Shown piece after piece: positions 1 to 64,000 of a stretch of DNA of 64,000 nucleotides. This stretch comes from Halicephalobus mephisto (lineage: Eukaryota > Nematoda > Chromadorea > Rhabditida > Panagrolaimidae), in assembly GCA_009193035.1 (NCBI GenBank), contig SWDT01000152.1, positions 186,001 to 250,000 on the forward strand, in the 5' to 3' direction. The position numbers were made by a program, and so were the translations under genes. Under the pieces are notes generated by a model, which saw only the letters and a list, made by a program, of their open reading frames with translations, was not told where the DNA came from and made no database searches. Every line of letters begins with the position of its first letter. Position 1 is the stretch's first letter.

Positions 1-2
1 GA

Positions 3-1011
3 CTCCCGGAATTACATACTTTCTCTGGCCACCGTGGTGCCGTTAATTGTTTGCTTTTCCATCCGATATATTCTTTCCTAGTTACTGCCAGTGACGATAG
101 CACCATCAAGCTTTGGGATGTTGAAAAAGGAAAATGTGAAAGAACTCTCAGTGGACATACAGATGCCGTCAACGATCTCGCCTTTTCTCCTGATGGTAAA
201 TTACTCGCCAGTTGCTCTAACGATATGTACGTCAAGATATGGGAAATGACGGAGTCCTTCGACTGCTCCAAGACCTTCGCCGGCCACGAACATTCCATTT
301 CGTCCGTCGCTTTCGTCCGAAACACTGCTCTATTAACTGGTTCCCGCGATCACTGCATCAAGCTATGGGATTTGACAACTGTTACGTGTCTTCAGGTTTA
401 CCGTGACAATTCCTGGGTCAGAATGATTCGTCTTCACGCTGAAGGGAAATACTTTGCATCTGCTGGCAGTGATCATGTTATCCGTGTTTGGGAAATCGAA
501 GCAGGAGACCAATTGGTTGAATTGATGGAACATACGAACGTCGTCGAGACTCTAGCCTGGGCTCCCCCCACTGTTGCTGATGAATTGAAACTCCAGAATT
601 CGACCTTCGACGACAGTGGCGTTTACCCTAATGTTTATATTGAAGGAAAACCACTAGTGTTGGCATCAGGAGCCCGTGACAGCACTATCAGAATCTGGCA
701 TGTCAACACGCGTAACTGTCTCTTCACTATCAACGAACACACGAATTGGATCCATGGGTTAGTATGGCATCCGAATGGCAAGATTCTACTTTCTGTCAGT
801 GATGACAAGACTCTGCGAGTCTGGAACGTTACTTCGAACTTTGCTGCCTTGAAGATGCTGACCCCCCACAAGAACTTTATCCGATGTCTTGGTAGGTGTT
901 TAATTATGCCGGTATATGTACTGATTGAGTCTTTCAGCTATTGATACATATGGCACCTGCATAGCCACCGGCTGTAGCGATCACACTGTCAAAGCTTTTC
1001 CGTGCCGTTAG
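3..1011 (+). CDS. lis-1: LIS1 (PAFAH1B1) WD40 protein, 3' part
   Basis: LIS1 binds cytoplasmic dynein and regulates its motility in nuclear migration and spindle positioning. The window holds only the C-terminal WD40 propeller; the reading frame is open at the left edge, so the N-terminal LisH and coiled-coil part lies outside. Successive repeats are visible (SGHRGAVNCLLFHP, SGHTDAVNDLAFSPDGKLLA, AGHEHSISSVAF, HTNVVETLAWAP, HTNWIHGLVWHPNGKILL), with the DDKTLRVW blade near the end. An intron at about 892-937 joins CLG to AIDTYGTCIATGCSDHTVKAF, completing the last blade before a TAG at 1009-1011. The order and the SDHTVKAF-PCR ending match LIS1 (family end DQTVKVWECR) rather than a generic WD40 protein. 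The gene converges on the methyltransferase gene to its right. Confidence 0.93.
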
Positions 1012-1465
1012 TATGACGTGTTCATGAGGTAATGGTGCTTTTCTGTTGGCAAGTTCGGGTTCAATTTTCTAGTTTGTTTTTCATTCTTATTAAAGTTTGG
1101 CCATGAGTCTTGACATCAGTAAATTGCTTTGAGCTGAATGTTAGCTTATAAGTGTGCAAGATTATTGGTCTTTCTATTGGTGCTTTTCAAGATGTCAGGA
1201 TTATTCACTCACTTTAATCTCTCAATCAGTTCGTTAATTTATGAGTGTCATGCTCCGGTTCAAATTGCTCATATTACTACGCACACTTTTTCCATGGTTG
1301 AGCCGTCTATATCCCTGTCTTTTTACCTATCCTAGAAACAATGTATGCTTTGCTCTCTTTGTTCGCTTTACTTGGGTATCAGCGATTTCTCCACGTCATT
1401 TGCTCCAGAACAAAATTTATGCTTTCTCTAAGTAGTTTAAATAAAAGGAATCAGAAATTTGGCAT
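1012..1465. other. Intergenic, convergent 3' ends
   Basis: This lies between the stops of lis-1 (+) and the TRM7-type gene (-). It is AT-rich with short chance ORFs only. An AATAAA-like hexamer near 1440 could serve polyadenylation of the plus-strand gene. No RNA gene or repeat was seen. Confidence 0.5.
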
Positions 1466-2502
1466 TTATTCATTCACATTATGAACTCTAGCTAGATTAT
1501 TGGTTTTCTTCAATTCGCAGGCAACCTTGTAGTTTGGCATCGTGGGTAATTGAACTACCTGGAGAGGCGTGTCGCCTTTTACCTTGAACTTTTCCTCGAA
1601 ACTGTCGTCAACTTCTGGGTAATTAGCGTCTGCATCGTACTCCAGAGTGCCACAGGGGATGAATTCAAAAGCAAATTCCGAAGGTGCTTCTTTATAAGAC
1701 TCAACAAAGGGCCAGAAGTTGTCGTACAGGTCGGACTTGGGGGAGTTCCTTAGGGTTTCCGGTAGTCTGAACCCTTGACAGACAATGAATGCCTCTGCAT
1801 GTGGATACGGAAAATTGTAGTTGCATAGATTTAAATAAACTTACCACAACTGCTTTGACGACACACTCTAGGTTTGAAAATCTGGACAGAATCGAAGAAT
1901 TGACTGATGATATATACCAAAAGCTTGATTTTCCTCCCTCGGAATACTTTGGAGACGAATTTCCCGCCTTCACGCAGAATTGAGATACCCAGAATCAATG
2001 CATTTAATACTAAGTCCATTTGATAATAAATGTCCTCGTTGGCAGTCCCCAAAGAATCTGGACTCCCATCACAGAGCACTAAATCGACTTCGCCCATTCG
2101 GCTCAAGATATCAGTATACAAAGATCTCTGGAAGAATTTGGTTCGTATTCATACTGCTATGAAAGCACTTACGTCCGTAATATCTCGAATCCAGAACTCA
2201 GCACCTTCAAAAGGAACAATCAGTTGTAAGTCGATTCCGAGGACGTTCGGAGACCCGTCTGAACCCTGAGGCTGGACAAACTCCGTCAGTACCTTGCTGA
2301 ATCCACCAGGAGAAGCACATAGATCAACAGCCCGCGAAATTCCTAAAATCCATATATGAAGTGAAGTACGGAAAATCAAACCTTGTAATATTCCTGTTGC
2401 TTCGTTGATTTGCAACAGCTTCAGAGCACTTCGGGAACGGTACCCCAGTGCTTTGGCTATTTTGTAGAAAATATCCCGTCGTTCACGTTGGATTAAACCC
2501 AT
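1466..2502 (-). CDS. FTSJ1: FTSJ1/TRM7 tRNA ribose 2'-O-methyltransferase
   Basis: This SAM-dependent enzyme methylates ribose at positions 32 and 34 of the tRNA anticodon loop in the cytoplasm. It reads as four exons. Exon 1 (2382-2502) gives MGLIQRERRDIFYKIAK and the RSRSALKLLQ motif. A 39-nt intron follows, then the SAM-binding motif AVDLCASPGGFSKVL. The next exon holds VDLVLCDGSPD and FVSKVFRGRKI, and the last exon begins EAFIVCQGF and ends at a TAA at 1466-1468. The catalytic K-D-K-E tetrad of the RrmJ fold is present (K of SALKLL, D of LCDG, K of VSKVF, E of EAFIV). MG followed by basic residues then DIFY and ARSALKLLQ favours TRM7/FTSJ1 over the larger SPB1/FTSJ3 or mitochondrial MRM2. 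The CASPGGF variant replaces the usual CAAPGSW. Confidence 0.88.
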
Positions 2503-3625
2503 ATTAACTGGAGTAAAAAATTATTTCTATTATTTTTCGGATTTCAACAGCTCAGGTAAGGTGGCAGTCATGGCTCTTTGCCAAGACATTTTCACAAACT
2601 TTCCAAAGAATTCAAATAAACTTGCAATTTGTTCTTTTTTATTGTAATTCAATTTTCCCTAAATTGAAAGTTGTCCTTGTGTAGAATTTCAACCTGAACA
2701 ACTAATACTTCATCTCATTTCGTAAATAACACGGAACTCCCTGGTCAATATTTGTAAATCCCTTTTATGGGTCTGTAAAAAACGTAGTATTCATTTTTAA
2801 ACATGGCTTTCATCAGTCATTGATAAGCAAAGGACTTAGCAACGAGCATTTTCATCATCAGAAATGGACGGACCGCTGCTCGGTGCCAAGAGGAGCGGAG
2901 CCTGGTACGGCGCAAAGCACGGGATTGTTTTTTGTGTTGAAGCATTTCAGAGGAAGAATGGCCAGTGGAAAGAGTTGAGCGATAATGTTTGTCCAGAAAC
3001 AAGACCAGACGATCTAAGACTGACCGCAAGAGAACGGAAGAAGACAGTGATGGACAGCCATTGAAATTACGACCAGATTTTCTTCCTTCAGTTGTCTTTT
3101 TGTGACCAGTCCATAACAACCGTTCGATAATTTTTCTCCGATCGGGTGCCTATTGCTTGTGTTTGCCACCATCTCGACGACCCAGACATTGTCCCTCGAC
3201 TGGACATTCTCGGCCTTCAGTTAAATGTACGCACAACCGCAAGTCAGCGTTCATTTCACTTGTCGCCAACCGGGGGTTAAAATTGTGCGGGATTCGCAAG
3301 GAAAAGAGAACGTGCCAGGCACGCCCTAACACTTGCAACCACCAACCGACGTCCCTCCTTTCTGTTTCTCGCTTTGGGCTTCGTTTCTTTCTTTCCACCC
3401 ATTATTTACACGAATTTTTTGCGCGTTTTAGCCTTTTAAAACTCTGAAGAGTTGGTTAAGTTTCTTTAAATCCTCATGTACCTGTAATCATCCCAATATT
3501 CCTTATCCTTTCGTGCTTTTTGTAGTTAATTTTTGGTTTTGTTGGAAATTCGTGTTCGGTAGCGATGAAGTATCTCTCAGTGAAACCTTCAGATTTACGG
3601 TATAAAGAAACGAAATGACCCAAAG
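2503..3625. other. Intergenic, divergent promoter region
   Basis: This 1.1-kb stretch lies between the divergent TRM7-type gene (-) and the LRR receptor gene (+). Several short ORFs occur in several frames with no splice pattern or recognisable domain. A TATAAA at about 3601 lies 25 bp before the LRR start codon, which is close for a promoter TATA box, so its role is unclear. Confidence 0.4.
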
Positions 3626-5573
3626 ATGAAATTGGCTGTGTGTTTATTTGCTTTTTTGGCCGTTTGTGCCAATGCCGATCCGGCCAATGTGTGTGACAAA
3701 ATCGAAGGAGCTTTTAAAAATGCCATTGAACAAGGAGAAACTGTAAGTTATCATTGCTCTTGGAATTCAATGAAGATTGTTTTTAGCCTGCTTGTCGATG
3801 TCTCCCCGAGGAGATGGGAGCAATGCGAAGTGTCCGGTCGTACAAAGAAGGGGACGGTATCTGGATCGGATGCACCCGGCAATCGATGCCCTCTGTCTTT
3901 CGAGCTCTAAATTCACTGAATGAAACTTTGATCTCTCACCTATGGATTTGGAATTCCTTAATTAACATTCTGCCTCATGACATGTTCGCCAAAGTCCGAC
4001 CGAGAATCTTGACCATTGAAAATTCTCGGGTAAGCGTATTCAGGCCAGGGGCGTTCAGCAGTATCGGCAGAAGATTAAAATCGCTCCTTTTGAAGAACAA
4101 TATTCTCAAATCGATTGAACAGAAAACATTTGCCGATTTAACTGCACTGGAAACACTGGATTTGACGGGGAACAAACTGATGGAGATTCGCACGGGTCAA
4201 CTGGATAGTCTGAGTTATCTGGAAACATTGATGCTCAGTGACAACCAAATTAATTACATTGAGGACGGTGCATTCAAGGCTTTGATCAACTTGAAGACTC
4301 TCAATCTGGCCAACAACAAGTTGACGAACATCACCAAGGCCACTTTCCAAGGACTTAATAATCTGGAAGTGCTGAGTATTCAAGGAAACAATCTGAACAC
4401 TATCGACTGGAGTGCCTTTTCTCATATGAAAAGGTTGCGGACACTAGACCTCGGGACAAACCACCTCACCAAAGTCGAACTCAGGGGTCTGGAGAATCTA
4501 CAGAGGCTCTACATCAACAACAACAGCATCATGAGTTTGAAGAAGGTGTCCCTTAGAGATTTGCCCAGTCTCTCGGTGCTTGCTGTTGACAGGAATCAGA
4601 TCTCCAGAATCGGGGACAATGACCTCAGTACTCTCAGTCAAAGCAGTCGATTGGCCTCCCTTTCCCTTGCTGAAAACAATATTTCCGTCATCGAAGGCCA
4701 GGCTTTCGAACATGTCCATCAACTGACTGTTCTCTCTCTGCAAAATAATCAATTGACCAGTTTGACCAGTTCTCCCCAAACAGGAATGGTTCCTTATTTG
4801 AGGCCTTTGAAGAAGCTTCGTATTTTGTCGTTGACTAGGAACAAGATCAGTGAAATCGAGGATGGAGAACTTAATGTTCTTACTTCTTTGAAGGAGCTCA
4901 CGCTTGATCATAATCGATTGGAAAAGGTAATTTTATTTTTTTTGAAGATGTGCATTTCGAACTTTAGATTGCACCGAATGCACTTAAAGGACTTAAATTG
5001 ACCAAGTTCTTCATCAACAACAATCGTCTCTACTTCTTGCCAGAAAACACCTTCGACAGTTGGAATACAGACGAATTGGAGGCTGTGGATCTGTCGAATA
5101 ACCAGTGGGAATGCATCTGCGGGAATGAGTGGATTGGACCTTGGTTGAATTCCCTCGGTGACAGGAACAGTCCTAGTGGTGATCTTGGTTGTCTTCTCTA
5201 CAAATGTGATGAATCAGTTGAGAAACAACCAAATCAACATTCTCTCATCATCACCATCATTGCCAGCTGTTTGGCGGTTGTTGCCTTCTTATTCCTTCTG
5301 GCGATAGCGTATCTCTACATCCAGGAGAACTGTTACGGAACTGTCCCCATCAAACGAATGCCTTCGGACATGGTGAGACTCATTCCATCAATGGAAAGTC
5401 TCTCTTATCCAAACCCATTTGCACCCACAACAGAGAAAAGTACTGCCAATCTCGACAGCAATAGTTCTCCACCTTCAAACAGTACCTCAAATAGTCTCCC
5501 AACGTCAACAGTCCTCGGTGAATCGCCTTCCAAAGGGGAAAAGAAGCGGGTTCGATTCGGCGGCATTTATTGA
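3626..5573 (+). CDS. Leucine-rich-repeat single-pass membrane receptor
   Basis: Likely an extracellular adhesion or recognition receptor; the ligand is not predictable. It has three exons. Exon 1 encodes a signal peptide (MKLAVCLFAFLAVCANA) and an acidic start. A short intron (about 3743-3787) leads to PACRCLPEEMGAM, resembling an LRR N-cap. About 12 typical extracellular LRRs of 24 residues follow (for example LETLDLTGNKLMEIRTGQ, LRTLDLGTNHLTKVELRG). A second intron at about 4927-4968 keeps frame into IAPNALKGLKLTKFF. Then come an LRRCT-like cap (WECICGNEWIGPWLNSLG), a transmembrane helix (HSLIITIIASCLAVVAFLFL) and a Ser/Pro-rich cytoplasmic tail of about 75 residues ending in RVRFGGIY. No Ig, FN3 or TIR domain is present, so it cannot be assigned to a named receptor family. 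Confidence 0.88.
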
Positions 5574-5873
5574 GGCTCGCTTCATCAATCTAACGTTAAA
5601 TCTCGTCCTTTTATACTTGTTCTCCCTCGTGCAACTAAAGAATTAGCACTCCTGTGAGAGTTAATAACTATTTATTTTACTACTTGTGTTTCATCTGACG
5701 TGTATATAAGGTCAATTTTTCGGTCAATGTGATTTAGTGCTTGTTACGATTTGTTAATGATAAAACGATTGAAGCCATTCATTGATATAGTTGAGATCGA
5801 ATTGGAGATTATGGAATGCACAGGGTTGATGATGTCGCAGTAGAGCAATTAGTGATGTGTCGGGGATGGCAAA
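5574..5873. other. Intergenic, convergent 3' ends
   Basis: This is a 300-bp AT-rich spacer between the stops of the LRR gene (+) and the centrin-like gene (-). It should hold both 3' UTRs. No other feature was recognised. Confidence 0.4.
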
Positions 5874-6452
5874 TCAATAAAGAGAGGTCTTCTTCATTAT
5901 GATGGCGAACTCTTCGAAAGAAACTTTCCCCGGGGTCTTATTTCCGACGATTTCGATCATTTCCTATAATCAATGTCGTTGATGGACGACGACGCGATTG
6001 AACTTACCTCCAGGTCCTCAGACTTAATGTCGTCCTTCAGTTCCTTCGTTATATGCCTCAGGTCCTCAATAGTGATGTATCCCCTTCCTTTGACATCGAA
6101 CAGCTTGAATGCTGTACGGATTTCTTCCAAGCTGTTATCTTTGTTCCGTCGGTTACTCAGTAACTCGAACAAACTTTCTGCTGTGAAATGGGCTGAAATG
6201 TGTTCATTACGAGACAGAATTGAATCCAAAGGTCTTACTTAATCGATCTTCACCCTTGCCAATGGACTTCAACGTGTCGATGTACTTTGCAACCTCGCTT
6301 TCACGTGGATCCAACCCGAGATCCCTCATCACAATCTTCAGTTGCTTATATGGAACTCTTCCATCTTCTGTTGGACTAAATTTTGTCAGAGCTTTCGTTA
6401 TTTCTTCGAAGGTCACTAAAGGAGATGACTGAAGTTCTTCAATGGCAGACAT
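5874..6452 (-). CDS. Centrin-family EF-hand protein, degenerate Ca sites
   Basis: Centrins are calmodulin-like proteins of centrioles, nuclear pores and nucleotide-excision repair. Three exons give about 150 residues, shorter than typical centrin (about 170). It starts MSAIEELQSSPLVTFEEI. The ending EEFAIIMKKTSLY is the centrin signature C-terminus (family ending RIMKKTSLY), which separates it from calmodulin. Introns at about 6194-6241 and 5965-6008 keep frame (GEDRL-THFTAESLFEL and KSEDLE-EMIEIVGN). All EF loops look eroded: the first reads SPTEDGRVPYKQ, the third DVKGRGYITIED keeps only part of the acidic ligands, and the last (GNKTPGKVSFEE) lacks the acidic ligands. A 3' splice-site sequence (AATTTCAG) lies 8 nt before the ATG, suggesting trans-splicing. 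Confidence 0.8.
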
Positions 6453-7334
6453 GGTTGTTTCTGAAATTAACAATTGTCTTAATAACACTAACGAAAGAAT
6501 TCATATATGAATTCGGAAAAGTGGCAAAATGTCACTAATTTAACAAAATTATCGTTTTTCCATAAATATAGTAAACTTAAATTATATAATAAAGTTCAAA
6601 GAATAGTTGGCACAGAACCGAATCCAAAGAAGCTTGAGACTTGTGCAGCTAGAGAACACCGAGGAGAAACAGACATCCATCCCTCTAAAAGGCGCATGAG
6701 CCGCGGGGGAACACTCATGGCTTTGGACGCAGACTGAATACTTGTTGTGATAAACATACAAATGAGTAAGTCAGCAATTCTCGTTTGTTTCAACTACAAA
6801 AAGAAACTCACAAAATTCATGAATTTTTCACCTCGATTTTGATTCAATTAGTCAAGAATTCGTGTCAATGCTCAACTTTCCACAACTCCCAGTTTGAAGA
6901 ATTTTACAAACACCATTCTGGAGTCATTGATGGATGTCATCATAGAAAACGGTGAAAGTCCAAAAACTTGACATCATCCAGGTCTTCTTCTAGGACTTAA
7001 ATGACAAAGTGGTCTTCTAAAACTTACTTTATAATGACTATGACTTCAAAAATGATAAAAAATAAGGGTGACAACTTTGGTTGCGAATTCTCTTGGGAAC
7101 ACGTCATTTAGCAGCAACTTCATCTGTAGTCGAGATGAGTAAGTTTCCATGGTCGTCAGGGATTTCGTGACGGAAGTTCATTGTACTTTTAAAAACAAAA
7201 CAACAGACGATCCGATTGGAAACGATTGACAAGAATCTGGATCAACAAAAAGACACAAAGTTAGCTTAAATTTTTTATATTTTTTATATTTATTTCGTTA
7301 TAGAGTGAAATTCTTCAGAAATGGCTAAAATTTT

Positions 7335-7359
7335 TCAGATTCTTATATGAAAAATCTGA
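7335..7359. repeat. Short inverted repeat (7-bp arms)
   Basis: TCAGATT at 7335-7341 is answered by AATCTGA at 7353-7359 with an 11-nt spacer. It lies in a strongly AT-rich patch, so it could arise by chance. Confidence 0.4.
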
Positions 7360-7393
7360 AAGTTTTAAAAATTTGATAAAAATTGTTGTTTTT

Positions 7394-7417
7394 CTTAAAT
7401 TTCGCGAAAAATTTAAG
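7394..7417. repeat. Inverted repeat (9-bp perfect arms)
   Basis: CTTAAATTT at 7394-7402 pairs perfectly with AAATTTAAG at 7409-7417 around a 6-nt loop (CGCGAA). It lies 35 bp from another small hairpin in the same AT-rich patch. It may be the remnant of a small transposable element, but no terminal repeats or target-site duplication could be shown. Confidence 0.45.
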
Positions 7418-8562
7418 TTTTCATAATTTTATAAAGATTTAAACTTTCTAAAATTCTGTGGAAGTTTTTAGGATCTTTCAGAATTGAAGGAAACTGATGG
7501 ATATAATATTTAAAATCGAAAATTTCAAAAATTTTCAAAAAATATATTGCAAATTTTTTTTATTTGATTTTTTCACGTTTGTAATTTAATAAACGAATAT
7601 ATGGAAGTTTGATTTACGAAATTTTTTATAGAATATCGTCCGTGATTGGTTTTTGGTTCCAGGGAGTCATCCTTGCTAGTTAGCTAGAAAAGTAGTTTTA
7701 AAAAATTTGTTTTTGTTGCTCTTTATTCCTCCTTCAAATCTACGTAATTCTTTTCCCTCACTTTTTGTCCCCTTTATCCTGCTTAAAAAATGAGACCGGG
7801 GAATCCAGGCTTGAAAAACGTTCGATCTTTTCAACAGAATCTTTGGGTCGATATGCGTCGTTCCGCATAGCATCCGCCCCCACTTTCTCTGGATGATCTA
7901 GTGAAAGTTTATTTTCTTTGCTCAATCTTAGCTGCCTTTTTGTTCCGAGAAACTGCACACACATACAACTAGTCAAAAGCCTGCTAGAAAAACACGTTGA
8001 TCTCAACACAAGCCGGGATCTCTCTACTTTCCGGAGTTTTAAGGTGGATTTGTTGAGTCTGAACCACCGCCAGCCGACTGCTTGCAACTTGGCGGAAAGC
8101 CACTTGATCGGCAGAGTCGGGATGAGGTAAGGACAAGACAAGCCTGGGCGTCAAAGTCTGTTTATTCCCGATACAAAAAGATAAGACGCAATCGATGAAA
8201 GATAACCAAGATCCATTCAAGTAAGAAACAGCGTCGTTTGCGAACATACATGAGAATCAAGAGAACATTTTCTCCTTTCGATATTTTTACTCTAACCAAA
8301 GGACCTAAGAACAAAACTGAAATCCTTTCTAGGGTAACTGCCATAGGGGACCTTAAACTAAAAACAATGCCTTCTCATAGCCGAACGAATGTGCCGATTA
8401 AATTCAATCTTCTTTTTCTTTTACTGAGATGACAATTCTCGATTACATGTTGGTCTTGAGAAGAAGACTTTGGGTGTTACAAAACTGCAAAAGAAAAAGA
8501 ATAAACGGTAGAAAGGTTTGAATAAAGAAAAAGAGTGATGGTTGTTCGTTTTGGATTTGCGT

Positions 8563-9417
8563 TTACTCTTCAGGGAACGGGCCAGCGATAACCTTCTTGA
8601 TGAAAGCTGAAAAATCATCATGAGTAAAATTGTAATTTATTCGAATTAAGTAAATTAAATTTGGAATGTGTTAAAATAGATGTGATTAAGATGGAAAATT
8701 ACTCACCTTCATAGTTGACCATGCCTTCGCTGTCTTCAACACCCTTCAGCAGTTCATCAACTTCATCGGCAGTCAATCGCTCTCCAAGAGCCAGCAAAAT
8801 GTGTCTCAATTCAGCAGCAAGGATTTTTCCGCATTCTTCTTTGTCGAAAACCTTGAGACCTTCCATGAAATCGTGGAAACTGCCAACTTCCTAAAATCTC
8901 ACTTTTATGCATCTAGACTTCAGAAACTACATTTTCTGGCAAAATTCGACATGCAGAATCTGATTCTACTGGTTTTGTTATTTTTAAAATTTTACAAAAG
9001 CAAAATTTAATCCACAATAAACCAACCTTTTCCTTGGCGAGCTGTTCATAGATAGGGAGCCACTCTTCGAAAGTGATTCTTTTCTCTCCCTTGCGCTTGT
9101 ATTCGGCTCCAGAGGCTTTGACGACCATGGCATTTGTGGGTTTCAATCCAGCGGCGCGAACAACGTCGCCGATTTGAGTACCGTCGATCTTGCCGTCGAG
9201 TTCCTCATCGTAGAGGTTGAAAATTTCTTTGAGCTCTAAAATACCGTTTCAATCATTAAAATCCACAAAAATGACTAAATTAACTAAATTAATAAATTTC
9301 CGACAAAATTTGATATTTAATAATAAAAACTAAATTTTTTAAAGAAATTAAATGATTTAAAATTTTTTGATTCTTAGAATAATCGTTAAATTTTCACTTA
9401 CCTGGTTGAGAAGGCAT
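8563..9417 (-). CDS. mlc-3: Essential myosin light chain MLC-3
   Basis: The essential light chain wraps the lever arm of muscle myosin II. The first exon is tiny (9402-9417, 16 nt, MPSQP plus one base) and is followed by a 166-nt intron (9236-9401). Next come [39 protein letters not shown], then [39 protein letters not shown], and a last exon ending [14 protein letters not shown] with TAA at 8563-8565. The sequence closely follows nematode MLC-3 ([27 protein letters not shown] ending) and is distinct from arthropod Mlc1. Introns lie at about 8608-8703 and 8894-9028. As in other essential light chains, the EF-hand loops are mostly non-calcium-binding. Confidence 0.93.
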
Positions 9418-10817
9418 TTTTCAAGAGTACTGAAACTTGAAGGAACCTGGAAGGCTGGTGTGGCAGTGCAAATGCGGTCGCTTTTTACTCTCGGCGAGGA
9501 TTTCTATAAAGCCGCCCAATGCGTGCTCGGACTGACGCCGGATCGTCCAACAAACACAGTGCTGCAAGCCAGCTGTCAATGGGATTGTCGGTGTAGGAAT
9601 TAACTTTTGTTGGGGATGGGCTAGAAGATATCCTTAACGATCTTTGTGTGTACGTTTTCCTCCAATAATATGGATAAGAGGACGCAAACCTTACTGCACA
9701 ATGCGGAGTTTATTTTTGGTTGAGGATCTTCTTTCTCGATACAACACTCTATCGGTACTTTGTTTCTCTGATCTCTCTTTCCCGAAGCAATCCCAAGCAG
9801 TATAGCAAAGCAAAAAGCAGCCCGTCTCGATCCGCCCCCTTGGTTTACGACCGCTTTCCCCGGGTAATCCTTTTCCTTTCTCTCGCCCTCCTCAAATCCT
9901 CCGAGATATCCCGAGAAAATCAAGAGCTCCCCTTCCATTCAGATTTCCGTCGCCTCGATGACATACTTGAGGGAGCATAACGACGTGAAGAAATCCTGGA
10001 AGAGATTTTAAGAGGGGGAGAAAGCAGTAGTCTAGCTTGAGTGCAAACACTCATGAATTCAATGCAATTGGTTGTTGGAAGTTTTTTGTATGTAGTAATA
10101 CTTTTACTGCAATACTCCCCATAATTTTGATTTGTATTTCTTAACAGAATAAACATCAATGAATTCATTGTTCTTCGTAGTCGTCGACGGATTATCGAGG
10201 ACATTCTTTAGGATTTACGAAGCTGGGAGACACTGGCCGGAGCAAACGTGGATGTTGTGATACTCTGCTTTGTCATTTGGAAAGAAAGATAGACAAGAAA
10301 TAATCAACTACAAGACAACAAAAATGGCATCACGTTTTTCAAGATTCTCAGGGGTTTGGGTGCAAATAAAAGTCCATTTAGAACGTAAATTAATCCTCCA
10401 AATGGTTATCGGATGCTCTCGAGACCATAAGTGCGAAAAATCATGACAAAATGGAGTGTGTCCATTTTCGACCACTTAATCTGGTGGCTCAACATGGATT
10501 CTCGATTGTGTACAGACAGTGGCCCCCGAAGATGTTACTTTTGCAGCTGCAGATCATGGACTCATTGCGCAAGTCAATTGATCTAAATGGTTTAATCCGG
10601 TGAGCAAATACCATACTGTCCATCCAGACTTTTGTTTACTAACTGAATGTGCCAATGAAGGTTAGACTTCATAGGTCTTTCTTGAGCGACTTTCTGTAAT
10701 CTTTGACCTTTGGTTAACTCCCCACAGAAAGGGAAATTGATAAGACTACTGTTTGACAATAAATCAATTTTCATATTCGTTCGATTATTCATATTTCTCG
10801 TGATTAAGTTTTTATAG
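9418..10817. other. Intergenic, divergent promoter region
   Basis: This 1.4-kb region lies between mlc-3 (-) and the PTF1A-type gene (+). The 200 bp next to mlc-3 are relatively GC-rich and contain CTATAAAG near 9504 (TTTATAG on the mlc-3 strand), which is a possible but weak TATA element. ORFs here lack any domain or splice context. Confidence 0.35.
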
Positions 10818-11513
10818 ATGTTAAGCGAAAATTATATTGGATACAATCGACCACTTTATTCCCAGCCATTACCCGAAGACACTTCTCAGTATTCAGCTTT
10901 CAACAGTTTCCTCAATGACGAGAGGCTAGAATGGCAAAAACAAAAACGAGAAGACTCCAGAAGTCCTTACCAAAGAAAAGCTGCCAATGAACGTGAGAGA
11001 AAACGGATGCACAGGTAATTCACGTTTTTCCGGACTTATTCGAGCTGTCTTTCTGAAGACTAAACATGACTAACAACGTTCTTTCAGTATCAACAAAGGA
11101 TTTGACTGTCTGCGGGAACGACTTCCCATACCGAGATATGCTCATTCTAAAAAGTTGTCTAAAGTTGAAACTTTGAAAAATGCCATCGACTACATCTGCT
11201 ATCTGAGTGGCATGTTGGAACGGAATTTCAATGAATCTGATGTTATCGAGCCTAAAAAACCACAGCAATCGAACGTCAACGTCGTCCTCAAAGATCCCAG
11301 AACCACGTCTTTGCAAACTTCCGACTCAGGTATTTTACAATTTTTTTAAATTTTAATATTATTTTTCTAGATATAGGACCATGTACTGTGACTATAAATT
11401 GGCGGAATACGAGGGACCTTTATTCGCAGCAATTCCTATCACAATCTGATCAAAAATTTGCCGTAGCAAATTCAACCTGGATTCCGCCTGAGCAAAATCC
11501 AAGGATCAATTAA
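10818..11513 (+). CDS. hlh-13: PTF1A/HLH-13-type bHLH transcription factor
   Basis: A class II bHLH factor that would bind E-boxes as a heterodimer with an E-protein (HLH-2/Daughterless); vertebrate PTF1A specifies pancreas and inhibitory neurons. Three exons. The basic-helix-loop-helix reads RKAANERERKRMHSINKGFD then KKLSKVETLKNAIDYICYL, and an intron at about 11014-11087 splits RMH from SINKGF. The last exon (after an intron at about 11330-11371) contains INWRNTRDLYSQQFL and ANSTWIPPEQNPRIN. This resembles the conserved C-terminal PTF1A motif, in which a W precedes a PEDPRKLN-like end, so PTF1A is favoured over Fer3 or Twist. A TTTATAG acceptor directly precedes the ATG, and AATAAA is at 11602-11607. 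Confidence 0.83.
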
Positions 11514-11846
11514 TTTCCACAAGATTTTAGACTTTTATTATTTTCATTACTGGGTATTTACAATGCAACATTCGATATTCCAAACAGGTTAAAGTTTGTT
11601 GAATAAACTTTTCGTTTTCCTGGGACTTGTCGCGAAAAAACGCCGCCCTAGAGACCACCCACGACGTCGGAAAAAGAATGTTGCTCTGCTTCGATATCAT
11701 TCGTCTTTTACGATTTCGTTTTTTAATGAATCATCTGGTCCAAAATTTTCTCTGTTTACGACACAATTGGGAAATAGAATAAAATTCCAAACAATGGGAC
11801 ATGAGTTAAATTCGTTTATTATCAAAGAACTAAGGACAGTCTAACA
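11514..11846. other. Intergenic, convergent 3' ends
   Basis: This 333-bp spacer holds the 3' UTR of the bHLH gene, including its AATAAA, and that of the TMX2 gene. A short plus-strand ORF at 11596-11844 has no recognisable content. Confidence 0.4.
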
Positions 11847-12815
11847 TCAATCATTTTTCCCTTTGGAATATTTGGCTTTCTTACATTCCTCATACAGATT
11901 GTTGAGATCAAAGTCAAGAATGCAGTTCTCCTGAAACAAATTTACGATCAGCATATTTTTGTTGAAGCTTACCTCGGAAAATACGAACGGAATGGCTCGT
12001 TTGTTCTGGCCAATGACCGGACGTCTTGTTACTTGTTCGCCATTTTTGAATATGGCGATCGTTGGAAGTTGTCTACTTGTTGGATGGGTATTAATTCTGA
12101 ATCTTTCTCCTTCCTTGGGATAACGACCAACATCCAATTTACCAAAGCGCAGATTCGGCAGGGTATAACGTTCGCTAAGCTTTGAGAAAGTCGATGTCAG
12201 ATGTTTGCATTCTGGAGACCAAGTGGTGAAGAATTCGATCACCCAGACGACTCTGGTGTCCTTCTGGATTTCATTCTGAAAGTTGACTTTAAGATTAGGT
12301 TGGAATCAAAGTGTTTACGTGTAAGTCAGTGTCTCGAAAGTAGATAATCTTGTCTGACTCTTCATACGCGGGTTCCGGAATCACTACCAATGCAACTGAA
12401 AACTAACGTCACTAGTTACAATGGGTTAGAAAAACATACCTAAACAAAGAATACCATATATTATCCCGTAAAACGGATTGCACCTCAGAAATAAGACGAG
12501 GTTGGCACACTTGGCAAATAGGTAAACTGTATACAAGTAGTGCAGCCAATTGCTTGCTTTCCTATTTTTGAACGCAATTACTACAGCCAAGAAGACCATA
12601 ATCTCATTTTCCCGCTGAAAATATATCAGTTGCTTTTACTTTATTCCATTAATTGAATATAAACTTACCGTGTCGAACCCACATTTGTCGTACAAAGTCT
12701 CGCAAATAATAGGTACACATTTTGAGATTATAAAAAGTAGTGATAGAAGAATATTGGTGATATGGTGAGCATTGAGAATATTCTTTAGTTCAGAAAGCTT
12801 CGGAATCGGCACCAT
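11847..12815 (-). CDS. TMX2: TMX2, thioredoxin-related transmembrane protein
   Basis: An ER-membrane thioredoxin-fold protein linked to ER redox and calcium handling. It starts MVPIPKLSELKNILNAHH followed by a hydrophobic segment (ITNILLSLLFIISKCVPII). The next exon carries ENEIMVFLAVVIAFKNRK and CNPFYGIIYGILCL. The thioredoxin domain follows: IEFFTTWSPECKHLT, LRFGKLDVGRYP, TSRQLPTIAIFKNG, RRPVIGQNKRAIPFVFSE, then ENCILDFDLNNLYEECKKAK. The active site is SPEC, a single-cysteine variant like the SNDC of vertebrate TMX2, so classical dithiol oxidoreductase activity is not expected. No ER-retrieval KKXX is visible at the KGKND terminus. At least five exons are separated by 45-60-nt introns. Confidence 0.9.
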
Positions 12816-13166
12816 CGGGGACGTTGGAGCTGGGAATTCTGATCGAAACAGACTCGCAAGCGACTAGCACTTTTCAGTGGTCCCGAGTGGAAAATCATTA
12901 ACGGATTTGATAACTCTTCTTCAATATGGATGGATTTATTACGTGGATATTATTAGCAACTTGCTGTAGACAAGTTTCCCTATGACCACAGTTTACGCTT
13001 TCAGTTGCCCTCTGTATTTATAGCCACGCGCCTCGCTGGAAAAAAGACGTTGCACTAGCAACGACGCAGACGCGTTTATCGATTCCGCATTCTTCGCGTC
13101 GTCTTCTTTCTCAAGAGACTTCGCCATCGATTAATCCGATCTTTGATTATGATCTACTGATTTAGA
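12816..13166. other. Divergent promoter region (TMX2 / USP37)
   Basis: This 351-bp region lies between two divergent start codons. It contains TATTTATAG near 13015 and a GC-richer patch at 13020-13110. A TTTAG acceptor-like sequence lies one base before the USP37 ATG. No coding content was seen. Confidence 0.4.
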
Positions 13167-16027
13167 ATGTCAGCATCGATCGACAGTAATGGCTGTCTTA
13201 GCTGGCAAGGGAAGGTAATCGTGTCCAATAAGGAGTTGCAACTGGACAAATTGCGCGTTGGTCGGATATCCTTTTCTCCTCAAGCCAATGTCTTTATGAT
13301 CTACACGGGAAATGGTAGAAATGAAAAACCCGAAGTGAGTTCTTTGTCTTCAGTTGAGCATTTAATTAATGAGCATTTTCAGACTTCATTTCGAGTCACA
13401 GAGGTTCTGAATGTTTCATTGTACGGTCTCAAGGATACTATATGTACTTTCAAGTTGACAGACGGAAACAAAAATGAAAAGGAATTTAACGTGGCAATCG
13501 ATTTTAAGGGAGCAAGAGATCCCGGAAATCAGCTAACGCCGAATGAGAAGGCTAAATCCTTCTGCGAATTTTTACTGAAGCTGACTAACGGGGGTGATTT
13601 TTTCTCGCATATCAGCAAACCCACAAGAGTGGTCTGATTACATTTATATAAGACTGTTCCAAGTATCTCGATATATTGAATTCACTTTTTCAGCAAAATC
13701 AGCTACGGTATTTCCAGTGGTGACTGGTTCTGGAATGAAGAAGCAATCTGTTGTCCTCCTCAAGAAACAAAATAAAAATGGAAAAACAGGTATTGTTACT
13801 TTCTCCATTAGCTACTTACTTGTCTTTTCAGAGAAAACTATTATAAATTTGCAACTTCCATTGGAAAAAGACGGAATAGATTCGCTTATATCGAATAGAC
13901 GGGCGAAAGGCCAGAATTCATCTGTTGAATTTCCCGGTTCTTCGAGAAGACCTTCAAGAAGAGTCCTCGACGATACTACTTCTGATATCAAGCCAGCTAA
14001 AATCCCCAAGCTCTTTGATGACATGCCAGAGTATACATCGATCTACGAGTCACTGCGGTCGAGAAACAGAAGTACCTTCGTCAAGGTCTGAATTCATATC
14101 CATAGGGAATTTACAGTAGTGATTTTAGAGAAGCGTTACGACCTACTCTCATCGCACTTCGCCTTCTGGATTGACAAACATGGGAAACACTTGTTATATG
14201 AATTCTGTCTTGCAAGCAACCTTCATCATCGACAGCTTGTCAAAACGGTTATTTGAATCCTTGAAGTTCTTTCAAAAAGAAGCTCTAAACCCAGACGTCT
14301 TCATTGAACGTTATTTACCGTTGATGAAGTAAGCCAACTTATACCCAATACAGTTATCATGGTGAATTTTAGGGCTCTGTCTAATCTGTTGAGTAACCGT
14401 TGTTGTGGAAATAACCTGACGGTTTTTCTGAAGAGTGTATTGGGATGTGTAAGTACTGCTGCAGATAAGTTCAGGAATAATCGACAAGAGGACGCTCATG
14501 AGTTCCTCATGGACATGCTGTCCCAACTGCAAAGTGAATTCAACGAGGCGGTGAAGCAGTTGAATGGCAGACGACCGTATTTGCTTCAGTCAACTGACCC
14601 CATTCGCGAATGTTTTGGGTACACGATTCGAAGAACCTTTACTTGTGAGAAATGCGGGTACGAGTCTACCGTCGAAGAGGAAAACACCAACTTCATTGTC
14701 CACATTAGTGATGAAAGGATCAAGTCGAGGGATTTTACCTTTGCTGACATCCTAAGGGACTCGATGGTGGTAGAAACCGTAGATCATCAATGTGATAAAT
14801 GCGGTGATACACGGGCCTTGATGAAACCTGAATTTGTACGGTTACCAGAGTAAGTCACTTTTGTTTATTGACTCATGTATAATTGTGGATTTAGACACTT
14901 TATTTTTGTGGTTCGACGGTATCTCTATAATCAACAGAATGGGAACAAGCATAAACTCCATGCCAAGATCATCATGCACAAGTACTTGACCTTCGTGACC
15001 GCTGCTGAAGTCCCACAGGCGATATCTGTCGAAGAACAACTAAAACTCGCTACGACTAAGTCTTCTCACGAAGACTCAAGTCAAAAGAAGAAGAAAAATA
15101 AACCTCCTTCTAAGTGGATTGACAACCGATGGAGAGACAGAAAAATCAACACTGCGAAAATTGGTTATCAAATTGAAGATGTTGATGAAGAAGCAATTCT
15201 GAAAAATATATTTGTCGAGCTGTATAAACGATGTAGTAATTCTTTCATCGTGAAAGAAAAAGTTACTCCATCAAAGCAGTTCAAAGAAGACGTTTCTGAA
15301 GTTTTCTTGCCCTTAGTTTATGTTCTAACTGGAGGAAGCGAGAGTCTATATGTCAAGCTGAGGGACATGGCAAGTTTCTACTAAAAACTTGAATGATAGG
15401 AATACTATTTCAGATATGGAATACCTTGTTGAAGAATGCTGACTTGTACTGTGAATTGGTGAACAAATCGGAGAAAGCGTTCAGGGATTACATTACTAAA
15501 GTTAGAAAGAGCGATATCCCACCTACGAACCTTGAACTTCATGCTTTTGCTGATGTTTTCCAGACAGTCTTGATTGTATTCGAGGACCAGAAGTGGATCT
15601 CATACTCCCCCAAATTCGTGATGCAGAATGGGGAAAGACAGTTGGTGAACGCAAAACATTCGATCATGAAAAAGAAACTGTATATACCGAAGAATGTGAG
15701 TTATCTTGCTCCTTCGCTTCATCCACGACGTCGACATTCGTACTGTTTGACTTCTGCCGTTTGTCATGTCGGTACTTCTACAGAAGTAGGCCATTACAAA
15801 TGCGCCGTGCAGACAGCAACAGGGACTTGGTCCATGTGTAATGACGACGTCATCACAAACTGTCACGAAAAGACTGTTCTCGACAAGAGTGGGGATTCGG
15901 GCTACATATTGTTCTACACTGCATGGTAAGGGTATGTTCTATTAGTGATTACTAAAGGATGGATTTCAGCAAAGATCGAAGCCCGTCTCCGAAAAGAGAA
16001 CGAATCGAAAGTGTGAGAAAACATTAA
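13167..16027 (+). CDS. USP37: USP37/USP26/USP29-type ubiquitin protease
   Basis: A cysteine deubiquitinase; USP37 removes ubiquitin from cell-cycle and replication regulators. Exon 1 starts MSASIDSNGCLSWQGKVIVS, which fits the N-terminal PH-like domain of the USP37 group. After a Ser/Arg-rich linker the catalytic domain begins SGLTNMGNTCYMNSVLQ (catalytic Cys in GNTC). RQEDAHEFLMDMLSQL follows, then zinc-ribbon cysteines (CEKCGYES and CDKCGDTR). A long insertion separates this from the His box SAVCHVGTSTEVGHYK, W-x3-NDD and GYILFYTA. The last exon adds CKDRSPSPKRERIES before TAA at 16025-16027. Introns are about 44-62 nt. One (15370-15413) has a GC donor (ATG|GCAAGT), supported because both sides stay in frame. 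The exon join near 13592-13693 is uncertain. Confidence 0.87.
15370..15413 (+). other. GC-AG intron in USP37-type gene
   Basis: ATG|GCAAGTTTC opens the intron and ...ATTTCAG|ATATGG closes it. No GT donor nearby keeps the frame, which runs on into IWNTLLKNADLYCELV. Confidence 0.7.
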
Positions 16028-16384
16028 ATTCCAAACGTTTTTACACCGGTTGTCCATAATAGCATCAGAACTAGGTACAAATTGCTTTAGCTCATCTGTG
16101 GTTTCTAAAATCAGGATAGAAAAATTAGAGCAGCTTTATTACGGTAACTTTCAACTGCTCCACTGAAAATACACATCGATTTCTTTGTCTCATCGACCGA
16201 ATCTCGTGCATTCCCCTCTCTCAAGTACGCTTTAAATCCACCCTAAGGTAAAATGTTTTCAAAGTCGATGTTCCTGATCAACTTCTTACAAAGATCTCAT
16301 AAATTGTTTTTTCTGAGTGGGTTTAATAAAATTTCAACAAAAAAAACATTCGTAAACTACGTTCACTAATCTTGCGGATAACTG
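16028..16384. other. Intergenic, convergent 3' ends
   Basis: This 357-bp spacer lies between the stops of the USP37-type gene (+) and TOMM7 (-). It contains AT-rich 3' UTR-like sequence, including a TTTAATAAAA near 16320. No further feature was seen. Confidence 0.4.
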
Positions 16385-16631
16385 TTAACCCCATAACAGA
16401 CTGGCTAAACCAAGTTCGACTGGTTCACCAGTAGGAGTTTCACCGCCTTGTTGAAGTCCTACAAATTGCTTTTATACATTCTAAATGGGCAAATAACCAA
16501 CCTAGATAAACAACGTAAGGCAAAAATACGTATTGTAAACCAAAACGGACGAATGTGGCACCAGTTCGACAAAGCTGGTGATAAGCGTTGACTTCTTCGT
16601 CGGGGACCTTATCAAAACTAGGTTGCTCCAT
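16385..16631 (-). CDS. TOMM7: TOMM7, small subunit of the TOM complex
   Basis: TOM7 is a tail-anchored outer-membrane subunit that modulates assembly of the mitochondrial TOM translocase. Two exons separated by an intron at about 16455-16499 give roughly 67 residues. The start is MEQPSFDKVPDEEVNAYHQL, the membrane segment VRFGLQYVFLPYVVYLG, and the end LGLASLLWG. The family pattern is a positively charged stretch, then WGFIPLVIYLG, then a LSLLWG terminus; the YLG and SLLWG matches make this a firm call despite the small size. It lies 199 bp downstream of the CD2BP2 stop on the same strand, and a TTTCAG acceptor is 5 nt before its ATG, so it may be the second gene of an operon. Confidence 0.85.
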
Positions 16632-16830
16632 GATTCTGAAACTAAACCGATATGTTGAGCTAAAGGATAAAAAGATATGGGTATTTAGTGCTTCTAACAC
16701 CACAACACTAAAAGTTATTCTTCAAATAATTTATCTCAATCAATTGATTAGCTACAATACCCGCAAGTTCAGGGAGATTACATCATAAGGATCAGTCATA
16801 TCGTGCAGAAAACGGACAAATGCATAGTAA

Positions 16831-17919
16831 CTAAGTATAATTGGTAAAATCTGCTTTCTGGATATCAACAAAGTCATCTGGAGAGTCGAGCACATGACAG
16901 ACTGTTTCAGCAGGAAAATTCATCTTATTCGTAGCAATGTATGGCGTTTCGGCAATAAAGGAACATTTGTTTTTGAATTTGATTTCCCAAAAGGTAGAAT
17001 CGGATGGAGGTTTTGCAATGTCGTCTGTAGAATGTTCGTACTTACTCAGCACAGTTCCGATTTTTTCCTTCTTCATATCCAATTCGATGATCCCGGCATC
17101 AAGTGCGGGACTCACAAGACCGTTGACGTGTTCAATGTACTGGGTGATAGGATTACAGTAAGTCACACCATTTCGCTTGGCTTCGAATCGCAGACGGCGT
17201 TCTTCAGCATTACTTAGACGGGAAGAATTCAGGTAAGCAAATAACTGGGTAAGCGATTGTTCGGGTCGCAGAATAGCAATAGCATATGCCAGACCACTTC
17301 GAATCATGTTCGGATCAATTGGTTTCTCTTCAACTTCGGGAGTGAACATAACATTACCGTCTCCTTCTTCCTTCTCTACCTGATCCCAGTTGATTGAATC
17401 GGCCCAAGCATCTTTGTCCTCTCTGTCTTCCTTGTTGAAAATAAAATTCCCTTCAGAATCAAATTTCCCCTCTTCTAGTTCATCGTCAAGATTGAATGGG
17501 GTGATTTTGGTGTCTCCGTCAAAAGAAATAGTTTTCTTCTCAGAAAAATTGCTTACTTTCCTAACGTCAAGCGCTTTGTCATCACTGTCTAATTCCTCGT
17601 CAGAATCAAGTGTGTGTTGGGTACGTGAGATCAGTAATCGACCGAACTCATCGACATTCTCATTAGCCTAAACGAACATCAGCTTAAGTGAGGACGAAAA
17701 GGACTTACAGTAGACCCAAAGACTTCTGGTTCTTTGTCGTACTCAAATTCCACATTGCTGGTAGAGTTGAATCGAACGCGTTTCGAAGAGGTCTGTTCAG
17801 CAGTTTCGGCATCCGAACGACGTTTCAATGCCCCTTTCTAGAATGAGGAAATCCATATAAGAAAATCACAAACAAGCGTTTACCACTGGAACAGTTGGAG
17901 AAGACGGATTGTCAGCCAT
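16831..17919 (-). CDS. CD2BP2: CD2BP2/LIN1 (U5 snRNP 52K) with eroded GYF domain
   Basis: CD2BP2 is an assembly factor of the U5/tri-snRNP and reads proline-rich ligands through a C-terminal GYF domain. Exon 1 is MADNPSSPTVPV. The next exons give KRVRFNSTSNVEFEYD, QHTLDSDEELDSDD, then KITPFNLDDELEEGKFDSEG and DAWADSINWDQV; the last three are hallmark CD2BP2 motifs. The C-terminal region keeps the family layout (FWEIKFKNK near the start, FVDIQKADFTNYT at the end). However, the GPF triad is ETPY and the W-x-x-x-GYF segment is absent. The frame is intact with no intron in this region. TOMM7 lies 199 bp downstream, and ARF1 diverges 336 bp upstream. Confidence 0.85.
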
Positions 17920-18979
<1,060 letters not shown>

Positions 18980-19338
18980 GTTTTGTATCTGTGCGTCTTT
19001 CTGTTTCCGCATCTTGATTGTACGATTTGATTTTCAGTGATATACGAACTTAACGTAAGACCCTTGCTCTTCTGTATCTAATTGTCATCCTAATCTATTT
19101 TATTTATGGAGAGTAAATACTAATCACTTTCTAGTAATAATCTATTGTCTCGGTTGCGAATACACTTGTTTCTTCTATGAAATGCCAACCGAGCTTCACC
19201 TTTGCTAAATTATGAATGCCATTTTGTTGAATGTGGTCGTTTTGTTTAGCCCTATTATATCCAACATCTCTTATGGGATTAATGTTTACAGCAGGATATC
19301 GCTGATAAATAAGTTATTGCGAGTTGGTTGATTCAAAT
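18980..19338. other. Intergenic, convergent 3' ends
   Basis: This 359-bp T-rich region contains the ARF1 3' UTR and that of the membrane protein gene on the minus strand. Nothing else was recognised. Confidence 0.4.
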
Positions 19339-20820
19339 TTACTTGGGTCGGAGAAGCTTTTCCAATTCTCCGGGAGTTAGTTCTACTCGTATCTCAATGT
19401 TCTTGTTGGCAGTTCGATGTGGAATTCCGTGGAATTTTTTAAATCTAGGAACACCGACGCGACGTACAAAGAACCGCCGCTTTTTTGGAGGGTTTGATTG
19501 TTCTGGATCCTCTCCCGTGTCTGATTCTCGCTCACTCTCTTCTTCATTGTGCTCGGATCTAAAGGGGAGAGATGTAGAAAATCAATATTTGACAACAATC
19601 ACTTGCCTGTTATCTCCGTCTCCAGATACAGCTTGTTTGTCTGCTATCGATTCCTAAAATCAAAATTCAATGACGTGAAATTGATTAATCAACGGACTTG
19701 ACTGGATTTTTCTTTGATTTTTTCCTCGGATTTTTCTACTTTTAAGTCGGAGTCTTCGGGCAGAGATATAATCGGGGGTTTCCGGTGGGTCTGGGCTGCG
19801 TGTTCGCATTCACGTTGTTCTCTTTCTGCTTCTAGCTGTTGCTGTAATAATAACTAGATTATTCTACTCAAATCCAATGGTTACCAACCCTTCTTCGTCT
19901 TTCTTCTTGATGTGTCTCGTGTATCAGAGAACAGTAGGTGAAGTAGACTCTTTTCTTGTAACGCCATTGAGAATTATAAATGGCCAACTTGAATTTCCTA
20001 TTGTCGTTCATGAAATTGAACACTGGAATCGTCATCAATCTCAGGAAAAGTTGAACGAACAGAAATATGAGTGAAAGGAAAGCAATGAACCTGATAAGGG
20101 GCGGATTTCGCTGGGCATAGACCTGTTCTTCGTTGTACCCTCCGAAATCTGCAGCTAATGTCTGAAAATTACTAAACATCCTTGGTTACAGAGTACTTTT
20201 AACATACAAAAGCGGCATTCAAAAGTAAGAAGACACAGGTCACGTACTGGAATAGTAATTGGAGTCTCAGCAGTTTGGCGTGTTTCCCCACGACAGAAAA
20301 GACAAAAAGGACCTAAAAAGTAGTCAGATTACATTGTCTGGATCTGGGTCACATACTTTAAAAGAATAAAATATCGAAAGTTGAAACAACGTAAGGAAGA
20401 AAACAACGCTGGGCAATGCGGATCCTTCGTATCTAGGGAGGAAAATGGCGAAGTGAAGCAAGTTGAAAAGGGTGCAGACCATCCCGAAAGCAATCTCAAT
20501 TCCACATACTGGAATTATAATATATGAAGTTACCGAAAATAATAAATTTACCGATGATGGCCCAGGATCGAGTCGCTGGAACGGCGTCATGTCGCCAGAA
20601 AAACGGCATGATGTACTTGGGACTAGATGCATCAAAGTGCTCCGGTCCTACTAATTCCCTGACCTCTAATGGTGTGTTTACAGGCCATTCAAAGTCAATT
20701 TCTGCAATCAATATCTTTGAAAAATAAAAAATAAAATTATTTACCTCTTTTATCACTGAGAACAATCCATTCTTCACGCAATTGTTGTCGCCATAATTCA
20801 AGTCGTTCTTGCCACTTCAT
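19339..20820 (-). CDS. Orphan multi-pass membrane protein
   Basis: I do not recognise this family. The spliced protein starts [18 protein letters not shown] and runs through [17 protein letters not shown]. Four hydrophobic segments follow (around [54 protein letters not shown] and [18 protein letters not shown]). A conserved-looking loop [19 protein letters not shown] comes before the last. The C-terminal tail is charged and ends [20 protein letters not shown] with TAA at 19339-19341. At least seven exons have short introns, one with a GC donor (19559-19606). The consistent reading frame over all exons argues for a real gene. It lies 309 bp downstream of the zinc-finger gene on the same strand. 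Confidence 0.7.
19559..19606 (-). other. GC-AG intron in orphan membrane gene
   Basis: Read on the minus strand, AACAG|GCAAGTGATT starts the intron and CCCTTTAG|ATCCGAG ends it. The exons continue in frame from GDGDN to [10 protein letters not shown]. Confidence 0.6.
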
Positions 20821-21129
20821 TTTTCCAGCAAAGCATCCATCAGATGATTTGTTCAACGAATTTTAAAATTATGATCAAAGGAAGACACAACGAAGCAACA
20901 CCCGTCTTCAAGTTCGTATAAGAATCCATGTTCAGACAGAATTACGCTCGGGCCGGCAACCATTCAGTTCTGACTAGACGCGACCCGTTTTTCAATTACG
21001 TTTCGCATGTAATCAAATTAATTTTTCGAAATACTTATAGAATGGTTCATGTTGGAAGGACAAATTTTATCTTTAACAAACGAGTTCACGAGATCAACGG
21101 AAATAAAATAACCCGACATTATTCTGTGC
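20821..21129. other. Spacer between two minus-strand genes
   Basis: This 309-bp AT-rich gap lies between the zinc-finger gene and the orphan membrane gene. A plus-strand open frame that crosses the downstream exons is antisense to coding sequence and was not called. Confidence 0.35.
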
Positions 21130-22887
21130 TTATGAATCTGCCAAGACTGGTTCACTGGGTCGGTAACTCAAAGTATACTCTTCCTCGGCTTCAAATAAAG
21201 GGGAACCGAAGACGTAACCTTCAGAAGCGCAGAGCAGGAATTCTCCAGGTGTTCGTGGTAGAACGTTCTCATCGTCATAGGTCCCGTAAATTTCTGCGTC
21301 CACATCGCCGTGTTTGACACTCCCCCATGGACTGAAATCAATATTTACATTGAAATTAACCTAAAACCTACATTGGGGAATAAAACAACTTATCAGCTGT
21401 CTGTTGTGTACATTTCTCAAATTCATTCATGACCAACTTGTATACATGTCTTTCTTCTTCATCGTCGTCTTCCCCAACCACAACGGATCCGTGAACGACG
21501 TCTTCAGTGATCCTACATGGACAAGTATCCTCCGTGAGCACTCGTCCACATAGACACAGATCCTCTAATTCTTCCGATATCCCATTGAGCGCTTCGTTCC
21601 AAAAATCGTGGATGTTTCCGTTAGAACACTCGGCCGAATTACTGATCCCGAGTTTGGCAACTGATGACATATTAATACCCTTCAACAACATCAGTTCAAG
21701 AACGGAATCGAGGGTTTCTTTGCTCGTAACAGCGTAGTTATTAGATTCTTTGCTTGAAGTTTTCCAAGCATCAGCGCTGATGTTCGATCCTTTCGTTCGT
21801 TCATGGTCATTTCTCCGAACTCGCAGAAATAGTTCTTTCGCATTGATGTTTTCTAACTCTGCTTCGCAACCATGTAGCAATGTTGTGATCAAGTCACCAG
21901 GCGAATAGTTACTCAACGAGGTGTGGATAACCGAAGGATCATAGGCATAAGCCGTGGGTTCAACGACGGATCCATTTCGCATAGGTCGAAAAAGAATCTC
22001 TTCTTGTTCCTTCAGATACCTAGTATCGAATAAGCGGTTATGCTGAAATAAACGTCAAAATTAAAGGACATTATGCTCAACTCACTTCATCACAATAGTT
22101 TCCACGAGTTTTAGGCAAAGGACAATGCTCAACGGAGTCTGTTCGGACGTTCGAATACTCGCAAGTCTAAAGTACGAAAATAACACCTCCAAAACTCCAC
22201 AAAAATTACCTCTTCTACAATATCTGCTTTTGATTCTTCTGTAGGAGTTTTCAAACCAGCACCACTGGACGGAATGACCTTCCTTCTGTGGACGTCGTAG
22301 TAGACGGCGTGCTTGAATTTGTAAATATGAGCAAGTCGAACTTTCATCCGTTTCCTTCGAGCTGTAGGACTTGTGAGTTTATGGTCACGAACGGAGTTAC
22401 GTTCAGGTATCTTTTGACATTGAATTTCATCACGAAGGCACTTCGGCACCTTGACTTGAGCGTTGAGTTTCGTAAGAGTTCTATTTATAGCGTTGAAAGT
22501 TACATCAACGTTTTGTCTTTTCTGCAAGACAGGCGGGATTCTGGAAGCACCATTTTGGACATTATCCTCATCGAAACTAATGAAGGCTTTCAACGGGACA
22601 TTAGCCGGACACTCACTGAACTCATCGCCAGAGGCCAGATCTTCAAGAGAGGAGAAGGACGACAGTTCTTCTGGGAACTCTTCGTCATCAGAATGTTTGG
22701 AAATAGCGCCTTTTCCTCGGTTCACTGGGGGAAATTTCACATTCTCGGCCTTCTGAATACGAGGAAGCTTTGCAGTAGGACGACGTTTGCGGTTCTGGGC
22801 AATATTACGCAAATGTTCTTGTAGTTCATGTTCCTTGTGTTTTATTACAGAGGGAAATGGATATAGATAAGTCCCGTTGTTTCTCAT
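21130..22887 (-). CDS. Nuclear protein with C3H (zf-C3Hc3H-like) finger, KANSL2/INO80D-like
   Basis: Possibly a subunit of a chromatin complex (NSL or INO80), but the assignment is weak. The first coding exon starts MRNNGTYLYPFPSVIKHK after a TTTGCAG acceptor. It encodes a basic and acidic low-complexity region (HSDDEEFPEELSSFSSLEDL, then RRKRMKVRLAHIYKFKHA). The next exons give C-EYSNVRTDSVEH-C-PLPKTRGNY-C-DE-H, which fits the Cys/Cys/Cys-His pattern of the zf-C3Hc3H finger of KANSL2 and INO80D. The later part has CLCGRVLTEDTCPC and ends EPVLADS at TAA 21130-21132. KANSL2 normally has two such fingers and only one is visible. An upstream 5' exon could exist but has no in-frame ATG. Confidence 0.55.
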
Positions 22888-23186
22888 CTGCAAATATAAA
22901 TAAGGCCAACTAATATAAATGACAAAATAAGAAGCTTTAGTGGCAATGTGGACAGGAAACGCTCGTCGACAAAGCACTGGCAAGCGGTCCCCAGTTTTCG
23001 CTACGAGACCAGCAAATGCGAATGTGTCAGACTGGCATAGCAGATTCGAGCACCTGTGGCTTATCCGCTTTTACACTTGCCGTTTGTGATCCATACTTTA
23101 TTCTGTAAATTAGATATTGTAGTGTAATCAATACCTTCAAATAATTTTCAAATCGAAAGCTATATTTTGGTCTGAAATGCAGAATA
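22888..23186. other. Divergent promoter region (zinc-finger gene / usp-46)
   Basis: This 299-bp region separates two divergent start codons. Open sequence on the minus strand around 22940-23040 could be a 5' exon of the zinc-finger gene but lacks an in-frame ATG. Confidence 0.35.
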
Positions 23187-24521
23187 ATGGTTTGTCAATT
23201 TGCATCAATCCATCGATATATCGCTCGCTTTAGGGTGCCAATGCATCAACACAGCTTGAAAAAGAAATCACGGCAGATCACGTTCTTGCAGATGAACACT
23301 TTTATGGGTTAATCAATGTGAGGATTAAGCTTCGTATTTAGTTTATGGTTTTTTTCAGTTCGGCAATACTTGCTACTGCAATTCCGTCATCCAAGCTTTG
23401 TACTTTTGCAAGCCATTTCGTGAAAAAATATTACAATATAGACAACAGTCGAAGAAATTTGGAGGACAACGAGACAACTTGCTGACATGTCTTGCGGATC
23501 TGTTCGTCAGTATAGCTAACCAGAAGCGCAGAGTTGGAACCATCGCTCCGAAGCGATTCGTAACAAAACTGAAAAAAGAAAACGGTACTTTTATATCGAT
23601 CTTCCGTCATAATCACCAATAATGATTTCAGATCTATTCGACAATTTTATGCAGCAAGATGCTCATGAATTTTTTAATTATTTATTGAATGCGATATCTG
23701 AGACGTTGATAGAGGATTTGCGTAGAGAATCCCAAAAAAGTAGCATCAACGGCAAGCGGGAAACTTCTTCCCAGAGCAACGGACCCGTTCAGTCGGTGTC
23801 TGAGAGTGAAACTGGAACTCAGAAAACATGGATCCATGAGATATTCCAAGGAACCTTGACTAACGAAACCAGATGCCTGAACTGCGAAACCATCAGCAGT
23901 AAAGACGAGGATTTCCTGGATCTAAGTGTCGATGTCCAGCCGAATGTCTCCATTACCTACTGTTTACGAGATTTCTCAAACATGGAGACGCTTTGTGGGG
24001 ACCAAAAGTACTATTGCGAGAATTGTTGTTCGAAGCAAGAGGCGCAGAAGCGGATGAGGATAAAGAAACTGCCTCAGTTACTGGCTCTCCATCTGAAACG
24101 GTTCAAGTACGTAGAGCAGCTGAACAGATACACCAAGCTGTCGTACCGAGTGTTATTTCCCATGGAACTTCGGTTATTCAATGTCGTAAGAACTTTGACG
24201 TAATTGAAGCCAAACTTGATTTTTTTTCAGCGAGACGACGCCACAAATAGCGATAGATTGTACGATTTAGTTGCTGTAGTTGTTCATTGCGGCTCCACTC
24301 CCAACAGAGGACATTATATCACTCTGGTGAAATCCCACTCTTTCTGGCTGCTCTTTGACGACGACATAGTCGATGTAAGTATTGCTTCTTATAAAATCAC
24401 TCAGTAATTTTTCCAGAAAATCGACGAAGCTGCATTGGAGGACTTCTTCGGTCTCTCCGACTACAACGCCCCCAAAAACTCAGAATCTGCTTACATCTTA
24501 TTCTACCAAGCCCGCGAATAA
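23187..24521 (+). CDS. usp-46: USP46/USP12 deubiquitinase
   Basis: USP46 works with the WD40 cofactors WDR48 and WDR20; in C. elegans it stabilises glutamate receptors. The start codon is the last three bases of exon 1 (ATG at 23187-23189), joined by a 44-nt intron to [12 protein letters not shown], matching MGTNASALEKDI of the family. The catalytic Cys is in [51 protein letters not shown] and two zinc-binding CxxC pairs follow (RCLNC and YCENC). The His box is [19 protein letters not shown] with DDDIVD, and the end is [12 protein letters not shown] with TAA at 24519-24521. Length and motifs match USP12/46 across the whole protein. Six short introns keep frame. Confidence 0.95.
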
Positions 24522-24752
24522 CTTCACCTTCTAGAACCGACAGATAGCTGTACCCTTAACTTTACTGGACTTCGGGTTTCATTTCGGTGATTATTCAAAT
24601 CACTTATATATAGCATTGGTAACCGTGATTATACAGTATTTTCCTCGAGATTCTGACATAGGTATAAACAAAAAAGCAAAGTTGTTGTTCGTTATTTTGG
24701 TTGAGAACCACGTTCTATCTGGTGCACTTTTGATCACTGATGATGAGTTTAG

Positions 24753-27137
24753 ATGGTGATGGACAACTCCGACAGGTATTTGGGTGAGGACAACGAGTTG
24801 AAACGGCTTGTGGAGCCTTCTTTGCCATCTATTTATCCTCCATTTTGTCTGCAACCGGATGAAAACTACGTTCCTGAGGGGGACATTGAATATCCGTTCG
24901 AGGAAACGGGAGGTGCTGGAGATGAGAACAAAATAAGAGGGAATTGGGGATCTTCTGTCGATTACTATCTTGCTGTTTTTGGGTTTACCTTTGCCCTCGG
25001 GAATCTCTGGAGATTTCCATATCAATGGGGGACCAAGGGAGGGGTGGCTTATCTTATTCCTTATTGTGTTACATTTCTACTTACATCCCTTCCGATCGTG
25101 TTCATGGAGCTTGTTCTTGGTCAGTTTATCAGCTTAGGACCGATATCAACTTGGAAGGTCTGTCCGTTGTTCAAAGGTATCGGAATATCCATGGTATTTA
25201 TCGCTTGTGTGATCGCTATTTACTATAACATGATAACCTCGTGGGCCTTGTATTACTTCGTTAACTCTCTCAAGGCCACTCTCCCATGGGCGACGTGCGG
25301 CAACGACTGGAATTCGGAAGGTACATTTTTCGGTTGATATATGTTTAATATTGAATTTTCTTAGATTGTACTGTCTGGAACAGAGGAGCTGTAGCTATTT
25401 GCAAAAACCTAAATGGATCGCTATTCATCAACGGTACTTGTTTCGTTTCTTCAGATTCTTCAGAAAACATGAATTTAACGAGCTCAAATGCAGTTATATT
25501 CCCGAGCAGTGGAGTTATGCCCAGTACGGAATACTTTCACAATGAAGTTTTGATGATTTCCACTGGTTTGACAGATTTCCGAACCATCAATTGGCAACTT
25601 GCAATCTGTCTCCTTATTGCTTGGTCTGCGATCTTTCTCGCATCTTTCAAAGGAATCAAGACCAGCGGGAAGGTTGTGTACGTCACAGCGGTTATTCCTT
25701 ATATCGTTCTATTTGTGATGTTTGTGCGTTTCTTGACTTTGCCTGGTTCCATTAATGGTCTTTTGTACTATTTGAACCCAGATTGGACCGTTCTTCAAGA
25801 TCTCAGGGTCAGTTCCGCTTTGTTGTTCTTATTATGTACCGTTTTTGCAGGTATGGGGAGAGGCTGCAGTTCAAGTTTTTTACAGTTTGTCTAGCTGTAC
25901 TGGAGGCCTTATCATGTTGTCGAGCTATAATCGCTTCCACAACAATACTTTCCGTGATATCTGGATTATTGGTTTTGTTGATTTGTTGACTTCTCTTTTT
26001 ACTTCTTCAATCTTGTTTGCTGCCATTGGATTCATCTGTCACGAACTAGATTTATCCATTGATAAATTTCAACTTCAAAATGGAGTTCAATTGATATTCA
26101 TTTTCTTTTCTGAAGCCATCTCCAAGTTGCCAGTTGCTCAATTATGGTCGGCTGTATTTTTTACAATGGTTGCTCTCGTTGTTTTCAATAGTGAACTCTT
26201 TATCATCGAGACGATTGTTTCTTCCATTTGTGATGAATTTCCAGAAAGACTTCGCCGAAACCACAGACATGTTCTGACGTTCATTGTGCTGTTATTTTAC
26301 ATCCTTGGATTGCCTCTTTGTACATCTGTAAGTTGATTGTATGCTAATTATGAATTTAAATGAGTTTACAGGCCGGGATTTACTGGATTATTCTACTTGA
26401 AACCTTCGCTGGAACGTGGCCTTTGATAATCATCGCCTTTTTTGAATGTATGGTTATTTGCTGGGTTTACGGCGTGGATAATTTTTTGGATAATGCTAAA
26501 TGGATGACTCAATTCTATCCCCCTCCCTACTTGATGTGGAAAATCCTATTGAAATTCTGTTGTCCAATAATGTTTATGGTATGTGGTTTGGTTATTCTTT
26601 GTATGTAAAGGGCTTTTTTAGGCGATTCTCTCGTTTGTATGGCTTGATTACAAGCCTGCCCGTTATGATTCCGCTATTTTCCCTTTATGGGCCCATTGCA
26701 CAGGCTGGACAATTTCCCTTTCCCCAGTAATAATTATTTTTGCTGTCGCTATTTACAAGTTTATTACTTCTAGAGGCAGTTTTTCCAAAGTGAGTGGTTT
26801 ATGTGCTTGAAAGTACTTTAATCTTTGGCTTGTAGCGATGGCGTGAATTGCTCTGTCCCGAGGATGATTGGGGTCCAGCTCTCGCCGTCCATAGAGCAGA
26901 AGTATATCCATTACAGATTCCTGAAGCTCGTAAATTGCTTTCCACTAGATATATCTACCAAGCAACGAAAGAGGTAATGTTTTAAAAGTAATATTTAATA
27001 AATATGGAATTTAGGAATCACAAGAAAAACAAACTGTTGAACCAGAACCTCAGCCAGTCCGACGTAGAGGAAACCGCGAGAGCACTATTACCTCTACAAA
27101 GACCAATCGCCCAGCAGAGAGAGAAACAATTATTTGA
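24753..27137 (+). CDS. SLC6-family Na+/Cl--dependent transporter
   Basis: A LeuT-fold neurotransmitter or amino-acid symporter with 12 predicted transmembrane helices. It starts MVMDNSDRYLGEDNEL after a TTTAG acceptor. TM1 carries FALGNLWRFPYQWGTKGGVA with the invariant GNxWRFPY motif. The position that is Asp in monoamine carriers is Gly, so an amino-acid or GABA-like substrate is more likely. The extracellular loop between TM3 and TM4 has the Cys pair (ATCGNDWNSEDC) and several N-glycosylation sequons. Later helices read VWGEAAVQVFYSLSSCTGG, FNSELFIIETIVSSICDEFP and AGIYWIILLETFAGTWPL. The tail ends RPAERETII with TGA at 27135-27137. About eight exons. The specific substrate cannot be read from sequence. 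TMEM120 starts 256 bp downstream on the same strand. Confidence 0.88.
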
Positions 27138-27393
27138 TATCTGTTATTGCCTATTTTGCCAGTTTTAGCTGCATAATATTTCAAGATCCTCATTAGTGCT
27201 ATTTTCCTACTCAATGATTTACGGAAATTTCTCAATCAGTATTGCTCATGCTTTAATTTTGGCTTTAAGGGATAAACTATGTGCCTTTCCGGAGCTTTGA
27301 TATATCGAGTTTGATTCTTGTTGAATATTTCCTAATTTTTACGATCAAAATTTTAAATCTTTGGTTTTCTTTGATGTTATGATTATATTTCAG

Positions 27394-28546
27394 ATGGCGG
27401 ACGAGGTAACTAACTTGCTCAATGAGATTAATGGTGTTGCTAGCGATTTGGCTGTTGCTGAGAAGAATCATATTGAGTACATCAATGCCTTGAAAGCAAA
27501 AACTGTCAAAGAAACTGCGAGTGCGAAATCGGTCAAACATGTGAAATACGTTTCTAGCCAAATTTCCAAGGATCTCAAAAAACTGCAAACTCGGAAAGAT
27601 CTCACAGATGAACAACGAGAAAAACTCAAAGATGCTGAGAATCAACTCGTTACATTTCGAGACAAGGTCAATGATATGCAGTGTGACTTGCCAGCAGAGA
27701 GTAACGGGTAAATTTTTCCTTTTACAACATACTAAAAATTAATATTTTTTAGTTTTTATTTGAAAATTATTCTTGGAAGCAACTTGAACATTACTTTGGT
27801 GGATGCTGACAGTCGATACCGCTATAAACAGGACTATGAGAACTTCAAAGTGACGACATCGTCTATCATTGTGGTTATGTTATTTTTATGCTACGTGTTT
27901 CCTTACAGAGCTATCGACGCGCTTTGCAATTTTCTACTCGTTTGGTATTATTGCACGTTGACTATTCGAGAATCTATTCTACGAGTGAATCGATCAAGGT
28001 TTGATTTTATTTTCCCACAGTATAACTCTTAACTTTTACAGAATCAAAGGATGGTGGCTTCTTCACCATTATTTGTCTTGTGTACTAGCTGGAATCATGC
28101 TGACCTGGGGAGACAGTGTTTGTTACAGAGAATCTCGAAATCTTTTGATTGGATTGACGACTTATGTGAGTTTGCTTCAACTTCTGCAGAATCGCTATCA
28201 GACAGGATGTCTTCGTCGTTTGCATTCTCTCGGCCAACGTGATGATATGGATATAACTGTAGAAGGATTTAGCAGCTGGATGTTCAAAGGTCTAACGTTT
28301 TTGATTCCGTTCTTGATTGTTGGGTACATCATTCAAGGCTACATATCTTACCGATTGTACATCATGTACATCACTCGTCCAGAATGTAGAGCAGAATGGC
28401 AAGTGATTGCTCTGGCTATCCTTTTCCTTATTGTTGCTTCTGGAAATATGATCACTATACTCCTGGTCGTCATTCGGAAGATTACTCAGCCTGGAACTAC
28501 TGTTTACCGACTTGCTGCTAAATACCGCTCCGTTAAGACTGATTAG
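27394..28546 (+). CDS. TMEM120: TMEM120 (TACAN) membrane protein
   Basis: TMEM120 proteins are nuclear-envelope and ER membrane proteins with a coenzyme-A-binding ELOVL-like fold; they were linked to adipogenesis and, disputably, to mechanosensation. The N-terminal half is coiled coil (MADEVTNLLNEINGVASDL through AENQLVTFRDKVNDM). LKIILGSNLNITLVDADSRY then leads into six membrane helices with the family signatures LLVWYYCTLTIRESIL, RIKGWWLLHHYLS, QTGCLRRLHSLGQR, DMDITVEGFSSWMFKGL and FLIPFLIVG. The ATG follows a TTTCAG acceptor immediately, as for a trans-spliced gene. Introns are at about 27706-27751 and 28000-28040. The polyadenylation signal AATAAA is at 28596-28601. Confidence 0.94.
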
Positions 28547-28804
28547 GACCTTATAGCACCTTTCATCTTATTGAAATTGATCCTTAAACTAACCAAATAA
28601 ATTATATTTTAATAATTGATTCATCGTTGAAACAATGGCCTAATTATAAACCTAACATATGTCGTATTTTGTTCATTTTAAGGGGAAATTTCCCATACTT
28701 TAATTCGGTACAATAATTCCAACCAGTTTTTGATAAATCCCCCGAAATACTTTTGTTCTGTTTCATAAGGTACATAAGACTAGAGATACGAAATCTGATC
28801 CTGG

Positions 28805-30131
28805 CTAGGTGGGTGTACGATGTCCTTGGCTTGGTAACTGGTGGGACCAATCGGCAGCTTGGGTGCTCATGGTCATGTAGCGGCGAGAAGAAGTACTGTA
28901 AATAGGAAGAACTTCAGACGCTTCCACTGGTAATGCCTGGAATGGAATGTTTAGCCAATCAGTGGGATCAGAACATACCTTCAGATACACCAGGGCATCA
29001 GTTCCGAATCCCTCCATCGAGACAAGGAAAAGATCACCAAGGAAGTAACGGGCATAGAGACGAGACAGGGGTAGTCCGTATCCGTACCCAGCCAGAGGGG
29101 CTTGACTTCCATCGCGGGGAGGGGGCGGTGCTGTACTGTACATGTAGTTAAACAGTCTGTCGAGGATTGTACGTGATACACCTCCACCTCTATCGCGGAT
29201 CTTGATGGACAGGTCTTCATGGCCCTTGACAACCAGCACCTCAATTGGAGGCAGATCTTCGTCCACACCATGGTATTCCACAGTTGCACGCATAGCGTTC
29301 TTAAACAACTCAAACATGATGTGGTAAAGATGAGATGGCACTGCAACCACAGTAATCTTCTTGTCTTTATCGACGGCATTCACATATTTAAACTTGAGAC
29401 TGGGAGAAGTGAGGTAATAACGGTCACAGAGGAATCTGGCGTTCTCGAAGGCATCGGTTACAACACTCTCAACGTTGCATGCTGGATCAATACATCCCAC
29501 ATGTCTGGGACTTTCAGGCAGAACGGATCCGAAGACGACCACTAAACTTTTTATATATCAAAACTTAGTAATTTACACTTACAATGTTGATTTTGAAGCA
29601 TACGTATGGATATACGGTTCAGATAAAATCTATCCAAAAAGTACTGGATACCACGTTCACTGGCAATGTCAATTCCGTTAGACTCTTTCAATTCAATCAG
29701 ACCTTCAGCCATCGTCTCCACAACATGGCTGTGACGCTTCAATATCATTTGTAGTTGTTCGTTAAATTTTGTGATTCTTTCGTCATCCGCTGGATCCGTT
29801 TCAAATTCCAGCAAATCTTCAAAACTCTGCCGGTACCAATCACTGACTAGTTTCGAGCTGGGCATGCACAGCAACGTCGGCGGGAGAAGGTTGATCTCCT
29901 GAAATGGTTGAGTAGCCAAATCGTCTAGTGGAAACTGACCTGCATGATGTTAGCAAGTCTAACAAGTAATTCATTCTTGAGAAATAGAAAAGACGACTTG
30001 GCAGTTCCTGTACGTCCAAAATCCAGATACTGTTGGATAGTCAATGAAGATGGTTGAAACTGACTATAATGTTCGAGTTTCTTCGCGATCTTCGTGCCAA
30101 AGAGCCCAAGGCACCGGCGAGTGAGAAGCAT
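28805..30131 (-). CDS. pdhk-2: Pyruvate dehydrogenase kinase
   Basis: This mitochondrial matrix kinase phosphorylates and inactivates the E1 subunit of pyruvate dehydrogenase. It begins [20 protein letters not shown], a short basic targeting-like start, followed by [19 protein letters not shown] and [15 protein letters not shown]. The histidine box is [18 protein letters not shown], and the PDK signature [21 protein letters not shown] follows in two parts. The GHKL ATPase elements are present: N box [14 protein letters not shown]1 DRGGGV and G2 [16 protein letters not shown]. The DW near the C terminus ([12 protein letters not shown]) matches the PDK DW motif used in dimer cross-tail contacts. 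Four exons. It is divergent from the NRF-type gene and converges on TMEM120. Confidence 0.94.
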
Positions 30132-30853
30132 GCCAGTAAGGCTGCTTATTCCTCTTTAATTTCCTGTAAAATTATCAATCAAAAACGGGAAACCAGAGAA
30201 CCGAGCAACGTGAGAAAGAGGAAGAAGAGTCCACTCAATCCGAGCGAACAACCAAAAAATTGGCAAAACGGACATAAAAACTGGGACAGGCGTCTCGAGG
30301 ATCACACTATTTCCATGCTCTCTGAGTTGTGTAAAAATCTGAATCGAGCGTACTCTGATTTTTGAAGTCAAGGATCACAAAATAGAGAGCGTCTTGAAGG
30401 CGTATCGAATGATGACTATTTTCGATCAATAACAAGGTGATCGAAACGATAAAAGGTAAATAATAAAATGATCGAGGGCCGTCTTCTGAACCAGATAAAC
30501 GGTCGTAAAAGCCAGAAATTTATCACACGGTTATTATCCCCGAATTTCTACCTTGCTAAACATCAGAAACAACATTCGGCAAATTATTTTTGTTATGATA
30601 AATATCAATTTAAAATTTTTTAAAATTTTAACAAACTTTTTAATAACCAAGTTTTACAAATTAAATAATTAAAGCACATGTTGGACACGATTTATTTCAT
30701 TTTCCAGGGTCATTGGGGGCAAAAGGGAGGAGAAAGAACAACTGATAAACGACTCAGCCAGAGAGCAGTCCAATCGCAGAGTGAACGATTGCTAGTTGTC
30801 AAAGCGCTGTCACTTCCCTAGTTGAAAGGCGAACTTTGATTTTGTGCCACGGC
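30132..30853. other. Divergent promoter region (PDHK / NRF-type)
   Basis: This 722-bp region has a very AT-rich centre near 30600-30680. A plus-strand ORF overlapping the PDHK first exon (30054-30365) is basic low-complexity sequence and was not called. No repeat or RNA gene was seen. Confidence 0.4.
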
Positions 30854-33587
30854 ATGTGGTGGAAAGTATTGTTTTTATTTATAACTCTTCCACAATTGTC
30901 TCGTGGTTGTCTGCTATGTCCTGAACGAATTCCGCCCAAACCAAAGCCTCTAGATCAATTTCGACTTCCATCGATTCAGAAACTACTTGACACAACATCG
31001 TCTGTTCGAGACCTCTGCAGCAATGGCACACTGTAATTTCTCCACAGTAGTAAAGTCTTACATTCAGTTTCAGTCTTTCCACAGTGAGTGAGCAGTGCGG
31101 GAAAGAAGTAAGCCACTTGGTTTGCTCGCTGAACTCATTCGTCCAGTACTGGAAGACCGAATGTCCTGGAAAAGAGGACGTAGAAGCGTGTTCCACATGT
31201 CAGATTCAGGCAGCTAAAGTCTACGACGAAAATTCATGGATAATCACATGTGGGATTTACTGCATTTTCTTTTTAAAAATTAAAATTTAGGGATTGATTC
31301 CATCGGGAAAATGCCCTCGGGAATCAGTGATGGAAACTACCATTGGCTTGGAGATTACGAGCAATGTGTTCAACTCAAAAAGTGGATTTCTTGATTGTAA
31401 AAAAATAATTGAATAATTTTAGCGAAAATAAATTCAACGGTCATTATTGTCTGGTTAGCTTCGATGTCCCAGATTCCGTTCTGAATACAGCTTGTGACGG
31501 CAACTCGCCTCTCGAAGTTCATCTGGGAATTTGCTTGCCCTCCAGCTGCTCCATCGACGAAACGACGGCCTTAATTGAAGGTTGAATTCTTGATTTTTTG
31601 GAATTTATCCGGATGATTACAGGAATCGCCAAACATAACATGCATGTCCAATGTGAGCCTCCGCAGGTCTGGTCCCCGTCTGCTACAGTATTTATGTAAT
31701 TATTCGTTACTGTTCCGAAACCTTCAACGTTGTTTTCAGACTACTTTCGATAATCTGGTTGATCTTGATAGTCCTCATGACTGCCTTTGTCTGGAATGTC
31801 TCTCCATCTCAGCAGTTCCATTACAGATTCGCAGAAGCCCTCTCATTGCAACACAACTTCAGAAAGTGCCTGAGGACGACACGGACATCACAAGAATTCG
31901 CCTCTGTACCGGGACTGCAGGTTATTTCTCTCTTCCTTCTGGTTTGCGGAAACGTGTTCTATTTGATCATGCCTTATTTGGGTAATTAATTACGAAAACA
32001 ATCGCTGATTTAAGTTATGTCTTCAGAAAACGTTTCTTTCTCCTACAGAACCGCTGAAAGTGGTGTCATGCAACCGGTAATCAATTATAGTCTCTACGCC
32101 GACGGACTGCTGGCGCTCGCTGCCTTGAGAATCGGTCTTCATGCTCACCGGGGCGGCTTCAGTTCATCAAGAAACTTTTTGCAACACTTGTTCAGTAGAT
32201 TTTTCCGGTTTGTCAAGTACATTTATCAAAAAACACCTGACAAGTTTCAGAGTATGGCCGAGCTATGCATTTGTGACAGCATTTGTAGCTCTAGTTTATA
32301 TAAGATTAGGGACTGGGCCGCTCTGGTCCCAAAATGATCTCCCAGACAGGTGCTTGAACTCTTGGTGGGCGAACATCATGCTCATCAACAACTGGTTCGG
32401 CTTCAACAAAACTGTGAGTACCAAAGAAAAATTTTCCTTTATTCGAGCAAGTTTTCAAAAAAAAAACAACTTAGATATCTATTAGGACCGCGGCAAGGAG
32501 CCGTGCGTGTCCTCTCAGCACGAAAACCTGACTACCGTAGTAGTCAGGTGTGTGTTGCTGGATTCATCAGTCTTGTGCTTTTTAGGAAAACTTTAATGAA
32601 AACAAATTTAGTGTCTGGATGGTGGTTTCTTGTTTGCCTTGGAAGCTCAATTATACGTAGTTTCTCTGTTACTTCTGTTTTTACGTCACAAGAAACCACA
32701 ATGGACAAACACCATCATGATCAGCTGTATCATGGGCTCCATCATCTACGTCTTCGCAGTAACGCAAGTTTACCAAACTTATGCCACTCTAATCCCTACC
32801 GCTACAGCATTTAAAGAACAGTGGGTTATCGAACTTTTATAATCCCAAAAAAATCTACTTTTCAGCGAAGCGACTTATCAGCTTTTCGTAGACAAAGTCT
32901 ACTTGAACACGTTCGCGAGGTGTGCTCCTTTCCTCATAGGACTAGGGGCCCCTATTTGGTTCCAACACAAGTTCGAAAAATGGCGGCAATTGGTGACTCC
33001 TACAGCGATTGTTTTTGGTTCTCTTTTCGTATTCGTAGTAATTTGGACTCCATTCTTCATTGATGGAACGAAAAGCTTCTACATGTACTCCCTGTATTCC
33101 TCGGTTCATCGGAGTGCATGGGCTGTGGCTGTCCTCTTCGTTGCTTTCCTTTTCAACAGCATCGACGATGGAAATGGTTGTTTTTCAAGGCTTTGGTCAA
33201 AAATAACGTTATTTACGTTTCAGTGTTGAAGGAAATTTTAAGTTGGAAAACATTCTATCCTATGAGTAAATTGGCTTTCCTCGTGTTCCTCATCTCTGAA
33301 CCAGTTGCCCTTTCTTTGTTTGCCTCTCTCCATCGACCGATCAATGCAACACTTTTCTCAATTGTATGCAATTATCTTCCTTCTACGTAGTTGAATCAAT
33401 AATCTTCCAATTTCAGTTTTTGACTTCTGTTGGGACATTCGTATGTTCGAACATCTTAGCTGTCCTCGTCGAAGTCCTTGTAGCTCTTCCAATCCGACAT
33501 CTTTTCGACATCTTCGTGATGAGAACGGAGTCTTCTCCCGGCCCACCCACTCCGCCCGAAGTCGAGCCCTTTAACCCATCTAATTGA
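30854..33587 (+). CDS. NRF-6-type membrane acyltransferase-like protein
   Basis: Nematode NRF-6/NDG-4 proteins combine an extracellular NRF domain with an acyltransferase-3 membrane domain and are linked to lipid uptake and transport. The start MWWKVLFLFITLPQLSRGC is a signal peptide. The NRF domain reads IDSIGKMPSGISDGNYHWLG, DYEQC, NKFNGHYCLVSFDVP and GICLPSSCSIDETTALIEG, with its cysteine pattern. About ten membrane helices follow (for example VFILLSIIWLILIVLMTAFV). The acyltransferase-3 region includes RVWPSYAFVTAFVALVY, GTGPLWSQ and WWANIMLINNW. The end SSPGPPTPPEVEPFNPSN stops at 33585-33587, and AATAAA is at 33624-33629. The first acyltransferase helix reads VPGLQVISLFLLVCGNVFY, where relatives have LHGIR...VILGHTY, so the conserved Arg and His are gone. 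About twelve exons, the splices fixed by frame and by NRF motifs. Confidence 0.82.
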
Positions 33588-33897
33588 CAGTTTGAAGCAT
33601 TTATTTATTACAGTTCTTTTATTAATAAAAAAATTAAATTTCATGTTCTTTCATTTTGCAAAGAAGAAAAATATGTCAAAAACAGATCATCTTAAATGAA
33701 CGTTTTGTACAAAATGCCATTAATTTAAAAGTGTTTGAATCTCGAGAGCAGTCCAAACATTGAAGAATAGGAAAAGACAAAAACTTTTTACGCCAAAGTT
33801 TTATTAGACCTACACAGGATTTGACTGATTTGTGCGAGAGGAATCATCCGGCTAGCGAACGGCTCAAGATGAGATTGACTCTGTTAGATTTTGGGAC
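33588..33897. other. Intergenic, convergent 3' ends
   Basis: This 310-bp AT-rich region contains the 3' UTR of the NRF-type gene and probably that of the Distal-less gene. No other feature was seen. Confidence 0.4.
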
Positions 33898-36034
33898 TCA
33901 ATAATTGCCATGTGGGTAGCTAATATATTGTGTGTGCCCATAGCACATAGGATCGTAAGGATATGCAGGTTTCATATCCATTCCTTCCTGGTATTTGTCG
34001 GGGAATCCATTTGCTGGATTCATGAAGGATGAATGAGGAAACTGCATCGCTGTTTGAGCACTGAGTTGATGAGGAGAGAGCTGCATTTGCTGCATCTGCA
34101 TCGCCATCTGGGGGTTCTGATGGAGAGAAGAGAACTGTGGAGCCGTCATCCCAGGGATTACACCCATGTGGGATTGACTCATCCAATCCAGTCCTTGAAG
34201 TCCATTTTCCATCAATGGCACACTCGGTTGTTGAGGAGCTGTTTGAGCCGGATGAGGGATCGGAGTAATCAGATTCGAAGAAGACATTGAAACCGGAGTT
34301 GAACTAGATGCTCCAACATTGGCTTCAGCTTGGGAGTTCCGATGAGCTTCATCGTTGTTAGTACTGACGTTACTTCCGCCATCAACACTTGTAGCGTTCG
34401 AATTAGGAGGACTGATGTCGTTGTTTCCAGAATCGTCATCGTCAGAGCATTTATCTGTAGGATTTTTCCCTAGCTTTTTCTGTTTGGATCTCCTGTTTTG
34501 GAACCAGATTTTAACCTGTAAAAATGAATTTGAAAATTTTTGTTGACATCTGAATTTTTTGCGTTTTTATATCTAAAGACAAATGACTAGGTTAAAAGTA
34601 TTAATTTGACTAAATTGCGAGTTTTGGCGTTGGTAGAGTGAAGACTTGGACTCCCGAAGGGAAGACAGTATTGTGAACAACCGTCGGGCAGACTACTGTG
34701 CTCGGACAGGAAGGAAGGAAATCGAGTGGAGACTGGAATAGAAGGAAAGGATCCATCTCCTCTATATTCCCTTTTTGCCTTTTCTTTTCAAAGTTCTGCT
34801 TCCTCATATTTCTCAAATCTATCGTAATCCAAAGAAAGAAAACCGAATAAGGACACGACCGGCTGTCGCTGCCGATCGAAGGCCGTTCAGTTGAACAATG
34901 CTTCAATTCTGTTTTTCTCTGAATCCTCAAGGGAGTAGAAAGCGGGGCATTACTTCGCGGTCATGAGGAATATGAAATCTCTGAATAAGAACTGTTCGTT
35001 TTTGAAAAACAACGATCGACAGCAGCGAAACTGATTTTTGACAGGTGAATCGAGTGACAACTGGACTCCGGACAGGTGCATGGCACGCTTGCGCCAGTCC
35101 ATGAGGAATATATCTGCGGTTTCAAGATTGGCGCCAGAGATAAGACAAGACAATGTTCTCTTGCGCGAATGATGACCATGTCCGATCTCATCAACTTTCT
35201 CAAGTAGATTGATAAACGTGACGGAAGTGAACAATCTTAATTTTTTTAGTTTGAAACCTGGTGGAGAAAAATTGCATGCCAAGTCAAAGAACAAAAGAAC
35301 TTGATAAACCTGTCCATATTTAACATTGCAACTTGGGCAAATAGAACTCAAAAGAATGCCTTCAAGAGATTGCCTGACACTCACATTAAAAGGTTGAGTG
35401 TCAAACGGCTTCCAGGCAAAAACGAACGTTAACTCCCGGGAGAAAAACCAAGTCAATAAAAACTTGAGCAAGAGACTTACCTGTGTTTGTGATAATCCAA
35501 GAGTACTGGCAAGCTCAGCTCTTTCTGGCAAAGCCAAGTACTGAGCTTGTTTGAATCGTTGTTGCAGCATCTGTAGCTGTTGGCTTGTGTAAATCGTCCT
35601 GGGTTTCCGGGTCTTTTTTCCTTTAGAATTGATCTGGACTTCACTGCCCTCTATAATTTTTGTCGTATGATCTGTTCCAAAACCTACAAAGCAGGTGTTG
35701 TTTGCAATAAAAATACCCTGGGGAACTTACTCTCTGGAGAGCTGGAAGGTTGTTGATAGAACAAATTTGGGGTTACTGAATTTGCTGAATAAGACGCAGC
35801 TGAAGCTGTATTTTGAAATTGAGGGTAGAAATAAGGGGAGATCCCGGATGTCGATGAGTTGGTCCTGCCGAAGTCAGAAACAGCTTGTGGCTGAGAATAC
35901 GGGGAGGCGTAGGAGCCTGGAGCACCGGGTTGCTGTCCTGAGACGGGATTCAGGTTCGTGGAGTTGCCATTTTGATTAACGAAGTCAAACGGTTTAGTTT
36001 CCACTTCCCAAGGTTCAGTTTTATCTACTGACAT
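33898..36034 (-). CDS. ceh-43: Distal-less homeobox transcription factor
   Basis: Dll/CEH-43 patterns anterior hypodermis and neurons in nematodes and appendages in other animals. Exon 1 starts [18 protein letters not shown] and has an upstream Ser/Gln/Tyr-rich region. The homeodomain begins [20 protein letters not shown], runs [25 protein letters not shown] and then [22 protein letters not shown] and [12 protein letters not shown] are diagnostic of the DLL family. A 965-nt intron (34516-35480), far longer than others here, interrupts the homeobox between QTQ and VKIWFQN, the classic homeodomain intron site. The C-terminal half is rich in Gln, Met and Pro and ends PHGNY at TGA 33898-33900. 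It converges on the NRF-type gene, and 4.2 kb without recognisable genes lies 5' of it. Confidence 0.93.
34516..35480 (-). other. ceh-43: Long intron inside the Distal-less homeobox
   Basis: This 965-nt intron is bounded by CAG|GTAAGTCTC and TTTTTACAG|GTTAAA. It is the longest intron recognised in the window and may hold regulatory sequence. ORFs inside it are chance frames. Confidence 0.7.
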
Positions 36035-39000
36035 CTCTTGAGGAAATCTGGGAAGAAATAAATCAGAGTGTAATCAGCAAAATACTAGGTAAATCACTTA
36101 ATAACCCGAATTAGCACGGCGGGAAACTAACAAGACGTTAATTAATTGCCACGCAAACGTGTAGACAAATTTTCCTTCACCCTTCTTTTCAAATTGGCCG
36201 ACGATTCAATCAATTGAAGGCCGCTAATCGTTGAAACGGCGCGGATTTTTTGCCTAATGAGAATAAACTGTGATCGTCGTTGACACAACACTTAATAATC
36301 GAGGTCCTTCTTGGCAATTACAAGTTTTCGGAGGAGCAAAAAATAAGTACGAAGAAGCAAAGAAAGAGAAACGCGGATTACGGCAGCAAGTGTCTTCAAA
36401 AGCGCAATCTTCCTCCCTTCTCTGCTGGACGGTCCTCCTCTGTTCGCTCGACTCCGCCCATTTTTCTCTCTTCAGTCGTTTCATTGGTGGGTCTTTCCTC
36501 ACTTTTCATACGAGAGACGGTCTATTCGATGGATCAAAACCCACCTACCGCAAGTTGGCTCTTCGAGGAAAACAACGAGAAGACGCATGTGAATTCCGTC
36601 GGCATCCCAAGCCTCATGGCAGGGGTTCGTCATAGACAGTCTCCTGATGAAAAGCATTCAACTTAAATTCCCGAATTCCAAATAATTACTTTTCAATGAA
36701 AAATTGCACAAAATTTCTATTTTTGAACAAAAGACAGCTCAAGATCAACTTTTACTATTGGGCGCCAAAAATGTGTGGCCTTCAAAACCGGCACACCGGA
36801 AGATTGAGTACATTGGAGGGGCACTTGACAATCGAGGATGAGTTCAAGTGGTGTTATGACAGAATTGTTGAATAAGAAGAAAGCCAATAGTCATGAATCA
36901 ATCTTATTGCATTTTCATTGGATTTCTTCATCCCTTAGATGTTGGTTTTCCAAAGGTGGCAATTAGCTAGATTTTATTTGTGGAACTTGGTCGACAGTTG
37001 TTCTTGGAGAATTTTTCAAAGGCCGAGATATATCCGTCGTTTCCTTCCTGTGGAGCCTCGAAGGAAGGCCTGCCCACTCTGAAGCAATTTCAGGGACAGA
37101 GGAAGACTGAGCAATTGTGTGTATGTGTAATTGACAAAATTACCGTATCATTAGCAGGTGATTGCCAATAATTTGCGAGACACGCACAGCGGCGGCCACA
37201 AATTTGCGTTCTCCGACATCATTGTTGCCAGTTGACGGCAAACAGCAGTCTGAATGGTTGTTTCGACAATTTTCTTCTTCCAACTTTTGTCTTCTGATTT
37301 CCTTCTGAAATAAGGAGAAGTTGAACGTCTCCAAGTTTTGTTTGTTTTCCGTCTCAAACTCCCCATTTGCCATTGGTCGGATTTGTTTACACAAAACCCC
37401 GTCCGTTCTCTTTACCGTAATCTGCGATCAGCTTGGCCAGAGGCAGGTGCTTTAAAAAAGTGACGCAATTTCATAAGTTGCCAAGATTTCATCTGCTCAT
37501 ATTTAATGCATACGGTTTGAAAACCAATCTATTGTCAAATCTACGGTAAATCCAGTCTCGATCGAGTCCCCTTCCGCTTGGGCAAGAGTCATCTGCGCTT
37601 GAGCCGGCTTCGTTTTTCGTCTCCTGTAAATTTCAAAAGAGAATGCCGCCGCCACGACCGACCGAGCACGCCGAAAACTTCTCTTTTTACCATTTTTTCC
37701 ATTGTGGCACCTGGTGTCCATGAAAAGAGTAGATCCATTACTCCTTTGAGACTTCATTTAAACCATATTTGAAAAGATAGTTTTCTTTCATTCCTGAAGA
37801 CGATGATTTATCGATTCTGGCTTCAACTGTCGGTGGAACGAATTGTACCAATAGTTGAAAAAGTTGGTCTCTTCCGTTCTCACCATAAAAGGAAACGACA
37901 AAACTGGATCGGACCAGCCAACTGATGCAGAAGAAAATTGACTCACACGAGGGACAGGTATCCTGTTTGATCCAGAACATACATACCTGCGACTTTTGGG
38001 AAACAGCAAGACGGCAAAGACTCGTTTTAACAAGCAACAACCGATAATTTTATGGGTCTTTTTCCCAGGGACTGATCGGTCCATTTTGCAACAATTGTCA
38101 ATTTCAAACCACCAATTTAATTTGAATTGAAACGGTTTCTGTTTTTTCAAGTATGATGGGAACAAGGGATTATGCTCTGCAATTTGTCTCTTCGCCTGTC
38201 AAGTCCTGCTCATCCACCTTTTTATTGAGTGAAGTGTGCTAAGAATTGGCGACCTTTTCGGCACACTAACAATCTCTTTTTATTCGGTAGGGACACTGAC
38301 GCGTTCTCGCAGCTATTGTTCAAAATCCTGGCACCCTACTGCGGTTTAACACATGTTTCTTTGCAACGCAGGAGGTCTCGTCTTGGTCTTACCGTAAGAA
38401 ACACGGAATTATACAATGAAGGTTTTCGGATCGACAGCGAGTCCAGGTTGAAGGAAAAATTCAAGACATACCAACTGTAGGAATATGAAGATGGTCCAAG
38501 GGACGGTCGGTCTGCCAAGAACCCCGCAGGTGTATCGGGAGGTCTTTTGAACACCCATGAAAAAACAATCAGGTGTAAAAAGTGTGCCAAAGAATTTGCC
38601 TGCGGGAAGTCTTGTCATATTTTTGACCTTAGAGATTCTCACACATTTCATAATCTCTTATTTTAATTTTTGCCATATTTGTTTTTCTGATTATGGGTTA
38701 GAGTCCGCAAGACGCAGTAGTCAATGCCATTCATTTCAGGAGCGGCATTGTCTTTGGTGCCAGCTGACTGATTGATTTGCTTCTGACACGGTTATGCCGG
38801 AAGCCTCTCCGAGCTGTAGTTTCGTCGAGAGACCATGGTTGCCATAAGGGTTGTCTGTTACCTTCTAAGCCAAGTCTAGCCAGTTCTCTCATAGTTCCTC
38901 GAGACTTCCTACCGTAATCTTTATTGCGAAGGTCTTGTTTGTTTCGAGCTTATAACCAAAGGAGTGCCAACTTTTTTCCTCTAGAAGACCAACATGCAAA

Positions 39001-40272
39001 GAGTGGATTGATCGCCGGATGCCGCGGCACAAGCGACCCAGCTTCCGGTGGTCGCTTTCCAACTCAGGCAGCAATTATCTCCCGTCTCCTTCAGCTTGGC
39101 AGTAATTTAGTGTTGTGTTCAACTTTTGTGAAGGGGAAGAGCCGAAAAAGATAAATACAAGGTGCTAATCTTGACGCCAATTGTTTTTCTCACCTTCTCA
39201 AGAGGATTTTGTATTCAAACAGATCTCGAAAACTTTGCTACAAGAAAACAAGATTAAAGTATAGCCATGATCAGCGTCATCCATTGTTTTCTTCTGCAGT
39301 CCATATTTATTCCGAATCGTCTTTCAGTGTCGTCAGCCACGTTACCGTATACACAGACAAGGTCGCTCTTGTTTGGACTGCTCCTTTTGACGATACATGG
39401 ATCGGCGTCTCTTGTTGGATGAAAATTGTCCTTGAACGTTGTCCGAACAAAAATTTGCAGACTCCAAAAGTGACAGTTGGTTCATAACAAAGAAATGGAG
39501 AACGGCAACTTATATTAACTCAATAACAGGAAATAATTTTTTGAAAAAATAAATTTTCGGTTCATTAAATTTATCCACAAACGAAAAAGATCGTTAAAAA
39601 TGATAGAGGAGTTTGGCAGGTGCGCAGATTTACGGCATTGAGCAATGGAAGGTACCACATAAAACCGACACTTTGAGGATGGCAATAAACTCACCAGAAG
39701 ATCAATGAAACGGATGTAAGGGATCAAACGAGGTGTTGGATGATGTCCTACTTGTTGCTTATTTTGGTACCGAAGCGGCAAATCTAGACTCTCAATTACA
39801 AGCGGCAATTGACCGTAAGATTCTCGGCTTTCTTGATTATAGGCTTGACAGAATGCCAGCCGCTTGTTCAAATGTCCCCCTTTGAATTCGTGGAAATCCA
39901 TCCACTAAAAATTCTGGCATTTGACCGGGTAACTTTTGTTTTTTCTTTTGAATTCCTTCTTGGCACGGCGTTGCGCAAGGTGATGGCTCCATAAAACTTG
40001 CAAGTTTTCAAGAAGTGCGCCGAAGAAGAGAAACAAAGCCGATTGTAAAGTAATAAAACCTGACACTACTTTCATGAAAGTGTAACTTTTTACTTTTCGA
40101 TACTATCCAGTCCCCATGGAAAGTAATTAAGAAAGAGGGATGATGAACAATTGTTTTGAGTAGATGTTCCGCTAAATTGACTTTATAACAAAATAAATGA
40201 AAAAGAAAAATTGCGAAAGCCAAAATAACTTCATGGCTGAGTGCAACCAGGATTTGGATTTGTCATTTGACT
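36035..40272. other. Gene-poor 4.2 kb upstream of Distal-less
   Basis: There is no convincing coding gene here; ORFs of 60-130 codons overlap in several frames on both strands without domains or splice partners. Base composition is mixed, less AT-rich than the 7.3-kb patch. The position directly 5' of a homeobox gene suggests cis-regulatory content, but no specific site could be proven. An isolated frame at 36528-36666 (MDQNPPTASWLFEENNE) is a possible orphan exon but has no support. Confidence 0.45.
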
Positions 40273-40659
40273 ATGTCGAACTTCAACGTGACTCAGCAAC
40301 TTCGAGAACAACAACAAAAAGAACTGGCTGAGACCGAAGATAAACTTGAAGACGCTTGGAAGACCGACAATCTGCTCACCTATGGAGGCAACATCGGATT
40401 CGTGAGGTTTGTCTTTGAGAATAACGAAGCGATTATCTTAAACCACTTCAGGAGACTAAATTCCTTTGATACTTTTTGTAATTTAATCAACGTCACTACA
40501 GTAATTAAGGAGGAACTCGATCAACATAAATCCGGAGAAAAACGAAAATCGGAAAAACCGCCAAATGACGTTAATGAGCTGAAACGAGACTTAGCCGTTT
40601 TGAAAACGATGAAGACGGAAAGACAAGCTAAAGAAGTTGTTCTTGAACATTTTACATAG
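40273..40659 (+). CDS. Small orphan protein, coiled-coil-like, single exon
   Basis: I do not recognise it. The ORF starts MSNFNVTQQLREQQQKEL and encodes 128 residues: an N-terminal Gln/Glu-rich helix, a middle with more globular character (NIGFVRFVFENNEAIILNHF, RRLNSFDTFCNLINVTTV), and a charged Lys/Glu-rich C-terminal helix ending EVVLEHFT. There is no signal peptide or membrane segment. No intron is apparent, which is unusual in this window. Balanced amino-acid composition and heptad-like charge patterning favour a real protein over a random frame. A retrocopy or a fast-evolving gene is possible. Confidence 0.5.
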   Translation: MSNFNVTQQLREQQQKELAETEDKLEDAWKTDNLLTYGGNIGFVRFVFENNEAIILNHFRRLNSFDTFCNLINVTTVIKEELDQHKSGEKRKSEKPPNDVNELKRDLAVLKTMKTERQAKEVVLEHFT

Positions 40660-41349
40660 TTATTATGTACAAGGTGTTCTATGAAATATCATTGTTTTCT
40701 ATTAAAAGAACTGGAAAGTTGATTTTTGATGTACAATTAAAGGGTATTCGAGAATTGTGTTAACATACTGGAATCGCTCGTGAGAGCTCGGAAGCACGAG
40801 AATTAGAGTGATTTAGATTTAGTTTTAAAACAATTTAATGGATATTGAATGACTTTCTGCTGTACTTTGGCTGAATTTCCTGTTGAGTCAGTGTATCTGT
40901 GACGGTGTTGATTTTTATAGAATCAAACATCTTCTCGTAGTCGACAATCATCATGTAAAACAGAAATTTGCATTTTTGATTTTTTTTATTGAAAGATGTT
41001 TATTAAAAAACGATCTTTTTTGACTTTGGAAGTTTTTAAATTTCTATTTTTTTCCTTGTCAAATAGTGAGATTAATTCACAGATTATGTTTTTTTTCTGA
41101 GGTTCATCGACGGAAAAATTGAAACAGTCCATTTCGGAAAAACTAAAAAACAAAAATGAATTTTCTCAAAGGAAAAATCGTAAAAGAACTTTTGTTTGTC
41201 TTATGTTGACCATTTTCGGTGTCTTTAGACTATTTTTCATTTCTTATTTTTGAAAACATTCATATTTCTGATTTACAAAAAACAAAAACAATTTCATAAG
41301 AAAGTTGAGGTTGAAGTTTAACTTTTGAATCAACAGCAATGTTGTATTT
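40660..41349. other. AT-rich spacer containing a dispersed repeat
   Basis: This 690-bp stretch lies between the orphan ORF and the EF-hand gene. Its right half is copy A of a repeat also found near 51.5 kb. The left half shows nothing recognisable. Confidence 0.5.
40990..41346 (+). repeat. Dispersed repeat, copy A
   Basis: About 357 bp with strong similarity to 51533-51883 in the same orientation. The first half is nearly identical (shared blocks include ACGATCTTTTTTGACTTTGG and CATCGACGGAAAA, plus CAGTCCATTTCGGAAAAAC), and the second half is more diverged but collinear. It ends just next to the stop codon of the EF-hand gene. No terminal inverted repeats or coding frame were found, so it may be a non-autonomous mobile element or a duplicated fragment. 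Confidence 0.8.
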
Positions 41350-41903
41350 TTACAGTTGATTCAAATTATTGATGTTTTGTAAAGATTTGTTGCTTTGGTA
41401 TCTGAATCTTTCTGTGTTAATTTCCATTTCATCGATGAAACCATCGTTGTTGATGTCCAGTTCGGCGAAGTATGGTCTGCTGAATCCATCTCCTCTTCTG
41501 ATTAATCGTCGGATTGAAATACTTTTTCCCATATTTCTCATGTTGATAATTTTATGGACCCAATGTTCGAATGTCAGAAATTCCGTAAGATCGACCATTC
41601 CATCCACTGCAGAAGGACTAGTATTAAACTTAGTGATTAGGATCAGAACAAACCGTTTTTGTCCATCGCCCAGCGGAATCTCATAGCCTGTTCTGCGTTC
41701 CAGACACAGATTCCATTTAATGATTTATCGATCAAAACCATCATTTCTTTCCGATCTAGAAATCCATTATTATCAGCATCGATCACTTCAAAGAGTGTGC
41801 TAGCTCTCGAGATCAAACTTCTCATCACTTGATCATGATAGGTAATTGTCTTTTCTGACAAAGAAATAGAAATAAGCAGAAAAATAAGCAGAAAACGAAG
41901 CAT
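41350..41903 (-). CDS. Secreted EF-hand calcium-binding protein
   Basis: A small extracellular or ER-lumenal EF-hand protein with no specific family call. It starts MLRFLLIFLLISISLSEKT, a clear signal peptide. EF loops follow: DADNNGFLDRKE (canonical), DKNVDGMVDLTE across an intron (about 41602-41651), and DINNDGFIDEME (canonical), so at least three sites should bind calcium. The end is RYQSNKSLQNINNLNQL. It has about 168 residues and lacks an HDEL-type retrieval signal, unlike calumenin or reticulocalbin. Its start is 135 bp from the stop of the acyl-CoA dehydrogenase on the same strand, so they may be co-transcribed. Confidence 0.82.
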
Positions 41904-42038
41904 GTTACACTTAACGAATGAGCACTGTTCTGTGTCGACGACTCGGGTCACATCAATCAAATCTGAACTTCAAGTATTTATCGACTGATAAATGGTGAAG
42001 CAATCAATCACTACAAGTGGATCAACAATATACAATAA

Positions 42039-43536
42039 TCAATAATTGCCACTCTTTTTATTAAATTTCTGTGAATCCAAAAGATGCTTGGAGATGATGG
42101 ACAACATCACTTCGTCCGCTCCGGCAGCGATGGAGAACACCCTCAGATCTCTGTAGAATCTGGTGACGAGGTTATCCCAAGTATATCCATTGCCTCCCCA
42201 GTATTGCAGACAGTTGTCTGTGATAATTCTGGCAAGTCTGGAGGCTTTGAGTTTGGCCATGCTTGCAAGAGGAGTCACGTTGTTGCCTGCTAGTTTTTCG
42301 AGAACTGCTCGGTACAGAAGGGATCGAACGGATTCAAGCTCTGTAGTCAGCTCAGCCAAACGGTATATTACACTTTGATTATTCAGAACCGGTTCACCGA
42401 AAATATGGCGATCTTGCGTATATTCTATCGTGGATTGCAGAACACGGGAAAGCGGTTCCAGCACTAAAAACAAAGATAAATTCTTGGATCGGTCATTTTC
42501 TCGACCACAGGAAAAACTGGTTCCTCGTTTCTCTGCGTTCGAAATAAATCACTTACAAACAGCAACAGCAACTAATCTTTCGATGTCAAAAGTGAACATT
42601 TGGTAGATGAATCCTCGTCCCTCGTCCCCGATTATGTTTCTCGAAGGTACTCGGACGTCGTCGAAGAAAATTTCTGCAGTATCAGAACTGTGCATGCCTA
42701 ATTTTTCGATTCGTCGGCCCAGTTTTACGCCTGAAGGAATGATAATTACGGTCAAGATCACACTTAATTCATCGATTGAAACCTGGCTCATTCATGTTAA
42801 CACAGATCAAACTCTTGTTTCTGTGACTGCACTGGTTCTGGTTTGTGTTCGCTAAGAGACAAATCCAATCAGCTTGATGTCCATTCGTGATCCATTGCTT
42901 TGCACCGTTGATAATCAGATCGTCCCCATGCCATCGGGCCGTCGTTCTAATAGCTTTGACGTCCGATCCGGCATACGGTTCCGAGATGCCGAGACAGGAG
43001 ATTCTCTCCCCCAACATCGACGGCAATAAGAATTCCTTCTTGAGGTAATCGGATCCGAATTCCGAAAGGGCGGGTGTTGACATGTCTGACTAAATCCGAA
43101 ATTTAAGAACGGAAATGACAACAGATCTACCTGAACAGCGACGGCCATAGGCAATGCTCCACAGTTGATTTTCCCCATTGTTTCAGCCACCAAGACCGAA
43201 TAGGAGAAATCAAGGCCTAATCCACCGTATTCTAAACCCAAGATCGTTGTTACTAAAAATAAACTAAGTGATACCAATGGGTTTGTTGACGCCAAAGACC
43301 CCCAGTTTCCCCAGCTTGCGGAATACTTGTCGAGCAGGAAATGCCTTGTTCCGTTCCCATTCGTCGACATGAGGATTGATTTCCTTTTCGATGTACTGAA
43401 AATAACCAAGATAAAATAATACTGACAAACATACTACCTGAGTGATGGTATCAGCGAATGCCAGGTGATTAGTTCCATAAATCATGTGATACAAAGTCGG
43501 GATTGCTGGTTTTACTTTTGAAATAGCAGTAGCCAT
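42039..43536 (-). CDS. Acyl-CoA dehydrogenase
   Basis: An FAD-dependent enzyme of fatty-acid or branched-chain amino-acid oxidation, normally mitochondrial. It starts MATAISKVKPAIPTLYHM, without an obvious targeting peptide. It carries EINPHVDEWERNKAFPARQ, EYGGLGLDFSYSVLVAETM, then the signature CLGISEPYAGSDV (FAD-binding loop). AKQWITNGHQADWICLLANT, RRIEKLGMHSSDTAEIFFDD, QYTQ-like TQDRHIFGEPV and QYWGGNGYTWDNLVTRFYRD follow. The usual C-terminal catalytic Glu (Y-E-G-T) is not present; the equivalent stretch is IAAGADEVML. Instead FDIERLVAVAV keeps a Glu-Arg-Leu at the helix-G position used by isovaleryl- and long-chain acyl-CoA dehydrogenases. The 43-nt intron joining VNKPI to EYGGLGL was chosen because it restores the family sequence. 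The substrate cannot be specified. Confidence 0.87.
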
Positions 43537-43856
43537 CTTGAAGGAAAAACTAGAGCCAAGGACAACCTATGACTAGTCGATCCGTCCACTTCTGACGGAA
43601 AGAAACCACTTGTTTCTGCGTAATTAAATCAAGAATGAAGAAAGCTGCGATTTTGCTGAGAAAGTTTGCACGCAGGCCGTCTTCTCTGGATTTGATTTTC
43701 GATATTGTAGGAGGTGGTTCTTTTCGCGTTTGTTCTTCATCAGAAAAGCAAAAGTTAAAATAATCGGAAATTTTCGGTTTCTCAACAAGAAAATAACGTG
43801 CTAAATCAGTTTATCAGGATTCATTTTATTATATTTGCAACATGTAACAGCAAAAG
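43537..43856. other. Spacer between two minus-strand genes
   Basis: This 320-bp gap lies between the saposin-like gene and the acyl-CoA dehydrogenase. No coding or repeat content was recognised. Confidence 0.35.
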
Positions 43857-44217
43857 TTAATTGTCACATAATTTGAGTTCTTGACAAACGCCCTTTGGAG
43901 ACATGCCTGCTAAAGCCATCCTCAGAATGTCCCGAGCATTGTCATCGACGACTTGGTCACAGACTGGCTTCATGAGACCCATCTGAGTGCACCTCCTGAA
44001 GGATACTTGTAGATCTAATTGAGTTATTATGAACTTGCCTGTACATAGTCGTCAAAGCCGAAGCTGGATTTGCGGGCTTTGTCTCCAGGATGGACTCTGA
44101 TACCATTTCGCAGAGCACACAGGACATGATGTCGTTCGAACTAGCGTTCACTTTCACAGGAGCACTGATGACAGAAATCGCAACGATCACGAGACAGAAT
44201 CCAAAAATGGTAGTCAT
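43857..44217 (-). CDS. Saposin-like peptide (caenopore type)
   Basis: A small secreted protein with one saposin B domain. In nematodes such proteins (SPP family) interact with membranes in the gut, some as antimicrobial pore formers. The signal peptide is MTTIFGFCLVIVAISVISAP. The mature part has six cysteines in saposin spacing: SCVLCEMVSESI, RCTQMGLMKPVC and GVCQELKLCDN. It has about 105 residues in two exons, joined by a GC-AG intron at 43996-44038. There is no GPI or membrane segment. The domain fits well; whether it is antimicrobial, digestive or a lipid binder cannot be read here. Confidence 0.85.
43996..44038 (-). other. GC-AG intron in saposin-like gene
   Basis: On the minus strand TACAG|GCAAGTTC opens the intron and TCCTTCAG|GAGGTGC closes it. 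The splice joins TTMYR to RCTQMG, restoring the expected saposin cysteine spacing. Confidence 0.7.
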
Positions 44218-44704
44218 TTTTTAAATTCTCAAATTCTACCGCTTTCGACCGGGATTCACAAATAAAGAAATCCAAATCCTGGTCCATTCATGATTTTTCT
44301 GAAATGTATACATCTTTCTCGATTTCTCGGAAGTCAGACGAAATAAGATAGCTTCGAATAAGAAGTCGTTTTTCGATGACGAAGGCATTATATTTGCCTA
44401 AGCCTAAGCCGACACTATTTACGGATTGCCCATAAGCACATTAAAGTCACATGTTACTTCGTTAGTGAGTTACTGTAAGTGGTTTTCTGTTTATTTAATA
44501 AATTTCCCGCAGATAATAATTTCTGTAATACCCGGATTTAAACTTTCTTTTTTATTTCCTGAAGCGCCCCGAGGGTGAAGATGACCACTGACATTGCCGC
44601 ATCTTTTTGAAAAACTCGTTTTCCAAAGAGGATGAACGGACCTTATCCTGGCAATGATATGAAATAAAAGATCACTTACGATCAATTCATCTGAGAAGAA
44701 CAAA
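44218..44704. other. Divergent promoter region (saposin-like / secreted orphan)
   Basis: This 487-bp region lies between divergent starts. A minus-strand open frame that crosses the start of the secreted orphan gene is antisense. No element was recognised. Confidence 0.35.
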
Positions 44705-45378
44705 ATGATTTTCAATTTACTCGTTTGGTCCGGACTTATGTTGGGTCTTGTTGCCGATGTAGTCAAATCTCCGTCAATTTCCGGCAAACACCGCAAAAGT
44801 AAGTTTTTTCACACCAACTAGATGAGTTTCGACAATCTTTAGGTCCTGTTAAGACCATCGTGAAACGTCAAAGTCAACGGTTCCTTGTTGATGAAGTTTC
44901 TGACGACGACTCGGACTTTGGGAAATCTCGTTCGATTTTCGCCGATCGTGATGACTATACAGACTTCAACAACTTGCCTGTGGCTAATCGAGTAAATCAC
45001 AATTTGAAACAAGTCACCTTCCGGCCTATTCTCCCCACCTACAGTACTCCTAAGCCTGTTCCAAGAGTGAACAAAGAAGAAAACGAACAATTTACCGTAT
45101 CTCCAGTCACTGTTCCTCCTGTTGACCCCAGAGCTATCCGACGAACAGGATTCTTCTTCCAACACTACCCATACGACAAGATGCACAGGTTCTATCTCCT
45201 GAATCCTCGGCTCCAATTTGTTTATCCCAGAGAATATGAGAATGTTGAATGGGCCTATCCTATCGAAAGAGCACCCTACTTTCATCGTGAGTGTTCCAAA
45301 TTTAAAAATTGAACGATTTTTTTTTCAGAGAGACAATTCTACAATCTTGCGGCCTTAGGATATTACGGGCGGAAGTAG
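44705..45378 (+). CDS. Orphan secreted protein with Pro/Val-rich middle
   Basis: No family was recognised. It starts MIFNLLVWSGLMLGLVADVV, a signal peptide. A basic stretch (GKHRKSPVKTIVKRQ) includes possible dibasic processing sites, then comes an acidic segment (VSDDDSDFGKS). The middle is Pro/Thr/Val-rich (PILPTYSTPKPVPRV, VSPVTVPPVDPRAIRR). The C-terminal part is Tyr/Phe/Arg-rich (FFFQHYPYDKMHRFYLLNPR) and ends NLAALGYYGRK with TAG at 45376-45378. The GYYGRK end after a hydrophobic stretch could act as an amidated peptide signal (G-R-K), so a neuropeptide or cuticle-related precursor is conceivable but unproven. Three exons. Its stop is 33 bp from the end of the convergent receptor gene. 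Confidence 0.7.
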
Positions 45379-45411
45379 TTTGTTGATTATCATTTATTTA
45401 TTACAGTAGTT

Positions 45412-46811
45412 TCATGCGAATCTTAGAATCGAATAAATAAGAATTATACTTGAAATAAATACAGTAACCTAAAAAGTTTAGATTATTTTTTAATTTTCCG
45501 AATAACTTACATTGTAGAGGAAAGATCTATCGATGGGTTTGATGTTGAAAAACAATAAAGAGCAGTTAAGTGAGGTCTTCAGAAAAACACTGTATCCAGT
45601 CATCAATGTTGGGACCTGAAATGGATTAATCGACATATGTCATGAGGAAAAAACAACTTCTTCTTGAAGAACTCTGTTTGATGCCAGCAGCAACATCAGC
45701 TCTTCGGCAAATCCTAAAATGCCTTCTTTGACTGTGATTCCGATGAATCCGACGATAAAAATTAAGCAAATATTTTCAATAAAAATAACGACTGTCAAAA
45801 GTTTACAAAATTGATCTTCTGTATCAGTTGCTTCTGATGGCCCAATGAGAATTGAAAACGAGGATGCAAAGGCACAGATGATGAAGCCACTGACGGCGTG
45901 ACTGAAGAAAAGACGAAATTTCATGAACACTTGTAATATTTGAGAATGAGCATAAAGGTAATGCCGAACGACAGGAAGTTGGTAGACATTTTCGTCGTTG
46001 TTGAAGTCACTAGCGATTGCTCTGAATTCTGCAACAAACGAAAGAAGGGGATAGATGCAAATTGAGTAAAAAGTAGGGACAGCAAGGAATTGTAGAAGCA
46101 AAATGATGGAAGGAACGACGATCTTCAGAATCAATTTTTCATCAACTTTGTGATCCTGATCTCGTATTTCTGGAAAATAATAAATGACACCATAAGATAA
46201 AAAATAAATGACGATTCTCAACAAGCCATAAATAATGCCGAACCACTGAAATTTCCATGTGTTATTAATGACAATCGTGACAATCATACGTTGCAAAACC
46301 TCAGTTTTTTTTGTTCTTTCACGATTCCGATTCCATTTGAGGAATTCAGAATATATTCCCTCAGTTTGACATCTCCAGAATTAAAATACCAGAAAAACAA
46401 ACAAGCAAAGCAAAAAGCAGCATGAAGTCGGAAGATGATCAGAGCCAGACGGACTCCAGTAACTTGAACGAATAAAAATTTCGAAGATTCATACACAGTC
46501 GAAGCAATGAAAAGAAAACTAAGAACAACAAGGAAAAATGCGTGAATACAGTAAATCAGACGTTTACACCACTGAATTGGGAAATATCGTCGGAGATTAA
46601 CAAGTATCAAGGTCGACAGGACACTTGACGGCTTTTTCAAAATGTCAAGCTGAAATCGCGTTAACTTGACGAAGATATGTCTGGTTTATCCTACCTGTTG
46701 ATTCAAACTAGTTTGTAAGCCCAAGGCCGCTTCATACGTCGAAAAATTAAGCTGCATAAATGGCATAGAGACCTCAACTAGACTCTCGTCGACGAATCTG
46801 GACTGAATCAT
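45412..46811 (-). CDS. Gustatory-receptor-like (GR/GUR) seven-TM protein
   Basis: Probably a chemosensory or light-related receptor of the invertebrate gustatory-receptor superfamily, which includes LITE-1 and EGL-47 of C. elegans. Five exons. It starts MIQSRFVDESLVEVSMPFMQ. Hydrophobic segments occur around LIYCIHAFFLVVLSFLFI, VRLALIIFRLHAAFCFAC, IIYGLLRIVIYFLSYG, IVVPSIILLLQFLAVPTF, AVSGFIICAFASSFSILI and LTVVIFIENICLIFIVGF. Exon 4 ends LLFFNIKPIDRSFLYN, and a 42-nt phase-0 intron precedes a short last exon VTVFISSIILIYSILRFA. A phase-0 intron just before TM7 after a PIDRS-like segment is typical of this superfamily, although the TYhhhhhQF motif is absent. The donor after QEE is weak. Confidence 0.6.
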
Positions 46812-47785
46812 GTAAAGACAATTTGGCACGCTTTGGTTGTCATTCCTCCCATGATGTCTCTTTGTTCTTCGCAACCGACTCTAATCTTTCCTGATCCCGG
46901 GTATTTGCTCTGCTTCACTGCTCCCTTACTTCCATATGAAGTCGAGAGGGCCTCATTAAGGCAACTTCACAGGACCAACTCATGAATTCAAGAGGAAATG
47001 CAATTTTGAGAAAACTCGTCAGAAATGGAGAAAGTACGACCTGTCTAAGATCATTTTTGTTACTTTCAAAACTAGTTTGAGCTACTTTCCCCATTTTGGG
47101 CAATGAAGGTTGACTTGCTTCTGACAATCTGGCTTGCGTCATTTTTCATCCTCAAAAAGAAGACGAAAGTTGTATTTTGCGTTTTTACTTTTACGCAAAC
47201 TATGTATCTGATTTCCTATTTTCAATCCTCGAATCGTCTGTCTCGAAAAAAAGAATATTTTTTCTCGGAGTGACCAACGGGGAAATGAGGATTAAACTTT
47301 TCGGTTTTTGTCGTCAATTGCGGAAATCTCGACCTCGCCTTGTTTGTCTACAATGACAAAGCGACTTTTCCTCACACGCAGCAAGTACAACAACAAAATA
47401 ACAAGGTCAATTTTATTATGCAGATAGATCATCCTAAACAAATCAAAAATCGCTATCCATTACTCATCATCGGAGTCTGCAACCCCTTGTGGTCATTCGG
47501 ATAGAGGTTAAAGGATGATTCATTGCGAGGAAACGACGATTAACGTAATCCTCTCGCTCCTTTTTGCTTGGCCCGATTTGACCGCCCCGTTCATTTTCGT
47601 TTTTTTACAAACGGATAAAACGAGGAATAATTGGTTGGCCAAATGTAGGATAAAAGCGAAGTCTTTTTTGTCAATTTCAATTTTTCCCTTTCTGTTTCAA
47701 AAAGATCGAATTTAGTATTCACTTTTATTTTTTCTTTTCGTAATTGAATTAATGGTTTATTACAGGACTTGGGAGTTAATCGGCC
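46812..47785. other. Divergent promoter region (GR-like / astacin)
   Basis: This 974-bp region lies between divergent starts. A minus-strand frame at 46915-47142 and a plus-strand frame at 47515-47715 have no domains. No repeats were recognised. Confidence 0.35.
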
Positions 47786-49510
47786 ATGATCTGTACGAGG
47801 TTTGCGACCATTCTTTTCTTCATCAGACTAGCTGGCTGTGCCCCATCCATAACGACTAAAGATGTAAGCTTTTCGTTAATTTTCGTGTTCGATCATGCAA
47901 CTGCAGGTGATCGACAAGGATAAAGTCGACATGGAAACGAGTCTCTCTGATTCGGACTTTGCTGCAGTACCAGAAAAAGAGGTTGACCTCCGGGAGATTG
48001 GAATCCCTGTCCCCGATGACCCTACAATGGGCAACAAGGCCGAAGGGGACATTGCTATTTCGAATTTTAAAAAGTTTATGGATGAACAGTCTGCATTCGG
48101 GAGAAATGCCATCCGTCAGTCTTATCGTCGATGGCCCAACAACGAAATTCCATACACCTTGAGTTCTCAGTACGGTAGTTACTCTCGGTCAATCATCGCT
48201 AAAGCTATGAATGAATATCACACAAAAACGTGCATAAAGTTTATCCCTCGTGATCCGAGTAAGCACAAGGATTACGTCTACATCCACCCAGACGACGGGT
48301 GTTACTCTCTCGTCGGTCGAACAGGCGGAAAACAACCGTTGAGTTTGGATTCTGGTTGCATCCAAACAGGCACAATCGTGCACGAACTCATGCACACCGT
48401 CGGATTCTTCCATGAGCAGTCCCGGTGAGACGATTACTGTAGTTCGTGATTTAATACTGATTTTAGCCACGATCGAGATAATTACATCGAAATACAATGG
48501 TCCAATGTGATTAACGGTGCGGATGATCAATTCGAAAAATACGGAATGAATGTAATTGATCAGATGAACGAACCTTACGACTACAGTTCCATCATGCATT
48601 ACGGGCCTTATGCCTTCTCTGCCAATGGAAAACGAACAATTTTAGCCCGAAAACCAGGAGCAGGCAAGATGGGACAAAGAATCCAATTCAGTGAGATCGA
48701 TCTGAGGAAAATCAACAAACTTTACAACTGTAATATCGCTGGAAACGGATCGAAAAGTGTCACACCTTCGACGAACAACAACAATTCTAATACTTCGCAT
48801 ACTTCAGGAAATACTGTATCCAAGGTGATTAATACTCGTCGTCCTTACATTCCAAGTCGTTTCATGCGTCCTTTCCGCCGATGGGGTTCTCAGCAGATTA
48901 TCAACCATCTGGGCTAGATCGTGCTTTCCTTGATTTTGCTTTCTGTCCCACGGGTCTCGCAGAATTGTGCGTCCTTTGGTTTGAAGCTTTAAATTTCGGT
49001 TTCCTTCAGTTTAATCTATTTTTAAATAAACCTTTATTTCCGTTCTTGTTGCTATTTTCGTTAAATTTTCTCCAATTTTACACTCAAATGATTTTAGAAT
49101 TGCACAGATCAGAACTGGAGATGTACATTCTGGTCAATGAGTATCTTCGGGTACTGTCAAGAGTACAAGGAAATACGGGATACAGTATGCAGAAAATCAT
49201 GTGGTACATGTTCTGCAGAAACTCCACCTCCTCCAATGGTGGACAGAGGTTTTGTTTAATTTAATTTCGACAAAAATCAACAATCACTTTAGTTTGCGAG
49301 GATAAAAGTCCAATCTGCAAGCATATCCATCCGGACACTAGTTGTGCTGCATCCCCGCTGACTCAAGTGACTTGCCAAAAGACCTGTGGTCTCTGTGAAG
49401 AAAACGTCTGTGAAGACAGAGCCGACTTCAACGTCTGTCAAAGTATCGTCATCCTTCAACTATGCTCCAAACACAACGATTGTAATCGGTCATGCGGTTT
49501 TTGTACTTAA
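47786..49510 (+). CDS. Astacin metalloprotease with C-terminal ShK domains
   Basis: A secreted zinc protease of the nematode astacin (NAS) family. The signal peptide is MICTRFATILFFIRLAGCAP. The propeptide contains KAEGDIAISNFKKF, an EGD aspartate-switch-like motif. The catalytic domain begins RQSYRRWPNNEIPYTL and carries VHELMHTVGFFHEQSR (HExxHxxGFxHE zinc site), HDRDNYIEI, and the Met-turn YDYSSIMHYGPYAFS. A Asn/Ser/Thr-rich linker (NNNNSNTSHTSGN) follows. Splicing from VSK (about 48823) over a 273-nt intron to NCTDQNWRC yields an ShK domain (CRKSCGTC end). After an intron at about 49248-49294 come two more Cys-rich units (CQKTCGLC and CNRSCGFC). If that intron is retained, the protein instead ends RRWGSQQIINHLG at 48917. 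No CUB or EGF domain is seen. Confidence 0.85.
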
Positions 49511-49614
49511 CATTGCCATTCCAATTTTAAATTAGACAGTTTTGACTCTAGATGAAAATCCAAAACCTATCTTTACTATCACCTAAAACGAAGAGTAAAA
49601 TCAACCATTACAAA

Positions 49615-51093
49615 TTAGCCTGAAGCACTCAGGATCTTCTTCGGTTCTTTTGGTTCGTCTAATTTATCAGGCTTATTATCGTCATCCTCAAGGAGCTGCG
49701 TTCGTTTATCTCCCGGGAGCATTTTAGGATCGACAGGAATATTCTCACGGAGTTTACGTTGGTATTCGAAACCTAAGATCGTCTCAGTTTGATCGGTCCA
49801 AGAGTAGCCACTAGGAGATCCAACGAGTAGATGACGTAATTTTCCCCCGGACAGTTTGTCCAGACGCTCGAATTCAACGTCATCCATCGCAGGGATTTCA
49901 CGACGGATAGTGCTGGTAACAAGTGGTTTATCATCATCATCTACCATTGGTCTCTCGTTTATCGCGCCATGAATATAAAATAATCTACCATTGTCATCTT
50001 CAGCATGACAATTACCTGTAACACATTGTCAAAAATCTGAATTATGAATCACAAGCCAACCTTTTGCATCAATCAATACACGATCGTTCTCCAGTAGTTT
50101 GATCTCATGTCGAACTCCATCCAAAGCCTTTTCAAAATTCACTCCTAGTACAGTTAATCCTGGAATAACTTCTTCCAGCAACAAAGCACTCTTAGCCAAA
50201 TTATCAATGTGATCTAAGCCTTCCAACCGCAAATAAGATAACTTCTTTAACCTATGCAGACCACGAAGCCCTTTGGCGGAAATACGATGACATCCACTTA
50301 GATCCAACATCTCCAGTGAATCAGCGAATATTGATCCAATTCTTGAAAGCGCCCAGTCATCGATGTACTTACATCCAGCTAATCGGAGCATTCGAACATG
50401 TTCCAAGTCATAGAGGTTATCGAATCCTTCACAAAGGAGTTCCGTTCCTGACGCGTCGATGGCCTCGATATACATGCCGGGGACTTTTCTTCCAGGAAGA
50501 CGATACATCCTGCCTTCATCTTGCTTAAACCACTTATCATCACCGACAAACTTCACGGCTGCTTTACGATGGACTAAGAAGTGTGCAGCAGCGAGATCTG
50601 CACCCAGGAATAATACTCGTTCTGGAAGAAATCTAAAAATAAAACGCTGATATATAGAATCCCAGGAAAAACTTACCTCTGGTCGTATTGTAACCCGACA
50701 AAGTGCTCATATTCGTTATATCGGCGAATATTATCAAAACTATGATCTAAATATCTCATCATTGTATGGGAAGTTAAAACATCCATGGACATGGCGCCGG
50801 ATTCCTGTCTCGTTTGATCAGCTAGTGGTTTCTTCGGCATCACTGAAGTAAAAAACGACATGAAATTAAAAACAAGCAATCCTACCATCTTCAATCTTCT
50901 CTGGTGAGATGTAAAGTTCCTCGTTGATCCGCATGTAGTTCTTAACTCGCTGAAGTTCATCCTCATGTTTCTTGGTTTCCCGATCGAAATTTTGCCATCT
51001 CTTGAAATGCCTCCATTTATGGATGAACAAAGACCTCCGGAAGACAACGTTAGCTGTACCGGCTTGACAAATAGCCGTACATAATGGCTTCAT
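49615..51093 (-). CDS. DMAC2/ATP5S-like LRR mitochondrial protein
   Basis: DMAC2 assists assembly of the distal membrane arm of respiratory complex I; its paralogue ATP5S (factor B) associates with ATP synthase. The start MKPLCTAICQAGTANVVFRR is basic and lacks acids, consistent with mitochondrial targeting. Motifs shared with DMAC2 are AAAHFLVHRKAAVKFVGDD, YRLPGRKVPGMYIEAIDASG, LLCEGFDNLYDLEHVRML, CKYIDDWALSRIGSIFADSL and LSGCHRISAKGLRGLHRL. Family members end soon after the LEEVIPGL motif. Here a 46-nt intron (weak GTTGGC donor) joins VLIDAKG to NCHAEDDNGRLFYIHGAI and adds about 140 residues, ending PKKILSASG. If this intron is not removed, the protein would stop at about 50029 (IHNSDF). 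Confidence 0.78.
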
Positions 51094-54000
51094 AATAATA
51101 AATAGAAAAATGATCGTGGAAAACGAGTTAAACAAGATGAGAGGAAGCTAAAAACCCGAACCGCAACATGCGTGCATAGTTCGAGCACCGAGGACCGTTA
51201 ATCTTCATCTGTCTCGAATCAAGACACAAAAGATTACAGAAATCTCCTGATATTTTGCAATACATTTTCGATATATGAACATTGTGTTTTGAAGTAAATT
51301 CACTTATGATAGAGACATCTTCAATGTAAAAAATTGTAATTTAATAAGCGGAATCGGGGGTAACTGAAGATGACGGATTTTCACAGATTTCTTTCAATTC
51401 GGATTTCTTAAGTGTCCTAGAGTTCCCACTTTCCGCCTTTTGAAGGAAGATAGAGTTGATTTAAGATTGTATGAGCTAAAGAGGAGCTTGCGGACTCAGC
51501 AGTTTTTATATATCGTTGATGGGGGAATTATTTGAAGATGTTTATTGAAAAACGATCTTTTTTGACTTTGGAAGTTTTTAAATTTCTATTTCTTTCGTTG
51601 TCAAATAATGAGATTAATTCACAGATTATGTTTTTCTTTCCTGAGGTGCATCGACGGAAAAGTTGAAACAGTCCATTTCGGAAAAACGAATATTCTCGAC
51701 GAAAGAGTGAAAGGAAACCCTATTCTGTCTTTTGTTGGCCATCTGCGGTATCTTTTGAATTTATTTTTCTTAGTTTTTGTTTCCCAGAGTATTTATGCTT
51801 TTGATTTGCGAACAACAAAGTAATTGCATAAAAAGGCTAATTCGAACCAGGGTTTGACTTTCGAAACAGTAACAATGTCGTGTCGATTCCGAATTCGCTT
51901 TCCTCGTTCTCGAATTCGCTTTTAACATTGCCAGAGGAACAATTATCCCAAGTTAGGAATGTCAATAATTGTCTAGTTTAATTTCATTATCTTTTCGGTA
52001 AGAACCCTGGGGATGATCCTATTTTTGTCGTCGTATCGGTAGACCTGCTGAGTCGTTCAGTCCGTTGCAAACAAGTAAGCATTGAATTACAAAAGCAATA
52101 ACCGAACTTGAATTTTATAAGATAGTGTTCAGTCGGTTGTCCAGCTAAGAGACTAGTCACCGATTCGCAATTTCTTTTCAGATGGTCAATTTCTCCAGAG
52201 GGGCTTTTCTGAGTTCGTTTCGTTATACTTGTAGAGTAACTATTTCAATCGAGGAATGATCGTAATTCGCTTCCATCGGACATGGACTGGAAGCCCGCAC
52301 AACGGGTCAGTGTTGGAATCAAATTGTTTCATTTCAATAATTGTCTTGACACAATATCCGAGGGATTCGATTTTACCTCCCTGCCGAACATTAATCTTTT
52401 ATTCAAAAAGAAACCGAATTTTTTGTTTCTAATCCAGTTCCTCAGACTGCTTCAATTTGTTTCTTGCAGAAACTCGGAATTTATGTTCTTGGATGAAATC
52501 GAAATCTGGGTCTTTAAAGAAAGTTGACCCGTTTTTTGACTTTTCGCTAACACATACAAGGAGTTGTCACTTCTTGCTCGGTCCTCTCACTACCGCCGTG
52601 TTTATTTGGCTCGCCGAAGCCAAGGTCAGGATTGTTTGCTGATTACTCAATGCATCTGGGACGAGCCATTATAACTGGTCGAATGCCCGCCCATGAATGT
52701 TGGCACTTTTCGTTCGATGCCTAAACGGAGCCAATCGAGCCAGATCTTGTTTTATTTTATTCCGACCATTTATCCCATTTTGTTCTGATTCGATTTATCG
52801 CCGGGAATGCCCATAAATCCACTCAAGTGGCGTCAATCGAAGTATTTTGACGAGAGGGTTTGCAATTGGCTTCTTCGTTTGAGACAAAGTGCACTTGTGA
52901 CAAACCGTCTTTGGCGTACACTATCGTTATTGTCTTGAGCAGTGGCCATTTCGCGGAAGAATTACCTCGAGGAGGGATCTCTTGAAAAAGCGGTCAGTCG
53001 CCGACCACGGAACTTGTCCAGACTTGCGCATCGACTTTCACTTTCTATTTCTGATTTTCTCGACAAGAGGATGGATGCTTTCCATCGATCGAACGAAAGC
53101 TAGATTATTGTGGTTTGCGAAATTTAATAATCTTTTATATTTTTATTTTCCTTTGTTTTTCCTCCTTGACTCAAATTCCCTCCGTTTGCCTCTGTCGGTC
53201 GTCCGGCAGTCTTCTCATTTGGAAGTAGTTCGCTTTATCTGATCATTTCTGCTCAGACGATTGTCAAATTTACGACATGAACATGGTTGATGTGCGCGAG
53301 GAGCCCTTTTGCCATCACTCTTGGAAAAGCTTTATTTCTTCGTGGATTTGCAAATTTTGTAAGCTGAGCCTTTTCTGATTGACAGATTGCGGGGTATCAC
53401 CATCTTGCCCTTGAATCTCAGCATGTGTCCCAGTCTTTGAAACAGGTTATTTTTCCATTTTTATGTTCAAATGGCTTTCCGAACCCCGACGGAACCAAGT
53501 TAACAATTAGGCTTCATTATCCTCTTTCATATGTTGGATCCAGCAGTTCAGCTGCTTCCTAACCGGCTGGTTATTGTATTTATTTGCCTGTTGCCGTGGT
53601 AAGCTGCGACCCGTTTTTTGCGCCAAGTCCGACGTCAGTCCCTTTGGTCCGACATCCCGCCGCGATTGGCACGGGATAGTTGTTCCTTCACCGATCGACA
53701 ACCGATAGGCTTTCTGTTTTGGCAGCGGTATGTTTATTTACAAATAACGAGTTTTGTTTTGCTTCGTTTCTCCAAGTACTCAATGTAAGTCGAGAATCGG
53801 CGTTTATTCTTCTCAAACAGGGCACTTTGGCACCTCAGATGAGTACGGAACCATTTGGCCGAGGCTGAGTGCTTTTGAAATTTCTGCCAGCATTACGGGA
53901 TCCATTTGAGCTTCCTTCCTTCCTGCTGAAGTCGGTTTGTACATCCAACTTTGACGAATCAGATTCGTCCTAATTCTCATGGCTCGGGTTGTCGCCATTA

Positions 54001-54424
54001 GCGAGGTAGATTGAGCGTGAAAACCCGACAAATTCTCTCAGAAGTAACAGTGTGAAAATCGGGGGAGTTTTCTTGACCGGTCAATGAAAAATCAAAGAAT
54101 TTTCAAGGCTGCCGTTCTTCATAAGTGGGGGATGCGATGGACCGACAGCCGCAGTCATGGTCATTCTATTGTTTTTCAGTATACGCAAGAAGACCACGCA
54201 TGTTCGATCTTGTTAAAGTCCTTGAAGATGCTCCATCGCAGGTCTGACTTACGGAATCAATCCCAACCCATTTCGTTTCATCCTTTTTGCTGGATGAGTG
54301 ATTTTTTGGCTCATCCAAGGTGACCTTGTTCATTTCGTGATACAAAAAATATTTGATTTCGTGAATTTTTAAAATTTTAATTTTTCAATTTATTATCGAA
54401 TCCTTAATCCCATTTTCAGGTTGA
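51094..54424. other. Gene-poor 3.3 kb upstream of Skeletor-like gene
   Basis: No coding gene is convincing here; ORFs up to about 85 codons lack domains or splice partners. It contains copy B of the dispersed repeat (51533-51883). It could hold regulatory DNA for the downstream secreted protein gene, but no specific site was identified. Confidence 0.4.
51533..51883 (+). repeat. Dispersed repeat, copy B
   Basis: About 351 bp, matching 40990-41346 collinearly in the same orientation, with short indels and substitutions increasing toward the right end. This copy lies in intergenic DNA with no gene beside its right boundary, whereas copy A abuts a stop codon. No target-site duplication could be identified by eye. 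Confidence 0.8.
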
Positions 54425-56624
54425 ATGCGGGCACTCATTGTAGCAGCTGTTTTTGCAGCGGCTTGTGCTGCTCTCGAATTCAATACTTACGACGCCGATT
54501 ATGGAGTATTCTTGGGCGAATTGAGCAACCTTGCTGATGGAGAAGTTCAAGGCAAGGTTTTTGTCGTGAACGAAACCGCGATTCAACTTGTAAACTTTAC
54601 TTACAATGGAAACGGTCCGGGTAAGTCTCTTGTTTTCTCCAATGTTAATCTGGCTCGTTTTATTTCGATTGTTTTTCGAGGATTTAAGCTGTCCCGCTTT
54701 ATGCTTGGAAATTTAGCGCCTTTGTGTTTATTGTATGGATTTTTAGGCTGAAATTCGGCAAAATCAAAGCTTTTAGTTGGTCACTCTCAATCCTTGACCT
54801 TCAAACGGGATGCCGCAATTTAGACCAAGCTTTCTTTAGCTCGAGAAAACAGTTTGGTAGTCAAACACATGGTCAGCTGCAACTAGCTCCGATTTAGGAG
54901 ACTTGCTCATCTGTCAAAGCCAAAAACAGATCAATTTGCACTTGTAAAGAAAAAACATGGTCTACTATCTTGGGATAATTATGTTCGCGCAAAATTTGGG
55001 TCACTTTTTGTTCGATAATGAAAATGCTGGTTTTCTAAAAACCGGGAACAAATTATCTTTCAATTATGAAAATTTGTTTTTAATTTCAGATGTCTACTTT
55101 TGGCTGGATAGAACAGAAGTCCCGACGAAGGAAGGACTCAAAGTTCCTTCTCCTGAATACGGTGCTGCTCCACTTCGGAAATACGAAAACGCTAGAGTCG
55201 TGCTAGTTCTCCCAGGCTTGCACAAGGTCACTTCGTTCAAAAGCTTCAGTCTTTACTGTCTCAACTATGATGTGAGTTAGACAATTTCAAATATATGCAA
55301 ATTTGTTTTGACAGTTTCAACATTTCAGCATAACTTTGGAAGTGTTGAAATTCAAGAAGGATTAACTGTTCCAAGGCCGCAGTTTCTGACAACTGAACTC
55401 CATGGCAGCAGATACAATGTGGGATCCGGTCCTATCTTGATATTGGACAGAAGGACTATTAAAATCTTCGGATTTACATTTGACGGTGACAAAGCCCCTG
55501 GTAAGTCTTATCTTTAATTGCTATCTCCAAAATGACTCATCCCGAAAATATTTTTAGATGGATATTTCTTCGTCGGACGAGGCCCAAATGTTGTTCATGA
55601 CGCCGGGGTCAAAGTTCCGATCAGAGGTCGTGATACTCCTGATCTCATAACAGCCATGAATGAGCGTTACCGAGGAGGACAAGACATTATCATCGATCTC
55701 CCAGCAGATTACGATATTAATCACATTGACTGGTTGGCGATTTACTGCTACAAATTCCGAGTCAACTTTGGTCATGTTCTTATATCTAATGTGTCCTCCA
55801 GAATCCCGCCTTATGTTCCTCCTCAGAATGCATTCGAGGATTTGAAGGGAATTGACGGATGGCAGATTAACACTCTCTTAGGAACCCCAAATAGACTGAA
55901 ATTCACATTCCAACTTGGATCCCCTGGAGGAAAGAGAGGCTACCAATACATGGCACGAGCAAGACCGGGGAATTATGTTTGGTGAGTTTAGTAGGATTAA
56001 TCTGGAAGAAGAATAATCGGGAATTTCAGGTATACTAATGGTTACATTGCTGACTTGTATCTCAAGCGAAATGTGACTTATGAATTCATCGTCCAAGGAG
56101 GAAACGACAAATCAACGAATGACTTTTACAATCCTCTCTACATCTCGGATGATCCGTTCGGAGGATACATGAAGCTATCCAATGACGAAAGAGAACAAGT
56201 TCACATTTTTGCTGGAGCTAACCCGTCCAATGCTGACGAAATGGCCGGAGGGCTTTGTTTGTGGACACCGGAGAATCCTGATGATGACTTTGATTCTTAT
56301 AATTCTTTCACTGAATTCAGACATTCATTGAAGCTGAAATGCGACAGTGATGTTGCTCCTGCTGTCTTCAAGTTCACTCCGAATGCTTCCACTCCAGATG
56401 TTATTTACTTCCAAAGTTACGCCAACTACAACATGGGGAACAAGATCCACATTGTTGACGACTTGCCAGATGACTTGGAAGACTTCGTGGAGGAACCCTA
56501 TCAGTACGAAGCATGGCTGAAACACCACAATTTGCAACTCACCCCAAGAGGGGCCAACAGTGCTCCCTCCTTCGTCATCGACGTCGTAGCGATCGTCCTA
56601 ATCCTGTTTTCATTCAACCAGTAA
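54425..56624 (+). CDS. Skeletor-like DM13-domain surface protein
   Basis: Related to Drosophila Skeletor, whose extracellular DM13 domains occur with a DOMON region; the role in nematodes is unclear. The signal peptide is MRALIVAAVFAAACA. The first DM13 domain starts FNTYDADYGVFLGELSNL and continues VFVVNETAIQLVNFTYNGNG, then after a 469-nt intron (54621-55089) DVYFWLDRTEVPTKEGLK and LPGLHKVTSFKSFSLYC. A second DM13 domain follows (HNFGSVEIQEGLTVP, TIKIFGFTFDGDKAPDGYFF, WLAIYCYKFRVNFGHV). A third region (GIDGWQINTLLG to TSFTEF-like text and CDSDVAPAVFKFTPNASTPD) resembles the Skeletor C-terminal part rather than a clear DOMON. The end, SAPSFVIDVVAIVLILFSF, looks like a GPI-anchor signal. AATAAA is at 56798-56803. 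Confidence 0.8.
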
Positions 56625-56842
56625 ACATGACTAGAGTTGAAGTTGCGGTGTTAATGGGTCTCCAATTGATCTCTTTCGTTCCCTAATTGTTTCTTATTTA
56701 ATGACATGAACCGACTGCTTTTGTCGCCGCATCCTTATTTTGCCTTAGTTCCGCATTTTACAAAGAATTTTGTATATATTATTAACTTTACAAGCTGAAT
56801 AAAAAACATTAAAATACAAAAAATGAACTCTGAAAGAGAATC

Positions 56843-57620
56843 CTATATTTTTTGTTTAGTGTAGATGACTCGGGTGTGCTCGAGATAGCCTTGCTTCGGA
56901 TGAGTAGCCGTTCTCATCTCGAGGATTTGCTCCATGTAACTGTCGTCATGTTTTATAAAAGTTCGACGAAGCTAAAGTCGAGATTAACAAGATCCTCGAT
57001 GAAGAAAACTTACATCTTCGACAGGGAGATCCCGAGAGAAGGAAATCCTACCGATATCCTTCAACACCAAGACCATCTTGTTTGGAGTCACCGGACCAAC
57101 CTCATAAGTCGTGAATCCTACAATAAATTTCGTTTTTCATTTAAAAAACAAAAATACCATTGTTGCCAGCAGTCATCAAAGTAGCATTTCCTTTGGAATC
57201 TACAGTAATGAAGCCCCACTCATCGTGAAAGTGATCTTTCGTTGAGTGTGACCATGCTCTAGCGCTGAAGTATTTTTTTAGTGACGATTACATTCTACCG
57301 TATTACCTAAAGTTCATAAATTGAACATTGGACGATTTAGCCATGGGGGCTTCTTGGAAGATGAGCTCTTCGCCGAATGTCATAGTCGGAACCGTCGGCC
57401 AGAAAATTTTACCTCCGAATTCAGAACGCCATTTTCCAATAATCCATTCTAATTTTTTATTATGTTCATTGAGTTCCGCAAGGGAATTGCCAAGAAAATA
57501 AAAAATCGATAGAATCAATAACGAAAAAATCATAGAAGCGGTTTTAGAAAAGGCTTGAGGCGCAATTGAATGACGCCAAACGGGCAAAAGGCGACTGGAT
57601 CTGAACAGCAGTTTGCTCAT
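56843..57620 (-). CDS. Nitrobindin/THAP4-C-like beta-barrel protein
   Basis: Nitrobindins are ten-stranded lipocalin-like barrels that bind ferric heme; the THAP4 C-terminal domain is the human version. The barrel starts LEWIIGKWRSEFGGKIFWPT and MTFGEELIFQEAP. It continues MNFRARAWSHSTKDHFHDEW, GFITVDSKGNATLMTAG, VLKDIGRISFSRDLPVED, then MEQILEMRTATHPKQGY and LEHTRVIYTKQKI with TAG at 56843-56845. The late His (LEHTRV) sits where nitrobindins place the heme ligand. The first ATG gives MSKLLFRSSRLLPVWRHS, a mitochondria-like presequence; a second in-frame ATG gives MIFSLLILSIFYFLGNSLA, a signal peptide. Its start is 222 bp downstream of the RNFT-type gene on the same strand. Four exons. Confidence 0.75.
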
Positions 57621-57842
57621 CCGCCTCCGTCGTCATCGGTTTTTTCGAGTTTTGTATGATTTTGAAAATTTATTTAGCGCAAAATTATTTCCAATAACAT
57701 TCTAACTTTGATAATGTAAATCTGGCAATAAAAATTTTAATTTCCGTGCTATCACAGATGTCAGTTTTCTATCATTTGGTGAATTATACATAAAGTGAAC
57801 CCGTAAACAGAACACCAGAAGTGATGATCCCGTGATCCGGAA

Positions 57843-59249
57843 CTAGAAGACATTAAGGGGGAAATCTTCTTCAAAATCACTGAACTTTAAAGTATTCTGA
57901 GGAAGAACATGAGATCGACAAAGCGGACACGAATTCCCTTTGTTAGTTTCAATCCATGTTGTGATACAGTTCGTGCAGAAGATGTGGGAACATGTCATCT
58001 GAAAATAAAACCAATAGAATATTTGAAGAACACCAAAAAACACCTTTCGTGGAGCATTGTAAGGTTGCTGGCAGATGCTGCAGGTACTTCCTGGCTCAAT
58101 ATCGTCAGGAGACACTGCATCCCCTACCTTGACGCTGAAGGAGATGATTCTGATGAATTTGAACCACAGAATTACACGAGTGATGAAGAAGTATACCTTA
58201 AAGCAATCGATGAACTCCAAATCGCGGAATGCAAAAAACTACCTTGAAGATGACGTAGCTAACGAACATGAACATAGTGGAGAAATAACTAGTCCATTGA
58301 TCCAGAGGGATGAGCATTCGGTAGATGTAACTCGTGTGATCGATGAAGAGATTGACACGTCGTTTCTGAGATTGATTCAGTGGTATAAGGTGGCACTATA
58401 ACGAAGATAATGATTTAGTTTGGGGTTTTTAAACCTGAATCTTACGGTAATTTTCAACAACAAAGCAACATCGGCAACCACAATCTCAGCCAAGATGACT
58501 CTGCATATAGTTATCACGAAACTCGATTCACCGCCGGGCACAAACATCAAAACAACGACACGGAGTATCTCAATCCTTCTAATGATTAGAAAATTGATTG
58601 TATTTCGAATGACGATACACAACACGACTGGGATGAGAGAATGCGAGTTCTCGCCTTTCTGGATCTCGTGAAATTTGTACTGGTCTTGGAAGTACATCAA
58701 GCTGATAAATAAAGAAAGCAGTAATCCCAGATGCTGCATCATTTCTTTAGCAATAGCCAGTATTAGACAGAGTAGGGCCATGACCGCGAAGATAAACTGA
58801 GCAGGAGGACGAGTCTAAAACCCACATTACTCAATTCATGTAGTTTTTTACAACAATTACCGCCAGTTTCCAAGCAAGAGTGTTCAAAGCTTCGGCTTGA
58901 TGTTCTGTATTGGGATTATTAGCATTACCCGACATATTATTTACGCGTTCAACATAAAAATTAATAAACCGATTGGCGAAGTTTCGATAAGGTTGTGTAG
59001 GTGTTCCCTGGGCATCACTTTGGGGCGTCTGAAATTAAGCACAATGGGAAACACTCGATATATGAAATAATTACAAAATTGACATACCTCAGCCGTATGA
59101 TTCACCGTGTCAGAAGCAACATCTCTCATATCGACATATATCGAATCCATTGAATTACCGATTTCTTGGTCACCATTTTCCGTCAATGAATTGTTCGATT
59201 CAGGATTCGAAAGAACCTGCTCGCGTGTAGAGGAACTTGGATCAGTCAT
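57843..59249 (-). CDS. RNFT1: RNFT1/2-type transmembrane RING E3 ligase
   Basis: RNFT proteins are ER multi-pass ubiquitin ligases linked to ER-associated degradation. It starts MTDPSSSTREQVLSNPE and has an acidic, Ser/Asn-rich N terminus. Four or more membrane helices follow (around FAVMALLCLILAIAKEM, LLLSLFISLMYF, SLIPVVLCIVIRNTINFLII and AEIVVADVALLLKITV). The RING finger near the C terminus reads CSICQQPYNAPRKV, then CSHIFCTNCITTWIETN and CPLCRSHVL, all eight zinc ligands being Cys or His. The ending (EDFPLNVF, TAG at 57843-57845) resembles the short post-RING tail of RNFT. Two introns inside the middle part near 57990-58250 are less certain than the RING exons. Confidence 0.75.
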
Positions 59250-59646
59250 CCCGAGTATTGACGAAACAAAAAGTAAAAATGGTGGCGAGAATGAAATAAC
59301 GAGCAACAATACGTGTTTTCTGACTTTTTTCCCGTCAGGACCATTTGCACTTTATCCGCTTCAATTGTCAGTTTTTCTCATTCCGGTTCGTGTTGTCGGG
59401 TTCCTTTCAACTCTATTTGGATTTTATCTTTGTGGATAAAAATTAACTTTACGATCTGACTTATGTAAAAATTTTATTTCGTAACCTAGGTTTATTGAGA
59501 CCAGATGTGCTGAAGTTTTGGGCATAAGAAATACGCAACAGAAAGGTTAGAGAAGTTGAAAGACAAGAGCTTGATCAACCGGTTCAGCGACGTGAACACA
59601 ACTAATAATATGAACTTTTCGGGTTCTGATTATCGTTGTTACGGTA
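59250..59646. other. Spacer between RNFT-type and ligand genes
   Basis: This 397-bp region lies downstream of the ligand candidate and upstream of the RNFT-type gene, both on the minus strand. Short plus-strand ORFs are not supported. Confidence 0.35.
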
Positions 59647-61199
59647 TTACACGTACTTGGCAAAGAACGACATTTCATCTAAACTTGCGGATCAGTTCAA
59701 AGTTGAAAAAAGGTTCGATTTACCAACAAAACATTCGCAGGATACCCGGACATTGAGATTGAACTTCTGCCACACTTGACATTGGGGAGTCCCAACGTTC
59801 CTCAAGACGACAAAGTTCATGTGCTTCTGTTTGCATTTCCCGTGGGCTAAAGATTGCGGATTTTCGACATTAAAATACTGAGATTCTTACGGTAATCATA
59901 AAAGTACAAACAAGCTTTGTCTTCGTCACACATGACTTCGTTGATGAAAGGAGGAAAGAAGGTATCTGGGAGTTTACGGATTGCCTGACAGGCTCCACAG
60001 AGACGAAGATATCCGTCCTCTTGCTCGCCCCTCTTGTCGCATCCGAAAGGAACAACATGAACATCCCCTGCAAAACCGTTCTAGATCGAATCTAGTTAGT
60101 GTCTGACCAGCTCACCGATCAGTTTCTGCTTCCTCTTGCCTATGAACTCATCCCGTAGTCGGGAACTGTTGAATGACTGCAGCCACTCCGTCGTTCCCGC
60201 ATGTCGTCTCACTCTGATTTCCTCTTCAGTCATCCTTATCGATGGAGACATGATTGTTCTTCTTGGTTCCGTTCTGAAAATTAACTTAAACAAAATCTCA
60301 TAAACACGAACTATACGTAGTGAGATTATGCAGTTTTGACAGAACACTTGGCGATCGGACATTACATTGTAAATTCAGTTCTGCCAGCAGTCTCTCCAGA
60401 GCTTCGACATTTCTTTGGACTGCTTGATGACTGTTCTTCTTGGATTTTGACTGTTTCTCGTACTGATCGACGATGGATCTGTCGAGAAACCGGAAGATTC
60501 CAGTAGCATCCCATGCCATGAGATCCGGGTTGTAAGTTCCCTTCTGCTTGAGTTCGGTCACCAACTCAGCTTGGGTCAATTTTCTGCATTCTTCCAATGA
60601 CCGATTTTGCTAAATAAAAATAGTCAAAAATGATTACATCGATAAGCACCTACAGTAGGATTAAAGGATCTGCCAAAAAACGGCCTATTTCTGATAAAAC
60701 TTGGAGAAATAATCGGAGGTGAAAAAGTCGGATTTTCGGACGTCAAGGACACAGTGGTTTCAGTAGTGGGAGCTACCGACGTCGTGGTCGTCCCAGTAGT
60801 AGTCGTGGTCGTTTCGGTAGTAGTCGTGGTCGTAGTCGTTTCCGGTTCTGAATCCTTAAATAACGAAACAATACGATCGAGAAAAAACGCAGATTGTCTG
60901 TCTGGAAGACTGGATGAAACCGGGATAAATCGCTTTGATTTCAATTTGTCATAATCCTGAATAGCATTATCCACTTTTTCCAGAGTTTCTTTGAGATAAT
61001 TCCTATAATCCCGTAATTCGGCAGCTGAAAGTCGATTATTTATTTCAATAATACAATTATGGAACTCACGTAATGCTTTCGAAATGTCGAAACCAACCCA
61101 ACGTTCCGATTGTGCATCAGCGGACGAGCCGGAGCAACGGGAAAAATAAGAAATAAGAAAGATCCACAAGAACGAGACGCCTGGATGAGGCCGCTTCAT
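59647..61199 (-). CDS. Secreted cystine-knot ligand precursor (noggin/trunk- or IL-17-like)
   Basis: A candidate extracellular signalling ligand or BMP antagonist. The signal peptide is MKRPHPGVSFLWIFLISYF. A pro-region includes WVGFDISKALREFHNCI, a Thr-rich stretch (about 60770-60850, likely O-glycosylated), and helices CRKLTQAELVTELKQKG and AVQRNVEALERLLAELN. A furin-type site RVRR (in EEEIRVRRHAG) and a basic GKRKQK run precede the Cys-rich domain. That domain reads VHVVPFGCDKRGE, LRLCGACQAIRK, FFPPFINEVMC, DEDKACLYFYDYPHGKC, KQKHMNFVVLRN, QCQVWQKFNLNVRVSCEC. The FxPxF...V-C, C...G-C, VLR and final V-C-x-C order resembles noggin/trunk knots; IL-17 (VLR, V-C-x-C end) and spätzle are alternatives. 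Introns of 43-50 nt keep frame. The end is FVDEMSFFAKYV after the last intron, or 59692 if it is retained. Confidence 0.6.
60765..60850. repeat. Imperfect short tandem repeat coding a Thr-rich stretch
   Basis: Repeats of a roughly 6-18-bp unit built on GTCGTGGTC and GTAGTAGTC (plus strand) encode runs of Thr broken by Glu, Gly and Ser within the ligand precursor. The length keeps the reading frame. Confidence 0.65.
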
Positions 61200-61719
61200 A
61201 GCGGCGCTTCTGGACTCGACTAGGACACTCGGTTACTGTTTTACTACAAGATCTACGATTCCAGTATTGTTTCTGGACATAAAAATAGTATCATAGGATT
61301 TACTCAAGAAACAAAGCAGCGTTCGGAACCAATGAGAAGATGAAAACAGATCTCTTCTTTTGCTTGCCTCCAGGGGTATGCAATCCGTTCTGGGGATAGA
61401 TTTCCGTGTCTCTCGTTCCTTTGGGCGCAACATGAACAACACTCGAGTGCGTGCAGAAAATCGAAATTCATCCGAATCGTGGATGGACGTCGCTATCCCG
61501 CCCAAAGGCGCCGATTCGAAGACATCGACGATTACTCTCAATTTCATCGCAGCCAGCTGGAGGCAAATTAATCCATTCTAATACGGATGGGTCAGTCAAT
61601 TTTGCACTTTGTTCATCCGATATCGACAGAAACGCCGACACATTCGAACTTAGTCATCGTGCAATGTCAAAACAGTTTATGAAAAAATTATAAATATTAT
61701 GTTGTTTTAAAAATATTTT
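61200..61719. other. Spacer between ligand gene and guanylate cyclase
   Basis: This 520-bp region probably holds the promoter of the ligand candidate gene. ORFs on both strands at 61233-61693 lack domains. No repeat or RNA gene was seen. Confidence 0.35.
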
Positions 61720-64000
61720 TTACATTTTTCCATCCTTTTTTTTAGGGACTTCCTTGGCCTCGAGGAACCAGGTACTGCAGGCCCCCTTGCCTTTGATCTC
61801 CACTTTCCCACGTTCGGCAAGGATGAACTGTGGATAGAAGCAATGGAGTAGATTGTAAGACGACTCGCTGATTTGAATCTTGTTAACGACTCCGGTGCTT
61901 TCCATTCTAGAAGCCATGTTCACAGTGTCTCCGAATAAGCAGTATCGCGGAGCAGCCAACCCAACGACCCCTGCGGCAACCGATCCTGAAATTCTTTTTT
62001 TCAAGGTTCAAATAAAATAAAAAACAAACCTGTGTGGAATCCGATTCTGCACATCATAATTTCTTCAGGCTTGTGCGCTAGTTTGAAGTTGGATACAAAC
62101 TAAAACAATATTTTGAAATTGAGGAAAAATTAATTAAACTTTACAGTTCTCATTTTGAGCGCAATGTCAGCAATGTGTTGAACGTGAGCATTTCCATTTT
62201 CCTTCGGGACTCCAGAAACTATCATATATGCATCGCCGATAGTCTCGACTTTGTAAGCATCGTGTTTCGCGATTATAGCGTCGAATCCAGAAAACAAATC
62301 GTTCAAGAAAGTGACGATCTGCAACGGAGTTGAGGTGGAGGATATACGAGTGAAGCCACGGATATCCGAGAACAAAACAGTCGCTCCTTGATAGAGTTGT
62401 GGAATTACGGGTTTTCCTACTTTCAAATCTTCAGCAACAGAAACAGGAAGCATGTTTTTCAACAGACGATCTGCTTGGAGTTGAGCTTCTTCCAGCATCG
62501 CTGTTCTGTCCTTCACCAACGCCTCCAGATTCGTCGTGTAATCTTCCAGCATTTTCAGCATTTGATCGATCAAAGACCCGCTTCCACTGAAATGCCAGAT
62601 ATTTCCTGTCATATCAACGGCCGAAATAAACACTTACGTTGTCTTCAAATTGCCATTGACGAGAGTCTTCATTCTCTTGATGTTTGGACGTACTTCGGGA
62701 AGTTCGAGCCAGCAAGCTTCAATAGCAGACAAAAGTTGCAAATTATAGCTTTCTTCATTTTGTTGACTGGGGAATATCGGTCGGATGATTTGATCGTCAT
62801 CATTGGCCAGAGCAATCATCTCCATAATTTCTAAATCACAATATTAAAAACTATTAGAAAAATAATCAAACGTACTTGTTGGTGAAACATCTCGTTCATA
62901 AAAAGGTTCAACTTTGAAGAGGATCTGATACAAGACCATTCCTAAACTGTAGATATCTGCCGGAGGGGTTCCGGGAGGCAGATACTTGTTCGTGATCAGT
63001 TCTCTGATGATTTCGGGAGCTTGTTGGATGAATTCTAAAAACATTAAATTTAAATAAAATACTAGAAAAATAAGAAAAATTATTACTTTTTAATGTAGTT
63101 TTGTCGATAATCGACTTTTGCTCCAGGATTTCCTGTTCTTCCTCCTCAGAGTCCTCCTCTTCTTCTCTTTCTTTTTCCTTGTTTTTCCCGTTGGCTTTCT
63201 TGGGTTTTAGTGGTTTTTTGACGATCAATTTGAGTTCATTATGACGCATCTTGTCAGCGACAATTTCCTCTGTTACAAAGTTGGTCAACTTCACCGTCCA
63301 GTTGGAATCAACGAGGCAATTCTGGAGACAAAGAAAACCATGACAACGGATGACTGAAGTGTGGATGAAATAAAGACCTTTAACGACGTCTTTGGCAAAG
63401 GAAGCTTGGAAATTTCTGTTTATTTTCAGTTCTTCATTGAAAAGGACGTCTTCCAAGCTCCCGCGTTGACAAAGAAGCCACAAAACAAGAAGTTCGTTTT
63501 GTTGATTGAAGCAGATTCCGTAAAATTTGTTGAGATTTTCGTTTTCAATCAACTTCAACTCCTTCAATCTCATCAGATCGATTTTGGGGAAGGTGATGTT
63601 CCGTGTTTGTTGATATCGTTTGTAGGCCAATCTGACGCCATTGCTGACAGCTTGTTTTGCACTAATTTTGGAATTGGCTTTAGAACCTATGCTTCCGGCG
63701 AAGGATCCAGAACTGACGGATTTCCCAACGGATGGATCAGACTTAGTAGTGCTTTTCTCCAGCAAACGGACGGATTCTCTTCCGACTCTCCATGTCATCC
63801 GGTTCAAGGCGGCATCTTTCCTAAAACGCACAGCAACATTCTATTATTAGTGTCTAACAAGAATAGAACATTGTGCACGTACTCTTTGATGTAGATGAAG
63901 TAACTCGTCGGGATCAAGATCGATAGCAAGAGAATAGCCGCTGCGATCACGAAGAAGATGGTGTAGTCGCAAAGACCTCCGTCGAAGCCGCATTTGGGCA
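61720..64000 (-). CDS. Receptor-type guanylate cyclase, 3' part
   Basis: A transmembrane receptor that makes cGMP, typically in sensory neurons. The extracellular domain and start lie beyond the right edge. At the edge is a transmembrane helix ([18 protein letters not shown]), then the kinase homology domain ([69 protein letters not shown]). An acidic insert [17 protein letters not shown] interrupts this domain before [17 protein letters not shown] and [19 protein letters not shown]. The linker [20 protein letters not shown] and the cyclase domain follow: [15 protein letters not shown] (metal Asp), [17 protein letters not shown] (guanine Glu), [17 protein letters not shown] (guanine Cys). The catalytic residues are intact, so activity is expected. 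It ends [13 protein letters not shown]. Which GCY it corresponds to cannot be told. Confidence 0.9.

What the first reader, a model, noticed from the sequence alone, without database searches (positions are those of the whole stretch)
59647..61199. Furin-cleaved cystine-knot ligand candidate with noggin/trunk-like spacing
A secreted precursor with a Thr-rich pro-region and an RVRR site ends in a nine-cysteine domain. The order FxPxF-x(4)-C, C, G-x-C, VLR, C-x-W, V-x-V-x-C-x-C resembles noggin and trunk, with IL-17 as a rival. I recall no clear noggin or trunk in C. elegans, so a nematode member would be of evolutionary interest as a possible BMP antagonist or torso-type ligand.
Basis: partly seen in the sequence, partly recalled or inferred. 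Interest (0 to 1): 0.75.

Follow-up and report, generated by a model that had tools for sequence, protein, structure and literature searches.

The report
Highly conserved nematode PTTH/trunk-like ligand
This gene encodes a secreted, probably protease-cut signalling protein that is strongly conserved in the roundworms compared, C. elegans included, and is related to the insect hormone PTTH and to noggin, so it gives worms a candidate growth-factor signal that seems not to have been studied.

The parts
59647..61199 (-). whole coding region (6 exons, 442 aa): exons 61199-60654, 60609-60317, 60273-60116, 60067-59891, 59846-59724, 59678-59647
   Evidence: splice reconstruction, all GT-AG; orthologue alignment
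61122..61199 (-). signal-peptide-like N-terminus (residues 1-26, end approximate)
   Evidence: hydrophobic core VSFLWIFLI
60750..60839 (-). Thr-rich linker of the pro-region (residues 121-150)
   Evidence: translation
60472..60588 (-). conserved pro motif around ELVTELKQKGTYNPDLMAWD (residues 190-228), shared with coral-type proteins
   Evidence: profile from 16 nematode pro regions: 47 of 68 coral-type N-parts at E<0.01, 0 of 1360 shuffles; alignment A9
60204..60215 (-). furin-type site RVRR (residues 300-303)
   Evidence: R-x-[KR]-R within 85 residues before the knot in 34 of 35 aligned orthologues
60116..60137 (-). second basic junction KRKQKLI directly before the knot
   Evidence: similar junction in 27 of 35 orthologues by the pattern used
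59731..60041 (-). nine-Cys PTTH/noggin-type cystine-knot domain (Cys342-Cys430; contains intron 59847-59890)
59647..59727 (-). conserved C-terminal tail VDEMSFFAKYV, split by intron 59679-59723
   Evidence: alignment A1

Best explanation
It is a nematode member of the Trunk/PTTH/Noggin superfamily of cystine-knot proteins, closer in kind to PTTH/Trunk than to Noggin. Shown by computation: precursor architecture, strong conservation among nematodes, homology with a coral-type family in both pro and mature parts, profile similarity to PTTH, a predicted cystine-knot growth-factor fold. Inferred: the precursor is secreted and cut by a furin-like protease; the knot dimerises (an odd number of Cys lies outside the six knot Cys); the freed dimer activates a receptor tyrosine kinase, as Trunk and PTTH activate Torso. 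The receptor in nematodes is not identified.
Confidence: 0.72

Rival explanations
1. A noggin-like BMP antagonist: it binds DBL-1-type ligands and blocks them, without activating a receptor.
For: Spacing shared with noggin; Foldseek lists noggin 7ag0 at E 7.4e-3; two of five paralogue knots scanned touch Pfam Noggin at E 0.02; the pro motif resembles noggin's GHYDPGFMATSP segment (4 of 2000 shuffles as high with the 15-row profile). An aphid noggin-like protein inhibits BMP without its clip (PMC9071555, passages).
Against: No Pfam Noggin match for the gene or 9 orthologues; the noggin knot scores far below PTTH with the full profile (12.6 against 24.5 bits); a conserved furin-type site lies between the motif and the knot. 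The noggin motif match was picked by eye first, so its figure is optimistic, and a PDB search with the motif profile did not list noggin.
Confidence: 0.13
2. A Spaetzle-like ligand for the nematode Toll receptor TOL-1.
For: UniProt names many orthologues 'Spaetzle domain-containing protein'; the Spz fragment scored 13.0 bits (E 1.1, filters off), 2 of 500 shuffles as high, with the full profile.
Against: No Pfam Spaetzle match among the window protein and 9 orthologues; no Spz chain is listed at E <= 10; W-x10-C-x-C is absent in the Spz fragment. A survey of ecdysozoans reports Spaetzle homologues only in panarthropods, but its authors warn of stringency, and I did not see that nematode genomes were screened for it (PMC7056985, passages).
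Confidence: 0.08
3. A divergent IL-17-type cytokine signalling through IL-17-type receptors.
Against: IL-17 entries are very numerous in those lists; no IL17 Pfam match; no IL-17 chain at E <= 10 with the family profile. From recall, IL-17s lack one knot disulfide, while six knot Cys are present here, and the known C. elegans IL-17 genes are other loci.
Confidence: 0.07

Closest known systems
PTTH / Trunk (insect Torso ligands)
   Same: Cleaved secreted precursor type, C-terminal cystine knot; PTTH has identical C-x14-P-x7-C and W-x10-C-x-C spacing and is the one significant PDB profile hit. No Trunk sequence was compared.
   Different: Extra cysteines, conserved C-terminal tail, a pro motif shared with coral-type proteins; Torso-type receptor in nematodes not shown
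Noggin
   Same: Same knot spacing; pro motif weakly like a noggin segment before its knot
   Different: No Pfam Noggin match for the gene; probable furin cleavage between motif and knot
Coral 'skeletal organic matrix protein 8' family
   Same: Same pro motif, basic junction and knot; named coral hit (Oculina P0095) at E 1.1e-9 from the nematode profile, unnamed relatives down to 2.2e-10
   Different: Longer insertion before the W position, no nematode tail, several copies per species among the hits
C. elegans F39D8.3 orthologue (name taken from the Aphelenchus record P0063; C. elegans protein P0022)
   Same: Orthologue by similarity, mature domain 97/107 identical to the window
   Different: Pro-region 65/133 identical; no paper in the library holds the name F39D8.3

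Membership tests
Trunk/PTTH | Sequence-profile relation to PTTH | tested here: met
   E 2.4e-4 among PDB sequences, next 1.9; subset controls; fails with orthologue-only profiles
Trunk/PTTH | Cystine-knot growth-factor fold | tested here: met
Trunk/PTTH | Basic cleavage site before the knot | tested here: met
   site present in 34 of 35; cleavage itself not shown
Trunk/PTTH | Activates the Torso receptor tyrosine kinase | not testable with these tools
   needs binding or genetics; no Torso search was run
Noggin | Pfam Noggin above curated cut-off | tested here: not met
   no match for the gene or 9 orthologues; best paralogue 15 bits against 24.1
Noggin | BMP-binding clip segment | not tested
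   not seen by eye; no separate test run
Spaetzle | Spaetzle domain by Pfam profile | tested here: not met
   no match for the gene or 9 orthologues
Spaetzle | Profile relation to solved Spaetzle | tested here: inconclusive
   no Spz chain at E <= 10; fragment E 1.1 with filters off, 2 of 500 shuffles as high
IL-17 | IL17 Pfam profile | tested here: not met
   no match
IL-17 | IL-17 fold nearest in structure search | tested here: inconclusive

The most novel reading that the evidence does not exclude
Nematodes as a phylum keep an almost frozen torso-type ligand, inherited with its cleavable pro-domain from before the cnidarian-bilaterian split, and that pro-domain is the counterpart of noggin's N-terminal part. 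C. elegans would then have an unrecognised trunk/PTTH-receptor-kinase axis, possibly timing growth or moulting, and some nematodes a set of paralogous ligands besides.
Probability: 0.3. Interest if true: 0.85.

Novelty: new member of a known kind. Interest (0 to 1): 0.62.

Why it matters
A trunk orthologue was reported as not retrieved from C. elegans while seen in other nematodes (PMC6660194, Figure 2 legend). Here a C. elegans relative exists, 91% identical over the mature domain to this distant nematode, and it can be tested genetically at once. It would bear on how moulting and growth timing are signalled outside arthropods, on how the noggin/trunk/PTTH group split between BMP inhibition and kinase activation, and on where a coral matrix protein family came from.

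Tried and rejected
Pfam scans of the gene and 9 orthologues gave no cystine-knot family; of ten coral-type proteins scanned, none either. PDB searches with the single sequence, the nematode profile A3 and the full-length profile A4 gave nothing relevant. The first fold, from a nematode-only alignment, was poor (mean pLDDT 54); adding coral-type rows raised it to 76.7. hhalign of an 11-row knot profile against single sequences was only suggestive: Cys-fixed shuffles as high were 1 of 200 for PTTH, 18 of 200 for noggin, 53 of 200 for Spz. The pro-motif profile against the PDB did not list noggin at E <= 10, so that link stays weak; the 15 motif rows matched only SAP and Sap1_N, one row each, at E 0.12 and 0.14. 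An own-genome search with the Pfam Noggin family found nothing, but no control rang, so it is uninformative. Tree of knots: one starred branch (the coral-type rows), PTTH on a very long branch, so not used to place the gene. Spaetzle is not in the 50 listed VIA rows or the 50 listed Foldseek rows, which excludes nothing. The Spz letters tested lack its N-terminal part, so only the W-x10-C-x-C result counts for it. W-x10-C-x-C holds in only 30 of 78 coral-type rows. Rows chosen: A1 35 and A2 36 of the 61 hits; A6 84 rows from three searches; one search listed 120 of 156 hits, 36 unseen. 'Coral-type' rows: the named ones are Oculina, Desmophyllum, Stylophora and Montipora; most are unnamed.

Full report
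Gene. On the minus strand six exons with GT-AG introns of 43-48 bp give a 442-residue protein from 61199 to the stop at 59647. It has a hydrophobic start, a Thr-rich stretch, a conserved pro motif, RVRR at 300-303, a second basic junction, and a domain with nine cysteines (Cys342-430) ending in DEMSFFAKYV.

Relatives. One search found 61 proteins at E <= 0.001; all rows with a named organism are nematodes, among them Trichinella, filarids, Pristionchus, Strongyloides, Meloidogyne and Caenorhabditis. Over the mature domain (108 residues) the window protein is identical to Panagrolaimus P0001 at 107/108 positions, to C. elegans P0022 at 97/107, to Strongyloides P0041 at 90/108, to Trichinella P0049 at 75/108; over the pro-region to C. 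elegans at 65/133. P0022 lies on a contig of 17,718,942 bases, which by recall is the length of C. elegans chromosome X; an Aphelenchus orthologue is named after C. elegans F39D8.3, so the gene name is indirect. No paper in the library holds that name. R-x-[KR]-R within 85 residues before the knot is present in 34 of 35 aligned proteins.

A profile search reached coral-type proteins, some named 'putative skeletal organic matrix protein 8' (Oculina, E 1.1e-9), and a second round with a joint profile listed more. Named species are Oculina, Desmophyllum, Stylophora and Montipora; most rows are unnamed. They share not only the knot but a pro motif, LLxxLKxxGxxNPRYMA against nematode ELVTELKQKGTYNPDLMA: a profile of 16 nematode pro regions hits 47 of 68 coral-type N-terminal parts at E < 0.01 (Z set to 1000), and 0 of 1360 shuffles. 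Two conserved blocks in the same order make common descent of the whole precursor likely.

The window's genome has six further loci on other contigs with diverged knots, E 2e-20 to 7.5e-7. Read out by eye, L003 and L008 show the pro motif clearly and L005-L007 a looser form; their knots carry pieces such as CWTWRQLPPDYFPRLINELVC and YYPRYMNELIC. Of three knots scanned, L004 and L007 touch Pfam Noggin below its cut-off (E 0.02) and L003 does not; L005 and L006 had no match. True silkworm PTTH touches Noggin as weakly (E 0.008).

Family assignment. A profile of window, Trichinella, four coral-type rows and five paralogues, without any arthropod sequence, was run against 177,635 PDB sequences: silkworm PTTH came first at E 2.4e-4 and the next, unrelated, at 1.9. 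Controls: of seven profiles built from all rows or subsets, PTTH had the top score in six, with 0 of 500 Cys-fixed shuffles as high; the exception is the two orthologue rows alone, where all three targets are low and Spz is slightly highest. Noggin also beat all 500 shuffles in four of the seven. With the full profile and filters off the scores are PTTH 24.5, noggin 12.6 (E 1.4) and Spz fragment 13.0 bits (E 1.1). Exact spacings: C-x14-P-x7-C in 51 of 51 and W-x10-C-x-C in 50 of 51 nematode rows; 74 and 30 of 78 coral-type rows; both in PTTH and noggin. The resemblance of the pro motif to noggin's GHYDPGFMATSP was noticed by eye and then tested: 4 of 2000 shuffles as high with the 15-row profile (2, 7 and 21 of 2000 with three subsets), no listing in a PDB search. 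It is a lead.

Cysteines. Ungapped spacing puts six cysteines (P0062 numbering 69, 92, 98, 109, 141, 143) on the knot cysteines of PTTH and noggin (read; knot pairing in PTTH is recalled). Cys55, Cys72 and, in nematodes, Cys127 are extra. An odd number outside the knot fits a disulfide-linked dimer; that is inference.

Mechanism. Most likely a secreted precursor cut at the furin-type site, releasing a dimeric knot that activates a receptor kinase. Trunk is described as furin-cleaved (PMC4640135, title and abstract start seen), and Trunk and PTTH activate receptor kinase signalling (PMC9071555, passages). Whether nematodes have a Torso-like receptor was not tested here.

Literature. De Oliveira et al. 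2019 (PMC6660194; passages and part 1 of 3 of section 5) report trunk in two corals and, in a legend, say it was not retrieved from the C. elegans genome but was identified in other nematode species. So the kind is known and a nematode occurrence was mentioned; whether that was this gene or a paralogue I could not see. The C. elegans relative, its strong conservation, the shared pro-domain and the paralogue set are what this adds, as far as the ten searches of this library show.

Noticed in passing
own genome loci L003-L008 (contigs C289, C295, C93, C55, C17, C245): Six diverged paralogues with the same knot; those of L005 and L006 follow Gln/Gly/Pro-rich stretches, and L004 and L007 touch the Pfam Noggin profile.
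   Followed up: partly
window 57843-58238, minus strand: RING-finger protein gene next door (Pfam zf-RING_2, E 9e-11).
   Followed up: partly
window 57303-57632, minus strand: Exon of a THAP4-like heme-binding beta-barrel protein, just over the Pfam cut-off (25.4 against 25 bits).
   Followed up: no
window 61720-64000, minus strand: Guanylate cyclase gene running off the window end (Pfam Guanylate_cyc E 2e-27 for one exon); by eye, the ORF at 62908-63840 reads like a kinase-homology region of a receptor cyclase.
   Followed up: partly
coral-type proteins P0093-P0175: The coral 'skeletal organic matrix protein 8' family looks like a multi-copy PTTH/trunk-like ligand family; by eye, S. pistillata P0133 holds a second, partial knot in one protein.
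   Followed up: partly
UniProt names of orthologues: 'Spaetzle domain-containing protein' is assigned to many orthologues, but no Pfam Spaetzle match was found in the ten proteins scanned here.
   Followed up: yes
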